A DNA stretch of 58,971 nt from Flavipsychrobacter sp. GTDB lineage: Bacteria; Bacteroidota; Bacteroidia; Chitinophagales; Chitinophagaceae. The stretch lies in the NCBI GenBank assembly GCA_025963465.1, contig JAOQAP010000125.1:1-58971 (forward strand). Direction: 5' to 3'. Made by a program: the position numbers and the translations under genes. Each line of letters starts with the position of its first letter. Within the stretch, counting starts at the first letter, position 1. Below the pieces are notes generated by a model. The model had not been told where the DNA came from, ran no database searches, and was given only the letters and a program-made list of their open reading frames with translations. Positions 1 to 58,971 of this stretch are shown here, in pieces.

Positions 1-2
1 TA

Positions 3-623
3 CCTGATGATAAGCAGGCAATGATCTTTGAGCGTTTCACACAAGCCAGCGCAGAAACATCAAGACAACATGGAGGAACAGGTCTCGGCCTTAGTATAGT
101 AAAGAGCCTAGTAGGACTATATGACGGTATTATATCTGTGCAAAGCGAAGTAGGTAAAGGGTCGGTCTTTTCATTCACTATTACTTTCCCAAAACAAAAA
201 ACTGTACCTACACAGGTTCAACAATTAGCACAACGGGACAATGATAAAGAGCAGACAAGAAAAATAAGGATATTGTATGCCGAAGACAATGTCCTGAACC
301 AGACGCTGGTAAAGCACTTTTCAAAAAATTACGGTTTCGAACTGGAAACTGCCGATAATGGCAAAATAGCCATAGAGAAACTAAAACTAAAGGAATATGA
401 CCTGGTACTGATGGACATCCAGATGCCTGTACTGGATGGCTACGAAGCAACAACTGTTATCAGGAAAGAACTTAAAAAAGACATCCCTGTAATAGCCCTG
501 ACAGCACATGCTATGAGCGGTGAAAAGGAAAAATGCCTGGGACTGGGCATGAATGATTTTGTTACCAAACCGTTTGATCCAAAAGATCTGAATGATAAAA
601 TAATTGCATTAGTTAAAGTGTAA
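3..623 (+). CDS. Hybrid sensor histidine kinase/response regulator, 3' part
   Basis: The reading frame is open from the window edge, so the gene starts outside the window. The first 60 or so visible residues are the end of a HATPase_c domain: a conserved F box (IFERFTQAS), the G2 box GGTGLGLSIVK, and a final strand ending in FSFTITFP. A linker leads to a receiver domain with the acidic pair (AEDN), the phospho-acceptor Asp in LVLMDIQMP, the Thr of ALTAHA and the Lys of VTKPF. The protein should autophosphorylate and pass phosphate to its own receiver or an Hpt partner. Input domains and signal cannot be seen. No terminator follows; tex starts about 115 bases downstream. Confidence 0.93.
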   Translation, partial: PDDKQAMIFERFTQASAETSRQHGGTGLGLSIVKSLVGLYDGIISVQSEVGKGSVFSFTITFPKQKTVPTQVQQLAQRDNDKEQTRKIRILYAEDNVLNQTLVKHFSKNYGFELETADNGKIAIEKLKLKEYDLVLMDIQMPVLDGYEATTVIRKELKKDIPVIALTAHAMSGEKEKCLGLGMNDFVTKPFDPKDLNDKIIALVKV

Positions 624-738
624 AAAAACTGTCAATTAGGTCACTTCCTTGCTACCCTTGCAAATATTAAACATTACTAAAGAATATCTTTTTTAGAGTC
701 ATTGTTGCGCCCTACATTCGCAATCCAAGCAGAACAAC

Positions 739-2997
739 ATGACAGAATTCATACCGGGCGTAGCCAGCAAATTAAATTTAAGAAGACAGGATGTAACAGC
801 AGTACTGGAACTGCTTGCAGAGGGAGCTACCATACCATTCATAGCGCGATACCGTAAAGATAAAACAGGTGCGCTCGATGAGGTACAGATACAGAACATA
901 CAGGACGAAGCCAACTTTCAGAAAGAGTTCTCTGAACGCAAAGCATTTATAGAAAAGACCATTACCGAGCAAGGTAAGATGACCGAAGAACTGCAGGAAA
1001 AGATAAACAATGCCACTACCATAGCCGGCCTTGAAGACCTGTACCTGCCCTACAAACCAAAACGCAAAACAAAAGCACAGACAGCAAGAGAGAACGGATT
1101 GGAACCACTTGCACTGCTGATACTGGAACAGGGCAATATAAACTTGCAGACCGAAGCAGCAGCCTTTATTAACGAGCAGGTAAAGACCGATGATGAGGCA
1201 CTGCAGGGAGCACGGGATATTATAGCTGAAATGGTGAACGAGCATGCCGAAGTTCGTGCACGCGCACGTAAGCTGTTTGAAAACACTGCAACCGTACAAA
1301 GCAAGGTACTGACCGATAAAGAACTGGAGGCAATAAAATATAAAGACTACTACGACTTCTCTGAGCCTATTACAAAGATACCATCACACAGGCTACTTGC
1401 TATTATGCGTGGCTTTATGGAAGGCATGCTGCGCATGGCTATTTCACCTATAGAAGAGGATGCCCTGGCGCTGATCGAAGAACTCTTTGTGAAGTCATCT
1501 AACGATGCCGGCATGCAAGTAAAGAAAGCCGTAAGAGATTCTTGGCGCAGACTGCTGCTACCAGGGCTGGAAAGTGAATTTCGTATGGCGCTGAAAACAA
1601 AAGCTGATGAAGAAGCCATCACCGTATTTGCCGAAAACCTCCGTCAGCTATTACTTAGCTCACCACTGGGCAGCAAGCGCATACTGGCACTTGACCCCGG
1701 CTACCGTACAGGTTGCAAAGTTGTGTGTCTTGATGAAAAAGGTGCACTGATAAAAACAGGACTCATATACATACATGAGAATAACAGGCTTGCTGACGCA
1801 GAACATAAGATACGCAGTCTGGTACACGAATTCAATATTCAATCTATAGCTGTAGGCGACGGTACAGCAGGCAGGGAAACAGAACAGTTCATCAAAAAGC
1901 TTGGATTAGGGCTTCCCGTTTTTCTTGTGAATGAGGATGGCGCATCCATCTATTCAGCATCTGAAACAGCAAGAGAAGAATTCCCGAACGAAGATATTAC
2001 CATACGCGGTGCAGTAAGTATAGGCCGCAGGTTAATGGATCCACTGGCTGAACTGGTGAAGATAGACCCCAAGAGTATAGGCGTGGGTCAGTACCAGCAC
2101 GATGTGAACCAGGTGCGCCTGAAAGAGCGCCTTGACCAGACCGTGATCAGCTGTGTGAATACCGTAGGTGTAAACCTGAACACAGCAAGTAAGCATCTGC
2201 TCAGTTATGTGAGCGGCATAGGACCATCTATAGCGGAAAACATTGTAAACTACAGGAGTGAGATAGGCCGTTTTACATCACGCAAACAATTGATGAAGGT
2301 GCCACGGCTGGGCAATAAGGCATATGAGCAGTGTGCAGGCTTCCTGCGCATAAAGGAAGGGGAAGACCCGCTGGATGCCAGCGCGGTACACCCCGAAGCT
2401 TATAAGGTAGTAGCAGCAATGGCCACAGATATAGGTGTAGAGGTAAAGGCATTGATAGGCAACGATGAGCTGATCAAAAAACTGGAGCCAAAGAAATACA
2501 TAACAGCAGAAACGGGTGAGCACACACTACGTGATATCATCAATGAACTGAAAAAGCCCGGATTGGACCCACGAAGCGAAGTACAGCAATTTGAGTTTGC
2601 CAATATCTACAGCATCGAAGATGTAAAGGTTGGTATGACCGTACCTGGATCTGTGACCAACATTACACGCTTTGGCGCCTTTGTAGATATAGGGGTGAAG
2701 CAGGATGGACTGGTGCATGTATCAGAAATAGCACATAAGTATATTACAGACCCTAACGAAGTACTGAAACTGAACCAGAAAGTAATGGTAGTGGTAACAG
2801 AAGTAGATGCTGCCCGCAAGCGTATAGCCCTTTCTATAAAGCAGGCACAGGAAGCCCCTGCAGGGAAACCACAGGCATCTCAATCACGCAGAGACAATAA
2901 TACTGCCAAACCAAAAGAAAAGCCTAAAGAAAAAGACCTGGGCACGCTAAGCATGAATGATGCATTGAGCCTTCTTAAAAATAAATTTGGCAAGTAG
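739..2997 (+). CDS. tex: Tex-family RNA-binding transcriptional accessory protein
   Basis: The 752-residue product has the usual length and order of Tex. An N-terminal helical domain covers about residues 1-300. A YqgF/RNase H-like domain begins at RILALDPGYRTG (about 314). Helix-hairpin-helix repeats around 485-560 include YVSGIGPSIAENIV. An S1 domain covers about 628-701 (FGAFVDIGVKQDGLVHVSEI). The last 50 residues are a charged, probably disordered tail. Tex binds nucleic acid and affects transcription and RNA stability in other bacteria; its exact role in this phylum is not settled. The ATG at 739 is preceded by no clear ribosome binding site, which is normal here. Confidence 0.96.
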   Translation: MTEFIPGVASKLNLRRQDVTAVLELLAEGATIPFIARYRKDKTGALDEVQIQNIQDEANFQKEFSERKAFIEKTITEQGKMTEELQEKINNATTIAGLEDLYLPYKPKRKTKAQTARENGLEPLALLILEQGNINLQTEAAAFINEQVKTDDEALQGARDIIAEMVNEHAEVRARARKLFENTATVQSKVLTDKELEAIKYKDYYDFSEPITKIPSHRLLAIMRGFMEGMLRMAISPIEEDALALIEELFVKSSNDAGMQVKKAVRDSWRRLLLPGLESEFRMALKTKADEEAITVFAENLRQLLLSSPLGSKRILALDPGYRTGCKVVCLDEKGALIKTGLIYIHENNRLADAEHKIRSLVHEFNIQSIAVGDGTAGRETEQFIKKLGLGLPVFLVNEDGASIYSASETAREEFPNEDITIRGAVSIGRRLMDPLAELVKIDPKSIGVGQYQHDVNQVRLKERLDQTVISCVNTVGVNLNTASKHLLSYVSGIGPSIAENIVNYRSEIGRFTSRKQLMKVPRLGNKAYEQCAGFLRIKEGEDPLDASAVHPEAYKVVAAMATDIGVEVKALIGNDELIKKLEPKKYITAETGEHTLRDIINELKKPGLDPRSEVQQFEFANIYSIEDVKVGMTVPGSVTNITRFGAFVDIGVKQDGLVHVSEIAHKYITDPNEVLKLNQKVMVVVTEVDAARKRIALSIKQAQEAPAGKPQASQSRRDNNTAKPKEKPKEKDLGTLSMNDALSLLKNKFGK

Positions 2998-3061
2998 CTT
3001 AGCGGAAATGCACTTACAGAAAATATACAACATTTGATATAATGTATTATTTTCAATGATT

Positions 3062-3077
3062 TAAGTAGTACTACTTA
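3062..3077. promoter_or_regulatory. Perfect 16-bp palindrome upstream of a broken membrane-protein gene
   Basis: TAAGTAGT is followed directly by its reverse complement ACTACTTA. The centre lies about 35 bases before the ATG at 3105, a usual operator position. No regulator can be assigned. Confidence 0.35.
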
Positions 3078-3104
3078 GTTTATTCTGCAGATAATACAAA
3101 TAAA

Positions 3105-3526
3105 ATGAAAGATGAGAATAATCAGGAAAGCGCAAGTCTGAAAGAGAAATTTGATTTGTCGTTCAATATGCTCAAAGATTACCATAATGTTTTTATGGAT
3201 TCTCTATTTAAATCTTTGGAATAATAATACTCGTTGTTGGGTGGGTAGCATCTTCTTGTGAGACAAGAAAATTTATTGCAGAACACCCTATTGTACAGAT
3301 TTTATCAATAATTGCATTAGTTCTTGCGAGTTCTATATATTGCTTTTTCAATAGAAGGAATTACGAAAAATCTCAAAAAATTTCCAACAACTTGAATAAG
3401 CTGGGATACATGCATCCTAGTTACTATGATAGCTATACTGTAACCAGCGAAAGCTTGTGGCTGGCTAATATTGGCAACATCATCATCATATCAATCGCTT
3501 GCTTTCTGATATTTTCAGCACAGTAA
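3105..3526 (+). pseudogene. Small membrane protein gene interrupted by a single frameshift
   Basis: From the ATG at 3105 the frame reads 39 sensible residues (MKDENNQESASLKEKFDLSF at the start) and stops at TAA after FKSLE. One base out of frame, the sequence continues for about 100 residues with no stop to 3526. That part has two hydrophobic segments (around IIILVVGWVASS and ILSIIALVLASSIYC), a charged loop, and a third segment near the C-terminus (IIIISIACFLIFSAQ). The span is 422 bases, one short of a whole number of codons. Restoring one A in the AAA run at 3210-3212 joins the halves as FKIFGIIILVV. The gene is either newly inactivated or carries a homopolymer sequencing error. Family unknown; about 140 residues if intact. 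Confidence 0.7.
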
Positions 3527-3594
3527 CATCCTGTAACTGCAGGGTAGTAACATATTGCGAGCTATAACCAGTAACTAAAAAATCAGCACGCACA

Positions 3595-3626
3595 AAAAAG
3601 CCCTTCTTGTAGAAGAAGGGCTTTTG
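3595..3626 (-). terminator. Rho-independent terminator of the cold-shock gene
   Basis: The stem CCCTTCTT/AAGAAGGG has the loop GTAG and is extended by A/T pairs. On the minus strand it ends in a run of six T. It lies about 30 bases after the stop codon of the 63-residue cold-shock gene. Confidence 0.85.
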
Positions 3627-3653
3627 ACATTCTGATGAAAATAATGTATAACC

Positions 3654-3845
3654 TTAGATAACTTTTACGTTAACCGCGTTTAAACCTTTTTTACCATTTT
3701 GTACTTCAAAGGAAACTTTGTCATTCTCACGGATCTCATCAATAAGACCTGAAACGTGTACGAAGATGTCCTCTCCACCCTGTGATGGCGTAATGAAACC
3801 AAATCCTTTAGTTCCATTGAAAAATTTTACTGTACCTTCTTGCAT
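3654..3845 (-). CDS. Cold-shock protein (CspA family)
   Basis: The product is a single cold-shock domain of 63 residues, close to the usual 65-70. It has the RNA-binding motifs RNP1 (KGFGFI) and RNP2 (DIFVHV) and begins EGTVKFFNGTKGFGFI. It is expected to be a single-stranded RNA/DNA chaperone that melts mRNA structure. A strong terminator follows. About 25-35 bases before the start, the 10-mer CTTTATAGTA (3870-3879 on the plus strand) recurs before the next cold-shock gene, suggesting shared control. Confidence 0.96.
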   Translation of the reverse strand: MQEGTVKFFNGTKGFGFITPSQGGEDIFVHVSGLIDEIRENDKVSFEVQNGKKGLNAVNVKVI

Positions 3846-3936
3846 TGTTTTTAATTTTAATTAAGTGAATACTATAAAGATATAGAAAACATTCCGTAAT
3901 AAAGAAATGTTTTTATCCGGAAGTTAAAATATTTTT

Positions 3937-4383
3937 TTACGCTGTTTTCTTCACCTTGATAGCACTCAGGCCTCTTGGCCCTGCTTCGGTTTCAAATGTC
4001 ACCTTATCATGCTCCCTTAGTGGCGCAGAAAGCTGATTGATATGAACGAACACACTTTGCTGGCTTTTCAGGTCATTGATGAACCCGTAGCCCTTGGCTT
4101 CATTAAAGAAAGTAACAACACCTGTACGGGTTATCTCGCTTGCGTCTATTACCTGCGGCTTGGCAGCGCCCAGTTGTATATCTTCCAGGTTTATCTCCTT
4201 CCTTCTCTCCATATTAGGCGGCGTAGAAGACAAATTGCCATTCTCATCCAGGTAGGCCATCATATCTTCGAGGCTTTTACCTTTATCATTGTTTTCCTTA
4301 CGGTCCCTCATTTTCTGGGCCTTGTCCTGTTTGCTCTTGGCTTTCTTCTTTTCTTTGTCTTTTTTGTTTGCCGTTTCTCCCAT
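3937..4383 (-). CDS. Cold-shock-domain protein with Lys-rich N-terminal extension
   Basis: The 148-residue product has a very basic N-terminal 35 residues (KKDKEKKKAKSKQDKAQK and following), a linker, and a C-terminal cold-shock domain from about residue 85 (TGVVTFFNEAKGYGFI, VFVHINQL). RNP1 and RNP2 are recognisable. Extended cold-shock proteins of this shape are common in Bacteroidota and may act on ribosomes or RNA. The basic tail probably adds nonspecific RNA binding; this is inference. The gene precedes the 63-residue cold-shock gene on the same strand with a 91-base gap and has its own upstream copy of the CTTTATAGTA motif. Confidence 0.9.
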   Translation of the reverse strand: MGETANKKDKEKKKAKSKQDKAQKMRDRKENNDKGKSLEDMMAYLDENGNLSSTPPNMERRKEINLEDIQLGAAKPQVIDASEITRTGVVTFFNEAKGYGFINDLKSQQSVFVHINQLSAPLREHDKVTFETEAGPRGLSAIKVKKTA

Positions 4384-4545
4384 TTATACCTTGTTTAGTT
4401 TTGGTTACTATAAAGGTCGTTCTTTTCTGCTACAATACCTGCATGTATGAAAATAAATAATAGTTTAGTGACATTTAAGTGTTACCTTTAACAATATCCC
4501 CTATTTTTTCCTTCTTTTAGTTAACCTACCCAGAAAATTGTCTTT

Positions 4546-4767
4546 ATGACCATCACGCCGGAACTACAAAGCAAATTCAACTCTTCCTTCGCGAGGATCA
4601 TGAAACAAACAGAGCCCGGCCTGCAAAAAAAATGGGGAGGCGTAATAGAATGGCCCAATATGAGCTCCTATCCTACAATAGCGCCAGAAGTGATCGCGGA
4701 ATTACCCCCCGGTGCCAAGGCAGCCTATGTGACCCTACTGAACAAACTAAGCAGGGGTACTATTTAA
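4546..4767 (+). CDS. Small protein of unknown function (73 aa)
   Basis: An ATG-started 73-residue frame with good codon composition. It is soluble and mixed-charge, with a proline-containing segment (IEWPNMSSYPTIAPEVIAEL) and a helical C-terminus ending LLNKLSRGTI. There is no signal peptide, membrane segment or cysteine. It stands between the leftward cold-shock gene and another small rightward gene. I do not recognise the family, and coding status rests on composition and isolation from other genes. Confidence 0.6.
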   Translation: MTITPELQSKFNSSFARIMKQTEPGLQKKWGGVIEWPNMSSYPTIAPEVIAELPPGAKAAYVTLLNKLSRGTI

Positions 4768-4863
4768 AATAATACTCCCTGGGATATATGTTATAAAAAA
4801 AACAGATATTCTATGTAAAAGCACTAAACCCGGATTCTTCACCCAGATCCAAAAACTACGACC

Positions 4864-5097
4864 ATGCCAACAGAAAACGACGTATTCAGAAAAATAAAAG
4901 AAATAAGTACCAGGAAGATACATCCGCGCCCGGAAGTAAATACAATAGAACTGGCACAGGAACTGGAAGTAACCCGTGAAAGCCTCATGCCCTGGCTCAA
5001 TGAGCTGAAACAGTCCAGGCTGGTCACATTCAACGACACGCAGGGTTCCAGTATCCGCCTTACGCTACTCGGCTCTGTTGTGAAACGGGATAAATAA
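4864..5097 (+). CDS. Small winged-helix-like protein (77 aa)
   Basis: The 77-residue product reads as a short winged-helix fold. A helical N-terminus leads to VNTIELAQELEVTRESLMPW, which has the pattern of a helix-turn-helix, then LNELKQSRLVTF and a beta-wing ending in IRLTLLGSVVK. This suggests a small DNA-binding regulator, but no family is certain. A terminator follows after about 20 bases. It may be co-transcribed with the 73-residue gene 97 bases upstream. Confidence 0.65.
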   Translation: MPTENDVFRKIKEISTRKIHPRPEVNTIELAQELEVTRESLMPWLNELKQSRLVTFNDTQGSSIRLTLLGSVVKRDK

Positions 5098-5119
5098 ATA
5101 AAACAACCATCTATAAAAC

Positions 5120-5152
5120 CAAAGGGCAGGTGCTGTGCACCCGCCCTTTTAT
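5120..5152. terminator. Bidirectional terminator between convergent genes
   Basis: AAAGGGC and GGTGC pair with GCACC and GCCCTTT around a TGT loop, with one internal A/C mismatch. The arms are flanked by A on the left and TTTT on the right. The hairpin sits between the small rightward gene and the leftward AraC gene and can serve both. Confidence 0.8.
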
Positions 5153-5170
5153 ATTCCTACTCGCGCAACA

Positions 5171-6022
5171 TCACTTATACCCGCTCCTGAAATCACCCGC
5201 AGTCTGTCCCGCATTTTTACTAAAGAACCTCGTGAAATAAGCAGGATCATCAAATCCCAGGTGATACCCTATCTCCTTTATAGTACCTGATGAATGACTG
5301 AGCAGCCTTTTAGCTTCCAGCATTATTCGTTCCTTCAGATAGTAACTCACCGTATTTCCTGTAGCTTCCTTACAAGCCTCATTCAATTTCTTCTCTGTTA
5401 TGTGTAGCTGCTGTGCATACCATGCGGGAAGCCTGCTATTGCGATACTCCGCCTCTGCCAGCTGCTGAAACGAAGTAAATATCTGCCTTGCTGTTGTTTC
5501 CTGTTGCAGTGTTGCTGCACTACCTGTGGCAATCCCTTTCAGCAGCAATAGACTAAGGTAGCCCACCAGAATATCATTCCGTTGCTGATCCGTATCCTGT
5601 TCCGAACGCAGCAATTCCAGCAATGTATTTATAGCCATAAAATCTGCAGCATCATGATAGAACATAGGAGTGCGGGCACCCTGCAGCAAACTATAGGCAG
5701 CAGCCAGATGAATGGCTGTATCTTTTGAAAAATGTACAACGGCACCATATGCCTCAGGCACACGCTTCAACTGGTGCACCTGTCCCGGCCTTACCAGGTG
5801 GGTGCTATAGTCAGCTATCTCATACTCTATAAAATCTATAAGGTGAGTACCGCCACCCTTTGTAAAGAAGAACAACTCGAAGTAGTTATGCCGGTGCGCC
5901 TCAGTGTAACTATGATCTGTTTCCTCTTTCCTTACTTGTATAGGCACATACCGCAATGGCAGATGCCCCAGGTCATCCTCCGGTGAAAAATCAAAAATGG
6001 GCGCGGTTTGTTCTGGTTTCAT
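5171..6022 (-). CDS. AraC-family transcriptional regulator
   Basis: The 283-residue product has the standard layout. An N-terminal cupin-like sensor domain (HRHNYFELFFFTKGGGTHLIDF, VRPGQVHQL) is followed by two helix-turn-helix units in the last 100 residues (LHITEKKLNEACKEATGNTV; IKEIGYHLGFDDPAYFTRFF). The start at 6022 gives a normal length. Such proteins usually sense a small molecule and activate nearby genes. No operon partner is obvious: the methyltransferase gene lies 64 bases upstream on the same strand. The ligand is unknown. Confidence 0.93.
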   Translation of the reverse strand: MKPEQTAPIFDFSPEDDLGHLPLRYVPIQVRKEETDHSYTEAHRHNYFELFFFTKGGGTHLIDFIEYEIADYSTHLVRPGQVHQLKRVPEAYGAVVHFSKDTAIHLAAAYSLLQGARTPMFYHDAADFMAINTLLELLRSEQDTDQQRNDILVGYLSLLLLKGIATGSAATLQQETTARQIFTSFQQLAEAEYRNSRLPAWYAQQLHITEKKLNEACKEATGNTVSYYLKERIMLEAKRLLSHSSGTIKEIGYHLGFDDPAYFTRFFSKNAGQTAGDFRSGYK

Positions 6023-6085
6023 GAATTAGTGATCTGCAACAATATTATGACGCGTATTATAACACAAATGTAAGGGTTGATATGA

Positions 6086-6697
6086 TCACATCTTCTTAAT
6101 ACACCACGTGGTCATGCATCGCATGTTGCTCACATTGGTGGTTTTTATAGGTTCATATAATGTGCCGCCCAGCTTTTCTGTGTAGTCAACCAGCATTTGT
6201 TCATTCACAAGAAATCGCACAGAACCATCGGGCAACAAATAGCGGCCATTACCTACAGGCTTTACCAATGTTTCAATACCTATATCAGATGCCAGCCTTG
6301 CAAATAAGTAGCCTCCCGGCTTTAATACCCGCCATATAGAGCGCATCATACTATCGAAATGAACTGGATCAGCAGCAAAATGCAGTACTGCACTACAAAT
6401 GGCAAGGTCGAAAGAGGCATCGTCAAAAGACATTTGCTCTGCCGCTGCCACCATAAAATTTTCAACCGGATTACCGGGCTGCAATTCCTGCGATAATTGC
6501 TTTACAGACGCTATTGCGTCCGCATTGGGGTCAATACCATATACTTCATAGCCATTCTTCAGAAAGTAAACAATATTCCTTCCTGCGCCGCACCCCACAT
6601 CAATAACTTTCTTACAGGCATCAAACCGCCCTTTCAGCAACTGATCGAAGAGATAAATGTCTATGTTGCCAAACGCTGTTTGCAAATTGTTGTTCAT
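6086..6697 (-). CDS. Class I SAM-dependent methyltransferase
   Basis: The 203-residue product has the SAM-binding motif I (VIDVGCGAGRNIVYFL), an acidic motif II (VYGIDPN), and the typical SFDLAICSAVLHFA segment followed by WRVLKPGGYLFARL. This is the Methyltransf_11 type. The substrate cannot be told; small-molecule methyltransferases and thiopurine-like detoxifying enzymes share this pattern. A hairpin repeat follows its upstream region at 6754. Confidence 0.9.
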   Translation of the reverse strand: MNNNLQTAFGNIDIYLFDQLLKGRFDACKKVIDVGCGAGRNIVYFLKNGYEVYGIDPNADAIASVKQLSQELQPGNPVENFMVAAAEQMSFDDASFDLAICSAVLHFAADPVHFDSMMRSIWRVLKPGGYLFARLASDIGIETLVKPVGNGRYLLPDGSVRFLVNEQMLVDYTEKLGGTLYEPIKTTNVSNMRCMTTWCIKKM

Positions 6698-6753
6698 AAT
6701 AATGCTAAGGTAAGCAAGGAAATTATTCTATAAACTACATACATTAACGCAAA

Positions 6754-6785
6754 CGGCGAGTCACCGTGTTTTACGGGACTCGCCG
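6754..6785. repeat. REP-like hairpin, family copy 1
   Basis: CGGCGAGTC pairs perfectly with GACTCGCCG, and inside it CCGT pairs with ACGG around a GTTTT loop. The pattern (C)GAGTC-CC-T-rich-GGGACTCG recurs at 20803, 22923, 58458 and 58553. There is no T-run on either side, so it is not a standard terminator, although it lies between two leftward genes. Confidence 0.65.
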
Positions 6786-6803
6786 GCACTCAAAAATATA
6801 CTA

Positions 6804-7115
6804 CTATCCGAAGATCTCCTTCGATGCTGCCACCAGTGATAATTGTTCAGACACCGGCGCTGCTTCCGGCCCGCTTGCTTTCAGCTGTTGCTGAAAGGAC
6901 TTAAAAGATTCCAGCGCAAAAAGCACTTGTTCATTTTCAGCTTCCTTGAAAAAGGCAGTATGAATAAATGTCTTACCATCTGCTTTCACGCAGGTATTGT
7001 AGAAGATACCGGGATGCGCTAGCTCCTGCAGGTCGCTCATTACTTTCTTTATATTCGCCTGGTTCTGTTCAGCATATTCTGCCTTTGCCGTATAAGTTAC
7101 TTGTACTATTTTCAT
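6804..7115 (-). CDS. Small ABM/dimeric alpha-beta barrel-like protein
   Basis: The 103-residue product begins MKIVQVTYTAKAEYAEQNQA, continues with a helix (ANIKKVMSDLQEL), then GIFYNTCVKADGKTFIHTAFF and a further helix. This strand-helix-strand pattern is that of the ferredoxin-like monooxygenase/ABM fold. Enzymatic activity cannot be inferred. It is the last gene of a probable four-gene leftward operon, 25 bases after the SRPBCC gene. Confidence 0.7.
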   Translation of the reverse strand: MKIVQVTYTAKAEYAEQNQANIKKVMSDLQELAHPGIFYNTCVKADGKTFIHTAFFKEAENEQVLFALESFKSFQQQLKASGPEAAPVSEQLSLVAASKEIFG

Positions 7116-7140
7116 TTTTATTGTCGTTGAGATGATGAAT

Positions 7141-7647
7141 TTATTTTGAGTTCATAATGGTTTCAGATTCCTTTTTCAGATCAGTAGCAAACTGGTCGAA
7201 TGAGCTATCGAAAGAAGGGATCATTTTAGCAAACAGCGGAAACATAGGCCCGCCTATTTTTTCGTCCATAGAAAAGGTCACCGACCTGTCTGGATTAGGG
7301 GTAAGCGTATATACTCTCTTACCCATGGCATCGCCCCATACCAGTCGTTTGTTGGTATCCATTTCTTTTACCTTCAGTTTAAAAGTTCGCTTGGGGTCAA
7401 GTTTGGCTTTTAGTTTTATGGTTTCTCCCACTGCTATTTTGCCGTCAATAGATATGATGGTCGAGTTCCATCGTGCATAGTCCGATGCGTTGGTCAGCAA
7501 TGCCCATATAATGGCATTATCTGCTTTGATGTCAATACTCACCGATGTTTCGCGGCTGAATGTCTTTCTTACGGTTGTTGCTTTTTTGTTTTGTGCCATA
7601 GCTGTAGTTGCTGTCATAAAAGATAAAATGATCAATAACGTTTTCAT
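7141..7647 (-). CDS. Exported SRPBCC-fold protein
   Basis: The 168-residue product begins with a signal peptide (MKTLLIILSFMTATTAMAQN, cleavage after AMA). The mature part reads as a polyketide cyclase/Bet v 1-like (SRPBCC) domain: VSIDIKADNAIIWALLTNAS, YARWNSTIISIDGKIAVGET, then a strand-rich segment and a long C-terminal helix (FDQFATDLKKESETIM). Such domains bind hydrophobic ligands. Export of an SRPBCC protein is less usual. It lies 44 bases after the sigma factor gene. Confidence 0.82.
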   Translation of the reverse strand: MKTLLIILSFMTATTAMAQNKKATTVRKTFSRETSVSIDIKADNAIIWALLTNASDYARWNSTIISIDGKIAVGETIKLKAKLDPKRTFKLKVKEMDTNKRLVWGDAMGKRVYTLTPNPDRSVTFSMDEKIGGPMFPLFAKMIPSFDSSFDQFATDLKKESETIMNSK

Positions 7648-7691
7648 TTGTTTTCTCTTTGGACGAACGAGCGAAACAAAACGATAGGCTA

Positions 7692-8492
7692 TCAGGCATT
7701 ATTTACCATATATTTTTCCATCACCTGCCTATTATGTTCTAAATGATGCAGTTGTAAGTCAGCAGCCGATGATGTAAACGGATCTAATTCCTGCAATATT
7801 TTCATTCGCAGATCAAAAAGACGCTCCTTATTGCCAGTGGCAGCCTCTTTCAGCAGATCTGTTTTCATCAGTTCTTCCTGTGTATTCTGCTTCGGGTTGA
7901 ACACACCGTTCAGTTCAGAACATTGATGACAGGTGCCCTCTTTATTGATAAGCGCACATCTCCCGTCAAAAATACTGATCATCTTTGAGCGGCCGGTGTG
8001 CAGGTAATACTTCACCATAGCTTCCGTAGTATCCAGTATACCGGTTATTTCGCTCACCTTAAACTCATACACCTCCTTAAGAAATATACACAACTGCTGC
8101 TCCAGCGGCAATGATTTGGAGATACACGTAAAGCAGAATGCGATATGCTCCTTCGCTTCAAACTGACCTTGCGGCGATGTAGCGGCAATATGCATCGCCT
8201 CCTGGAAGAACTGCTTATTGTGCATTGCAGACTCCCTCCCCAGGTCGGTCACATTTTCCGTCCAGCGTTTTTGCGCCCTCAGGTTGTCCTTGGCAAGATT
8301 AGACGCTATGGTAAATAGCCATGTCTTTAGCGACGACTCTCCCCTGAAGGTATTCAGCTTGTCTACTGCTTTTATATAGGTATCATGTACTATATCCTCG
8401 GCATCGCTCACACTCGCAGTTATTCGCAGCAGGTAAGACTTTAGCTGCCCTTTGTTTGTTTCAAATTCCCGGTTAAATAAGTCTACAGTCAT
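7692..8492 (-). CDS. ECF RNA polymerase sigma factor with C-terminal extension
   Basis: Region 2 is clear (YLLRITASVSDAEDIVHDTY, FRGESSLKTWLFTIASN), and region 4 follows at about residues 120-175 (LPLEQQLCIFLKEVYEF, VSEITGILDTTEAMVKYYLH). After region 4 there are about 90 further residues with a Cys pair in GTCHQCSEL, which may bind metal. At 266 residues it is longer than a minimal ECF factor of about 180-200. No anti-sigma gene is adjacent. It lies 21 bases after the GlxA-type regulator gene, so it is probably co-transcribed and regulated with it. Confidence 0.88.
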   Translation of the reverse strand: MTVDLFNREFETNKGQLKSYLLRITASVSDAEDIVHDTYIKAVDKLNTFRGESSLKTWLFTIASNLAKDNLRAQKRWTENVTDLGRESAMHNKQFFQEAMHIAATSPQGQFEAKEHIAFCFTCISKSLPLEQQLCIFLKEVYEFKVSEITGILDTTEAMVKYYLHTGRSKMISIFDGRCALINKEGTCHQCSELNGVFNPKQNTQEELMKTDLLKEAATGNKERLFDLRMKILQELDPFTSSAADLQLHHLEHNRQVMEKYMVNNA

Positions 8493-8513
8493 AATTGATA
8501 AATGGTAATTGAG

Positions 8514-9497
8514 TTAGGACAACCTTGTGTATTTCTTACGGTAATCGACAGGGGAAAGCCCTGTGTATTTTTTAAACAGCTTGCGGAAGGTGCTCATATC
8601 CTCATAGCCTACATCAAACAGGATATTTTGTACAGGAGCACTATTTGTTTCCAGCATCTTCTTTGCCGATTCTATCCTCACACGCTGCACATAATGCAAT
8701 GGTGTGTTGCCTGTGGCTTTTTTAAAGCGCCTGATAAAATTCCTCCCACTTACTGCAAACTGCGATGCGAGCTCATCTACCTGCAGTTCTGTGTGATACT
8801 GTTTTTCAATGAATTGTTGCGCCTGCAACACGACCTCATCGGAATGCGTCTTTTGTGTGGAGAATATAGCATAGCTATTTTGAGGGTCTTTATACAACTC
8901 GGTCACCAGCAACTTTGATAGATGGATAGCCACATCAGCACCCACATACTTCTCGACCAGGTAAATAATAACGCTGCTAAAAGATAGCGCGCCGCCACTG
9001 GTGCATACCCTACCCTCATCCACTATTATCTTATCCGATTTGACCTTCGTGTCCGGGAATCGTTTTGCGAATTCATCGGTAAAAGCCCAGTGCGTTGTAG
9101 CAGACTTGCCTTTCAGCAGGCCCGTAGCAGCAAGCACAAATGCGCCTGTACACATGCTTACTATATCAGCGCCACCGGCATATTGTTTGTTGATCCACGG
9201 AATGTATGCGCCATGTTTGGCAAGCACCTCATCCATGTCCCCTTCCGGCGCGGCAATAAGCACCAGGTCGGTCTGCTCTATTTCGCTGATGTCGTTATGG
9301 CAATACAATGGGTAACCATTACTTGCCGATACGTATTTCCCTTTCAGGTAGACCAGCTTCACATTAAAGAACGGAGGAGGAAACTTCGCAGCAAGCCCAG
9401 AATGGTAAAATTTGCTCGCTTTATTCAAAATATCCATGGCACCTACAGGCGCAGCAGGAGTACTGTCTTCAAATACCAGTATGGCTACATTTATCAT
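8514..9497 (-). CDS. GlxA-type regulator: DJ-1/PfpI domain plus AraC DNA-binding domain
   Basis: The 327-residue product has an N-terminal DJ-1/PfpI-like domain (VAILVFEDSTPAAPVGAMDIL; nucleophile-elbow Cys in SMCTGAFVLAATGLL) and a C-terminal AraC helix-turn-helix pair (VDELASQFAVSGRNFIRRF; VQNILFDVGYEDMSTFRKLF). This is the usual GlxA family architecture; the first domain senses an effector and is generally not enzymatic. It is the first gene of a leftward four-gene operon. The upstream region carries direct repeats and palindromes of the kind AraC proteins bind. Confidence 0.93.
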   Translation of the reverse strand: MINVAILVFEDSTPAAPVGAMDILNKASKFYHSGLAAKFPPPFFNVKLVYLKGKYVSASNGYPLYCHNDISEIEQTDLVLIAAPEGDMDEVLAKHGAYIPWINKQYAGGADIVSMCTGAFVLAATGLLKGKSATTHWAFTDEFAKRFPDTKVKSDKIIVDEGRVCTSGGALSFSSVIIYLVEKYVGADVAIHLSKLLVTELYKDPQNSYAIFSTQKTHSDEVVLQAQQFIEKQYHTELQVDELASQFAVSGRNFIRRFKKATGNTPLHYVQRVRIESAKKMLETNSAPVQNILFDVGYEDMSTFRKLFKKYTGLSPVDYRKKYTRLS

Positions 9498-9538
9498 AAA
9501 TAAACGGTTTCAGGCTCTTTTCGTGTACTTTCTGTGAA

Positions 9539-9602
9539 ATTATTCAAAATAATCACTCAAAATACATTTTGTCGCTTTTCACCTCTATTTTGTCATTTTA
9601 CA
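9539..9602. promoter_or_regulatory. Candidate AraC-type operator: two palindromes and a 21-bp direct repeat
   Basis: Three structures lie together between the divergent GlxA-type regulator gene and a small rightward gene. ATTATT-CAA-AATAAT is at 9539-9553. CAAAAT-AC-ATTTTG is at 9558-9571. A direct repeat of ATTTTGTC followed by T-rich sequence and CAC starts at 9566 and again at 9587, a spacing of 21, two helical turns. AraC-family proteins typically bind such direct repeats. Binding is inferred. Confidence 0.45.
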
Positions 9603-9627
9603 CTTCATACCAGCAAATGGCCTAGTC

Positions 9628-9635
9628 TATTTTTG
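9628..9635 (+). promoter_or_regulatory. Promoter -7 box of the 85-residue membrane protein gene
   Basis: TATTTTTG matches the Bacteroidota -7 consensus TAnnTTTG and lies 39 bases before the ATG at 9674. A -33 TTG at ideal spacing is not evident. Confidence 0.45.
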
Positions 9636-9673
9636 TGCTTAGCAAACAATTATTCATCCTTTAAAACCAAAAC

Positions 9674-9931
9674 ATGAAAAAACCATTTATTGCAGCAATA
9701 CTGAATTTCCTGTTTTACGGTGCCGGCTATGTATACAATGGCAAAAAGAAAGGCTATGGTATAGCCTTGATAATTGCATGGATAGTACTGCGCACTGCCG
9801 ACATTAAATTTTATCTGAACAGCAGCGACCTGAGCATATGGTTCATCCTCATGGCCGGGCTCGCTATACTACAGTTCACATTTGCCATAGATGGCTACCA
9901 TGAAGCAAAGCGTATAAATAATAAAGCGTAA
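9674..9931 (+). CDS. Small multi-spanning membrane protein (85 aa)
   Basis: The product has about three hydrophobic segments: PFIAAILNFLFYGAGYVY, YGIALIIAWIVL and IWFILMAGLAILQFTFAI. The first, with its following GKKKGYG turn, resembles TM2-domain or DUF-type small membrane proteins. The function is unknown. It is divergent from the GlxA-type regulator gene and ends 27 bases before the convergent TonB receptor gene. Candidate operator sequences lie between it and the regulator, so it may be a target. Confidence 0.72.
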   Translation: MKKPFIAAILNFLFYGAGYVYNGKKKGYGIALIIAWIVLRTADIKFYLNSSDLSIWFILMAGLAILQFTFAIDGYHEAKRINNKA

Positions 9932-9958
9932 TGATCACGTCAAAAAACCGTCTCTTCT

Positions 9959-12349
9959 TTAAAACTTATACGTAGCGCTAAACTTTAAAAAGAAAGGAAT
10001 GCCCGGGGTGTAACATACATCGGTAGCTGCTTTTGGCTCCAGCATACCATTGGTATACCGCAGCCTTGTTTCCGTAGCAAACTGTGCTTCATTCCACTGT
10101 GTGTTGAACAGGTTTTGTATTTGCATTCCCAGCTCATAATGCGGCCTGCTATAGTTGATCACGGCATCAAATACAGTATAGCCAAGAGCAGTAAGTGTAT
10201 TGTCGTCATTAGCCGGGCGATCACTGATGTGGCGATAGCGCAGGCTGGCAGTAGTGTTCTTATTCATCTTAAATGTAACCCCGCCTATAGAAGTAAGAGA
10301 TGGTGCCAGCGGTATGTAGTTCTGGCCTTTAGGCTGGTCTATAGCGCGACCATGAGCATAGTTCACGTCCACATCAAGGTATAACCATTTCAACAATTCA
10401 TACCGTGCAGAAATATCTACGCCATAGCGCCTTGTTCTGCCGCTGGTATCTACCACAGCAGCATCGCCGCTATAGCCAAACTCCTGTTGCATGTCCATCA
10501 TCCAAACAGCGCCTGACAGCAGCAACTTGCTATTGGGCTTTATGATCAATCCAAGATCATGCGAGTGAGCTGCTGGTATGGAATGATCGATGATCACATC
10601 GCTGCCCAATTGCTTACCAAGTACCAGGGTACGGGTATCATTCGTATGGAAGCCTGTTCCGTAGTTATAGTACACACGCGCATTATCTCCAAAATTATAG
10701 TACAGACCCGCCTTAGGGCTAAACCTGCTGTTATTGAATGTGGTCAAAGTATTGTCATTAGGCAGCCTGTTATCATACTGCTGTATGAAATTATCAAAGC
10801 GGGTACCCAGCGTCAGTACCAGTTGAGGCAGCAGGTATACTGTCTGGTTCGCATAGCCGTAAATGTTGGTCTCATGTATGTCGCCGTACGCTATAGGGTT
10901 CAGTATTGTTGTCCTGCCAAGTGTATGGGTCAGCTCATCGCCCGTTATATCATCATACCTGAACCCTATACCAAGCTGTGTTTTCGTCTTCAGGTGGGCC
11001 GCTGTATAATTGGTAGTGTATTCATTATTGTACCCGGCCAGTACTCTCTTCTCTGCCTGGTGTATCTGGTCACCATTTACAGAATCACCGGCTAAATAAG
11101 TAAAGTCAGAGAACAGGCTGAACTGGTAATAAGTGAGATAGATATTGCTTTTGATATAGCTGTTGCTATTGATAGCCTGGAAATATTGCAGGTTCATATT
11201 ATACCTGCTGGTAGCGCCACCCTCGGGGTCTATACCGCCGTACCTGCCTACTATACCTTCGTTCACAGCACGTGTAGGTATCTGGCCCAGTGCATCCCAG
11301 TTTGAATTAAAGCCGGACAAGGTCAGCGATAATATCTTGTTGGATGAGATATAATTGGTGTACTTGCCCATCAGGTTGAATCGGTTAAAATTCTGCGACG
11401 CATCAAAGTAGCTGCGGTTATACCCGTACTCGCCCAGTATGTATGCATCCTGGTGGTCATTGGTTTCTTTCCTGTTCAGCAGGCTGATGCCTGCCGCCGT
11501 GCGAAAGTAGCCATACATGCCGCCATCTGCTTTTACAAAACTATTATCTAGTGAGTTCTTTGTTTTGAAGCCTACATATCCTGCCGTGCATAGGTTTCCT
11601 TTATCTATTTGATAAGGGCCTTTGCCATAATCTACTTCCTGCACAGCTTCCGGGATGATAAAATGCGCATCTGCAAAGCCCTGCCCGTGAGCATGAGATA
11701 CCATATTCACCGGTATATTGTCTACGCTCACATTTATATCAGTACCATGGTCGCAGTCAAACCCGCGCAAAAAAATCTGTTCCGCCTTGCCGCCACCCTG
11801 GTGCTGTGCGGTAAAGAGGCCAGGAACAAGGCGCATCAGGTCTTGTGTATTATTCACAGGGCGCAGATTTAGATCCAGCCCGCTGATGCTGCTTAGGTTC
11901 AGGTCTTTACGTGCATTTACCGATACCGACTTCATCTCCACAGGCGCTATGCCCATGTTATAGGTCAGATCAGTGGTTACCCCATCTTCTATTTTTACTT
12001 CTTCGTCAATATTATCAAAGCCTATGTGGCTTATTGAGATCTTATACCTGCCGGGAGTGATGCCTTTCATAAAGAACTTACCAAAAGCATCGGTAACAGC
12101 ACTATTGTCTATGGCTTTTATATAAATGCTCACGCCTTCCATCGGTTTATTGCTGTTGCCATCATATACCAGGCCTTTTATGCTGCCGCTGTGTGCATAG
12201 GCGGCGGCAGGAATAGCAAGCGAAAGCAGAACTATACAAATTACTTTGCTCACCAGCACATGCAGCTTGTCTGCAATAGCACCCGCAGTATGCTCAGGCA
12301 TTGATGCCCATGTTCCTAAGTAAAGATGAAATGTGAATAGCTGCTTCAT
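9959..12349 (-). CDS. TonB-dependent outer-membrane receptor
   Basis: The 796-residue product has a hydrophobic export segment (KVICIVLLSLAIPAAAYA), a carboxypeptidase-regulatory-like domain at about 53-135 (SGSIKGLVYDGNSNKPMEGV), a plug domain at about 145-260 (RLVPGLFTAQHQGGGKAEQIFLRGFD), and a 22-strand barrel ending with the C-terminal aromatic TYKF. The plug contains an HGTD and a SHAHGQGFADAH segment, rich in His, which hints at metal-related substrate. The first Met gives a long n-region, so translation may begin instead at 12301. It follows a HupE/UreJ-type gene, a pairing consistent with metal or metal-complex uptake. Substrate not certain. Confidence 0.92.
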   Translation of the reverse strand: MKQLFTFHLYLGTWASMPEHTAGAIADKLHVLVSKVICIVLLSLAIPAAAYAHSGSIKGLVYDGNSNKPMEGVSIYIKAIDNSAVTDAFGKFFMKGITPGRYKISISHIGFDNIDEEVKIEDGVTTDLTYNMGIAPVEMKSVSVNARKDLNLSSISGLDLNLRPVNNTQDLMRLVPGLFTAQHQGGGKAEQIFLRGFDCDHGTDINVSVDNIPVNMVSHAHGQGFADAHFIIPEAVQEVDYGKGPYQIDKGNLCTAGYVGFKTKNSLDNSFVKADGGMYGYFRTAAGISLLNRKETNDHQDAYILGEYGYNRSYFDASQNFNRFNLMGKYTNYISSNKILSLTLSGFNSNWDALGQIPTRAVNEGIVGRYGGIDPEGGATSRYNMNLQYFQAINSNSYIKSNIYLTYYQFSLFSDFTYLAGDSVNGDQIHQAEKRVLAGYNNEYTTNYTAAHLKTKTQLGIGFRYDDITGDELTHTLGRTTILNPIAYGDIHETNIYGYANQTVYLLPQLVLTLGTRFDNFIQQYDNRLPNDNTLTTFNNSRFSPKAGLYYNFGDNARVYYNYGTGFHTNDTRTLVLGKQLGSDVIIDHSIPAAHSHDLGLIIKPNSKLLLSGAVWMMDMQQEFGYSGDAAVVDTSGRTRRYGVDISARYELLKWLYLDVDVNYAHGRAIDQPKGQNYIPLAPSLTSIGGVTFKMNKNTTASLRYRHISDRPANDDNTLTALGYTVFDAVINYSRPHYELGMQIQNLFNTQWNEAQFATETRLRYTNGMLEPKAATDVCYTPGIPFFLKFSATYKF

Positions 12350-12355
12350 GTGGTG

Positions 12356-12380
12356 TTTTGTACATTACTTACGTACAAAA
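12356..12380. promoter_or_regulatory. Inverted repeat directly before the TonB receptor gene
   Basis: TTTTGTAC and GTACAAAA form perfect 8-bp arms around a 9-base spacer. On the minus strand it ends seven bases before the first possible start of the receptor. It could be an operator for a metal-responsive repressor or a translational hairpin. Confidence 0.4.
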
Positions 12381-12398
12381 AAGCAACTTGGATTTGCT
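12377..12398 (-). terminator. Short terminator or attenuator between the HupE-like and TonB genes
   Basis: On the minus strand AGCAA pairs with TTGCT around a 7-base loop and is followed by six T. It lies within the 152-base gap, after other GC-rich hairpin-capable sequence (for example CCCG/CGGG arms near 12440-12455). It could end the upstream transcript or act as a leader attenuator. The stem is only 5 bp. Confidence 0.45.
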
Positions 12399-12501
12399 CT
12401 ATAGGTCATTATTTCCACACCCTTGCGGCCTTATTTCCCGGTAAACACGGGCTTATCAAACCATCAGCCTGCGACTTTTCGGCTTTGCGAGAGATAATAA
12501 G

Positions 12502-13161
12502 CTAGCTCACGAAAAATATACGTTCTATCGTCCAGTAGGCAGCTACCAGGGCTATTATTGCACTTATGGGGATAACGATACGCTTACGGTACCATAGCTT
12601 TTTAGAAAAAGGGCGGGATACCAGGAAATACAGTAAAAGGATAATAGCAAGCTGCCCCAGTTCGACACCCACATTAAAGCTGATAAGCGCAGTGGCGAAA
12701 GCATACTTAGGCATACCCAACTGGGAAAGCGCACCCGCAAACCCCATACCATGCACCATACCAAACAGGAACACCATCACCAGGCGCCACGGCTTTACCC
12801 GGTCAGACAAGATATTCTCAATAGCCAGGAACACTATAGATAAAGCAATAAGTGGCTCCACGATTCTTGCACTCGGATTTATGACCCCATACATAGCCAG
12901 CCCCAACGTTATAGAATGCGCCAGCGTGAACATAGATGCCTGCAGCACCACATTCTTAAGATTGGGACTCAGAAAGAACACACAGGTAATGAACAGGATG
13001 TGATCGAACCCCAGCGGAATAATATGCTGGAAGCCGATAATGGTATACTTCCAGAACACCACCGAGCTATTCATCTTCTCCAGTTCATACGCTATCACAT
13101 GCCCGAACGCAGCCTGTGCCACAAACAACAGCAATAAGAGTAGCCCGATATGTTTTTTCAT
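12502..13161 (-). CDS. HupE/UreJ-family membrane protein
   Basis: The 219-residue product has a signal-like N-terminus (MKKHIGLLLLLLFVAQAAFG) and about six hydrophobic segments. It has the family's His motif in the form FQHIIPLGFDHILFI, plus FTLAHSITLGLA and GMVHGMGFAG. HupE/UreJ proteins are nickel or cobalt permease-like. This short variant is frequent in Bacteroidota next to TonB receptors. The TonB receptor gene follows on the same strand after 152 bases, so joint transport of a metal across both membranes is likely but inferred. Confidence 0.87.
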   Translation of the reverse strand: MKKHIGLLLLLLFVAQAAFGHVIAYELEKMNSSVVFWKYTIIGFQHIIPLGFDHILFITCVFFLSPNLKNVVLQASMFTLAHSITLGLAMYGVINPSARIVEPLIALSIVFLAIENILSDRVKPWRLVMVFLFGMVHGMGFAGALSQLGMPKYAFATALISFNVGVELGQLAIILLLYFLVSRPFSKKLWYRKRIVIPISAIIALVAAYWTIERIFFVS

Positions 13162-13243
13162 GCTTAGTTAATGGGAGCCTTATTCAGGCAAGGTAATTTA
13201 CGTAGAAATGGGAGATTAAGTTTCAAATATTGTTTTTCAGATT

Positions 13244-13280
13244 AAAACGACAACGGTCGCTCTGAGAGCGACTGTTGTCG
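13244..13280 (-). terminator. Terminator of the exported zinc-motif protein gene
   Basis: CGACAAC and GTCGCT pair with AGCGAC and GTTGTCG, with one mismatch and a CTGAG loop. On the minus strand TTTT follows. It sits 20 bases after the stop codon of the leftward gene at 13300. Confidence 0.8.
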
Positions 13281-13299
13281 TAACTTGGTTCCCCCCCAA

Positions 13300-14472
13300 T
13301 TAGCGCCCCGAAGTTTTTATTTTACCACTCCCTCCGCATACCTCGCAAGTCTCCAGTTTATGGCCCGTGCCATTGCACAGGTCGCACTCATACACATTGT
13401 TGCTGTAACCCTGTTTCAGGTAGGTGACGGTTTGTGACCCATCGCTGTGCGATTCGCGCTTGATCACCTGGTCGGCCGATCGGTAGATGGTCGTTTTTTG
13501 ATGCCCACGGCCATTGCAGCGCTTGCATATTCCTGCACCTGTTACCTTACCTGTTCCCTTGCACCGCTGGCAGCCCGATATTACAGGTGGTACCCATTCC
13601 ACATAGTTTTTCTCATTATTGTCGTTGGCATAGAGGGCGCCGAAGAAGTTCATCTGCTGGTATACGTTGTTTTTATAGACCACTACCTGCAACACCGGAG
13701 ACGTCATATCTAGATGCCTGTTGACGCCATAAAAGACCTCGTAGGTAGTGTTGCTGTCAGTGGTTTCCACGCCGTTGAAGTAGACACCGTGGTGCTTTTC
13801 TTTGCTGATGAGGTAGATGCTTTCGGCGTCTAGTTTTATGTTATAGAGTGGCTTAACCGGCTCACGGTAGGGTGTTTCAGATATGCGGAGCTCATCGCCT
13901 ATGCGTGATGCGCTGACTGAATTTTCCTTTTTGGCGGCACTGATGATGTCTTTGAAGCATGCGTATTCATTGCCACGGAGATCGGGAATGCCTGTACCGC
14001 TTGCGGGCACTTGTTTCCAGGTGTAAAACGGCTCTTTGCTGAGCCAGAAGGGTGGATATTTGTAGTAGGTTTTTTTCGGGGACGAGAAAAATTTGCCCTC
14101 TCCCTTCATCGTGTAGCGGCGGGAAAGCGAGGTGGGTTCTTTGGTCTTGGTATCTAACTCGAGTATGTAACCATCCCAGCTATCGCCGGACTCCCGTGGT
14201 AGTGTTAGCCACCACTCATCATTGGCGTATCCTTTGAGCTCAGGGTGCTTGAATTCGACTACCTGGCTGTCTTTAAGGTTGTGGAACACCATTTGCTTGT
14301 TGTCAATATCAATGGATACGTAGCCTGTTTCGGGCTTAAGGTAGTCGATAAGCGACGAGTAGGAGCTGTTGGTGCATGTATAGATGAAGTCATAATGCTG
14401 TGCATGACAAGGTTGGCTGGCCAGCGACATCAGGAAAATAATAAAAGCGGTAAACCTGGTAGCATTCTTCAT
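13300..14472 (-). CDS. Exported protein with four DnaJ-type CxxCxGxG motifs
   Basis: I place the start at 14472 because MKNATRFTAFIIFLMSLASQPCHAQ is a good signal peptide; a 15-residue longer version starts at 14517. The first 300 or so mature residues are not recognisable. The C-terminus carries exactly four cysteine motifs: CQRCKGTGK, CKRCNGRGH, CDLCNGTGH and CEVCGGSGK. This is the same number and form as the zinc-binding region of DnaJ, but there is no J domain. Zinc-knuckle motifs outside the cytoplasm are unusual. It is monocistronic with its own terminator. Function unknown. Confidence 0.85.
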   Translation of the reverse strand: MKNATRFTAFIIFLMSLASQPCHAQHYDFIYTCTNSSYSSLIDYLKPETGYVSIDIDNKQMVFHNLKDSQVVEFKHPELKGYANDEWWLTLPRESGDSWDGYILELDTKTKEPTSLSRRYTMKGEGKFFSSPKKTYYKYPPFWLSKEPFYTWKQVPASGTGIPDLRGNEYACFKDIISAAKKENSVSASRIGDELRISETPYREPVKPLYNIKLDAESIYLISKEKHHGVYFNGVETTDSNTTYEVFYGVNRHLDMTSPVLQVVVYKNNVYQQMNFFGALYANDNNEKNYVEWVPPVISGCQRCKGTGKVTGAGICKRCNGRGHQKTTIYRSADQVIKRESHSDGSQTVTYLKQGYSNNVYECDLCNGTGHKLETCEVCGGSGKIKTSGR

Positions 14473-14619
14473 GATATCCGTATATGTTAGCGACAAAGGT
14501 ACCCTGTAGTTGCGCACTAAGGAATCCCTGCTATCCGGTATTTTTCTTTCATCGCCTGCATCCCGAACAGCAAATTAAACCCGTTCTTTGAACCTATTTG
14601 GCGAACTAATGTCAAATAG

Positions 14620-17445
14620 CTACCTGATCAAAGTCACATCCCCCTTTAGCATTTTGTGCTTACCGCTGAGGCTGTATTTTATCATATAATAGTACACGCC
14701 CGCATCCTGTGGCGTACCGTTGAATGTGCCGTCCCAGCCGGCATAAATATCCTGTGTAAAGAACACACGCTGGCCGAAACGGTTAAAAATACTCAATGAG
14801 AAATTTTTGAATTTGCTCAGCGAGCCCATCACCCGGCTCAGGTCATTATGGTTATCACCATTGGGCGTAAAGGCGTTAGGATACCAAAGCTCACACGGCT
14901 CTGCATCCACCACAATTGTATCGCTCACAATACCGCAGAAATTGGATCGGCTGGCCCAGTAAGTGCCGGGATAAGTTACACTAATTGTGGAGTCATGGCT
15001 GCCACTGCTCCACTTCAGCTCATAGCGGTTATCTGCCGGCACCGACAACAACAATACATCTTCCAGGCAGATAGACGTATCAGCCCCCAGGCTGAATGGT
15101 TGCGGATAGTCCAGTGGATTTACGATAACCGTATCTCTAGCTTCGCACCCTCCGTTCTTTGCAGACAGCCAATAGGTTCCGGCATCGGTCACCCTGATAC
15201 TGTCTGCTGTGCTTCCTGTATTCCATAGGCAGATATATTTAGACGCCTGAGGTGACCACAGCCTCAGGCTCTTGCCTTTACAAAGTGTGGTATCATTGCC
15301 GAGTTTTACCACCGGTGGGTCCGTGAAAGCGACCCTTATTGTATCTGCAAATATGATACAACCCTTGGTAGCCTGCACCCAGTATTTGCCCTTGCCCGTT
15401 GTAGTGATGGTGGTAGCGGTAGTGCCGTTGTTCCACAGGTAAGTAGTGTAGCCGCCGGGTGCGGTCAGCGTTATAGAGCCGTCACTGCTGCAGGCGGTAG
15501 TGTCTTTGGTTATTTCTGTAACCGTTACCGGTATAAATTTAGTTTTGAAAGTATCATTGGCAGTCGCACAATCTTTAACCGATGTAACCCAGTAAGTACC
15601 CGCAGTAGTAACAGTAATACTGCCTGATGAGCTGCCATTGCTCCATATGTATGATGACGCTCCCGAAGGCCCAGCAAGCGTGATAGAACCGACCAGTATG
15701 CACGCGCTGTCACTCTTACTGCTGTATGTAGTACTGGTCGTGGAAATAACGAATGATTTTTTCAGAACAGGCGCGCCGCAGATAGTGCCATACACATAAT
15801 ACTTTCCTGCCGAGGTGACGGTGCGGGTTGTGCCTGTACTGCCATTATCCCAGTAGTAGCTGGTATAGCCGGCAGGTGCCGGCAGCGTGATGCCCGCTGC
15901 TATAGCAGCGGCTGTAGCACAGATAACTGAATCTGGGGACACAGTGGTATCAGGCGTTATCGTAGTAGATCTTCCGTATTTAGAAACAAACATGTACTCG
16001 GCACCCGACAGGTCAGACATAGTATCCGGCCCTGCAATGGCGGATGGGAGACCGCCGAAGAAGTCGCCGCAAATAAAGACATTGCCCGACGGATCGCAGG
16101 CTATACCCGCCTGGTCGTCAGAGCCAAAGCCAAGACTTGAATAGCCTACGGATATGCCGGAGCTGTTATAGCCCGCTATCAGCAGTGGATCTACACCCTG
16201 TACAGGCGGGGCTACGGTATCGGCAGGTGTAGGGCCTATAAGCGCTTTGCTGCCATACGATGCGCAAAGCCACACTTCATCGCATAGCGCATGCGACATA
16301 CTTTCGCACATGATAGAGCTTGAAGGAGAATTAATAGTTCTTGTCCAGTTGATGATATGTGACGATGGAGCGAACTGCGCCAGGTATAGTGCCGGACTGG
16401 GAACAGATGCCGGATAAGGCCGTGTAATAGTAGTGGACCCGAATGATATGGATGCATCACCAAAACTACCCGCAAGGTATATGTTATCAGCATTGTCGTG
16501 GGTGATGCCTACCGCATACGCACCTTTGACACCACCGGCGCCCATTCCCCACAACGGCACACCGGCAGGAGAAACCTCTGCTATAAGTGCATTGGTCTTA
16601 GGGAAAGAATAAGAATTGGTCATCGGTGACGAACCGATCATAAAGGACTTGGAAAAATACGCGCCGGCTATATAAACACTACCTGTAGACGTAGTGGTAA
16701 TTCCCAGGGAATAGTCGGAGGTATCACCGCCAAATGATGTCGCCCATGTTACAGCGCCCGATGGCGTGTACTTAGCAGCAAATATGTCTGTTGTAGTTCC
16801 GCTGGGATCGGCATTGGTAAGTGTGTAAGAACCGATATTGGTAGTAGGATCTACAAAGTGTGAGGATATGTAAATGTTCCCTGCTGCATCAGTGGTTACT
16901 CCACCGGGGCTATCCATAACACCGAACACAAGTACCTTAACTGTAGGCGGAAAAACATTGCCGTCATTCACTGCCCACAGCACCGTGCCTGTCGGGCTTA
17001 TCTTGGCCAGGAAATACTGGCCGAAGCCCGTAGTGGAAGTATTAGTGAGCGTAATACTCCCTATCTGCATGGTTGTAGAGCCGAATGTACCGAATATGAT
17101 GAGGTTGCCCGACGGATCGGTAGTAATGTTTATTAGAGATGTATTGCCACCCTTGGTACCGTCAGCCCATAGTACATTCCCGTTACGGTCATACTTTACC
17201 CACACGGTCTGAAAGCCCACCGTAGGTATCGAAATAGTACCAAATTTAACAGTGCCTACAGGATTGATCTTAATGCCCGCACCAAAGGAATTGCCTGCCA
17301 TGTCTGCAGCAACTGCCCATGCTTCAATATTGTCGCCTGAACCAAAACGACCCCATTTCCATCCTTGCGCCGAGGCAGAGGTTGTTAAGAATAATAGCGC
17401 GATCAGAATAAGGGTACAGGCTGATAGTTTTTTCACAAAAAGCAT
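14620..17445 (-). CDS. Large secreted protein with gliding-type T9SS C-terminal domain
   Basis: The 941-residue product starts with a signal peptide (ending TTSASAQG). About residues 30-500 form a propeller-like region with recurring DxxGNIYIxG motifs (SBBP-like). Five related modules follow, each with a W-x-N/S-G-(S/T) core and an AGTYWV-like end (for instance WSNGSSSGSITVTTAGTYWV). The last 85 residues (WYPNAFTPNGDNHNDLSRV, FNRFGQRVFFTQDIYAGWDG, DAGVYYYMIKY) are the gliding-associated CHU_C domain, which is the type B signal for T9SS. It should be exported and surface-attached or released. The function, perhaps adhesion, is inferred. Confidence 0.92.
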   Translation of the reverse strand: MLFVKKLSACTLILIALLFLTTSASAQGWKWGRFGSGDNIEAWAVAADMAGNSFGAGIKINPVGTVKFGTISIPTVGFQTVWVKYDRNGNVLWADGTKGGNTSLINITTDPSGNLIIFGTFGSTTMQIGSITLTNTSTTGFGQYFLAKISPTGTVLWAVNDGNVFPPTVKVLVFGVMDSPGGVTTDAAGNIYISSHFVDPTTNIGSYTLTNADPSGTTTDIFAAKYTPSGAVTWATSFGGDTSDYSLGITTTSTGSVYIAGAYFSKSFMIGSSPMTNSYSFPKTNALIAEVSPAGVPLWGMGAGGVKGAYAVGITHDNADNIYLAGSFGDASISFGSTTITRPYPASVPSPALYLAQFAPSSHIINWTRTINSPSSSIMCESMSHALCDEVWLCASYGSKALIGPTPADTVAPPVQGVDPLLIAGYNSSGISVGYSSLGFGSDDQAGIACDPSGNVFICGDFFGGLPSAIAGPDTMSDLSGAEYMFVSKYGRSTTITPDTTVSPDSVICATAAAIAAGITLPAPAGYTSYYWDNGSTGTTRTVTSAGKYYVYGTICGAPVLKKSFVISTTSTTYSSKSDSACILVGSITLAGPSGASSYIWSNGSSSGSITVTTAGTYWVTSVKDCATANDTFKTKFIPVTVTEITKDTTACSSDGSITLTAPGGYTTYLWNNGTTATTITTTGKGKYWVQATKGCIIFADTIRVAFTDPPVVKLGNDTTLCKGKSLRLWSPQASKYICLWNTGSTADSIRVTDAGTYWLSAKNGGCEARDTVIVNPLDYPQPFSLGADTSICLEDVLLLSVPADNRYELKWSSGSHDSTISVTYPGTYWASRSNFCGIVSDTIVVDAEPCELWYPNAFTPNGDNHNDLSRVMGSLSKFKNFSLSIFNRFGQRVFFTQDIYAGWDGTFNGTPQDAGVYYYMIKYSLSGKHKMLKGDVTLIR

Positions 17446-17787
17446 TTATAATAAGCAGCATGAAAGTACATTTTTTTACATTCTGCTACAAATTAATGAG
17501 CTATATAAATGCACTGATTAACCGCCAATTAGTAGATACAGCGTTTTTATTATCTGCGAAAGCTCTCTTGCAAAGAAAGGATGTCGCACTCTCTCTTCGA
17601 CTGCCATATTACTTGCCCACGATGTTATAGTTGGGAAATCATAAGGCAATTAACAAAGGGGCTGTGGTAAATCTAGTGACAGAATTTGCGTTTAAATTCA
17701 CATCCTGCAAAACTCGCGATAGGTGGTCCACTCAAAAAACTGATTATACCATTTAGACATCTAATCTTGCATTATTTTTACAACCTT
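17446..17787. other. Intergenic region; one tiny possible ORF
   Basis: This 342-base stretch separates the T9SS cargo gene from the three-gene unknown operon. No RNA gene, terminator or clear promoter is visible. One small minus-strand frame, 17698-17760, reads MSKWYNQFFEWTTYREFCRM and starts 27 bases after the 236-residue gene ends. It is rich in aromatic residues but too short to support alone. Confidence 0.3.
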
Positions 17788-18498
17788 TTAGTCTGCTTCA
17801 TCAATCCAGTTCAGTTGGTGCGTAACTGGCACTTTGCCAAATTGAATCTGCCCGGCACCCAGGTTTCTTGTTCTCGGCTTAATTTGCTCAGCAAGAAACA
17901 TAACCCTCAAAGGAGCAGGGAATTCGCCTTTCAGGTTATAGCCCTTACTCTTGTCTAATTTAAACAGGTTGCCTTTCAGTGAAATAGAATTTTGAAATGT
18001 CGCCTCGCCACCCAACTCATTCATTTGGGAATCGGTGAGCTCATATATTATGCCCGTGCAAGTTCTGGCCTCCCTGATAAGGTAATATTCACTGTCAGCC
18101 CTGTACTCCAGCTTATCCCAAAATGCTTTAAGCGCATCGGCAATAGCAAGGTCGGTGGTGATCTCTCTTTTAGGATTGCTGAGCTCAAATATCAGGTCAA
18201 ATGATGAGGTATGTTTTATTGACGCACTGATGCCAAAATTTACCATTCCAAAGATCCTTGCTGCAATACCAATATCAACGGTTATAGTTTCTGTGGTTTT
18301 CCCGGCAGCCTCTTCCCCCGTTTGCGTTTGAACATCCAGCTCACCTACCTGGTATTTTATTTGCTGATCGTTGATACGGAAGATGGTACCTGGTTTTTCG
18401 AGTTGCGTAGGTTTTGAGTAGAACTGCCATCCCGGATCAAGAATATCAGATGGAGCAGTATTCCGGTTCTTTTTCCCTTTAAAAAATGAAAATGCCAT
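17788..18498 (-). CDS. Unknown protein (236 aa), possibly gasdermin-like
   Basis: The third gene of a compact operon. The product has no signal peptide. It starts with a basic, Phe-containing tail (MAFSFFKGKKNR), then LDPGWQFYSKPTQLEKPGTI, a GELD turn, an alternating, strand-rich centre (ITVDIGIAARIFGMVNFGIS; SSFDLIFELSN), a helical part (AIADALKAFWDKL), ADSEYYLIREA, and a final GYNLKGEFPAPLRVMFLAEQ. From memory, this order of segments resembles bacterial gasdermins, but the N-terminal Cys that is lipidated in those proteins is absent. This resemblance is unverified. Otherwise the family is unknown. Only one Cys (in ARTCTG) is present. Confidence 0.75.
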   Translation of the reverse strand: MAFSFFKGKKNRNTAPSDILDPGWQFYSKPTQLEKPGTIFRINDQQIKYQVGELDVQTQTGEEAAGKTTETITVDIGIAARIFGMVNFGISASIKHTSSFDLIFELSNPKREITTDLAIADALKAFWDKLEYRADSEYYLIREARTCTGIIYELTDSQMNELGGEATFQNSISLKGNLFKLDKSKGYNLKGEFPAPLRVMFLAEQIKPRTRNLGAGQIQFGKVPVTHQLNWIDEAD

Positions 18499-18513
18499 GT
18501 TTTTTTTAATTGA

Positions 18514-19851
18514 TTAGGAATTAGTAAGCTTTTTTATTCTCCTGATCGCTTGGTCAATGGATTCAAATTGTACTGATAAAAGCTGGGGGATCCCGCGTTT
18601 TGCATCCTGTTCTTTAATCCAGCCTGTGGAACAACCAACGTAGGCCATTTTTACAGCTGTATCCATGATCATGGAAAGCAAAAAATTCATCTTAGCCATC
18701 TCTGAAAGCCTCCAGTCGATAATATCATTTTCCGTTTCAGGATAGCGCCCGAAAAAAGTTGATCCCCATATCTTTACTTTCGCGAAATAATCCGTTGTTT
18801 CTTTCAAGACCTCACCAATTGCCAAAACACTGCGCAAGAGTATGAACCTGTGCCGCTCGCCAAACAGGGATGCCGCATTGATATATTTTTCGCGGTCCTG
18901 CATCATAATCAAGCCAAGCATAGCGCTATTCGTATTATGAATGCCATCAAATTTTCTATAGAATGTGTTCTGATCTTTATACCAGAAATAGATGCCGGCC
19001 GTAAACAAGCCTTTTACTAGGTGATATTGCAGCAGGTTTCCGTCAAATGGATCTTTTTTAAGCGCTTCTCTGATGTGATAGATCAATATCTTATCAGCGG
19101 TCTTATCAGCGCGCACTTCATCTTTAAACCATTTTTGATTGTTTGCCTCCGCCACACCAAGCCCTTTTTTAAACTCCCGCTCCTTTTTCCTAATACTGCT
19201 GCGGCCATCTTCTGTTTTCGCTAAACCAGGAAGGTCAAAGCCATATTTCTTAAATTCATCGGCATGTGTACACATTTTTACAACAGCATGTTCAATTCTT
19301 TGTTCCAGCACATTATTTTCTGAAAAAAATGTGCCGAAATTCCGTCCATCACATTCGTCTGCCAGATGCCCGATCTCATGAGCGACGAAATAAAAAACGG
19401 TCAAGGTTAAAATGGCGGCAGGATCATCTTCCGAAATGTCCCTGATATACCGGGTATCAAATAAATGCCGCGCCCTATCAACATACCGTTTTGGATCGTC
19501 AGCTATCTCACTGATGCAGCTTGCCAGGTAATCATCGTTTCTGAAGTAAGGAATGTCAAAAACAGACTCTGAAATACTCAATGCATGGATAGCCGCTTCC
19601 AGTTCGGTAATAAACCGCACGTTGGCAATAATTAAACGCTCCTGTAGCAGGGAAACCATATTGTCGGTATAAAACGGAGACGCACCGGTAGCTTTTTTAA
19701 CTTCATCAAAATCAACGATGCAAAAACGTATTCCCATTGTCGCGATTTCAGCTCCCAAATCACGGATCATTTCCAGTATATTGTCCTTTACGCGGATCAA
19801 TACCGGATCTGTTGTTTCAAATTGCAGTAAATAGCCGGAGTCTTCGTTCAT
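18514..19851 (-). CDS. Unknown protein with HEIGH metallopeptidase motif (445 aa)
   Basis: The second gene of the operon, 16 bases after the TPR gene and 15 before the 236-residue gene. A hydrophobic stretch ILTLTVFYFVAHEIGHLADE contains the zinc-protease motif HEIGH at residues 158-162, in the usual form with hydrophobic residues before it. The third metal ligand is not obvious. The rest is mostly helical and charged, with no signal peptide, so it should be cytoplasmic. Possible roles are a protease acting on its operon partner or an inactive relative. Family not recognised. Confidence 0.8.
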   Translation of the reverse strand: MNEDSGYLLQFETTDPVLIRVKDNILEMIRDLGAEIATMGIRFCIVDFDEVKKATGASPFYTDNMVSLLQERLIIANVRFITELEAAIHALSISESVFDIPYFRNDDYLASCISEIADDPKRYVDRARHLFDTRYIRDISEDDPAAILTLTVFYFVAHEIGHLADECDGRNFGTFFSENNVLEQRIEHAVVKMCTHADEFKKYGFDLPGLAKTEDGRSSIRKKEREFKKGLGVAEANNQKWFKDEVRADKTADKILIYHIREALKKDPFDGNLLQYHLVKGLFTAGIYFWYKDQNTFYRKFDGIHNTNSAMLGLIMMQDREKYINAASLFGERHRFILLRSVLAIGEVLKETTDYFAKVKIWGSTFFGRYPETENDIIDWRLSEMAKMNFLLSMIMDTAVKMAYVGCSTGWIKEQDAKRGIPQLLSVQFESIDQAIRRIKKLTNS

Positions 19852-19867
19852 TGTTTAAAATTATTGG

Positions 19868-20599
19868 TCACCATTTAATATGTTCTGCATAAACTGCTTT
19901 TGGGTCTTTATCCGGATGCTGTTTTTTAATCGCGTGCTCCACTACCGGTTGTATAAATGCGATAAGCTCCGGGCTAAGCCGTTCGGTATATTTATTCAGA
20001 GCTACTGCTGCCGCAAAAATACGCTGGTCATTCCCCGGTTCGTATTTGCAGAACTGGAGGTAGGTAATAATCGTTACAAACTCCGTATTCGGGAAAGGGT
20101 GTTTACTTAAATAATCAAAACTATTTTCAAGCAGGCGAATACCTTCTGCAAACATACCGGATTGGCCATAAATAGTTGCGATATTCGTAGATGCGGAAGC
20201 CGCTGAAGAATAATCTTTATGCTGTAGGCCCAGCTCGGTAACTTCTTTAAAAATACGCACCGCTTTTCTGTAATTGCTTAAGCTCATGTGAATATTGCCA
20301 TAAGTGATCAGGTCAGACAGGCGCTTACCTATTTCTGTCCCAGGCATTTTATCAAGTTTTATAGCATGTTCCGAGGCTTCGAGGGCAAATTCAAATAAAT
20401 TCATTGCTACCAGCGTGTCGGCATACCGCTGGTAATAGGTGCCTTTTGCGGTTGCTTCATCCTCTTTTAACCGAAGCATATCAAGGCAATCTCTGAAACA
20501 GGAGCGGGAGTAATCTAATGCTCTTTTTCTCAAAGCATGCTCACCCTCCTTAAATCTGGTGTCAACCTGGGCAAATGTAATCATAAGTAATTCTGGCAT
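19868..20599 (-). CDS. TPR-repeat protein (about 243 aa), first gene of the unknown operon
   Basis: I chose the ATG at 20599 (MPELLMITFAQ); a GTG 30 bases upstream and an ATG at 20584 are alternatives. The product is all-helical with repeated tetratricopeptide-like pairs: FEFALEASEHAIKLD, ITYGNIHMSLSNYRKAVRIF and NIATIYGQSGMFAEGIRLLE. TPRs bind partner proteins or peptides. No signal peptide is present. It leads the operon with the HEIGH protein and the 236-residue protein, so a scaffold or sensor role is likely but inferred. Confidence 0.78.
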   Translation of the reverse strand: MPELLMITFAQVDTRFKEGEHALRKRALDYSRSCFRDCLDMLRLKEDEATAKGTYYQRYADTLVAMNLFEFALEASEHAIKLDKMPGTEIGKRLSDLITYGNIHMSLSNYRKAVRIFKEVTELGLQHKDYSSAASASTNIATIYGQSGMFAEGIRLLENSFDYLSKHPFPNTEFVTIITYLQFCKYEPGNDQRIFAAAVALNKYTERLSPELIAFIQPVVEHAIKKQHPDKDPKAVYAEHIKW

Positions 20600-20794
20600 T
20601 TGGTTTAAAAACGAATATACACCCAACACATACTTTTATTATTTTGAGTATTTTCATCAGATCACCAATTTCCTACATTACTACCTAACCCATAATATAT
20701 AGTTTCAAATATACTATAGTTTTTTTATTTTGCAATAGCCTGCTATTTTTTCGAACACTGTCTTAATAAAAATGGATGTTATCTTTTACATATA

Positions 20795-20913
20795 GTCCCA
20801 GCCGAGTGTCCTCTTTCAGGGACTCGCCGATAAGTTAAGCACCGAAGTTGAGATCGGAACATCCGTAAAACAAATAATCCGGCAAGAGCAAAGGTATTCT
20901 GCGGGAGCACACG
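20795..20913. repeat. Degenerate copy of the tRNA-Val 3' end and its downstream region
   Basis: These 119 bases align end to end, without net length change, with 22917-23035. By eye most positions agree. Shared parts include the REP-like hairpin, CGAAGTTGAGAT, AAAACAAATAA and the last 11 bases of the tRNA gene (GGGAGCACACG). The tRNA terminator stem is decayed here. It fills most of the 311-base gap between 20630 and 20940; the rest is AT-rich with nothing else visible. Confidence 0.75.
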
Positions 20914-20940
20914 TGCTGCTAATAATTATATGCGGGTGTT

Positions 20941-22059
20941 TTAGTTCTGCTTAGCTCTGCTGTTATCATCAATCATTTTTCTTAAAAACTCATTCCAGTT
21001 GCCTTTTTGTACCTTGTATTCTTTTTCAATAAGGTCGTCTAGCGATGTATAGTCCATCATACGTTTCAGTGCGGCCAGGCCATTCCGGTTATAAGCATCA
21101 AGGCATAGCATGCCTGTAATGGTAGTGAAGGGGTTGGTAAAATTATCCATGTAGTAAAAGTCATCACTTAGCCTGTCGAGGTCAATATTCTTGTGCTGCT
21201 GCAGGTAAGTGTTCAGGCGCCTTAAGTGCCAGAACAACTCATGCCCCATACTGCCACCATAGAATACAGCAATCCCCTCCCTCATAGGCGACTGCTGATA
21301 ATGATGATTGAGGTAGATGTGCACTACCTCATGAAAGTAATTCTCTCCCAACCCGCCACAGTAGATAATGTTGTCTGCGTCGTCAGACATGCCGCTGGGT
21401 TTATCGCGGTTGCCCATGGCTACCGTAAAGTCAAAACCCCTGGCATGATCAAGCTCGTCTTTTGTATCGGCAAAGTAGTAGCGGATTTTAATGGGTTTCA
21501 AATCCCAGTCACGTTCCAGTGTACCTATCTGGCGGGCCAGCATTTTCGCTTTTTTTTCATCAAACCTATGATAGGGCGGGTAATGGTAGGTTATATTTCC
21601 TGAAGCGGTAGTATTCCAATCTTTACCGCCTATCCGGAATGGGCTGATAAAACGCAGCAATTTGTTTTCATCCTGCTGAATATAGTGGTTGGTAATAGAC
21701 ATTACCGACACTTTACTGTTTGTATCAACCCATGCGAACATTGTTTTAATATGCACATAGCCGTTTTCGGGGCGGGCATATAAAATATCGGGCTCCCCGA
21801 TCCGGTAAACCGGGCACTCCGGCGTTATCCCATTCACTAACTGGTCCGGCTGCCTGTATTCTTTGCAGTCTTCAGCGCTCCAGTACTTACTATATTCGGG
21901 TATATGACCGGCTGTAAACTCATTTAAATAACTGCGTAAAAAATCAACGGCCTTCACCAGCTCCACGTCTGTAGTGTCTATGGGGTTATTTACGGGTATC
22001 TGGGCGGGGCTGTTAGAAGCTATAAAAACCGCAAAAATACAAGTGTAAAGCTTTTTCAT
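20941..22059 (-). CDS. Secreted gluzincin-like metallopeptidase (372 aa)
   Basis: A signal peptide (MKKLYTCIFAVFIASNSPAQ) is followed by a domain containing the zinc motif HEVVH at residues 243-247. About 13 residues later comes REGIAVFYGGS, whose Glu (residue 261) fits the third ligand of gluzincins. The upstream half is strand-rich and not recognised, with segments like YVHIKTMFAWVDTNSKVSVM. It should act in the periplasm or outside. The gene lies between two tRNA-linked repeats, in an interval possibly acquired. Substrate unknown. Confidence 0.82.
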   Translation of the reverse strand: MKKLYTCIFAVFIASNSPAQIPVNNPIDTTDVELVKAVDFLRSYLNEFTAGHIPEYSKYWSAEDCKEYRQPDQLVNGITPECPVYRIGEPDILYARPENGYVHIKTMFAWVDTNSKVSVMSITNHYIQQDENKLLRFISPFRIGGKDWNTTASGNITYHYPPYHRFDEKKAKMLARQIGTLERDWDLKPIKIRYYFADTKDELDHARGFDFTVAMGNRDKPSGMSDDADNIIYCGGLGENYFHEVVHIYLNHHYQQSPMREGIAVFYGGSMGHELFWHLRRLNTYLQQHKNIDLDRLSDDFYYMDNFTNPFTTITGMLCLDAYNRNGLAALKRMMDYTSLDDLIEKEYKVQKGNWNEFLRKMIDDNSRAKQN

Positions 22060-22172
22060 TGGCCGGTGCTTTTAGTATCTTATGTAAGATAATGACCAGC
22101 CAACGTAAATAGAAAGCAGGTATGTTAAATAAGGTTAAACGGAGTAATATCTATTGATTTTCGCATTTAGCC

Positions 22173-22262
22173 GTTGTTGGTCTTATTTTTTTCTGACCAA
22201 CAACAATCGCGCAGGGAGTACAGCAAAAATCCCTAAAAACAAATAGCCCCGCAAAATGCAGG
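22173..22262. repeat. Composite repeat: GTTGTTGGTC hairpin plus partial tRNA-terminator copy
   Basis: GTTGTTGGTC (22173-22182) pairs perfectly with GACCAACAAC (22195-22204) and is followed by TCGCGCAGG, as in the copy at 58625. Next, 22228-22262 repeats the downstream flank of tRNA-Val (AAATCCCTAAAAACAAATA, then a slightly decayed CCCCGC-AAAA-GCGGGG stem). With the decayed ORF it accounts for the gap 22060-22654. Confidence 0.7.
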
Positions 22263-22307
22263 GTCTATAGAACATGACAATACTAGGTCAGTTCTTTAAC
22301 CTACCAT

Positions 22308-22609
22308 TTACCTCAAAAACTCCGTTAGTAACCGTGTATCCATAATAACAGGTAAAGAAGGTGCCGCTAACAGCCTTTCGGTAGATGAATTTATGGTAAT
22401 AGTACCCGATTGGGCATTTTGCCCGTATGGTTTGTATCTACAGATGCCTGGATAGAAATATCAGGATAAGTAGTGATCGTGTACGTACCGGTAATCACTT
22501 CCACGTTCATTTCATGACAGATAACCCAGACTTCTATTGAAGCAGGGATGTCTGGGTCTTTAACCTCAAACTGGTGGATCGTGTTTTCTATCTGGAGCCT
22601 AAAACACAT
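22308..22609 (-). pseudogene. Decayed or frameshifted small ORF
   Basis: From an ATG at 22609 the minus strand reads 72 residues (IENTIHQFEVKDPDIPASIE, GTYTITTYPDISIQASVD) that look like a strand-rich protein and stop at 22391. A second frame then stays open to 22308 with plausible content (SGTITINSSTERLLAAPSLP). A third is open to 22288 (YHKFIYRKAVSGTFFTCYYG). I take this as a remnant with at least one frameshift. The family is unknown, and chance cannot be excluded. Confidence 0.35.
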
Positions 22610-22654
22610 CCTCTCGGCATAATTTTATTACAATACTATCAAAATATAAATACC

Positions 22655-22780
22655 ATGAAAAAGTATTCAATAATCGCGGCTTTGCTTATAGCATTATATA
22701 CATCAATTAGTTCTTGCGGTGCATCTGCACATGTAGGCACCAGACACCACAGTGTGGGAGCCGGAGCACATGTTGGTTAA
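22655..22780 (+). CDS. Very small lipoprotein (41 aa)
   Basis: The ATG at 22655 begins MKKYSIIAALLIALYTSISSCGAS, a signal peptide with the lipobox ISSC. After the lipidated Cys only about 20 residues remain (ending HHSVGAGAHVG), Gly- and His-rich. Similar tiny lipoproteins with a GAGxHVG ending are, to my memory, recurrent in Bacteroidota, but their role is unknown. An in-frame upstream extension exists and is rejected because it would bury the signal peptide. Confidence 0.7.
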   Translation: MKKYSIIAALLIALYTSISSCGASAHVGTRHHSVGAGAHVG

Positions 22781-22916
22781 TATGTAAACGTCAGAAACAT
22801 GTTTCTCTGCAGGCACAAGTCTTTCATAAGTGATTCGTGCCTGTTGTAGGTTCTTGGAGGCGGCAGAGTTGTAGCTGTGCAATTCATCCAAATGCATAGA
22901 TTAGTAGCTCTTTTGC

Positions 22917-23035
22917 GTCCCGGCCGAGTCTCCTTTTTCAGGGACTCTGCTGCAAGTGGCAACGAAGTTGAGATGGGTAAATCCCTAAAAACAAATAACC
23001 CCGCAAAATGCGGGGTTATTCTGTGGGAGCACACG
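22917..23035. repeat. Repeat unit at the 3' end of tRNA-Val
   Basis: This is the better-preserved partner of 20795-20913. It begins with the REP-like hairpin (GAGTCTCC, T-rich loop, GGGACTC), contains the tRNA terminator and ends 12 bases inside the tRNA gene. Confidence 0.75.
22987..23020 (-). terminator. Terminator of tRNA-Val
   Basis: AATAACCCCGCA pairs perfectly with TGCGGGGTTATT around three A. On the minus strand it is followed by TTTGTTTTT. It begins four bases after the tRNA gene ends. Confidence 0.9.
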
Positions 23036-23098
23036 GGTTCGAACCGCGGACCCTCTGCTTGTAAGGCAGATGCTCTGAACCAGCTGAGCTATGCTCCC
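23024..23098 (-). tRNA. tRNA-Val (anticodon TAC)
   Basis: The minus strand folds into a full cloverleaf. The acceptor GGGAGCA pairs with TGCTCCC, the D arm contains GCTCAGCTGGTTCAGAGC, the anticodon stem TCTGC/GCAGA encloses CTTACAA (anticodon TAC), and the T arm is CGCGG-TTCGAAC-CCGTG with a tolerated mismatch. Length 75 bases. The CCA end is not encoded. It has an excellent own promoter and terminator. Confidence 0.97.
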
Positions 23099-23130
23099 AT
23101 TGTTCTATCTGCTTTCCTGTTAAGGGACTG

Positions 23131-23161
23131 CAAAGATAAGTGGCATTTCCTTTACTTCAAA
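23131..23161 (-). promoter_or_regulatory. Promoter of tRNA-Val
   Basis: Reading the minus strand, TTTG is followed by exactly 19 bases and then TATCTTTG. This is a perfect match to the Bacteroidota housekeeping promoter (TTTG-N19-TAnnTTTG). The start of transcription should be about 25 bases before the tRNA. Confidence 0.85.
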
Positions 23162-23256
23162 ACCATTTTCAAAAAAATCTTTCCGTAATATACTCAACAC
23201 CTTACCTGTAGCATCATACAGCCATTTATCATCCTGCAAATTTGATGTACAGATTC

Positions 23257-24810
23257 TTATTTCCGTGTGTATATGCACAGTATAGTACTATTCAGTACGC
23301 TTACAGAGTACACAGCTTTCAGGTCGTCATACTGATTAAATGCTATTCCCCTGTAATTAGTGATCATATAGTCCGGCATATCATCATTCACCTGCATGCG
23401 CTTCCTATCCCTTTCTTCCAGCATCATTATATTATTTGTCAGCGGCAAAAAACCATTTGCGATCTTTATGGAGGGTCTCTGGTCGGTGCGGGCAATTTGC
23501 TCCAGCGCCTGTTTAAAGCTTGCTCCCCAGTAGTCCAGTTCATAGTGTTTGCGCAGGTACTCTTTATCATGAGACACCAGCTCATTAAAATATACCTGCT
23601 GAAACGGATGATTACCCGCCATAAACCAAATTACAAATACTGCCTGTACCAGGCATAGTCCGCCTGCTGCCAGCCTTGCCTTCGTTAGCATCAGCCTGTT
23701 CACAAAATACAATGCCATAAATACAAATGGCGGGTAAACAAAATACAAGTGCCGCCAGTCATCATATATCACAGAGTGCATCAGTATCACCGCCAGCACA
23801 GGCCCTGCAAAACAGCAAAGCAATAAAACAAAATAGCGCTCCGTGCTATTTTGTAATAAACGAACAGGCGCTTTTATAGCAGCCGTTATCACCCAAACTA
23901 TACCACCTATACCACACGCCAGCCAGCATACCGGTACTGAAATAGAGAACCAAACCGGGAAGTAGGTCCATGGCAGTTTCATGGCATTCACTTTCTGCCC
24001 GTTGAAGAATACATTGGCATCCCAGTTATAATGCGCCAGCGATCTGTAACCCGTTAAAAACCTACTTACTGGATCCTGCCACAAATAAGGCCACGAACCA
24101 TACAGCGACATACAAAAACCTGCGGTAAACAAAAAAAGCATCCATACAGCACGCATCAGCCTTTCCTTCTTCTTCATCGCAATAGCCAATTCAATGACCA
24201 GGAACAATAAAACGACCGCGAACAATATTACTGCCGGCAGCCTGATGCTTGCTGCAAACCCGCACAGCATCCCCGTTACCAGGAAAAGCCATTTACTTCT
24301 TTGCTCAAAAGCCATCTGGCATATGGTGAGCGCAATAACGGCCGTAGCCAGCGTCGGAACGTCCTTACTATTAAAAAAAGAGTGTGCGTAAATACGTGGA
24401 GCAGTGAGCAGCATAACCATACCAAGGCAGGCAATGAATTTACTACCAAACAAACGGAACGCAAGTATATAGGCAAAGAAGCAGCTGACAAGAAAATACA
24501 TGTGGGTAACAAGATGCCTCATCAGGTATATATCTCGTACATCCTTTATCACCATTTTTTGCTCTATGGTGGTCAATAGCAGGTCAAAACCCGGCCCGTG
24601 ATACCGGTCAGGATCAGTGATTAGTTTATTGCTGCCATGAAATATATAATCGTAAGTGGTCTGTCCCAGGCCTCTCTGGTAGGTCTCGTCCCAGCTTATG
24701 CCATAGTCCTGGTATACACATAATGCTACTATAGCGGCCACTATAAAAAGCAATATACCGGGAAGATAAGGCAGCAGCTTTTGTTTCATGGCAGTAACAG
24801 GTGCGGTCAT
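23257..24810 (-). CDS. GT-C-type glycosyltransferase (ArnT/PMT-like membrane protein)
   Basis: The 517-residue product has about a dozen hydrophobic segments. Its first periplasmic loop contains YGISWDETYQRG, the acidic D-E motif (residues 41-42) typical of GT39/ArnT-type enzymes that use lipid-linked sugars. The C-terminal 120 residues form a soluble part. It lies nine bases after the NlpC/P60 gene, so the two are probably one operon. Its acceptor, whether lipid, protein or polysaccharide, is unknown. An alternative start is Met8 at 24789. Confidence 0.87.
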   Translation of the reverse strand: MTAPVTAMKQKLLPYLPGILLFIVAAIVALCVYQDYGISWDETYQRGLGQTTYDYIFHGSNKLITDPDRYHGPGFDLLLTTIEQKMVIKDVRDIYLMRHLVTHMYFLVSCFFAYILAFRLFGSKFIACLGMVMLLTAPRIYAHSFFNSKDVPTLATAVIALTICQMAFEQRSKWLFLVTGMLCGFAASIRLPAVILFAVVLLFLVIELAIAMKKKERLMRAVWMLFLFTAGFCMSLYGSWPYLWQDPVSRFLTGYRSLAHYNWDANVFFNGQKVNAMKLPWTYFPVWFSISVPVCWLACGIGGIVWVITAAIKAPVRLLQNSTERYFVLLLCCFAGPVLAVILMHSVIYDDWRHLYFVYPPFVFMALYFVNRLMLTKARLAAGGLCLVQAVFVIWFMAGNHPFQQVYFNELVSHDKEYLRKHYELDYWGASFKQALEQIARTDQRPSIKIANGFLPLTNNIMMLEERDRKRMQVNDDMPDYMITNYRGIAFNQYDDLKAVYSVSVLNSTILCIYTRK

Positions 24811-24819
24811 AGCAGGTGC

Positions 24820-25617
24820 TTACACTGTTATCATTCGCTTTACCAGTCTCAGGTTGTGGGTACGCATCCTCAGCGTTCTGCTGATAATGCCGCCCTGGTC
24901 TATCTTATCTATTACTACCCTGCCCGATGTGTCTGTGGCATGTATGATTGTCTCATTGTCCAGTAGCAGGCCCACGTGTACTATTTGCCCTTCCTTATTA
25001 TCAAAGAAAGCAAGGTCGCCGCATTTCGCATGCTGCAGAAAATCTACCAGTTGTCCCTGCTGCGCCTGTTGTGCCGCATCACGGGGTATGGAATGGTTAC
25101 ACAGTTTATAGGCCATCTGTGTAAGGCCGGAGCAATCTATACCTGCCACACTACGCCCACCCCATTGGTAAGCCGCATGCAGGTATTGCAGTGCAGCATT
25201 TTTCACAGCTTCGCAAGTCAGCTCGGCTTCGTGTATGTTCAGCTTTTTCCCTTTATACTTCCCCGACTCTTTTAATACTTTGATCTTTCCTTCTTTCAGT
25301 CCGGTAAGTTCACTACCCAGCGGTAGCCACATTTCGCTGCCATCCATTACCAGCTTATCAGCATGGCTGCCGGCCAGGTATTTCGCGGCCTTATTATATT
25401 CTTTTTTATCTACTATTTTTAACTGTGATTGTTTGCACCATCCCTCATAACCATCCCATGAGCCGTGAACCCGCATCCATTCCTTATTATTTACTTCTAT
25501 CACCTCTACCCGCTCGCCAAAGAGTAACTGGTTGGTCTGCTCTGCCTTATGTGTAGGTTCTATACGCACTGGCATCACAGGTACATTGCAAAAGGCGTAA
25601 GCTAATGGTAAGATCAT
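24820..25617 (-). CDS. NlpC/P60 cell-wall peptidase with SH3-like N-terminus
   Basis: The 265-residue product has an SH3b-like N-terminal half (LLFGERVEVIEVNNKEWMRV) and a C-terminal NlpC/P60 domain. The catalytic Cys162 is in IDCSGL, His214 in GQIVHVGLLL and His226 in TIIHATDT, all conserved. It should cut gamma-D-Glu-diamino acid bonds in peptidoglycan peptides. No clear signal peptide is seen, so it may act on imported muropeptides in the cytoplasm; the N-terminus is weakly hydrophobic and leaves this open. Confidence 0.92.
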   Translation of the reverse strand: MILPLAYAFCNVPVMPVRIEPTHKAEQTNQLLFGERVEVIEVNNKEWMRVHGSWDGYEGWCKQSQLKIVDKKEYNKAAKYLAGSHADKLVMDGSEMWLPLGSELTGLKEGKIKVLKESGKYKGKKLNIHEAELTCEAVKNAALQYLHAAYQWGGRSVAGIDCSGLTQMAYKLCNHSIPRDAAQQAQQGQLVDFLQHAKCGDLAFFDNKEGQIVHVGLLLDNETIIHATDTSGRVVIDKIDQGGIISRTLRMRTHNLRLVKRMITV

Positions 25618-25835
25618 AATTTGTCTTAATTCGGTAGCATAAAGGTAAGATGGATACGAATTTTACACACAGGAAGTTTTAAACATTACATATTTATATG
25701 TATGCATACCCCTATGTCGTTACCGATTTGTTTTGTTAACTTAGCAGCTAATTGTGGTTTTTCTTGCAATATTTTACTATTAAATATGCGAAAAACCCTT
25801 AATCATATATATTTATCTTTAAAAGTAACACAGAT

Positions 25836-27416
25836 ATGGAAACATCGACGATTCTGGCTGCTGTCGTATCCGCGATAGGAGCCTTGGTAATAGGTATATT
25901 TCTCGGCAAAATGATCTTTGCCAAGAATACGCGGAAAGAGGTTGAAGACGCAGTAGCACAAGCTAAAAAAACTATAGAGGACGCTAAGACACTTGCAGAA
26001 ACATTAAAAGAAAAGAAAGTATTAGAAGCTAAAGAGCATTTCCTTCAACTAAAAAGCACACACGAAAAAGAAGTAACACAGCGTAGCCAGAAACTGGTAG
26101 AAGGTGAGAACAAACTGAAACAGCAGCAGCAGGCAATAAACGAAAAAACATCTGCACTGCAGCGCCAGACACAGGAGAACGAACAGCTGAAAGAAAACCT
26201 GGAACGCCAGACAGAATCCATGAACATCAAGCGTGCCGAACTGGAACGCCATCATGAAGAGCATGTAAAGCGCTTGGAAAAAGTAGCCGGCCTTTCTGCA
26301 GAGCAGGCTAAGGTAGAGCTGATGGAAGTGGTGAAGGAAGAAGCCCGCACACGTGCCATGGCACATGTGAAGGACATCATGGAAGAGGCTAAGCTGAGCG
26401 CATCAAAAGAAGCTAAGAAGATCATCATCCAGAGCATACAGCGCTTGGGCTCTGAGCAGGCTATCGAAAATGCCATTACAGTATTCAACCTCGAAAGTGA
26501 TGAGATAAAAGGACAGATCATTGGCCGTGAAGGTCGTAACATACGTGCGCTGGAAGCAGCAACAGGAGTTGACCTGATCATTGATGATACCCCTGAAGCA
26601 ATAGTATTAAGCTGCTTCGATCCATTGCGTCGTGAGCTTGCCCGTCTTTCATTGCAACGCCTCGTACAGGATGGTCGTATCCATCCGGCACGTATCGAGG
26701 AAGTTGTAGAGAAAACAAGGAAGCAACTGGAAGAGCAGATCATGGAGATCGGCGAACGTACCATCATAGAGTTGGGTATACATGGCCTTCACAAAGACCT
26801 GGTACGTATAGTAGGTAAAATGCGTTTCCGTTCTTCTTACGGACAGAACCTGCTGATGCACTCTAAAGAAACAGCTAACCTTTGCGGCATCATGGCTGCA
26901 GAATTAGGACTGGGACAAAAAGTAGTGAAGCTGGCAAAACGTGCAGGTTTGCTGCATGATATCGGTAAAGTGCCTGATGAAGAAACAGAATTGAGCCACG
27001 CATTGCTGGGTGCAAAGCTTGCTGAAAAAGCAGGTGAGCATGCTTCTATCGTGAACGCGATAGGTGCCCACCACGATGAAATGGAAATGACCTACATCAT
27101 CTCTCCTATCGTTCAGGCATGCGATGCCATAAGCGGCGCAAGGCCGGGTGCAAGACGCGAAATGATGCAGAGCTACCTGCAGCGTATCAAGGACCTCGAG
27201 AACCTGGCTATGGCTTATACAGGTGTTGAAAAAGCTTACGCTATACAGGCAGGCCGTGAGCTTCGTGTAATGGTGGAGGCGGATAAAATAAGCGATGCAG
27301 ACAGCGATCGCCTGTCATTTGAGATAGCAGATAAGATACAGAAAGAAATGCAGTATCCCGGCCAGATAAAGGTGACCGTTATCAGGGAACTAAGGGCCGT
27401 GAATATCGCACGATAA
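25836..27416 (+). CDS. rny: Ribonuclease Y
   Basis: The 526-residue product has the full RNase Y layout: an N-terminal membrane anchor ([19 protein letters not shown]), a long coiled coil to about residue 200, a KH domain at about 205-270 ([20 protein letters not shown]), and an HD domain ([26 protein letters not shown]). It is a membrane-bound endonuclease that starts mRNA decay. The ATG at 25836 gives the standard length. A strong terminator follows, so it is a single-gene unit. Confidence 0.98.
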
Positions 27417-27440
27417 TAGATTTTATTAAGTGAAAGGAAT

Positions 27441-27475
27441 AAAAGCCGCAGCATTTCTTGTTGCGGCTTTTTTTA
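27441..27475 (+). terminator. Terminator of rny
   Basis: AAAAGCCGCA pairs with TGCGGCTTTT around an 11-base loop and is followed by further T. Confidence 0.9.
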
Positions 27476-27529
27476 TTATCTTTAATATACACAAACCATC
27501 ATTTATTTCACAAAAAGGATTAGTTGTGT

Positions 27530-30500
27530 ATGCCCATGAGATCTATCCTAACCTATACTACCATCTTCAGAACATTGGTCCTTTGCATCGGTATATTATT
27601 ATGCACAGGTCACCTGTCCGCGCAATACAATACTAATCAGAATAAGAACTGGGTTTTTGGTGGTGGCTCAGGACTAAGTTTCACCTCCGGCAGCCCTGTC
27701 CCGTTTGCGTCAGCATTTAATGCTCTAGAGGGTGGAGCATCTGTTAGCGACGTTTCCGGCAATCTGTTATTCTATACAAATGGCAATCAGGTTTGGAATA
27801 AGACACACGCACTTATGCCATCAGGGGCATCCATTGTATCTTTCCAAACAAACAGCACTACACAGTCAGCAACGATAGTCCCTTACATTACCGACCCCAA
27901 TAAATATTATATCTTTTCATTGCAACAGGACAGCTCTGTGATCCCACCCGGTTATTTAGCTTATTCCATAGTAGATATGAGTTTGAACGGAGGACTTGGA
28001 GATGTTATTGCATCCTCGAAAGGAACAATAATAGACAGTGGGGTCACAGAAAAAATGGTAGTGGTGCCGGGTAACAATTGCAATATGTGGGTCATAGTTC
28101 ATGATTTCTATACCGCCACATTTTATGCTTTCGAGGTAACAGCTTCAGGGATCAGCCCGAAACCAGTTGTATCATCAGTGGGCAGTTTCGGAGGCCGCGC
28201 TATAGGTGTTATGAAAGTAAGCCATGACAGAAAGAAGATCGCAGCTGTGTATTACTCAGGATTATCAGGGGCCGAAATACTGGACTTTGACCCCGCTACC
28301 GGCAAGTTATCCAATAGTATTGCACTAATGACTACTATGGATGCTTATGGCGCCGAATTCTCTCCGGATAATACAAAACTATACCTCAAATCCCATTCTT
28401 TCGGTATACTTCAGTTCGATGTTTCATTAAGTACTTCTTCAGCCATTATAGCTTCACAAAAAACGATATATAACAGTGGTGGCACCGGAGATATAAAACT
28501 GGGACCAAACGGCATGATGTACCTGGGTACCACTGATCCATCAGGGCAGGTGCCTAATTTCATAGACCGCATTAATTATCCAAATTCCTCAGGCACTGCC
28601 TGTGCATATATAAGTAAGATCATTGACCTGACCCCTAATTCTCATAGAACAAGCCTGCCAAGTACTTATTGGTCTGAAGGGGTATATAATACGAGTACAG
28701 CTACAGTATGCCAGGGAGATACCGTCAGGTTAATGTTTTCCGGTTCAGGTACTACTTCCGGCATATGGTCAAGCAACAATACCCCTGTCGCAACTGTATC
28801 ATCCGGCCTCGTAACAGGTATTACTGGTGGCACTGCGGTCATAACATACACGGCAAGATGTGGTGTAACTACTACTACGGTCACAGTTCGGCCGCTACCT
28901 TCCCCCGGCACAATAACCGGAAAAACATCCCTATGCATCGGCGACAACGTATCTCTGTCAAATGCGGTCACAGGTGGTAGCTGGGTCAGCAGCAATACCG
29001 GTGTAGCCACTATTAACTCTTCCGGATCTTTATCTGCCGTAGCTACTGGAACAAGCACAATAAGCTATACAGTAACAAGCAGCGGATGCAGCAGCACCAC
29101 TACAAAAACCGCAGCTGTAGCCCCATTACCAAATGCCGGCACTATGACAGGAGCATTGTCGCACATGTGTATCAGCACTTCTATAAAATTCTCCGATGCA
29201 ACAGCAGGCGGAGTATGGAGCAGCAGCAATACAAATGTTGCCACAGTGGTGGGTGGGATAGTTACAGGCATGAGTACAGGCACAAGTACCATTAGCTACA
29301 CCGTAAGTAATGCATGCAACACTGCAGCCGTAACTAAAACAGTAACAACAGACCCTTCACCCGGCACAATCTCAGGAGCGTTATCCATTTGCGGGAATAT
29401 TACCGCTACTTTAAGTAATTCATTCCCCGGCGGCGTATGGAGCAGCAGCAATACCAACATTGCACGAATAGGCAGCACTGGTATAGTTTCAGGTGTAACG
29501 CCCGGCACCACTACCATATCTTATTCATTATCGGGCTGTCCTTCGTTGGCAGTCTTTACAGTCAATATTCCACCCGAAAACATAGCTGGCCCATCATTCA
29601 TTTGCTCCGGCCTCAGCGATAAATTGACCAATACGATCGGCGGAGGTACCTGGGAAAGCAGCGACACACTGTCCGCTAAAATAAATGTCAACACCGGCGA
29701 TATTACCGCATTAGCAGCGGGCACGGTCATTATCACCTATACACTTTCAAATGGTTGTCAGGCCACCGATACCATCACTATTTTACCATTGCCGGATGCC
29801 GGTGTCATTGCAGGAGCTACCAGTATCTGCCCTGGTACTTCGACTATACTTACAAGCAATGTGCCCGGTGGTGTATGGAGCAGCAGCAACACCACTTCGG
29901 TAACAATCTCCGGGGGACTGGCTACAGGTATAGCACTCGGCACCAGTACTATCAGCTACACGGTAACAAACGCCTGCGGCCCTGCAGTTGCTGTTACGCT
30001 TCTTACCGTGGGCGCTCCACCCGATGCAGGATTTATCTTCGGTCCTGACCTCGTATGCAAAAATGCAGTGTTTAATTTGTCAGACACTATAACCAACGGC
30101 ATATGGAGCAGCAGCAACAATACTGTTGTGGTCATAGGCAGCGCATCCGGCACAGTATCTGCACTTCAGAAAGGCACGACCATCATCACCTATGCCATAA
30201 CAACCACCATAGGGTGCAAAGGTACAGCGATCTTTACTGTAACAGTTCTTGCAGCACCACCCTATAAGATCACAGGCGATGTCACTATGGTACAATGCTA
30301 TAACAACAGCGATGGAAATATTACTGCCGGAGTAACCGGAGGTATCGGCAATTACCAATACACATGGTCTAACGGGCTTACTACCCCCATGCTGATCAAT
30401 ATCCCAACCGGCACATACACCCTACATGTAAAAGAAACATCTTCCCAATGCAATGACTCTGTTACATTTGTCATCACCCAACCCAATCCTTTGTCTGTTG

Positions 30501-30994
30501 TTGCCGATATTACCAACGATCTTTGTAAAACAAGCACCGGTAGTATAAAGCTATCTGTCACCGGCGGTTCAACACCTTACAGCTATCATTGGTCTGCTAA
30601 CAACACCTCAAACGAATTAACAGCAATACCGGCAGATACCTATACCGTAACGGTTACAGACATAAACAAGTGTACCATATCCGCTTCCGCTACTGTTTCC
30701 GACTCATGCGACCAGGTGGTCATAGCAGATGTCATCACCCCTAACGGAGATGGCATCAATGATGCATGGTTAATAGATGGCCTGCAAAACTATCCCAACA
30801 ACCTTGTACAGGTATTTGGCAAGTGGGGCGACCTTCTTTATTCAAAAAGCAATTACCATAGTGATTTCAAAGGCGCAGGGAATAATGGCGGGCCACTTCC
30901 CGATGGCACTTATATCTATCTTTTAAAGCTGGACGGAGCAAATACGAGCGACGAGAACAAGGTATTTAAGGGAACGATCATGATAAAACATTAG
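27530..30994 (+). CDS. Giant secreted repeat protein with T9SS gliding-type C-terminus
   Basis: I use the ATG at 27530 because AAGGA lies ten bases upstream; ATG 27536 is also possible. A signal peptide ends HLSAQ. About residues 30-380 look like a propeller. Seven Ig-like (BIG2-type) modules of about 85 residues follow, each with a core like WSSSNTNVATVVGGIVTG and TSTISYTV. Two SprB-type repeats come next (TGGIGNYQYTWSNG; TGGSTPYSYHWSA). The end is a CHU_C domain (ITPNGDGINDAWLI), the T9SS type B signal. It should be a surface adhesin or gliding-related filament. It leads a three-gene cassette with PorP/SprF-like and TPR-PD40 genes. Confidence 0.94.
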   Translation: MPMRSILTYTTIFRTLVLCIGILLCTGHLSAQYNTNQNKNWVFGGGSGLSFTSGSPVPFASAFNALEGGASVSDVSGNLLFYTNGNQVWNKTHALMPSGASIVSFQTNSTTQSATIVPYITDPNKYYIFSLQQDSSVIPPGYLAYSIVDMSLNGGLGDVIASSKGTIIDSGVTEKMVVVPGNNCNMWVIVHDFYTATFYAFEVTASGISPKPVVSSVGSFGGRAIGVMKVSHDRKKIAAVYYSGLSGAEILDFDPATGKLSNSIALMTTMDAYGAEFSPDNTKLYLKSHSFGILQFDVSLSTSSAIIASQKTIYNSGGTGDIKLGPNGMMYLGTTDPSGQVPNFIDRINYPNSSGTACAYISKIIDLTPNSHRTSLPSTYWSEGVYNTSTATVCQGDTVRLMFSGSGTTSGIWSSNNTPVATVSSGLVTGITGGTAVITYTARCGVTTTTVTVRPLPSPGTITGKTSLCIGDNVSLSNAVTGGSWVSSNTGVATINSSGSLSAVATGTSTISYTVTSSGCSSTTTKTAAVAPLPNAGTMTGALSHMCISTSIKFSDATAGGVWSSSNTNVATVVGGIVTGMSTGTSTISYTVSNACNTAAVTKTVTTDPSPGTISGALSICGNITATLSNSFPGGVWSSSNTNIARIGSTGIVSGVTPGTTTISYSLSGCPSLAVFTVNIPPENIAGPSFICSGLSDKLTNTIGGGTWESSDTLSAKINVNTGDITALAAGTVIITYTLSNGCQATDTITILPLPDAGVIAGATSICPGTSTILTSNVPGGVWSSSNTTSVTISGGLATGIALGTSTISYTVTNACGPAVAVTLLTVGAPPDAGFIFGPDLVCKNAVFNLSDTITNGIWSSSNNTVVVIGSASGTVSALQKGTTIITYAITTTIGCKGTAIFTVTVLAAPPYKITGDVTMVQCYNNSDGNITAGVTGGIGNYQYTWSNGLTTPMLINIPTGTYTLHVKETSSQCNDSVTFVITQPNPLSVVADITNDLCKTSTGSIKLSVTGGSTPYSYHWSANNTSNELTAIPADTYTVTVTDINKCTISASATVSDSCDQVVIADVITPNGDGINDAWLIDGLQNYPNNLVQVFGKWGDLLYSKSNYHSDFKGAGNNGGPLPDGTYIYLLKLDGANTSDENKVFKGTIMIKH

Positions 30995-31014
30995 TATTAA
31001 AGCGCTACGCACCG

Positions 31015-31971
31015 ATGAAAAAATACTATCTCTTATACTTCATTATGCTGCTGCACACACGCGGTATGGCACAGAGCTACATGCACTATACCATGTTCAT
31101 GTACAACAAGTTGCTGTACAACCCCGCATATGCCGGAAGCAGGGACATAACCTCTTTCAATGCCACTTATCGCGACCAGTGGGATGGCATAAGCGGAGCG
31201 CCCAAAACGATCAACCTTACTGTTGACGGCGCAGCAGGCAATTATATGAAGCCGTTCAGAAAAGTAGCATTAGGGGTTAGTATCAGCAACGAGAAGATTG
31301 GCGTGGAAAGCAATACAAGCGTTATGTCCTATTATGCATATCGCATCCGGTTACGCAAATCCACCCTTTCATTTGGTTTGCAAGGCGGGGCCAACTTATA
31401 CAGCGCCCGGTACGACAAGCTAAGCCCGCACCAGCTCAACGATCCGAATCTTGTGGTAAATGTAAAAAGTGCATTCCTCCCGAATTTCGGTACAGGCGTC
31501 TGGTGGTCGGGCAGCAATTTTTACACCGGGTTATCCGTGCCTTCCTTGCTTCAGAACTATTACGACAAAAATGAAAAAGTGATCAATGGCAAAAAGGCTA
31601 TGGAAGTAAGAACATATTACCTGGCAGGCGGCTATACCTACACTGCCAGCGAAACTATAAAGCTGCAGCCACAGGTAATGATGAGGTACGCCGGCAACGG
31701 TTCATACAAGCTACCTTTCAACTGCGACATCAACCTGTCAGCTATAGCTTACAACAGGATTTTATTTGGTGCTACTTACCGCACAGACAAGTCATTTGAG
31801 GCCATACTCCATGTACAGGCCACAAAGAATGTAAACATAGGTTACTCATTCGACTACATGTTGTCCGGCCTCAACGGCTATAACAATGGCACTCATGAGC
31901 TGGTTATCGGGTTCGACCTGGTGAAAGACAATTCAAAATTCATAACACCTCGTTTCATAAAAACATTTTAA
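31015..31971 (+). CDS. PorP/SprF-family T9SS outer-membrane protein
   Basis: The 318-residue product has a signal peptide (MKKYYLLYFIMLLHTRGMAQ) and the family hallmark QSYMHYTMFMYNKLLYNPAYAGS, followed by RDQWDGISGAPKTINLTVDG. The remainder is a beta barrel. PorP/SprF proteins help export or anchor particular CHU_C cargos, and it starts 20 bases after the large secreted protein gene. Many Bacteroidota carry several paralogues, each paired with a neighbouring cargo. Confidence 0.95.
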   Translation: MKKYYLLYFIMLLHTRGMAQSYMHYTMFMYNKLLYNPAYAGSRDITSFNATYRDQWDGISGAPKTINLTVDGAAGNYMKPFRKVALGVSISNEKIGVESNTSVMSYYAYRIRLRKSTLSFGLQGGANLYSARYDKLSPHQLNDPNLVVNVKSAFLPNFGTGVWWSGSNFYTGLSVPSLLQNYYDKNEKVINGKKAMEVRTYYLAGGYTYTASETIKLQPQVMMRYAGNGSYKLPFNCDINLSAIAYNRILFGATYRTDKSFEAILHVQATKNVNIGYSFDYMLSGLNGYNNGTHELVIGFDLVKDNSKFITPRFIKTF

Positions 31972-31977
31972 GACAGG

Positions 31978-33270
31978 ATGATGAAAGCTATAGGTACACT
32001 TATCCTGGTCTTTCTTTCAACCTCGCTGATAGCCAGGGAGAATAAAGACCTTATAAAAGCCAATTACTACTACGCACATCTTGCCTTTCATGAAGCTATT
32101 CCATTCTTCGAGAAAATAGCAGCTGATACAAGTGGACCGGTAGTATTTTCTGAGCTGGCAGACTGTTATCGTTTCACAAACGACCTTCCCAAAGCTGCAA
32201 CATGGTATGGCAAAGCTGTGGAACAAAAAAACTGCGCGCCATCCACTATGTTACATTACGGCCAGGTGCTCATGCAGCTTACCAGGTATGAAGATGCCAT
32301 AAAATGGCTGAAAGAATACGCAAAGACAAACCCCAAAGACAAGCGGGCCGAGAACCTAATTGCCGGAAGCACCAATGCCATCGCACAACAGAATAACACA
32401 CCCACCGGCACAATAGAATTACTTGGGCTTAATACAGACGGCTCTGAATTCGCCCCCACCCTGTGGCAAAACAGGTTGGTGTTCGCGGCCGACACAGCCA
32501 TCGGCATTAAAAAGAAAAAAGACAAATGGAGCGGCAATTCATACTTCAATATCTACAGCGTAGCGCCGGATTCCACTGGCAAATTCGGCAACAATGTAAA
32601 ACCGCTTACGAGGGGCAAAAATACAAGTTCAAGATACCACGACGGGCCCTGCACTTTCAGTGTCGATGGCAAACAAATGTTCTTTACCCGCAACAGGTCA
32701 GAAAACTTTTTGTTTGGCAAACATGCTATTGCAAATAAAGACAGCACAGTACTTCTGGAGATAATGATAGCAACAGATTACGATACAGCAGAGAAAACTT
32801 TTAGTATCGTAGATCCGTTCCCTTTCAACAGTAAGAGTTATTCAGTGTTCCATCCTGCTGTAAGCCCGAACGGTGAGATCTTTGTTTTTGCTTCCAATAT
32901 GCCCAAAGGAGCCGGCGGAGCAGACATTTATTATTGTCTCAGGAAAAGGAATAAAGAATGGGCAAAACCGATAAACGCTGGTAAGCTCATCAATACCGAA
33001 GGCGAAGAATTATTTCCCTACTGGGCAGATAACAGCACCCTATGCTTCTCATCAGATGGACAGGCGGGCCTTGGTGGATTGGACATCTTCACTACTAAGT
33101 GGGATGACAAGCTCCATGCTTTTTCGGCACCACAGCATATGAGCGCGCCTGTTAATTCCTCTTATGATGACATGTCGCTCACACTACCTGCCAATGGCGG
33201 CAACGGCTATTTCTCTTCCAACAGGCCTGCTATAAAAGGCGGCGATAACATTTACTATTACAAAAAGTGA
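31978..33270 (+). CDS. TPR plus PD40 propeller protein (PorE-like without OmpA domain)
   Basis: The 430-residue product begins six bases after the PorP/SprF stop codon. It has a signal peptide, TPR units at about 25-140 (AIPFFEKIAADT, KAATWYGKAVEQ, EDAIKWLKEYAK), then PD40-type propeller strands (FHPAVSPNGEIFVFASN; CFSSDGQAGLGGLDIF; GYFSSNRPAIKGGDNIY). PorE has the same order but ends in an OmpA peptidoglycan-binding domain, which is absent here. It probably works with the two upstream genes in export or anchoring. Confidence 0.88.
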   Translation: MMKAIGTLILVFLSTSLIARENKDLIKANYYYAHLAFHEAIPFFEKIAADTSGPVVFSELADCYRFTNDLPKAATWYGKAVEQKNCAPSTMLHYGQVLMQLTRYEDAIKWLKEYAKTNPKDKRAENLIAGSTNAIAQQNNTPTGTIELLGLNTDGSEFAPTLWQNRLVFAADTAIGIKKKKDKWSGNSYFNIYSVAPDSTGKFGNNVKPLTRGKNTSSRYHDGPCTFSVDGKQMFFTRNRSENFLFGKHAIANKDSTVLLEIMIATDYDTAEKTFSIVDPFPFNSKSYSVFHPAVSPNGEIFVFASNMPKGAGGADIYYCLRKRNKEWAKPINAGKLINTEGEELFPYWADNSTLCFSSDGQAGLGGLDIFTTKWDDKLHAFSAPQHMSAPVNSSYDDMSLTLPANGGNGYFSSNRPAIKGGDNIYYYKK

Positions 33271-33291
33271 AATTACTGGTTGAGTCTGCAG

Positions 33292-34677
33292 TTACAGTAT
33301 ACCCATTACCACATTGCTTCTCTTCAGTATCTCTTCTATTTCCTTTTCTTTCTTTTGCACCTGGAAGCGTATAGGTGAGAATGTCCAGCTGGTACGCAGC
33401 TTCGATAGCCTGTCGTCTGGCGGCAGAAAAATGAGTCGTCCCAAAAGATTCAGCGGAGCAAAATGCTTCAGCGCATTTGACAGTTTTATAAAATACACGA
33501 CTGTAGATGCATCGCATCTGTCCAGCATATTTGTAAGCTCCTGCGGGTCCGTTAGCGACGATATGCACAATACCGCTCCTGTACGAGGATTAAAATATTG
33601 CTGCAGCGATGCATCATTATGCCATACACTGTTACTGATGATCCTTGCAGCGCGCTCCTCATCGGTCAGTTGTTCCGGTATATTGAACGATTGATCCGGC
33701 ACATAGCGCATATCCCATTCCTTGTGCGACAGCGTATCGTATATGGTCCATACATTGTTCTTGAAGTAGTTCAGCATTTCCTTCAGGTAGCCTTCGCTCA
33801 TCCACTGCGCTTTTACAGCAGCGTGAAAGGAAGCATAAAAATACAGGTGCGAGGCATAGGGCTCAAACATTTCCGGTGTGCGTACTACAAGCTCCCTGTT
33901 CTTGGCATACACCTTCCATACTATCCTGCGCACATCATCACCAGCTTCAAAGTCTTTATAGTTCAGGTACTCCCCTTCTACCCTGCGCAGCTGCTCTATA
34001 CGCACATCCATAGATTCCGTCTTCTTCGGGAACACATCAGCATCTGTACTATCTTCCAGCACAGGTGGCTGGTAAAAATGTCCACTCACAGACTGAGATA
34101 CTGCCAGTGAGAAAATATGCAACATGTCCTGGAAATAAATAAAACCACCTTTCAGCTCATATTCTTTTATATCCGGCAGGTTCAGCCTGCTTTTACCCGT
34201 TATGGCCACACGCCACAGGCTCTGCTCTTTTCTTTTATTGGAAAGCATACTGAAACGATCGGTCATTACATTGTCGTCATAATAAAGGCGGCCTTTTATA
34301 AAACCGAGTATCGGTCTTATTACCCCTTCCAGCCTTGCATTAAGGAACAGTTTGTTCTTCTTGCCCTTATTTGTTTCAGTGGTAAACTCCACCTGAAGTT
34401 TATATCCCTTATGGCTGCGCAGCCACAGGTAATAAAAGTAGCTGGCAAATGTGCTGAGTATAGATAATAGGATAAGTGCACCGGCAAAGCCAAAAGCAAG
34501 CTTACCCATAAGTACTATGAAAGGCATAAATGGCGAAGGGTCATCGCCTTTGAGTGTAGGCTTATACAGTAGCTTATATACTCCCCATCCGGCAAGCACG
34601 CACAATACTGTATTAAGGGTAAACGGAAAATACTGCCATCCATAGCGCATCCTCCATTTTATCTGTTTCCAATTCAT
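33292..34677 (-). CDS. DUF58-domain membrane protein
   Basis: The 461-residue product has two N-terminal membrane segments (about 18-40 and 52-85). Residues 235-260 contain the DUF58 signature in the form GEYLNYKDFEAGDDVRRIVW, followed by YAKNRELVVRTPE. DUF58 proteins usually sit beside a MoxR ATPase and von Willebrand proteins; none is seen here. The gene is convergent with the TPR-PD40 gene, stops 21 bases apart. Role uncertain. Confidence 0.85.
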   Translation of the reverse strand: MNWKQIKWRMRYGWQYFPFTLNTVLCVLAGWGVYKLLYKPTLKGDDPSPFMPFIVLMGKLAFGFAGALILLSILSTFASYFYYLWLRSHKGYKLQVEFTTETNKGKKNKLFLNARLEGVIRPILGFIKGRLYYDDNVMTDRFSMLSNKRKEQSLWRVAITGKSRLNLPDIKEYELKGGFIYFQDMLHIFSLAVSQSVSGHFYQPPVLEDSTDADVFPKKTESMDVRIEQLRRVEGEYLNYKDFEAGDDVRRIVWKVYAKNRELVVRTPEMFEPYASHLYFYASFHAAVKAQWMSEGYLKEMLNYFKNNVWTIYDTLSHKEWDMRYVPDQSFNIPEQLTDEERAARIISNSVWHNDASLQQYFNPRTGAVLCISSLTDPQELTNMLDRCDASTVVYFIKLSNALKHFAPLNLLGRLIFLPPDDRLSKLRTSWTFSPIRFQVQKKEKEIEEILKRSNVVMGIL

Positions 34678-34810
34678 TTGCTATCCTCAATTCCCTTTAG
34701 GGTACAATTTATGAAAATAAGGAAAGGAATTCTTACATCTTGTTAATTTATCCAAAACACAATAGCAGACAAACCAATTAACCTGTTCGGCCGTCACAGG
34801 CGGTTAATAC

Positions 34811-34850
34811 ATCAACCTTCTAACTTATCAACCTATCAACTTATCAACTT
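34811..34850. repeat. Five tandem 8-bp units overlapping the NADH dehydrogenase stop
   Basis: Reading the plus strand the units are ATCAACCT, TCTAACTT, ATCAACCT, ATCAACTT and ATCAACTT. On the minus strand the first unit supplies the TGA stop of the NADH dehydrogenase gene. A similar array lies at 38940. The remaining part of the gap 34678-34843 is featureless. Confidence 0.75.
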
Positions 34851-36118
34851 ACTTCATGACCACTCATTTCCACCTGTTTCTTTGTTGGCAGCAGTATGAG
34901 CCTCAAGGTTGTATCATTGGTAAAATAGCTGATGGCCCAGTTAATGAATATCATCAGCTTATTTTTCACGCTTAGTATCAGCATCAGGTGCAGGAACATC
35001 CAGGTGAACCATGCCAGCCTACCCTGGAAACTAATAAATGGGAGGTCTACCACTGCCTTATGTTTACCTATCGTAGCCATAGTACCGGGATTCTTGTATT
35101 TAAACTCTTTTAGCTGCTCATTCTTTAGCAGCCGCCTGAAATTAGCTGCCAGGTGTTTTGCCTGGTTAGTGGCTACATTTGCCAGCTGTGGGTGACCTTT
35201 AGGAAAATCAGGTGTTTCCATATATGATACGTCGCCTATCACAAATACATCACTATTGCCCTCCATCCTGTTGTAGTGGTCCACTTTTATCCTGTTGCCC
35301 CGCACTATATGTTCGGCAAGTATGCCCGGTGGCACATTGCCCATCACACCGGCGGTCCATATCATGTTGCGGGTCTTTATTGCACGTCCGTCCTTCAGTG
35401 TTATTGTTTTGCCGTCATAGTCCTGCACCAGCGTATTCAGCCATACCTTCACCCCCAGCGCTTCAAGGTATTCCTGCGATCTCTTCTGAGATGGTTCGCT
35501 CATATTCTGCAACGTATGCGGCTGCCCTTCAACAAGGTATATGTTCAGCCTCGAAAAATCCATATCAGGATAATCTTTCGGCAGCACATTCTTCTTCATT
35601 TCCGCCAGCGAACCCGCCAGTTCCACGCCTGTCGGCCCGCCACCTGCTATCACTATGTTCATTATACCCTCCAGCTCATCAGGTGGCGCACTCAGTGCAT
35701 CCTCAAAATTCAGCAGTATCCTGTTTCTTAGCGCTATAGCTTCATTTGTAGATTTCATCGGGAAAGCATATTGTTCAAATTGCTTGTTCCCGAAAAAGTT
35801 GGAAGTACACCCTGTAGCTATTACCAGGTAGTCGTAGTTAAAATCACCTTCATCGGTCTTTACCACTTTTAGCGCAGTATTCACTTCAGTCACTTTAGCT
35901 ATGCGCACATGCACACATTTATTGCCCTGGAAAACTTTTCTGAGCGGGAAAGATATAGCGCTCGGCTCCAGCCTTGCCGTCGCCACCTGGTAAAGTAATG
36001 GTTGGAATTGGTGAAAATTATACTGATCTATCAATACTACTTCGTAGTCATCAGTGATATGACGGGCAAGTTGTAAACCTGCAAAGCCCCCTCCTAGTAT
36101 AATGATCTTTTTTACCAT
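34844..36118 (-). CDS. ndh: Type II NADH dehydrogenase
   Basis: The 424-residue product has the FAD-binding motif IIILGGGFAGLQLARH (5-20) and the NADH-binding motif IVIAGGGPTGVELAGS (155-170). It has FHQFQPLLYQVATA and ATGCTSNFFG as in NDH-2 enzymes, and a C-terminal membrane-associating part (FISFQGRLAWFTWMFLHLML). It passes electrons from NADH to quinone without pumping protons. Its stop codon lies within an 8-bp repeat array. Confidence 0.94.
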   Translation of the reverse strand: MVKKIIILGGGFAGLQLARHITDDYEVVLIDQYNFHQFQPLLYQVATARLEPSAISFPLRKVFQGNKCVHVRIAKVTEVNTALKVVKTDEGDFNYDYLVIATGCTSNFFGNKQFEQYAFPMKSTNEAIALRNRILLNFEDALSAPPDELEGIMNIVIAGGGPTGVELAGSLAEMKKNVLPKDYPDMDFSRLNIYLVEGQPHTLQNMSEPSQKRSQEYLEALGVKVWLNTLVQDYDGKTITLKDGRAIKTRNMIWTAGVMGNVPPGILAEHIVRGNRIKVDHYNRMEGNSDVFVIGDVSYMETPDFPKGHPQLANVATNQAKHLAANFRRLLKNEQLKEFKYKNPGTMATIGKHKAVVDLPFISFQGRLAWFTWMFLHLMLILSVKNKLMIFINWAISYFTNDTTLRLILLPTKKQVEMSGHEVS

Positions 36119-36162
36119 AAAAACTGATTGTTCAGAAGTGATGACAAAACATGTGCCATTAC

Positions 36163-37629
36163 CTACTGATGCTGGTAGCAGCCCATATCATTGCCCGTTG
36201 TTCCGCTTGTAGCTCTCGGTTTCCCCGCAAGGTCTATACTTAGCCACGACAGTGGCACTCCCGCATCTACTGCCGGAGAAGAACTGCTGAGCATGAAATT
36301 TCTGGCATTTGGGTTTGTAAACTTCGGGTCAATAAACCCTGTTGCAGCCTGCCCTATCTTGCAGGCATTGGTTTTCAGAAATGATGGTATTTGCCAACCT
36401 GTACCAAACAGGCAATGGTCCATAGTTAGGTTAGATGTACCACCACCACTATTGTCGCAATAAAACTCACTATCCAGCGATCCGTAGATGATACAGTTGG
36501 TCAATATCGTATTAAGTGTTCCGGGAATCGCCGGTTCACCACCACCCGGTGCGAAATAACTCAATATCGCCACCGTCGGATTAGTGATATGCTTTACCTG
36601 TGCCGTACCATAGTTAGCGAAGGTACAATTGGTCATGGTATCAGCCCCTCCTATTATTACCCCAAAGGCTTGCGCACCACAAGTATGTATCAAACAATTC
36701 GTAGCTGTTATATTACCCCGTACTCCTAATATTCCATAGCCTATTGAATTCTTGATTACGCTATTGTCAATATAAAGTTTTGCGAGGCTATCAACTTCTA
36801 TAGCTGCGGCAAGTGTGCCCAGGCCATTATACAAAGTTGAATTGCCACAGTTCTTAATTATAGTATTCTTGATCACACCTAAGCTTCCGGGCTTGAACCA
36901 TATTCCTCCCCACTCTCCGGGATATTCCTCGTGCAGAAAATAGCCTCTGTCCAGTCTGTCACCCTGTAGTACTACACTATCAGTACCACTGCCATCCAGG
37001 TTTATTCCTAATCCACCATAAACAATAAATCTTGCATCCTGGTGCATATACACCCTGCATTTGGCAGGTATTCTCAGCACTTTACCGGGTCCTATCACAC
37101 ATGCTCCTTTTACTACGTATGGCTTATCTGTCTTCCAGTCTGTCTGGTCTGCTATCAGGCTGTCATTCACTATAAAATGTGCATTCTGTCCATATGCTGT
37201 AAATGGAATAGAAAAGTCCTTACCATTCATGGTAGCTATCAGGTGGTCTACTATAATGAATGGCGTAAGCGTATCGGTCGGGTCTATTTTCACTGTAGCA
37301 AATACATAGATACTGTCATGTGCTGCTATTTTCAGGTTGCTGATCGTATTCCCCTGGAAGCCATCTACATTCAGGTGAAAATAAGAGCTTGCGCCATCCT
37401 GCAGTCTCACAGAGCTTACTATCACTTCCTGTCCCTGCGGGTTGTAGATCATTACACCGCTGGTATAGCTGCCTTGCGTGGTAAATACCGTATCAAAGGT
37501 CAGCGTATCTGTAGAAAATGTCAATACACCTCCGTCACTCAGTGGTTTAGGCTTTTTACAAGCGGCATCCATCAGCATTATTACCGCCACAGTAACCAGT
37601 ATAACTATCCATGATGCTTTAAAGCGCAT
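36163..37629 (-). CDS. Beta-helix lipoprotein (about 488 aa)
   Basis: I place the start at 37629 (MRFKASWIVILVTVAVIMLM), since the following DAACKK is a lipobox-like site; an upstream extension of 48 residues has no export features. The N-terminal third is an Ig-like or all-beta domain (LTFSTDTLTFDTVFTTQGSY). After residue 200, repeated N-x-x-I/V turns (NTIIKNCGNSTLYN, NSVIKNSIGYGILG, NCLIHTCGAQAFGV) indicate a right-handed parallel beta helix. The end (SSPAVDAGVPLSW, DMGCYQ) matches the choice-of-anchor Q type. Likely surface or periplasmic. Substrate unknown. Confidence 0.86.
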   Translation of the reverse strand: MRFKASWIVILVTVAVIMLMDAACKKPKPLSDGGVLTFSTDTLTFDTVFTTQGSYTSGVMIYNPQGQEVIVSSVRLQDGASSYFHLNVDGFQGNTISNLKIAAHDSIYVFATVKIDPTDTLTPFIIVDHLIATMNGKDFSIPFTAYGQNAHFIVNDSLIADQTDWKTDKPYVVKGACVIGPGKVLRIPAKCRVYMHQDARFIVYGGLGINLDGSGTDSVVLQGDRLDRGYFLHEEYPGEWGGIWFKPGSLGVIKNTIIKNCGNSTLYNGLGTLAAAIEVDSLAKLYIDNSVIKNSIGYGILGVRGNITATNCLIHTCGAQAFGVIIGGADTMTNCTFANYGTAQVKHITNPTVAILSYFAPGGGEPAIPGTLNTILTNCIIYGSLDSEFYCDNSGGGTSNLTMDHCLFGTGWQIPSFLKTNACKIGQAATGFIDPKFTNPNARNFMLSSSSPAVDAGVPLSWLSIDLAGKPRATSGTTGNDMGCYQHQ

Positions 37630-37753
37630 TCGGGTATTGATTTTTGATTGTAAAAATAGGTAACAGTATTGATAACGTGGAAAATGAAAAAATATTTGCT
37701 CATAAATATTAAAGATAGGCCCTTGCAGCATTTTACAATGCCTTATTTCAGCG

Positions 37754-37761
37754 TACTTTTG
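37754..37761 (+). promoter_or_regulatory. Promoter -7 box of the SAM hydrolase-like gene
   Basis: TACTTTTG matches TAnnTTTG, 58 bases before the ATG at 37820. Confidence 0.5.
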
Positions 37762-37819
37762 ACACCGGAACAATAGCTGGCCGGTTCAGGTCATAAAAAC
37801 TATAATTTTTGAATTAAGC

Positions 37820-38587
37820 ATGATCACTTTGCTTTCAGATTTTGGCCTGCAGGATGCCTCGGTTGCTATCGCAAAGGGCATACTGATGCAACATATCCAT
37901 ACCGTTCCCATTATCGATATCAGCCACGAAGTACAGCCATTCAATACGCAACAGGCAGCTTACCTGCTGGCAGCCACATATCATAATTTTCCGGCTGCAA
38001 CATGTCATGTTTTATTATTCGACATTTTTTCAAACCCTGTATCTACAGTTATTTTAAGCGAATACAACGGGCACTACTTTATCAGTGCAGATAACGGCCT
38101 GCTTACCACCGCGCTCGGTACTATACCCCAAAACTCATGGTTGTGCAGCGAACTTGCAACTACCAACACCTTCCACGACTGGTTGCATACAGCAGGAAAT
38201 ATCATTGCGCTGCTGGGCACTCAAAAGCCGGAACTGCTTGGCCTGCAGCCATATACTTTAAAAGCTTTGCGGCCGGACATGACTGCAACTTCGGGGGACG
38301 GCAGCATTAAATGCGATGTCATACATATAGACCAGTTTGAGAACGTGGTTATCAACTTCAGGCAGCAACAACTGGCTCCCGGTCAGAGTTTCCGTATGCA
38401 ATTCGTAGGCGTCGAAGAGATCGATGAAATAAGCGCTAATTATAATGATGTAAGGCCCGGCTACAAATTGTGCCGTTTCAACAGCAACGGCTACCTGGAG
38501 TTATGTATCAACAGGGGCAAGGCCGCCAGCCTTTTTGGCCTGCGGCTCGGCAGTAAATTCAACGACATAAAAATATATATCCAATGA
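37820..38587 (+). CDS. SAM hydroxide adenosyltransferase-like protein (DUF62)
   Basis: The 255-residue product begins ITLLSDFGLQDASVAIAKGI, with the two Asp of the family, then IIDISHEVQPFNTQQAAYLL and ISADNGLLTTALG. Both are hallmarks of SAM hydrolases, which cleave SAM to adenosine and methionine. The usual VDPGVGT stretch is replaced by LFDIFSNPVST, so activity may be changed. The next gene overlaps its end by four bases (ATGA). Confidence 0.9.
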   Translation: MITLLSDFGLQDASVAIAKGILMQHIHTVPIIDISHEVQPFNTQQAAYLLAATYHNFPAATCHVLLFDIFSNPVSTVILSEYNGHYFISADNGLLTTALGTIPQNSWLCSELATTNTFHDWLHTAGNIIALLGTQKPELLGLQPYTLKALRPDMTATSGDGSIKCDVIHIDQFENVVINFRQQQLAPGQSFRMQFVGVEEIDEISANYNDVRPGYKLCRFNSNGYLELCINRGKAASLFGLRLGSKFNDIKIYIQ

Positions 38588-38877
38588 TAGTACGGGTAGT
38601 ACAAATGACTTTTCAGTCAGACAGGATAAACGATTTTACAGCGCTGTTTGAAGAGCGTAAAGAAACCATCAGAAGCTTCCCCGGCTGCACACACCTGGAG
38701 CTTTGGCAAGACACTAAAGATCAGAATAAATTTTTCACTTATAGCCATTGGGAGTCAGAAGCACATCTTGATCATTACCGCTTCTCAGAATTTTTCAGAG
38801 ATACCTGGGGGCTTACAAAGGCACTGTTCGCAGAAAAACCACAGGCATGGAGCGTAACAAGAAAGTCAATTGGATAA
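38584..38877 (+). CDS. Antibiotic biosynthesis monooxygenase-like protein (97 aa)
   Basis: The product starts MIVRVVQMTFQSDRINDFTA and contains RSFPGCTHLELWQDTKDQNK, FFTYSHWESEAHLDHYRFSE, the typical ABM fold of quinol monooxygenases and heme-degrading relatives. It is translationally coupled to the upstream SAM hydrolase-like gene by an ATGA overlap, which suggests linked use. Its substrate is unknown. Confidence 0.9.
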   Translation: MIVRVVQMTFQSDRINDFTALFEERKETIRSFPGCTHLELWQDTKDQNKFFTYSHWESEAHLDHYRFSEFFRDTWGLTKALFAEKPQAWSVTRKSIG

Positions 38878-38890
38878 CCAGTTAAAAGTA

Positions 38891-38927
38891 AAACGGTTAA
38901 AGAGATAATATACCCCTTTAACCGTTT
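38891..38927. terminator. Bidirectional hairpin between convergent genes
   Basis: AAACGGTTAAAG pairs perfectly with CTTTAACCGTTT around a 13-base loop. T-rich sequence follows on both strands. It lies between the ABM-like gene and the HIT gene. Confidence 0.6.
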
Positions 38928-38939
38928 GGCGTTTTGACC

Positions 38940-38971
38940 TATTAACTTTTAACCTTTTAACTTACCAACTA
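38940..38971. repeat. 8-bp period array overlapping the HIT gene stop
   Basis: Units of eight read TATTAACT, TTTAACCT, TTTAACTT and ACCAACTA. The array covers the last codons and TAA stop of the HIT gene, as the array at 34811 does for the NADH dehydrogenase gene. Confidence 0.6.
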
Positions 38972-39347
38972 TCTTCTCTTGAATATCTCTGAACTGTGCT
39001 TCGCTCAGTTTTAATTTAGGTCTGGTAAAATTCAGATCATCTGCCGAATTGATGGGCACCAGGTGCATATGTGCATGCGGCACTTCCAGTCCTATTACCG
39101 TTATCCCGCAGCGGTCACAATCAAATGCTTGTTCTATAGCTTTCGCTATTGGTTTTGCAAACACCAGCCATTCGGCAAGCAGGCTATCGTCAACATCAAA
39201 TATCTTGTCTGTTTCCGTTTTGGGTACTACCAATACATGGCCTTCCCGCATAGGAGCTATGTCCAGGAAAGCAAAAAAATGCTCGTTCTCAGCTATTTTA
39301 TAACTGGGTATTTCGCCTGCTATTATCCTGGAAAATATGCTCGCCAT
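38949..39347 (-). CDS. HIT-family nucleotide hydrolase
   Basis: The 132-residue product begins SIFSRIIAGEIPSYKIAEN, has EGHVLVVPK and the catalytic triad motif HAHMHLVPI (His 91, 93, 95). These enzymes hydrolyse adenosine-5'-phosphoramidate-type nucleotides. It starts two bases after the greA stop codon, so the two are co-transcribed. The C-terminal codons fall inside an 8-bp repeat. Confidence 0.95.
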   Translation of the reverse strand: MASIFSRIIAGEIPSYKIAENEHFFAFLDIAPMREGHVLVVPKTETDKIFDVDDSLLAEWLVFAKPIAKAIEQAFDCDRCGITVIGLEVPHAHMHLVPINSADDLNFTRPKLKLSEAQFRDIQEKIVGKLKG

Positions 39348-39348
39348 A

Positions 39349-39822
39349 CTAAATAGATATATTTTCTATTTTCATCTTAAACGTCGTGCTTGGCGCCACT
39401 ACATCTACTATATCACCTATCTCTTTGCCTATCAGTGCTTTTCCTATCGGCGAGGTTACGTTTATTTTACCTTGTTTAGGGTCAGCTTCCTGCTCAGATA
39501 CTATCTGGTATACAAATGTCTTTTTATTGCCCAGGTGCGTTACAGTTACCCTACTGAGTATCGATACTTTACTTAAGTCTATATTCTTTGCATCTATCAC
39601 TCTCGACGACATTAATGCCGTCTGCAGTTGCGATATTCTGGCTTCATGCAAGCCCTGGGCCTCTTTTGCAGCGTCATATTCTGCATTTTCTTTAAGGTCT
39701 CCCTTTTCCCTTGCCTCGGCTATTTGCCTTGCAATTTCCGCACGACCAACGGTCTTCAGCTTATTCAGCTCCTCGGTCATTTGTGCCAATGTCTCTTTCG
39801 TCAGGTAGTTTAAATCAGACAT
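39349..39822 (-). CDS. greA: Transcription elongation factor GreA
   Basis: The start at 39822 gives a 157-residue protein beginning MSDLNYLTKETLAQMTEEL, standard for GreA. The N-terminal coiled coil has the basic/acidic tip (EKGDLKENAEYDAAKEAQG) with the two acidic residues that stimulate transcript cleavage by RNA polymerase. The C-terminal FKBP-like part contains SPIGKALIGKEIGDIV. An upstream extension is rejected as noncoding. It is paired with the HIT gene. Confidence 0.96.
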   Translation of the reverse strand: MSDLNYLTKETLAQMTEELNKLKTVGRAEIARQIAEAREKGDLKENAEYDAAKEAQGLHEARISQLQTALMSSRVIDAKNIDLSKVSILSRVTVTHLGNKKTFVYQIVSEQEADPKQGKINVTSPIGKALIGKEIGDIVDVVAPSTTFKMKIENISI

Positions 39823-39910
39823 TTTAAATATTTTTTGTTTGCTACTGAAAAAAAATACAACGCTCCTGTAAAACAGAAGCGTTGCAATGCAAAAGTACAA
39901 AAATTTATGA

Positions 39911-40993
39911 TCAGCGTGTCAGTCGCAGAGACAACATGTGAACCCCGTTTGCAGGGCGCTGAGTAGGACGATAAGAATAATCGAATGCGAACATCGGGCC
40001 TTTACCGTTTATCCTTGACTGTACAGTAGCTCCGAAAGCCAGGCCTGTATACATCGTAGTGGTTTTAGCAGCGTTGCCTATTCCATTTTCATAACGGTAA
40101 GCTGCACGCAGCATGAACAGGTTTTTGAAACCATATTCAGCGCCAAGGCCCAGGAAGTCATTATTGAATGAATTAGATGTAAAATTACCTATAGCTGTAA
40201 GACGGTGTTTTGGAGTAGCGTCTTTATCGCTCAGTTTGTTCTCATCAAGGAATATGTCATAAGCCATACCCAGGTTCAGGTAAGTTGGCATTTCAAACTT
40301 ATCTGAAGGATAGGTCTGCGTTACTGCATAGTTAGGTGAGCTTTCTGGCTGGTCCCCGTTTATAGAGAAACCTGTACCGGTAAAGCGCATATTTGTACCC
40401 AGGTTACGCAATACTATACCAAAATGGAAATTATCCCTTTTACCGGTCACATACTGTATACCCGCGTCAAAAGCAAGACCTAAAGCGCTGATGTTATTGA
40501 TCTGCTCAGAAACATAAGTAGCACTGGCTCCTGCATTAATATGGCTGGAAAACTGTTTTGCAAAGCCAAGCTGAATATTCAGGAACTGTGGATGGTAAGT
40601 ACCATATCCTTCCGGGTTGAAATAGTCAGTTACAGGTATGTCACCAAAGCTCATAGACATGATGTTAATACCGATAACGCCGGTTTCACCCACTTTCTGT
40701 GCTATACCAATATTATTGATGCTGATGCTTGTACCTGAAAGGTAGATGCCATGTGATACGCCTATGTCAGTGGCAGAATCCTGCGCAAGACCGGCTATGT
40801 TCAGCTTCATTGCCTCCAGTCCGCCTACACCTGCTGTATTCAGTCCGAAAAGACCTGTTGAACGCGCCCATGGATTGATCAGCATTTCAGGAGCTCCTGC
40901 CTGGCCTGCACGGTCTTTATTTCCTGCAAAACTGTTAAATGACATGCCGAGAGCACAAATTGCAACTACAGCTTTGGTTGAAAAGTTTTTCAT
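39911..40993 (-). CDS. PorV/PorQ-family T9SS outer-membrane protein
   Basis: The start at 40993 exposes a signal peptide (MKNFSTKAVVAICALGMSFNSFAG). The mature part starts AGAPEMLINPWARSTGLFGL, then ISAL- and GLA-rich barrel strands, with the family motifs IAGLAQDSATDIGVSHGIYL and LNIQLGFAKQFSSHINAGAS. PorV and PorQ are 14-strand barrels that move cargo to surface attachment. I cannot tell which it is. It is the last gene after the 1339-residue protein, 55 bases away. Confidence 0.9.
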   Translation of the reverse strand: MKNFSTKAVVAICALGMSFNSFAGNKDRAGQAGAPEMLINPWARSTGLFGLNTAGVGGLEAMKLNIAGLAQDSATDIGVSHGIYLSGTSISINNIGIAQKVGETGVIGINIMSMSFGDIPVTDYFNPEGYGTYHPQFLNIQLGFAKQFSSHINAGASATYVSEQINNISALGLAFDAGIQYVTGKRDNFHFGIVLRNLGTNMRFTGTGFSINGDQPESSPNYAVTQTYPSDKFEMPTYLNLGMAYDIFLDENKLSDKDATPKHRLTAIGNFTSNSFNNDFLGLGAEYGFKNLFMLRAAYRYENGIGNAAKTTTMYTGLAFGATVQSRINGKGPMFAFDYSYRPTQRPANGVHMLSLRLTR

Positions 40994-41048
40994 AAACAAA
41001 TAAACATTTATTATACGGGCAGGCATTATACCTGCCCGTTAAAATTAA

Positions 41049-44000
41049 TTAGTAAGTTGATATATCTATTGGGCGTGCAGCACCAAACCAGCGAATTACT
41101 GTTTCACCTATTCCTTCTGCCTTCACATGCATCATGTACATACCGCTTGCTACTGGTAAACCTGCAGAGTTACGTATATCCCAATCAATGTACGGAGTAT
41201 TGATATCGTTCTTGGTAAGCGTACGAACCAATGAACCATCAAGAGCATAGATGTGTATCGTTGTCTGCGCAGGCAGGTTAATGATCCTTACCTTGGTATC
41301 AAGCCTGTTCCTTTCATAACCTGAATAACCATAATATGGATTAGGTACCGCAAATATCCTGCTCAGCAACCTGTCCCTGTCTGTTGTATCACTCTTAAGC
41401 GTTGGAGCCAGATCCTTTGTTGTAAACGTATATATAGGGTTTGTTTGTTTACCCGGGGTAACACTAATACCTGTTGGAGGGAAACCAGCCTTGGTAGTAT
41501 CCACAGCAGAGAACGGCGCATATGGACGGTTTACCTTGAAACGCAACGTCGTTTTAGTAGGGATGATACCATCAGCAAGTGATTTCAATGGCACAAGTGA
41601 ATTAACCAAAGGTACACCTGTCCATGCCATAGTACCATATGCAGCTACCTGGTCAGCTACTTTTCCTGATGCAGCTGTTGATTTCAACAGTGCCATGAAA
41701 GCTTTACAGCTATCATACCTGGTATTCGCAACATAAACTATATGCTTTCCGCCAAATATGATCGAGGCATCAAAGAAGCTGATAAAGTTAGCACTTGGGT
41801 TCCAGATCATATCATTACCATGATCAGCGCCGGCAAGATGCGAGTCTTCACCGAAAACAATATTCAGTCGCTCACCTGTTGCCTCATTGATCGCATAACC
41901 AGGGAACCAGGAAGTACCAATGTCTTCAGGCTTAGTTGAGTATTCTGGATTATTTGGGCCTCCAACCGTTTTACCTGTCCATCCTGCATGATTCCTCAAT
42001 GAAAATTTAGGTGCACCACCCTGAGACAACCTTGGATCTTCCTGTTCTTCAACTACAGCACATTTTGTCCATTTGGTTTTATCTGAAGTAAATACCAGGT
42101 TAACGTCAGGAAGCTGGTGAAGGAATGCTGCAGTCTGTGTTGTCTTGGAATATGCTATTTCAAAACCACACTGAGTACCACTTGCACCGGTTACGTGATT
42201 TGGAGAAGCAAAGGCTGCTGCAAGTACGTATGGGCCCCATGTGCTCTTCGCAGGAGTATAGTTAGCAAGCATGTTCTGGTAATTACTATTCGTATCTGTC
42301 CTGCTGTAATCGTTGTAATTACATGGATTTTTCAAAGAATCCGGTGTCGCATTATATATATTCACATTACCTGACCTCAACCAGTTTGCGAACACACTAT
42401 CCGGTTGGTCTGGAACACCAAACAACCATGGCTTATCTTCTTCACCAAATGTGATATCAGATGTAATATAACCATTACCATTTGCCTGGTCTGTACCTGG
42501 AGACAATTTCTGGCTAACATTTATCGAGAAACCATATTTTTCTATGATCTGCTCATTTACAGAGCCAATAGTCTGTTCACCATATATCGTTTCTACTGGT
42601 TTACCATTAAGGAAACCTGTCAGCGCCCATGTAGATGATGGATTCATACCATTAGCTGTTGTGTTATCGCCTTTGATCTGGAATACCCAGTCAGATACAA
42701 CATCTGGTGTTGGTATTTTAACAGGATCAATAACTTTTATATTAATTGGTCCCTGGCTCTTTAAATAAGTAGCTGAATCAGCAATACCATATAGTAACGC
42801 TTTATTTTCAGAAGCCTCATCCATCTGTATTACATTACCACCATTTCCCTGGCCTTCTATCCTTGTAATAACAACACCTTCTCCAAACTCAGAATTGATG
42901 ATATTACCAAAGTCACCGTTAGAAGAGTTTGGTATTGCAGTTACTTTCACAACGTTAGTACCACCGGCACCATGTGAACTACCAATGTAAGCGACATCCT
43001 GTGTAGCTACTGTATTATTAGGGTCGAATTTCGCAAAGTTGTTATAACCATACGCAATTGCCACAAAGTAATAACTGTGATAGTTAATGAATTGCTTGTC
43101 CGGACCGGTAGCAAATTTATCAAGTGTCAGAACAAAGCTGTGGGTGATACCACTGTCTTTAGTATTGCTGATCTTGATCTGTGCAAGGCTTGATGTATCA
43201 CTTACAGAAGGATTTTTTGTATAGTTTACAATTCCTTTTATACCGTTCTTCACGTCCGTCTGGAATACTTCAACTGCTTTTGTTGTATTTACTTCACCTG
43301 TATTAGGATCGAATATGTCCGCTGTAGATACAGATGCATCTGCTAACTGGAATACACGGTAACCTTCAAAGTGATAAAGTGAGTCATTACTGATACCCTT
43401 TGATTTCACAACCATCTGGTGATACTGCAAAGAGTCATTATAGGCTCCGCTTGTGTTACCGTAGTTTTCACCAAAGTTATTGCTGCCATAATCATTCACC
43501 AGGTAGAATACCAGTTTCCTGTCAAGCTCACGTACTACCATTCTTGGTGCTTCAGGGCCTTCTACTGTTTTAAAGTGAGAATCAAATAATGCCTGTGCAC
43601 CATCATCCATATTTTTTATTGTCTTAAAGTTTGTCTGTGGACAACCGCCTACGCCTGCAGCCCAGATACAACCAAAGGTGATATCATTCAAAGCACCTGA
43701 AAGCAACTGGAAAGGACCCGAAGAGAATACAAAACGCCTGTCACCTGCATTATTATTACATGCACACTCAGACCAGTCCGTTTTATTACCAGGATCACCC
43801 CAGAATACAAAATTCGATACAGGACCGCCACCGTAGCCTTTAGACTGGCTGCCCGGACCTGTAAAGTCATCAGAAAAACGCTCACCATCAGTAATAGAAC
43901 CTGTCATATAGTTATATATATGAACACCGTTACGCGGATTACCGATAATACTGAAGTCATTATTGTAGTATGTAAAATTGGTCATACCCAACTGTATCGC

Positions 44001-45068
44001 TGTATCACCTACTATTCTCTTTGGACCCTGGAAGAAGTCAAGACCTACCTGTGGCGGATTTACTCCGTAACTGTTTACAGGGTGTCCTGCAGATCCACCA
44101 TCATCATTGGTACCATTATACAATATACCAAGGCCTCTTGAAGTATCACATCCTATGTAGTCATCAAATGCATAACCAAGATCCGCATCATCCCATACAG
44201 CTATATATGTACTATCTATGGTCAGAGAACCGCGATTGATAACGCGGTAGTTACAAAAAGTTGCATTGTTAAGGAAGTCCTGCGTAGCATATGCAAATGC
44301 ACTTGCCTGTACCTCTACACCCATTGCTGATGTAAGAGACTGCTGTTTTACGTTACCCGCATCATTGAAAACCCACCATATATACTGGTCACCGGTAATT
44401 GCCGGATATTCACCTTTGCTTGGCTCATAGATACCATTACCATTCAGGTCCACAAATGGTGCATATGTATGATTTGCGTTTAGCGATATGATCCTGTCAT
44501 CCTGACCTTTTACGTTAGGACTTCCTGTACCCGGCCATTTATTGATCACATCAAATGCAGAACCCGTAGTGTTACCACCGGTTTTGGATAATGAAATGAA
44601 CGTATTAATAGTAGATCTGTCCACTTTCCATTGATGGTCCCACAGAGCACAATCGTCTTTTGTGATCTTACCATCATTGTCCAGCGCACCCGGCCAGTAA
44701 TCATTACCGTCCTGGCGATAAGTCTGTGCTGCAACTTTCAATTGGCCTTGCTTATCAAAACCGCCTATCCAGCATGATGCAGCGAACTGCGAGCTCTTAC
44801 CGCTTCCTTTAGGAACTTCATAAGCTGCTTTTCCTTGACCTCTGTCCCACCACATGTCACCACCGGTCATCAGTTTAGCACGAACGTTGTTGATATCAAG
44901 GTCTACTTCTGATGTCGCAGGGGTACAACCGGTAGCGGTCGTCTTGGCCATGCTTCTTTTATGGGCAGATGACACCACATTTTCGCGCGCACCAACATTT
45001 CCGGCAAGACCAAAAATGCCCAAAAGCGTAACCGCACTTGCAAATCGTATATTATTTCTAAGCTTCAT
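41049..45068 (-). CDS. Giant secreted protein (1339 aa), probable T9SS substrate
   Basis: A signal peptide (ASAVTLLGIFGLAGNVGARE) is followed by over 1200 residues of mostly beta structure, without a recognised domain. Segments such as YAPFVDLNGNGIYEPSKGEY indicate Ca-binding-like and fibronectin-type parts. Near the C-terminus AVPNPYYGYSGYE, LDTKVRIINLPAQTTIHIYA and ASGMYMMHVKAEG form a FlgD/T9SS type A-like sorting domain, with an extra tail ending RPIDISTY. It lies between a TonB receptor and a PorV/PorQ gene, so it is likely exported and perhaps held at the cell surface. Function unknown. Confidence 0.87.
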   Translation of the reverse strand: MKLRNNIRFASAVTLLGIFGLAGNVGARENVVSSAHKRSMAKTTATGCTPATSEVDLDINNVRAKLMTGGDMWWDRGQGKAAYEVPKGSGKSSQFAASCWIGGFDKQGQLKVAAQTYRQDGNDYWPGALDNDGKITKDDCALWDHQWKVDRSTINTFISLSKTGGNTTGSAFDVINKWPGTGSPNVKGQDDRIISLNANHTYAPFVDLNGNGIYEPSKGEYPAITGDQYIWWVFNDAGNVKQQSLTSAMGVEVQASAFAYATQDFLNNATFCNYRVINRGSLTIDSTYIAVWDDADLGYAFDDYIGCDTSRGLGILYNGTNDDGGSAGHPVNSYGVNPPQVGLDFFQGPKRIVGDTAIQLGMTNFTYYNNDFSIIGNPRNGVHIYNYMTGSITDGERFSDDFTGPGSQSKGYGGGPVSNFVFWGDPGNKTDWSECACNNNAGDRRFVFSSGPFQLLSGALNDITFGCIWAAGVGGCPQTNFKTIKNMDDGAQALFDSHFKTVEGPEAPRMVVRELDRKLVFYLVNDYGSNNFGENYGNTSGAYNDSLQYHQMVVKSKGISNDSLYHFEGYRVFQLADASVSTADIFDPNTGEVNTTKAVEVFQTDVKNGIKGIVNYTKNPSVSDTSSLAQIKISNTKDSGITHSFVLTLDKFATGPDKQFINYHSYYFVAIAYGYNNFAKFDPNNTVATQDVAYIGSSHGAGGTNVVKVTAIPNSSNGDFGNIINSEFGEGVVITRIEGQGNGGNVIQMDEASENKALLYGIADSATYLKSQGPINIKVIDPVKIPTPDVVSDWVFQIKGDNTTANGMNPSSTWALTGFLNGKPVETIYGEQTIGSVNEQIIEKYGFSINVSQKLSPGTDQANGNGYITSDITFGEEDKPWLFGVPDQPDSVFANWLRSGNVNIYNATPDSLKNPCNYNDYSRTDTNSNYQNMLANYTPAKSTWGPYVLAAAFASPNHVTGASGTQCGFEIAYSKTTQTAAFLHQLPDVNLVFTSDKTKWTKCAVVEEQEDPRLSQGGAPKFSLRNHAGWTGKTVGGPNNPEYSTKPEDIGTSWFPGYAINEATGERLNIVFGEDSHLAGADHGNDMIWNPSANFISFFDASIIFGGKHIVYVANTRYDSCKAFMALLKSTAASGKVADQVAAYGTMAWTGVPLVNSLVPLKSLADGIIPTKTTLRFKVNRPYAPFSAVDTTKAGFPPTGISVTPGKQTNPIYTFTTKDLAPTLKSDTTDRDRLLSRIFAVPNPYYGYSGYERNRLDTKVRIINLPAQTTIHIYALDGSLVRTLTKNDINTPYIDWDIRNSAGLPVASGMYMMHVKAEGIGETVIRWFGAARPIDISTY

Positions 45069-45097
45069 AACCTATAAAAGTTATATTGATAAATGTA

Positions 45098-48000
45098 TTA
45101 AAAATTAAATTCAAGAGCGATACTCATTGTACGGGCATAATTGTAATGTCCGGGGTCGTTATTATACATAGAGTATATGTCTTTGTAAGATTGCTCATTT
45201 GTCTGCTGTGGAGCAAATTGTTTACCAAATGACGATGTCAGGTATCCGTTATCATCCGGTTTGCCGGTATAGTTATACACACCCAATACGTCACGTGTAT
45301 TCAGCAGGTTATTCACCTGTAATATTGCCCTCAATCCCAGTGGACGCTTAGGCTTTACACCTGGTAACGCATCTTTGTTCTTTTTGCCGAATGCAAGAGA
45401 GAATTCTTTGTCTACGCGCAGATCAACCATATAGTGCCATGGCAAACGTGAACCATTCACACCACCTACAACAGTATTACCCTGTGCATCTTTGAACCTT
45501 GTATATGGCTCACCACTCCTTGCCCTTGGTATCAGGGTAATGCTTGACCTCTGGAAGATATTCTTACCACTCACAACCGGTCCTTCGCCATCTCCGTAGC
45601 TATAGTTTATGTTAGCAGCTATAACGTGACGTGAGTCATAATCAAGTGCGTATACATAGCGTAAGTTAGGCAGACCTGCCTGTATAAAGCTCTGCAACAG
45701 ACCATTATTTGATATCTGGCCATTGCTTGATGCATTACCGTTAGTTGAGTTAGCTGTAGATCCGGTACCTTCTGCAAACTGTAATGTATAGGCAACATTC
45801 AATCTCAGGTGGTTCGTAGCACGCATATCATATGTCAACGTAGTACCCTTTGTTGTAGAGAAGTCACGGTTACCATAAGTATAATAAGTAGTAGGCCATG
45901 CGTATAAGTAAGGTACTACGGTGATCATGTCCTTCCTTTCTTTGTAGAAGGCGTTGATCGTCAATGCAGCATGATCATTCAATTTCTGCTGGAAACCAAC
46001 TTCATAATCAAAAGTTTTCTGTGGCTTCAATGCTGAGTTATCAATGATCAGGTTAGCATTCTGCTGCAGGAAGTAATAATCAACAGGACTTGCATAAGAG
46101 TTACTTGTAGGCCTCTGTGCATAGATATCGTAGTGTGCGTAGAAATCCGCTACATCCGATATCGGGAAGTTGAATGAAAGCCTTGGCTGTATATTTACCT
46201 GTGGTGTATAATCGGTAAATGAAGCATTAGGATTGAAATTTGTATCTATGATATTAGGTATCTTGTTGTTTTTGTCTTTTACCAGGTATGGTTCCGGATT
46301 ACGGCCACCTGAGTAAGTTTTCAGTACAGACGGATCTTCTATAAACTGGCCTTTAGCATCATACCAGCTGTTGCCATTACGGTATCCGATAATATTAGGG
46401 TTAGCTGAGCTGTTATCGTCTACATATACTACATAGCTGCTGCCTATATTTTTTGGATGCTCACCCAAATTTATTACATTATTAGCACCGGAAACCTGGC
46501 TGACATTTTTCTCAGGATACAGGGAATATGGATCTATCAGCACCTTAGTATTAGATGAGTACCTGTCTATACGCAGACCTACGTTAAAATGCAGGTCTTT
46601 GTAGTTGAACTTGTCCAGCAAATAACCAGCTATATAGTTAGGAGCAAATGCAGCTACAGGACGAGTGTAATTTCCGTTAGCATCTTTTTGTGTCCAGAAA
46701 TCATTGAAATTAACTGTACCTTGGCTACCACCTGTGTAGCTGTAACCTTCGTATTTCACAAAAGGACGGCCGCTTGCGAGTAACTCATCGGCAGTGAACA
46801 TATCCAGTGAGAATGTAGATGGAGCTAATTCATCAACGTTGATATCTTCGTTAGCTTTCAGCCCCAGTTTCTTCCTCAGGTTTTGGTCAAACTGTGTACC
46901 CAGGCCATTACCTGTTCCGGAACCATAGTTTTTGTAGTTGTATATAATAGTATCATTTGCACCTGGTATTACTACACCATTATTTATTTGTGCAAGTGTG
47001 TACTGCTGGCCATTAACTTTAAATATTGGGTTTTGTTTATCCAGCTTCAGGTTACCATTATCTATAGAAGATACCAGCTGCCTCATCTGTGCCCAAAGTG
47101 TGTTAGAACCTACAGTACCATAGTTACCGGTAGCAAAGTAACTCCTTTCAACACGCTGCTGATAGTAAAGACCAAATCCGATAGCATGCTTGGTCTTACC
47201 GATAAGCAGGTCAAAAGATGCGTCAACAGTAAGTGCATACTGGTTGCTGTTAAAGCTGGAATAACTAGTGATTGTCTGGCCAGGGCTGAATACTTCACCA
47301 TACGTCAACTGAGGCTGGTCACCATTCGCAAGAGCGTTTTTAGACTGTATCTGGTTGATTGTTGTAGGATGAAAACCATTCAGTGAATTAAAGTACTGGG
47401 TAGTGTAGTTTGCCAGGTACGGGTTAAGTTCAGAACGCTCGAAATAAACACCATCGTTAACACCAAACAGATTTGTACCTTGTAATACAGTACCTGTCCT
47501 CTGGCTTACAGAGTCTTTTGAAAGCGGGAAATAAGTATAAGATTTTTTCTGTGTGAACTTACCTATATATCCATATTCAAAAAGATTCTTTTTGAAGTCA
47601 GGATGTTCCTGGGATATATATACTTTCTGATAATCGGCCTGCAGCGTATAATAAGCATTTGAGATAATGCTTTTCTTAGACGATGTATCGTTGGATTTTC
47701 CGAATTTCTGTGTAAACCTTATAAAGCCCCTTCCAGATCCTGTATACCTTACAGGTATTGCCTGTGGAGAGAACACTATCAATGCACGGTTATACTGGTC
47801 TTGTTTCTGGTAAGACACGTTGGCACCTGCTACTATATTTATGTGCTCATTTACCTGGAAGTTAAGCTTACCATTAAGACGGCCTTCAAGTATAGTATTG
47901 TTTGATGGTACTTTTACTTTTTCCAGGTCGGCATAAGTTACATATGCAGATGAATAGTTGTAAACATTGCTACCGGTATTGTCTGTAACGATCTTTAATG

Positions 48001-48925
48001 GATTTTTCTGTAGCTCATCAAGTACGTCGCCTTTTGCACGATACTGCTGGTTGTATGTTGGGTACCTGTCCTTGTCACTGTAAAAGTCAGCGCTCAATGC
48101 AAAACCAAGAACCGGTTTTTTATGAAGGCTGTCTCCTTTTATTCTTTTCTTATATATCGGACCCGCTATAGAGAAAGAGGCAAGATTGTTTTTGTAACCA
48201 TCTATTGAATGCTGCAGACGAACAGAACCTGTCAGTTTCTGAGAAACACCCCTCGATGTGATATTTACAACACCACCTGATACATCACCATAATTCGCCG
48301 GTATACCTGAAGTAATTACTTCCAGCTGGTCTACAGAACCTTGTGACATGTTCACACCGGTAGTACCACGCACCTGCACACCATCTATTATATACAGGGT
48401 ACCATCACTACGCGCACCACCTATATTTATAGCACCACCTCTTTTCTGCTGGTAAGATCCTGAAGAAAGGCTCACAAGGTCACTTACCTCGGTAGTAGGT
48501 ATTGATTTTATCTCTTCGCTGGTAAGAACGTGTGAGTTAGGTTTATCCTGGTCTACAAGTGGTTTTTTGTAGGCTATGACCGTAATCGTCTTCAACTCCC
48601 TGTCATTATGCCTGCTCAGGCTGTAATTACGGGTAGTCCTTGCTCCCGGAGTTACAATAACACCTGTTTCTTTGATAGAATCGTATCCGGTATACAGTAC
48701 CAGTACATCATAATACCCCGGATCAAGCGGTTTTACGGTGTAATTACCGTCATAATCCGTTACAGTTCCGCTTCTTAATATACCTCCCTGGTATACCTGG
48801 ATAACGGCGCTCGGCATCGGTTCCTTCTTTTCATCCAATACTCTTCCTGATATTTCCTGTGCAAAAGCGGACCCGGTCAACCCTGTAAAAACGAATAAAA
48901 GCAGAATGCGTAAAGTACGTGTCAT
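45098..48925 (-). CDS. Large TonB-dependent receptor (1275 aa)
   Basis: The product begins with a signal peptide (ILLLFVFTGLTGSAFAQE). A carboxypeptidase-regulatory-like domain follows at about 24-105 (ISGRVLDEKKEPMPSAVIQV), then a plug at about 120-230 (SLSSGSYQQKRGGAINIGGA; GTLYIIDGVQVRG), and a long 22-strand barrel ending in ALEFNF. It is longer than typical receptors because of loop insertions. It leads a three-gene group with the 1339-residue protein and the PorV/PorQ-like protein. The TonB-T9SS link suggests capture and uptake of a macromolecule; this is inference. Confidence 0.93.
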   Translation of the reverse strand: MTRTLRILLLFVFTGLTGSAFAQEISGRVLDEKKEPMPSAVIQVYQGGILRSGTVTDYDGNYTVKPLDPGYYDVLVLYTGYDSIKETGVIVTPGARTTRNYSLSRHNDRELKTITVIAYKKPLVDQDKPNSHVLTSEEIKSIPTTEVSDLVSLSSGSYQQKRGGAINIGGARSDGTLYIIDGVQVRGTTGVNMSQGSVDQLEVITSGIPANYGDVSGGVVNITSRGVSQKLTGSVRLQHSIDGYKNNLASFSIAGPIYKKRIKGDSLHKKPVLGFALSADFYSDKDRYPTYNQQYRAKGDVLDELQKNPLKIVTDNTGSNVYNYSSAYVTYADLEKVKVPSNNTILEGRLNGKLNFQVNEHINIVAGANVSYQKQDQYNRALIVFSPQAIPVRYTGSGRGFIRFTQKFGKSNDTSSKKSIISNAYYTLQADYQKVYISQEHPDFKKNLFEYGYIGKFTQKKSYTYFPLSKDSVSQRTGTVLQGTNLFGVNDGVYFERSELNPYLANYTTQYFNSLNGFHPTTINQIQSKNALANGDQPQLTYGEVFSPGQTITSYSSFNSNQYALTVDASFDLLIGKTKHAIGFGLYYQQRVERSYFATGNYGTVGSNTLWAQMRQLVSSIDNGNLKLDKQNPIFKVNGQQYTLAQINNGVVIPGANDTIIYNYKNYGSGTGNGLGTQFDQNLRKKLGLKANEDINVDELAPSTFSLDMFTADELLASGRPFVKYEGYSYTGGSQGTVNFNDFWTQKDANGNYTRPVAAFAPNYIAGYLLDKFNYKDLHFNVGLRIDRYSSNTKVLIDPYSLYPEKNVSQVSGANNVINLGEHPKNIGSSYVVYVDDNSSANPNIIGYRNGNSWYDAKGQFIEDPSVLKTYSGGRNPEPYLVKDKNNKIPNIIDTNFNPNASFTDYTPQVNIQPRLSFNFPISDVADFYAHYDIYAQRPTSNSYASPVDYYFLQQNANLIIDNSALKPQKTFDYEVGFQQKLNDHAALTINAFYKERKDMITVVPYLYAWPTTYYTYGNRDFSTTKGTTLTYDMRATNHLRLNVAYTLQFAEGTGSTANSTNGNASSNGQISNNGLLQSFIQAGLPNLRYVYALDYDSRHVIAANINYSYGDGEGPVVSGKNIFQRSSITLIPRARSGEPYTRFKDAQGNTVVGGVNGSRLPWHYMVDLRVDKEFSLAFGKKNKDALPGVKPKRPLGLRAILQVNNLLNTRDVLGVYNYTGKPDDNGYLTSSFGKQFAPQQTNEQSYKDIYSMYNNDPGHYNYARTMSIALEFNF

Positions 48926-49144
48926 ATCTTGTATTAATAAATTATTAGCAAATGAGGCGTAAAGGTAGAAAATTCTGTTAAAAATCCATGCTTCAACACT
49001 TTTATTTTCAGGATATAGTTATATAATTTTCAAACAAATGTAAACCAGCTCCCCTGTAAAAAATGCGCCTACCCATATAAAGACGTGAACTGAAGGTGAA
49101 ATCTTGGGTGATTTCGAAAAAAAATTTAAGACAAGGTTAATATA

Positions 49145-50098
49145 TTACAAAATATCACTCGCCGATTTGATTTTTTCCAGCAAGACTTTGCTCATTTTAA
49201 ATAATGCCTCATACGTGTATCCCGCAATATGGGGGGTTACGACCGCATTAGGTAACTTAGTAAGTGCGTCAAGTACACTCCGGGTGGCTGGCAGCATGGC
49301 AGATAATGGCTCCTGCTCAAACACATCAAGGCACACACCTCGTATTTTACCTGAATTCAGACCTGCCTGAACGGCCTGTATATCCACCACCGGGCCACGG
49401 GATGTATTAATAAGAATAAAAGGGTGCTTCATTCTGTCAATGAAAGGAGCATCAAGATAATGCACCGTATCCGCCAGTAACGGCACATGAAAGCTCACAA
49501 TATCTGCTTCATTATAGATACGCTCCAGCGACGCACACAGGGTTACATAGGAGGGGACGTCATTTTGTTCATACTTATCGTACACCAGTATTCGTGCATC
49601 AAACCCTGACAATTTCTTTGCAAACGCCCTGCCGGTATGCCCAAAGCCAATAATGCCTATGGTCTTGCTTTCCAGCTCCGTGCCCCTGTTCTCATCTCTC
49701 TTCCATACCCCGGCTCCTATTTCATTATTGCTCCACACTATGCGGCGTACCAGGCTCAGCAGCATACCCAGGGCATGCTCCCCTACTGCGTTACAGTTAC
49801 CTTCAGGGCTGTTGTAGCATTGTATCCCGCATTGTGCCGCATAAGCCACATCCACTACCTCCATACCAGACCCCATACGTCCTATCCATTTCAGCCCGGG
49901 AGCCGCATCCAGCAGGTCTTTGTCAAGTTGTAGCCTTGTACTCGTTATCACACCCACGCAATCTTTTATCGCATCATAGGCCATTGCCTGGGTTATGTGT
50001 TCCATAGGCACACAGGTGTAACCCATTGCCGTCAGCCCATCCGTCAGCACCGGGTGTACTGGTGCAGCTATCAATACATGGCCCGCATTATTTTTCAT
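49145..50098 (-). CDS. D-2-hydroxyacid dehydrogenase (SerA-like)
   Basis: The start at 50098 gives 317 residues beginning MKNNAGHVLIAAPVHPVL; a longer form would overlap rsmA by 65 bases rather than 11. The NAD-binding motif is TIGIIGFGHTGRAF, and the catalytic signature parts are NTSRGPVVD (Arg), DVFEQEPL (Glu) and VTPHIAGYT (His). It may be a phosphoglycerate dehydrogenase of serine synthesis or another 2-hydroxyacid dehydrogenase; no ACT domain is present. It is coupled to rsmA. Confidence 0.87.
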   Translation of the reverse strand: MKNNAGHVLIAAPVHPVLTDGLTAMGYTCVPMEHITQAMAYDAIKDCVGVITSTRLQLDKDLLDAAPGLKWIGRMGSGMEVVDVAYAAQCGIQCYNSPEGNCNAVGEHALGMLLSLVRRIVWSNNEIGAGVWKRDENRGTELESKTIGIIGFGHTGRAFAKKLSGFDARILVYDKYEQNDVPSYVTLCASLERIYNEADIVSFHVPLLADTVHYLDAPFIDRMKHPFILINTSRGPVVDIQAVQAGLNSGKIRGVCLDVFEQEPLSAMLPATRSVLDALTKLPNAVVTPHIAGYTYEALFKMSKVLLEKIKSASDIL

Positions 50099-50879
50099 TG
50101 CAGTAATTCTTGTATAATGCCACAAAATCAGCAACTGCCAGTTGTTCAGCACGTTTATCCATCAGCGGGTCACTCATTGCAGCCGCTGGCAGCGTGCTTT
50201 TCAGCGCATTGCGTAGTGTCTTCCGTCGCTGCCCGAAGGCCGCTTTCACCAGTATGATAAAACGCCTTTTATCATTGATCTCCCAGGGATTATGCAGGTT
50301 AGTGAACCGCAGCACACCACTCTTTACTTTGGGCGGTGGAGTAAAGCAATTCTCATGCACATCCAATAGGTACTCTACTTTAAAAAAGGCCTGCATCAGC
50401 ACGCTGAGTATCCCGTACACTTTAGAACCCGGCCCTGAAGCCACCCGCAGCGCCACTTCTTTCTGAAACATGCCGATCACTTCATCTACCAGTGGTTCCC
50501 ATTCCAGCACCTTAAACAGTATTGGAGAAGATATATTGTACGGAAAATTGCCGATCACAGAAAATACCTCTTCAAACGGTGCATCAGCCTTCAGTATATC
50601 TTTCATAATGATCTTACCCTGCAATTCCGGGTAGGTCTTATGCAGGAAGTTCACCTTTTCCTCGTCTATTTCTATGGCTTTGTAGTCTATGTCTTTCCAT
50701 TCCAGCAGGTACTTGGTAATAGCTCCCCCACCCGGCCCTACCTCTAGCAGGCGCATGCCGGGCGTATGTACCTGTTGTTCTACTATCTTACGGCACATGT
50801 TCTCATCATGCAAAAAATGCTGTCCGAGGCTTTTTTTAAGCTGCAAGTTGTCTGCTGTTCGTCTTGTGTCGTGCGCCAT
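50088..50879 (-). CDS. rsmA: 16S rRNA dimethyladenosine transferase
   Basis: The protein contains KKSLGQHFLHDENMCRKIVE, motif I LLEVGPGGGAITKYLL and the N6-adenine motif GNFPYNISSPILFK, which are hallmarks of RsmA/KsgA. It dimethylates two adjacent adenines near the 3' end of 16S rRNA. I chose the ATG at 50879; another is at 50909 with ten extra residues. The next gene overlaps its end by 11 bases. Confidence 0.96.
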   Translation of the reverse strand: MAHDTRRTADNLQLKKSLGQHFLHDENMCRKIVEQQVHTPGMRLLEVGPGGGAITKYLLEWKDIDYKAIEIDEEKVNFLHKTYPELQGKIIMKDILKADAPFEEVFSVIGNFPYNISSPILFKVLEWEPLVDEVIGMFQKEVALRVASGPGSKVYGILSVLMQAFFKVEYLLDVHENCFTPPPKVKSGVLRFTNLHNPWEINDKRRFIILVKAAFGQRRKTLRNALKSTLPAAAMSDPLMDKRAEQLAVADFVALYKNYCNEK

Positions 50880-51073
50880 ATGCTGATTATGTAGCACTGC
50901 AATGGTCATTTGCAGGCTAAGAGGTCATAAAATTAGTCATTTTTGCAGCCTGTAGTTCAAACAATGGCCGTTGAAATATTCAAATCACGCAAATCAGCAC
51001 CGGCTCATCACTATTATTTTTTCGTTTCACCTATATAAATTGTAATTTTCACTTTGTATTTTCGTTGTACGGC

Positions 51074-51089
51074 TAGGTATAAATACCTA
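51074..51089. promoter_or_regulatory. 7-2-7 palindrome before the LuxR-type regulator gene
   Basis: TAGGTAT and ATACCTA are perfect arms around AA. NarL/LuxR-type regulators often bind inverted heptamers with a 2-bp spacer. It is 31 bases before the ATG at 51121, in a place suited to autoregulation. Inferred. Confidence 0.45.
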
Positions 51090-51120
51090 ACCATGCAATA
51101 ACTCTCTAGCACCATCAGCC

Positions 51121-51840
51121 ATGAAAACTAAAATAAAATTCGCTTACGCCGATGATCATGAGGCTGTAAGAAAGGGGATCATCTCCCTGCTCAACTGCGA
51201 CACCATCGAATGTATTATTGATGAAGAGAACGGCCGCAAACTTATAGACGCAATAGCTAAAGCTAAAGACTTGCCCGATGTCTGTCTCCTCGATGTGAAC
51301 ATGCCTGTGCTTAATGGCTATGATACACTTATAGAGATAAAAAAAAGATGGCCTTCAATGAAAGTGCTTGTGCTTACGGCTTTCGATGCAGAGCTGCTCA
51401 TCATACGCATGATCATGAACGGGGCCAATGGCTACATTCTTAAGAATGCAGGCATCGCTGAGCTGCAGACCGCCATACACACTGTATCCCGCAGCAGCAT
51501 GTACTACTCTGAGGTAGCTTCACAACACCTCGTGCTGGCCATAAAGAACAAAGAAGTATTCGTGCAAAACCTTACCGAACGCGAGCTGTTGGTAATGAAA
51601 AAAAGCTGCACCGACCTCACCTATGCGCAGATAGCAGAAGAAATGCGTGTCACTACACGTAGTGTAGAAGGCTACCGGGATAGTATCTTCAGAAAACTGC
51701 ATATCAACAGCCGCGTCAGCCTGGCTCTATTTGCCGTACAGCTTGGCCTGGTAACACTCGAGGTTGCCTCATTCCACAACGAGAATTTTTTGATCCGTCA
51801 CTCCGACGACAACCACGCCATTTTCGAAAGACCGCTATAG
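51121..51840 (+). CDS. NarL/LuxR-family response regulator
   Basis: The 239-residue product has a receiver domain (acidic pair at FAYADDHEAV, phospho-acceptor Asp58 in LLDVNMP, Thr in VLTAFD, Lys in YILKNAG) and a GerE helix-turn-helix at about 148-210 (LTERELLVMKKSCTDLTYAQ, RSVEGYRDSIFRKLHI). It should bind DNA when phosphorylated. No histidine kinase gene is adjacent; the one at the left edge is 50 kb away. A palindrome upstream suggests autoregulation. Confidence 0.94.
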   Translation: MKTKIKFAYADDHEAVRKGIISLLNCDTIECIIDEENGRKLIDAIAKAKDLPDVCLLDVNMPVLNGYDTLIEIKKRWPSMKVLVLTAFDAELLIIRMIMNGANGYILKNAGIAELQTAIHTVSRSSMYYSEVASQHLVLAIKNKEVFVQNLTERELLVMKKSCTDLTYAQIAEEMRVTTRSVEGYRDSIFRKLHINSRVSLALFAVQLGLVTLEVASFHNENFLIRHSDDNHAIFERPL

Positions 51841-51927
51841 CAGGTATACTGAATAGATAACGGGAGTGCATTAAACTAAAAGAATATCCGTTAGAATAAG
51901 GTCCCGCCTGCTCAGCGGAAGGTCTTG

Positions 51928-51935
51928 TATCTTTG
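51928..51935 (+). promoter_or_regulatory. Promoter -7 box of the leucyl aminopeptidase gene
   Basis: TATCTTTG matches TAnnTTTG; the ATG is 25 bases further on. Confidence 0.55.
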
Positions 51936-51959
51936 TTCTATTATACTAACTTCGTCCCC

Positions 51960-53396
51960 ATGGAATTCAAAATACAACAAAAAGCTACTAAAAAGCACCA
52001 GTTATATATTATTGACGACCTCGGCAAACTAAACCAGGTTGCAGGTATTACCACGGAAGAAACAAGCTATGCTAAAGCAGTATTCAACGCAGAGCAGACA
52101 CAGGTCACACTCAACCGCTATGGTTATTTCAATTTCATATACCTGCTGAAAAGCAAAAAAACGGAAGCACAAACAAATGAGGCATGCCGTAAAGCAGGTG
52201 CAGAACTACAGGCTATATGCAATAAGCATAAACTGGATGAGATAACACTCACCAATTGCTCAGCTCAGGCAAATGCAGCTTTGCTGGTAGCAGAGGGCGT
52301 TGCATTGGCCAACTACCAGTTTCTCAAATACCGCACAGAGGCCAAAAAGCTGACCAATACACTTACGCGCATATTCTTCACCAAAGACTCTGCTACAGTA
52401 AAAGAAGTAGCGCAACTGGAAACTATTGTGGATGCGATATACAGGGCACGCACACTGGTCAATGAACCGTTAAGCTACCTTACAGCAGAACAGCTGGCGA
52501 AAGAAATAGCTGCAATGGGCAAGGCCGGCGGGTTCAAAGTGACTATACTGAATAAAGCACGCATAGAAAAGGAGAAAATGGGCGGACTGCTGTCTGTAAA
52601 CAGGGGCAGTATCGACCCTCCTACATTCACTATCATGGAGTATGTGCCTAAAAAAGCGCTGAACAAAAAACCTATAGTACTGGTGGGCAAGGGCGTGGTA
52701 TATGATACCGGCGGCCTGTCACTAAAACCTACACCTAATTCTATGGACCGCATGAAAAGCGATATGGGTGGCGCAGCTTTGGTAAGCGGTGCTATGTATG
52801 CTATTGCAAAAATGCAGCTCCCTGTACATGTCATTGCCTTGGTACCTGCTACCGATAATCGCCCCGGCGAGAACGCATACGTACCCGGCGATGTCATTAC
52901 TATGATGAGTGGCGCTACAGTAGAGGTATTGAATACCGATGCTGAAGGCCGCATGATCCTGGGCGATGCACTGCACTGGGCAAAACAATATAAACCTGAA
53001 CTCGTAATAGATTTCGCAACCCTTACAGGTGCTGCATCAGCGGCTGTAGGTGAACACGGCATCGTATGCATGGGCACTGCAGCAGAAGATACCAAACAGG
53101 CATTCCGCGATAGCGGCAACCGCCAGTATGAACGTCTGGTAGAATACCCCCTGTGGGATGAATATGGCGACCAGATAAAATCTGACATTGCAGATATAAA
53201 GAACGTAGGCGGCGCCACGGGTGGTGCTATTACCGCCGGCAAATTCCTCGAACATTTCACTAACTACCCATGGATGCATTTCGACATCGCAGGCGTTTCA
53301 TTCGCTATGGCCAAAAAAGGCTATAACACAGTAGGCGGAACGGCCTATGGCATGCGCATGCTGCTTGACTTCTTAATGCACTACGGTAAAGCTTAA
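51960..53396 (+). CDS. Leucyl aminopeptidase (M17)
   Basis: The ATG at 51960 gives 478 residues; an upstream TTG is rejected because it would lie on the promoter box. The M17 signature NTDAEGRMILGDAL is present, with VGKGVVYDTGGLSLKPTPNS and RMKSDMGGAALVSGAM supplying metal ligands and the catalytic Lys/Arg. It is a two-zinc cytoplasmic exopeptidase. Nine bases separate it from pdxA, so they may form an operon. Confidence 0.95.
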   Translation: MEFKIQQKATKKHQLYIIDDLGKLNQVAGITTEETSYAKAVFNAEQTQVTLNRYGYFNFIYLLKSKKTEAQTNEACRKAGAELQAICNKHKLDEITLTNCSAQANAALLVAEGVALANYQFLKYRTEAKKLTNTLTRIFFTKDSATVKEVAQLETIVDAIYRARTLVNEPLSYLTAEQLAKEIAAMGKAGGFKVTILNKARIEKEKMGGLLSVNRGSIDPPTFTIMEYVPKKALNKKPIVLVGKGVVYDTGGLSLKPTPNSMDRMKSDMGGAALVSGAMYAIAKMQLPVHVIALVPATDNRPGENAYVPGDVITMMSGATVEVLNTDAEGRMILGDALHWAKQYKPELVIDFATLTGAASAAVGEHGIVCMGTAAEDTKQAFRDSGNRQYERLVEYPLWDEYGDQIKSDIADIKNVGGATGGAITAGKFLEHFTNYPWMHFDIAGVSFAMAKKGYNTVGGTAYGMRMLLDFLMHYGKA

Positions 53397-53405
53397 ATAA
53401 AAAAT

Positions 53406-54485
53406 ATGCAAACGAACAACGAAAAACCAGTTATAGGCATCACTATCGGCGACCTCAACGGTATAGGCATGGAAGTGATCATCAAAACATTTTCAGACAA
53501 CCGCATGCTAGACCTCTGCACACCGGTAATATTTGCGTCAAATAAAGTGGTCAACTACTACCGCCGCATTGTCACAGAGCACGCATTCAATTTCTCCAGC
53601 ACCAAGGATATGACCAAGCTCAATCCAAAGCAGGTCAATATCTTCAACTGCTGGGAAGATGAAGTGCCTTTACAGCCGGGTGTGCTTACAGAATCCGGCG
53701 GCAAATATGCACTGCGCTCCCTCATGGTAGCAGCCCAGTGTCTCAAAGATGGTCAGCTGGATGGTATCGTTACTGCCCCTATACATAAAGGCAACACCAA
53801 TACACCCGACTTTCCCTACACAGGGCACACACCTTTCTTCAAAGAAAAATTTGGCGCAAAGGATGTAGTGATGCTGCTGTACAAAGACAACCTGCGTGTT
53901 GCATTGGCTACAGAGCATATGCCTATCTCAAAGGTGGCATCTGCTATTACAAAAGAGCTGCTGCAGTCTAAGCTTGCAGTTCTTAAAGAAACATTGATCA
54001 AAGACTTTGGCATTGACAAACCACGCATAGCAGTACTGGGCCTCAACCCGCATGCCGGCGATGAGGGCCAGATAGGCAATGAAGAACAAACAGTGATACG
54101 CCCGGTAATAGATCAGCTGAAACAGAATGGCAATCTTGTGTTTGGCCCATACAGTGCCGACTCATTCTTCGCACATGCCAGCTACACAGAATTTGATGCC
54201 GTACTGGCCATGTATCACGACCAGGGCCTTGTAGGCTTCAAGTCTATAGCACAGGGCGAAGGGGTGAATTATACGGCTGGCCTTCCTGTTATACGCACAT
54301 CACCTGATCATGGTACAGCGTTCAACATTGCCGGCAAGAACATTGCAGAGCCCGAATCATTCCGCGAGGCAGTGTTCCAGTGCATCAGCCTGCTCAACCA
54401 GCGTTACGAATACGCATCTGCTACCGCCAACCCGCTAAGAAGAGGCCGCATAGAAAAAGAGAAAGAAGAAGAAACTCCTGCATAA
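53406..54485 (+). CDS. pdxA: 4-hydroxythreonine-4-phosphate dehydrogenase
   Basis: The 359-residue product starts KPVIGITIGDLNGIGMEVII and contains TAPIHKGN, FPYTGHTPFF, VLGLNPHAGDEGQIG and MYHDQGLVGFK, all PdxA hallmarks, with the metal-binding His residues. It acts in pyridoxal phosphate synthesis. The C-terminal tail is charged. A terminator follows 20 bases downstream. Confidence 0.97.
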   Translation: MQTNNEKPVIGITIGDLNGIGMEVIIKTFSDNRMLDLCTPVIFASNKVVNYYRRIVTEHAFNFSSTKDMTKLNPKQVNIFNCWEDEVPLQPGVLTESGGKYALRSLMVAAQCLKDGQLDGIVTAPIHKGNTNTPDFPYTGHTPFFKEKFGAKDVVMLLYKDNLRVALATEHMPISKVASAITKELLQSKLAVLKETLIKDFGIDKPRIAVLGLNPHAGDEGQIGNEEQTVIRPVIDQLKQNGNLVFGPYSADSFFAHASYTEFDAVLAMYHDQGLVGFKSIAQGEGVNYTAGLPVIRTSPDHGTAFNIAGKNIAEPESFREAVFQCISLLNQRYEYASATANPLRRGRIEKEKEEETPA

Positions 54486-54506
54486 AATATTATGACCCCG
54501 AATACT

Positions 54507-54540
54507 ATAAGCCCCGACACAAAGTCGGGGCTTATTATTT
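54507..54540 (+). terminator. Terminator of pdxA
   Basis: ATAAGCCCCGAC pairs with GTCGGGGCTTAT around ACAAA, followed by TATTT. Confidence 0.85.
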
Positions 54541-54549
54541 AAAATCAGC

Positions 54550-54800
54550 TCAATAGCAAAGAGTTGCCCAATGGACACGTAGCGCCTTTTTTATGCCGTC
54601 ATGTCCTTGATAAAGTATAATGACCTTACCCGGGGCGGCATAAAAGCCAGCGCAATTGACAATAGCACTCCCCCACGTCAACCGCGTAGAGCCTTTTTTT
54701 AGCCCGCGGAGCGATTGGCTAAAAATCGCCTTTTCTTTTGTTACTTTTCTGGCGCCTGTCCCGATGGCTATCGGGAGCGAAGCAAAAGAAAAGTAAACAC
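54550..54800. repeat. Probable dispersed noncoding repeat with TCCCGAT palindrome
   Basis: The region contains a perfect hairpin (TCCCGAT-GGCT-ATCGGGA at 54759-54776) and reads on the minus strand as a 94-residue frame (with segments such as GTGARKVTKEKAIFSQSLRG). I recall similar unlikely frames annotated many times in Bacteroidota genomes, which fits a dispersed repeat rather than a gene. This is memory-based. It fills most of the gap 54486-54913. Confidence 0.45.
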
Positions 54801-54861
54801 AACACTGATGCGGTATTCCGCCGTTGGATGCCATACGGTCATTCAGTCAACATAAAACAAC

Positions 54862-54889
54862 AACGGCTGCCTCATACGAAGCAGCCGTT
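54862..54889 (-). terminator. Terminator of the EGF-like lipoprotein gene
   Basis: AACGGCTGC pairs with GCAGCCGTT around a 10-base loop. On the minus strand GTTGTTTTATG follows. Confidence 0.75.
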
Positions 54890-54913
54890 AATATTTTCCG
54901 ACAAACCAAACAA

Positions 54914-55423
54914 CTACCAAAGACTTCCGCCTATGTACTTGCAGTTGAATGAAGTAGTATCTATCTGCACTTTATAGCTCATCCTCAATGTATCTCTTCT
55001 CAGCGTACCATAACCGCTGAAGGTAGTACCATTGTTACTGCCTATGAACGTAAATGAATCCAGTGACCTGATCGTACAAGCCGCACTGTCGTCCATATTA
55101 TTGAGAAAATTACTCATTCTGAATTCCAATGGCTTTTCAGGTATAGAAGTAAATAATACTGAATATTGATTAGTAACATTAGTATCATTTATATTGCACA
55201 GATCGTGACCATTAAACGTTTTGATAAATTTATCAGAGGTCATCACTTCACATCTGTCACCTTCATACCCTGTTGGGCATGAGCAATGGCCGTTTTCGCA
55301 GGCGCCATTATTCTTGCAGGCTATATCTACACACTTATCTTTATGACAAGCCATATAAGTAACTGAGGAAAAAGCAAGGATAGTGAGTATAGCGGTAAGC
55401 AATATGCTGCGTATCGGTTTCAT
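54914..55423 (-). CDS. EGF-like domain lipoprotein (169 aa)
   Basis: A signal peptide (ILLTAILTILAFSSVTYMAC) ends in a lipobox-like MAC. An EGF-like module of six Cys follows (CVDIACKNNGACENGHCSCP, then GYEGDRC). The remaining 100 residues are strand-rich and unrecognised. EGF modules are unusual in bacteria but recurrent in Bacteroidota lipoproteins. Location is presumably the outer membrane; function unknown. Confidence 0.87.
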   Translation of the reverse strand: MKPIRSILLTAILTILAFSSVTYMACHKDKCVDIACKNNGACENGHCSCPTGYEGDRCEVMTSDKFIKTFNGHDLCNINDTNVTNQYSVLFTSIPEKPLEFRMSNFLNNMDDSAACTIRSLDSFTFIGSNNGTTFSGYGTLRRDTLRMSYKVQIDTTSFNCKYIGGSLW

Positions 55424-55585
55424 AAATGCAATTTAGACGGCTAAAATATTAAATGTTTGCTCAAAGATAACTTTCGCCGCGATAAATTTCTTATTACAGG
55501 CCATATTCTTTCAGCAACCTTATATATTACAATTGTTTTGCTCAATAAAAATAAGGCTTTCTGATGATATTACGACCTTATCCCA

Positions 55586-55665
55586 AATAAAAAGCCCCGA
55601 AGGTTCGGGGCTCTGGTTCTCATGGTGTCAGGAAAATATTGTTGAATATTTTGAGTTCCTGTTTT
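55586..55665 (-). ncRNA. Candidate small RNA (about 80 nt)
   Basis: On the minus strand a -7 box TAAATTTG (55672-55679) is preceded by TTTG copies at 16 and 22 bases. Downstream is a hairpin with 8-bp arms (AAAATATT at 55633-55640 and AATATTTT at 55645-55652) and an outer CAGG/CCTG pair. A strong terminator follows (AGCCCCGAA-GG-TTCGGGGCT at 55593-55612, then TTTTTATT). There is no ORF. This promoter-structure-terminator arrangement on its own strand suggests a short transcript. The rest of the 55424-55808 gap is AT-rich. Confidence 0.5.
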
Positions 55666-55767
55666 CTGTTGCAAATTTAATGATAACTTACATTCCAAAC
55701 ACAAAATTTTTTAAAGATTTGTTATTTTCATGTAAATTATCCGTGACGGCCAACAACCAACATACTG

Positions 55768-55775
55768 TATCTTTG
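55768..55775 (+). promoter_or_regulatory. Promoter -7 box of porT
   Basis: TATCTTTG matches TAnnTTTG, 34 bases before the ATG at 55809. Confidence 0.55.
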
Positions 55776-55808
55776 CCTTTCACGTTACTACAGAAACAGA
55801 AGGTATAC

Positions 55809-56513
55809 ATGCGAACGGGAAAGATCTCCTTATTTATTATCTTATTGTTAATGGTTTCATTGCCCGCTTTTGCCCAACGTCCGCTGCTCAATATGGCCGA
55901 CCACGACGATAAGCCTTATTATTTCGGCATCACTTTCGGGGTCAACTATTCTACCTACAATATCAGTTATACAGAGTCTTTTGCCAATACAGATACCTTT
56001 AAAAAGATACAGCCTCGCTGGCAGCCCGGCTTCAACCTCGGCCTGATAGGCAACCTGAAACTGACCAACTTTATAGATCTGCGCTTTGTACCATCACTGG
56101 CATTTGCCTATAAGCGCCTCCTGTTCGAATATGGTATGCCAAAAGATAGTCTTGCAGACCGCACTATCGAGTCTATCTATATGCACCTGCCTGTTCAACT
56201 TAAATTCAAAAGCGACCGTATCAAGAATTTTCGCTTTTACGCTATTGTGGGTGGCAAATTGGACTACGACCTTTCTGCAAATGCCCGCTCTCACCGTGCC
56301 GATGAGTTTCTTAAGGTGAGTCCTACCGACTTTGGCGGTGAGTTTGGCGTTGGCTTCGAATTTTACAACCCCAGCTTTATCTTCTCTCCTGAGCTGAAGG
56401 TGAGCCAGGGCTTTAACAACCAGCTGTTCCCCGACCATGGCCTGCAGTTGACCAATGCCATAAACACATTGCATACCCGCATGATCGTATTTTCAATACA
56501 CCTGGAGGGTTAG
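55809..56513 (+). CDS. porT: Type IX secretion protein PorT
   Basis: The ATG at 55809 gives 234 residues with a signal peptide ending SLPAFAQR. The start of the mature part, NMADHDDKPYYFGITFGVNY, and the barrel strands (FIDLRFVPSLAFAYKRLLFE; YMHLPVQLKFKSDRI) match PorT, an outer-membrane barrel of the T9SS core. Length fits. Upstream frames are discarded as they contain no export signal. PorT is generally single-copy, so this supports an active T9SS in the organism. Confidence 0.85.
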   Translation: MRTGKISLFIILLLMVSLPAFAQRPLLNMADHDDKPYYFGITFGVNYSTYNISYTESFANTDTFKKIQPRWQPGFNLGLIGNLKLTNFIDLRFVPSLAFAYKRLLFEYGMPKDSLADRTIESIYMHLPVQLKFKSDRIKNFRFYAIVGGKLDYDLSANARSHRADEFLKVSPTDFGGEFGVGFEFYNPSFIFSPELKVSQGFNNQLFPDHGLQLTNAINTLHTRMIVFSIHLEG

Positions 56514-56546
56514 TGCAGTTTACAATAGCTTTAAATTATCATTTCT

Positions 56547-56554
56547 TACTTTTG
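56547..56554 (+). promoter_or_regulatory. Promoter -7 box of the thiolase gene
   Basis: TACTTTTG matches TAnnTTTG and ends only five bases before the thiolase ATG at 56560. Transcription would start at or near the start codon. Confidence 0.55.
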
Positions 56555-56559
56555 CATCA

Positions 56560-57765
56560 ATGAAAGACGCATTTATTACCGACGGAATACGGACACCTAT
56601 TGGCAGCTTCAAAGGCTCATTATCTACCATGCGCGGCGACGATCTCGCAGCGCTGGTCATGCGCAAACTGGTAGAAAGGAACCCTTCTATACCGGCCAAT
56701 GTAATTGATGATGTAATATTTGGCTGCAGCAACCAGGCCGGCGATGACAACCGCAACGTATCACGCATGTCGCTGCTGCTGGCAGGTATTCCATGGAGTG
56801 TTCCGGGCGAGACCGTCAACCGTCTTTGTGCATCAGGCATGTCGGCTGTTATCAATGCTTCCCGCGCTATCAAAGCAGGCGATGCAGATGTGCTTATCGC
56901 AGGTGGCATGGAACATATGACACGTGGCCCATGGGTGATCTCTAAAACTTCCTCAGCTTTTGGCCAGGATGCACAGATGTACGATTCCAGCTTCGGATGG
57001 AGATTCGTAAATCCAAAGATGCATGAGTTATACGGCACAGACCCTATGGGCATCACAGCAGAGAACCTTGCAGAGATGTACAACATCAGCCGTGCAGACC
57101 AGGACGCATTTGCTTACAACTCACAAATGAAAGCCGCCGCCGCACAGAAATCCGGCAGGTTCGCAGAAGAAATAACACCGGTAGCATTGCCACAGAAAAA
57201 AGGCGATCCTGTCATGTTTGATACCGATGAATTTATAAAAGGGTCAACAACTGTTGAAAAACTGGGCACACTAAAACCATCTTTCTCAAAAACAGGCACC
57301 GTCACAGCCGGCAATGCCTCTGGCCTCAATGATGGCGCTGCAGCATTATACATCCTTTCAGGCGATGCTGTAAAAAATTACAACGTAACACCTAAGGCAC
57401 GCATAGTAAGCTCGGCAGTAGTGGGCGTAGAGCCCCGCATTATGGGCATAGGCCCTGTTGGTGCCACGCACAAAGCGCTCGCAAAAGCCGGCCTTACACT
57501 GAACGATATAGATGTAATAGAGCTTAATGAAGCTTTCGCAGCACAGAGCCTTGCAGTTATTCGTCAGCTTGGCCTCGATGATAATGATCCGCGTATAAAT
57601 CCTAATGGTGGTGCAATAGCCATAGGCCACCCGTTGGGCATGTCAGGTGCGCGTATCATATACTCAGCTGCGCTGGAGCTTCATAAGCAACAGAAAAAAT
57701 ACGCTCTTGCTACCATGTGCGTAGGCCTCGGTCAGGGTTATGCCGTTATTATTGAAAGGGTATAA
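56560..57765 (+). CDS. Acetyl-CoA acyltransferase (thiolase)
   Basis: The 401-residue product has the nucleophile Cys90 in [16 protein letters not shown], His357 in [16 protein letters not shown] and Cys387 in CVGLGQG, so it should be active. The segment [17 protein letters not shown] resembles the 3-oxoadipyl-CoA thiolase (PcaF/PaaJ) branch rather than plain FadA. No beta-oxidation or phenylacetate genes are beside it, so its pathway is open. The promoter places it as a leaderless or nearly leaderless transcript. Confidence 0.94.
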
Positions 57766-57776
57766 AACAGAAATTA

Positions 57777-58448
57777 TTGAGGAGGTATCTTTTTCTTCTT
57801 TTATTGATCGTACATATCTTGTACGTACAATATTGTTTTGCCCAAACAAAAGTATATACAGGCAAGATCAATAATAAGTATGATATAGAAATGCACCTGC
57901 GAACAACTGCTAAAGGCATTTATGGCTACTATTCCTACACAAGCAAAAATGTACCTATCCCCCTCCATTCGGATAAAAGCGAAAATAAAATAAAACTTAT
58001 CGAAGGTCAGTTATATGAGGACGATGTGTTCTTTGAAGGAAAAATTGCAGGAGATGTTTTTAAAGGCAACTGGGTCGACAAAAACAATAAAATATCCTTC
58101 CCTTTTGTACTGACACATACCGGCACAGAAACAATTGCAGGTAGCAACAGTACTGTGTCAGGAAACTATACACATCAGGACAAAGCCCTAACAAAAGAAC
58201 TTCAGATAACCAGCATTAACAACAGCTATCTCTATTTTGATCTATCTGTTGGCTCACCGGATTGTGCTATTTTGCTTATCGACATAGCGAAGATAACAAC
58301 TCCCGGCAAGGCAGTCTTTAGCGATGCACGATGCAAACAAGTCAGCTTTTCATTCAGCACAAACACCGCAAACATTACAGAAAAAGATTGCGAAGCCTAT
58401 GACGGCTATAACTGCCCTTTTGCAGGTAAGTACCATATGCAAAAATGA
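57777..58448 (+). CDS. Secreted protein of unknown function (223 aa)
   Basis: The start is a TTG at 57777, since RRYLFLLLLIVHILYVQYCF is a signal peptide that would be lost with any downstream ATG (next at about codon 38). The mature part has beta-rich repeats such as KVYTGKINNKYDIEMHLRTT, KGIYGYYSYTSK and a later FEGKIAGDVFKGNWVDKNNK. I do not recognise it. It lies 11 bases after the thiolase stop codon but is probably unrelated in function. Confidence 0.75.
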   Translation: MRRYLFLLLLIVHILYVQYCFAQTKVYTGKINNKYDIEMHLRTTAKGIYGYYSYTSKNVPIPLHSDKSENKIKLIEGQLYEDDVFFEGKIAGDVFKGNWVDKNNKISFPFVLTHTGTETIAGSNSTVSGNYTHQDKALTKELQITSINNSYLYFDLSVGSPDCAILLIDIAKITTPGKAVFSDARCKQVSFSFSTNTANITEKDCEAYDGYNCPFAGKYHMQK

Positions 58449-58451
58449 TCG

Positions 58452-58642
58452 TGTCCCAATCGGGTCTCCTTTGCAGGGACCCGATTGCATGCCGGCAGGC
58501 ATTACGTCAAACACATACTCGTTCTGCCGTTGCTGGTCTTATTTTATGTCCCAATCGGGTCTCCTTTTCAGGGACCCGATTGTATGCCGGTAGGCATTAC
58601 GTCTAAACACATACTCGTTCCGCCGTTGTTGGTCTTATTTTC
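58452..58642. repeat. Two tandem copies of a 95-bp repeat containing REP-like hairpins
   Basis: Copy one (58452-58546) and copy two (58547-58642) differ at a few positions and by one base. Each starts with the hairpin AATCGGGTC/GACCCGATT with a T-rich loop, then an ATGCC/GGCAT stem, ACACATACTCGTTC, and GCCGTTG. The hairpins belong to the family seen at 6754, 20803 and 22923. Confidence 0.85.
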
Positions 58643-58653
58643 TGACCAACAAC
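58625..58653. repeat. GTTGTTGGTC hairpin
   Basis: Perfect 10-bp arms GTTGTTGGTC/GACCAACAAC with a 9-base loop, then TCGCGCAGG. The same arms and flank are at 22173-22204. In tandem copy one the right arm is missing. Confidence 0.75.
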
Positions 58654-58761
58654 GCTCGCGCAGGATTATATATAGTATCTCTCCCCCCGATTCCGGAATG
58701 ATCTTTCTTCAGTGTAAAAGCTAAAAACAACTTCAATTTCTCTTTCCACAAAGCAACGTAA

Positions 58762-58776
58762 TTCCAAATTTTGGAA
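58762..58776. promoter_or_regulatory. Palindrome, possible enhancer-binding site
   Basis: TTCCAAA and TTTGGAA are perfect arms around one T, centred 82 bases upstream of a sigma-54-like GG. A second palindrome (ATTGAT-T-ATCAAT) is at 58825-58837. The rest of 58654-58849 is AT-rich and shows no gene. Confidence 0.4.
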
Positions 58777-58849
58777 AGTGCATCCTGTGGGTGGAATTAT
58801 TTGTGCTGTGCCAGAAAATAAGTTATTGATTATCAATGATTTAGAATTA

Positions 58850-58865
58850 TGGCACACAAATAGCA
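58850..58865 (+). promoter_or_regulatory. Sigma-54-type promoter
   Basis: TGGCACACAAATAGCA fits the -24/-12 consensus: GG and GC are separated by exactly ten bases, and the TGGCAC half is perfect. It precedes the partial gene at 58935 by about 70 bases. The -12 element has one mismatch (TAGC for TTGC). Confidence 0.5.
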
Positions 58866-58934
58866 TTATACCTATCAAACAACGAAACAAACAAACTCAA
58901 ACAAATAACTCAAACAAACTTAAAAACAAACAAA

Positions 58935-58971
58935 ATGAAAAACATCATCTCTAAAGTATTCGTAGCAGCAA
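58935..58971 (+). CDS. Start of an exported protein gene, cut by the window edge
   Basis: The first 12 codons read MKNIISKVFVAA, the beginning of a signal peptide. The leader before it is made of A/C-rich repeats (CAAACAAA, CTCAAACAAA) and lacks a ribosome-binding site. The identity of the gene is not visible. Confidence 0.55.
   Translation, partial: MKNIISKVFVAA

Follow-up and report, generated by a model that had tools for sequence, protein, structure and literature searches.

Three genes on the minus strand of the window (the whole stretch of 58,971 nucleotides analysed here) form an operon that probably encodes a divergent bacterial gasdermin system, in which a pore former would be held by a C-terminal tail and freed by a HEIGH metallopeptidase. 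Gasdermins form pores and in animals kill infected cells, and they are common to animals, fungi, and bacteria. In the proposed mechanism, a 236-residue protein with the gasdermin fold would be kept inactive by its C-terminal tail of about 30 residues. Once triggered, perhaps by a signal passed through a TPR protein, the metallopeptidase would remove or loosen the tail, and the freed protein would form a pore in the membrane and thereby kill or permeabilise the cell that made it, abortive defence being the most likely purpose. In bacterial gasdermins (bGSDMs), a peptide of about 20 residues at the C-terminus maintains the inactive state, and neighbouring proteases cleave the protein, according to the available parts of PMC9612521 and PMC10989679 and likewise PMC9079055. 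The genes and a candidate promoter were located as follows.

19868 to 20599, minus strand: TPR protein of 243 residues, a possible sensor or adaptor (ATG at 20599, stop at 19868; Pfam TPR_12)
18514 to 19851, minus strand: HEIGH protein of 445 residues, a likely zinc metallopeptidase and the proposed activator (HEIGH at residue 158, EVRAD at residue 245)
17788 to 18498, minus strand: protein of 236 residues with a predicted gasdermin fold (AlphaFold2 and Foldseek); the proposed autoinhibitory tail comprises residues 207-236
20706 to 20735, minus strand: candidate promoter string of presumed Bacteroidota type, TTG-N19-TAnnTTTG (pattern scan)

The gaps of 16 and 15 bases between the genes, described in the earlier note, were borne out by the coordinates of the ORF listing, in which the TPR gene also had an alternative GTG start at 20629. 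The string TTG-N19-TAnnTTTG, which we take to be the Bacteroidota promoter consensus, lay upstream of the TPR gene; with a spacer of 19-20, the pattern occurred twice on the minus strand of the window and not on the plus strand. Since the gene order and the gaps fit one transcript, the trio is consistent with a single transcription unit. The whole trio was present in one copy in its own genome, and its G+C content (42.2%, compared with 44.1% for the window) was not unusual. No N-terminal hydrophobic stretch was visible by eye in the three proteins, in agreement with the earlier reading that they carry no signal peptides.

Pfam assigned the eight flanking proteins examined to a TonB receptor, HupE/UreJ, a DnaJ-type zinc domain protein, a CHU_C (type IX secretion) protein, PMT, NlpC/P60, and RNase Y, with one protein left without a family, and PADLOC gave no match at E up to 0.1 among the four of these that were searched. 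A defence island, the setting that the earlier note had raised, was not found among these flanking genes. An insertion site was not demonstrable, as of the window genes between 9962 and 27413 only a 372-residue neighbour was recovered in two stretches of the same genus. This neighbour (20941-22059), encoded on the same strand immediately upstream of the operon, also carries an HExxH motif (HEVVH) and has a signal-like start by eye and no Pfam family; its relatives in two other genomes of the genus were 64-67% identical, and it was found in 7 of 35 genomes, its own included. On the other side, at 13300-14517, a 405-residue protein contained a C-terminal DnaJ-type CXXCXGXG region below the cut-off of Pfam. 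Such a region occurred once more in the same genome and in 1 of 34 other genomes of the genus.

The 236-residue protein had no match in Pfam, and a PDB sequence search with the protein itself or with alignments A1 and A2 returned no gasdermin. The AlphaFold2 model, built from an alignment of 10 sequences, had a pLDDT of 74.7 and a pTM of 0.73. When this model was searched against the PDB with Foldseek, the best match was the bacterial gasdermin 7n50 (E 1.8e-9, TM 0.48, rmsd 7.3 Å), gasdermin entries filled ranks 1-15, and all eight matches at E 0.001 or better were bacterial gasdermins. A model of the family member from Pseudoalteromonas (pLDDT 80.9, pTM 0.74) was built from the same ten sequences in another order, and the two models are therefore not independent. 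Its best match was also 7n50 (E 1.0e-7, TM 0.53, rmsd 5.8 Å), ranks 1-14 were all gasdermin entries, two of them chains of the IpaH7.8-GSDMB complex, and bacterial gasdermins again made up eight of eight matches at E 0.001 or better. The structure prediction and Foldseek run that the earlier note had called for thus upheld the gasdermin-like fold it proposed, with gasdermins as the top matches of two models and weak profile support in other members, and the predicted fold is well supported. The absence of an N-terminal cysteine was also confirmed, the only cysteine being at position 147. A palmitoylated N-terminal cysteine is present in the majority of bGSDMs but not in all, as stated in the available part of PMC9612521. 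Because a minority lack it, this residue is not a strict requirement for a bGSDM.

Sequence comparison suggested a relation between the family and bGSDMs. When 5027 PADLOC models were applied to the eleven family members at E up to 10, the bGSDM model weakly matched four of them in register (L009, E 0.0041; L016, 0.0072; L012, 0.01; L013, 0.022), with no match to the window copy and six others; the sole other match was Cas13a in L015 (E 0.31). By BLASTP within a set of 13 sequences, residues 84-215 of the Pseudoalteromonas member aligned in register with residues 80-213 of L039, a protein that matches the bGSDM model (E 8.6e-4). Two proteins matching this model, one of them L039, were fetched from the phylum, from 2 of 395 genomes. 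Neither the family profile run on them (E 0.065 and 0.46) nor hhalign of the family against them (probability 2.5%) was significant. One of the two matched the Vitiosangium gasdermin chain at 1e-5, and one had no relatives in plasmids or viral contigs. The protein at L040:5462-6163, from another Bacteroidia genome, matched the bGSDM model at E 9.1e-28 and lacked an N-terminal cysteine, and no obvious protease was seen by eye among the adjacent listed ORFs of 150 residues or more.

The TM-scores to 7n50 are modest (0.48 and 0.53), and weaker Foldseek matches included pneumolysin for the window model (E 0.05) and perfringolysin O for the Pseudoalteromonas model (E 0.025), which would also suit a CDC/MACPF or CDC-like (CDCL) toxin instead of a gasdermin. 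CDCLs are structurally similar to bGSDMs according to the portion of PMC11952106 available. It is nevertheless highly improbable that the protein is such a toxin, as only bacterial gasdermins reached E 0.001 in either search and a sequence-only bGSDM model matched four members in register. The toxin identity was rejected since gasdermins outranked the CDC-type matches in both searches.

Homologues of the 236-residue protein were rare. With this protein as query, only its own genome was recovered among 99 relatives, which included 34 other species of its genus, and 3 of 395 genomes of the phylum were recovered, its own included; the 11-sequence profile found 1 of 295 genomes of the class, again its own. 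The plasmid search returned a single record, from Eleftheria terrae, and plasmid searches with three different members as query found Eleftheria only. Viral contigs contained no match to the protein or to alignment A1, and phages none to the Pseudoalteromonas relative. A scan of genome contigs gave nine loci. After removal of repeats, the family comprised 11 sequences, namely the window copy, Eleftheria (L005), Pseudoalteromonas (L009), Nitrospira (L010), and L011-L017, the last seven being labelled Ignavibacteria-type although L015 is titled only “Bacteroidetes bacterium”. L006 and L007 (short forms L003 and L004) coincide in position with L014 and L011 and entered the count a single time, and L018, L019, and L020 are repeats. 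The alignment contained ten invariant columns, among them P36, G37, R41, Y138, I141, R142, and E143. The Eleftheria pair (L005:1-16621) is flanked by non-ribosomal peptide synthetase genes on a plasmid of 784 kb, with an IgaA/UmoB-type gene next to it.

The members fell into two groups by the length of the tail that follows the final conserved strand motif. The tail was 30 residues in the window copy, 26 in Eleftheria, 26 in Pseudoalteromonas, and 36 in Nitrospira, and in the Ignavibacteria-type members L011 to L017 it was 7, 8, 10, 13, 8, 3, and 6 residues, respectively. All four long-tailed members, from three phyla, adjoin a protein with HExxH and a later ExxAD (EVRAD in the window, ELEAD in the other three). 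The Eleftheria gene is followed by a HEIGH protein gene on the same strand; the Pseudoalteromonas gene diverges from a HELGH protein gene about 60-80 bases away, depending on the start codon of the latter; and the Nitrospira gene stands in a same-strand row with genes for a 195-residue protein and a HEAAH protein. The 195-residue protein (L010:1409-1996) had no Pfam match, and its gene, located between the other two, overlaps the HEAAH gene by 4 bases. In the flanks of six of the seven Ignavibacteria-type members, scanned over 4 kb a side or less where contigs end (L011, L016, and L017), no HExxH ORF of 120 residues or more was found. The short-tailed L013 had two HExxH ORFs nearby, one with HELVH on the opposite strand at a distance of 245 bases and one with HEIGH at 2.7 kb. 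By script, HExxH occurred in 6 of 70 flanking ORFs, a count that excludes the Eleftheria HEIGH gene, which is an annotated CDS.

The partners themselves were diverse. The peptidases of Eleftheria and Pseudoalteromonas are homologues of each other (E 5.6e-66), and that of Nitrospira matched the two in the region of the motif only (E 0.007 and 0.024). In PADLOC, the Pseudoalteromonas peptidase matched peptidase_U41 (1.5e-8), capP (3.5e-5), and Lit (9.4e-4), and in Pfam it matched Peptidase_M78 below the cut-off (3.2e-4). This type of peptidase, when sought elsewhere in the genomes of nine relatives, was present in its own genome only.

The association of a long tail with a peptidase neighbour, among 11 sequences, is suggestive and not proof, because the split follows ancestry, and it fits a pore former that would be autoinhibited by its tail and released by the peptidase. 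In the earlier note, homologues occurring singly with housekeeping functions rather than always as a trio were named as evidence that would refute the reading. The pairing with an HExxH protein held for the four long-tailed members; it did not extend to the 7 of 11 that are short-tailed and mostly stand alone, which agrees in part with that refuting pattern, although a housekeeping role was not shown for them either. Some fungal and Trichoplax gasdermins are reported to act without proteolysis. The protein could similarly act at the membrane without proteolytic regulation, alone or with a partner, while the peptidase and TPR genes of the operon serve a different function. The seven short-tailed members, six of them without an HExxH ORF in the scanned flanks, agree with this alternative, as does a window peptidase whose homology to the other three could not be demonstrated, but the occurrence of an HExxH/ExxAD protein beside every long-tailed member in three phyla makes it unlikely. 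Among fused bGSDM-like proteins, some lack a protease in their operon, as reported in the available text of PMC11952106, and lone family members thus have a precedent.

The window peptidase, located 15 bases upstream of the gene for the 236-residue protein, is of the metallo-type by motif, as the earlier note had described. HExxH with a downstream Glu (ExxAD) is taken here to define the gluzincin-type class of zinc metallopeptidases; the HEIGH and EVRAD of the 445-residue protein agree with this class by motif only, and the protein is likely a zinc metallopeptidase. Pfam returned a single chance-level match to GYF (E 0.18), and neither this protein nor the 236-residue protein had a match in PADLOC or NCBIfam at E up to 5. 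Its resemblance to the other three partners was confined to the motif (best E 0.11). Peptidase U49/Lit (PF10463), which we assume to be an HExxH enzyme, was rejected as its identity, with no match at E up to 10 in its own genome and no match to the PADLOC Lit model. Relatives of the window peptidase were found in its own genome only among 395 genomes of the phylum. In 294 genomes of the family, 15 matches were obtained at E up to 0.1, of which that in its own genome alone was below 0.001 and the next was a partial match at 0.005; plasmids and viral contigs contained no relative. The first protein of the operon matched Pfam TPR_12 (E 1.5e-7) and the PADLOC TPR model (E 0.0017). No TPR gene was seen by eye in the ORF lists directly beside other members. 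About 2.2 kb from the member in L012, a protein resembling serine hydrolases ends in TPR-like repeats, as judged by eye.

The starts of several relatives differed from that of the window copy. By eye, a lipobox-like cysteine followed a hydrophobic start at position 19 in the gasdermin-like protein of Eleftheria, 16 in that of Pseudoalteromonas, and 22 in that of Nitrospira. The Eleftheria and Pseudoalteromonas peptidases had similar lipobox-like starts, and the Nitrospira peptidase and the Ignavibacteria-type members had Sec-type starts, also by eye. The Ignavibacteria-type members lie beside ordinary genes, which together with their Sec-type starts would accord with a protein of the envelope, or one that binds lipids, in which a gasdermin-like fold has a structural or housekeeping function and no pore is formed. 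Such a role is decidedly unlikely, as the window copy has no visible signal sequence, is restricted to its own genome among the 99 relatives and to 3 of 395 genomes of the phylum, and is in a tight operon with a peptidase. As an extension of the gasdermin reading, we tentatively suggest, with a substantial chance of being wrong, that the window protein is part of a gasdermin family largely overlooked by current models and including an exported branch. The members from Eleftheria, Pseudoalteromonas, and Nitrospira would be lipoprotein gasdermins accompanied by exported HExxH peptidases, with a lipoprotein anchor in place of the palmitoyl-cysteine and pores formed from the periplasm or within the outer membrane, and the window trio would represent the cytoplasmic equivalent of these pairs, comprising a TPR sensor and a peptidase from a different lineage. 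Export as lipoproteins, if real, would set these members apart from the usual gasdermins. Should the lipoprotein-like members prove to form pores, gasdermins would act on more than the cytoplasmic face, and a direct comparison of two types of lipid anchor on a single fold would become possible.

The proposed system would extend gasdermins to a family whose window copy escapes three family libraries (Pfam, NCBIfam, and PADLOC) and that is tied to HExxH peptidases instead of caspase-like enzymes. The contrast between a long tail with a peptidase and a short tail alone provides a natural test of autoinhibition. Literature titles were surveyed on exported or lipoprotein gasdermins, gasdermins with metalloproteases, metallopeptidases, or tetratricopeptide proteins, structural searches, bGSDMs with U49, and bGSDMs generally, a scope outside which the main primary papers fell (Johnson 2022, 2024; Wein 2025), and none concerned this 236-residue family. 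The available portions of PMC13236601 and PMC10907252 do not mention it. The pairing of a gasdermin with a metallopeptidase is already in print, as the accessible part of PMC9612521 indicates; the family itself and its lipoprotein-like members look new.

Compared with the known bGSDMs (7n50 from Bradyrhizobium, 7n51 from Vitiosangium, and 7n52 from Runella), the window protein is alike in predicted fold, in its size of about 240 residues, in its short C-terminal extension, and in the adjacent protease gene. It differs in lacking the N-terminal cysteine and a match to the PADLOC bGSDM model, the protease here is of the HExxH type, and three relatives have lipoprotein-like starts. The Fig 2 legend of PMC9612521, in the part of the paper available, names Peptidase U49 in a bGSDM operon and Ideonella sp. 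as the first of four operons, although which of the operons in the figure carries U49 is not certain. That operon likewise combines a gasdermin with a metallopeptidase-type partner, whereas the window peptidase has no PF10463 match and the window adds a TPR gene. The HExxH defence proteins Lit, CapP, and PADLOC peptidase_U41 were matched by the Pseudoalteromonas partner, and none of them by the window peptidase. CDCL toxins share a related fold and are pore formers activated by proteolysis, as described in the available part of PMC11952106, but CDC-type matches ranked below gasdermins for both models.
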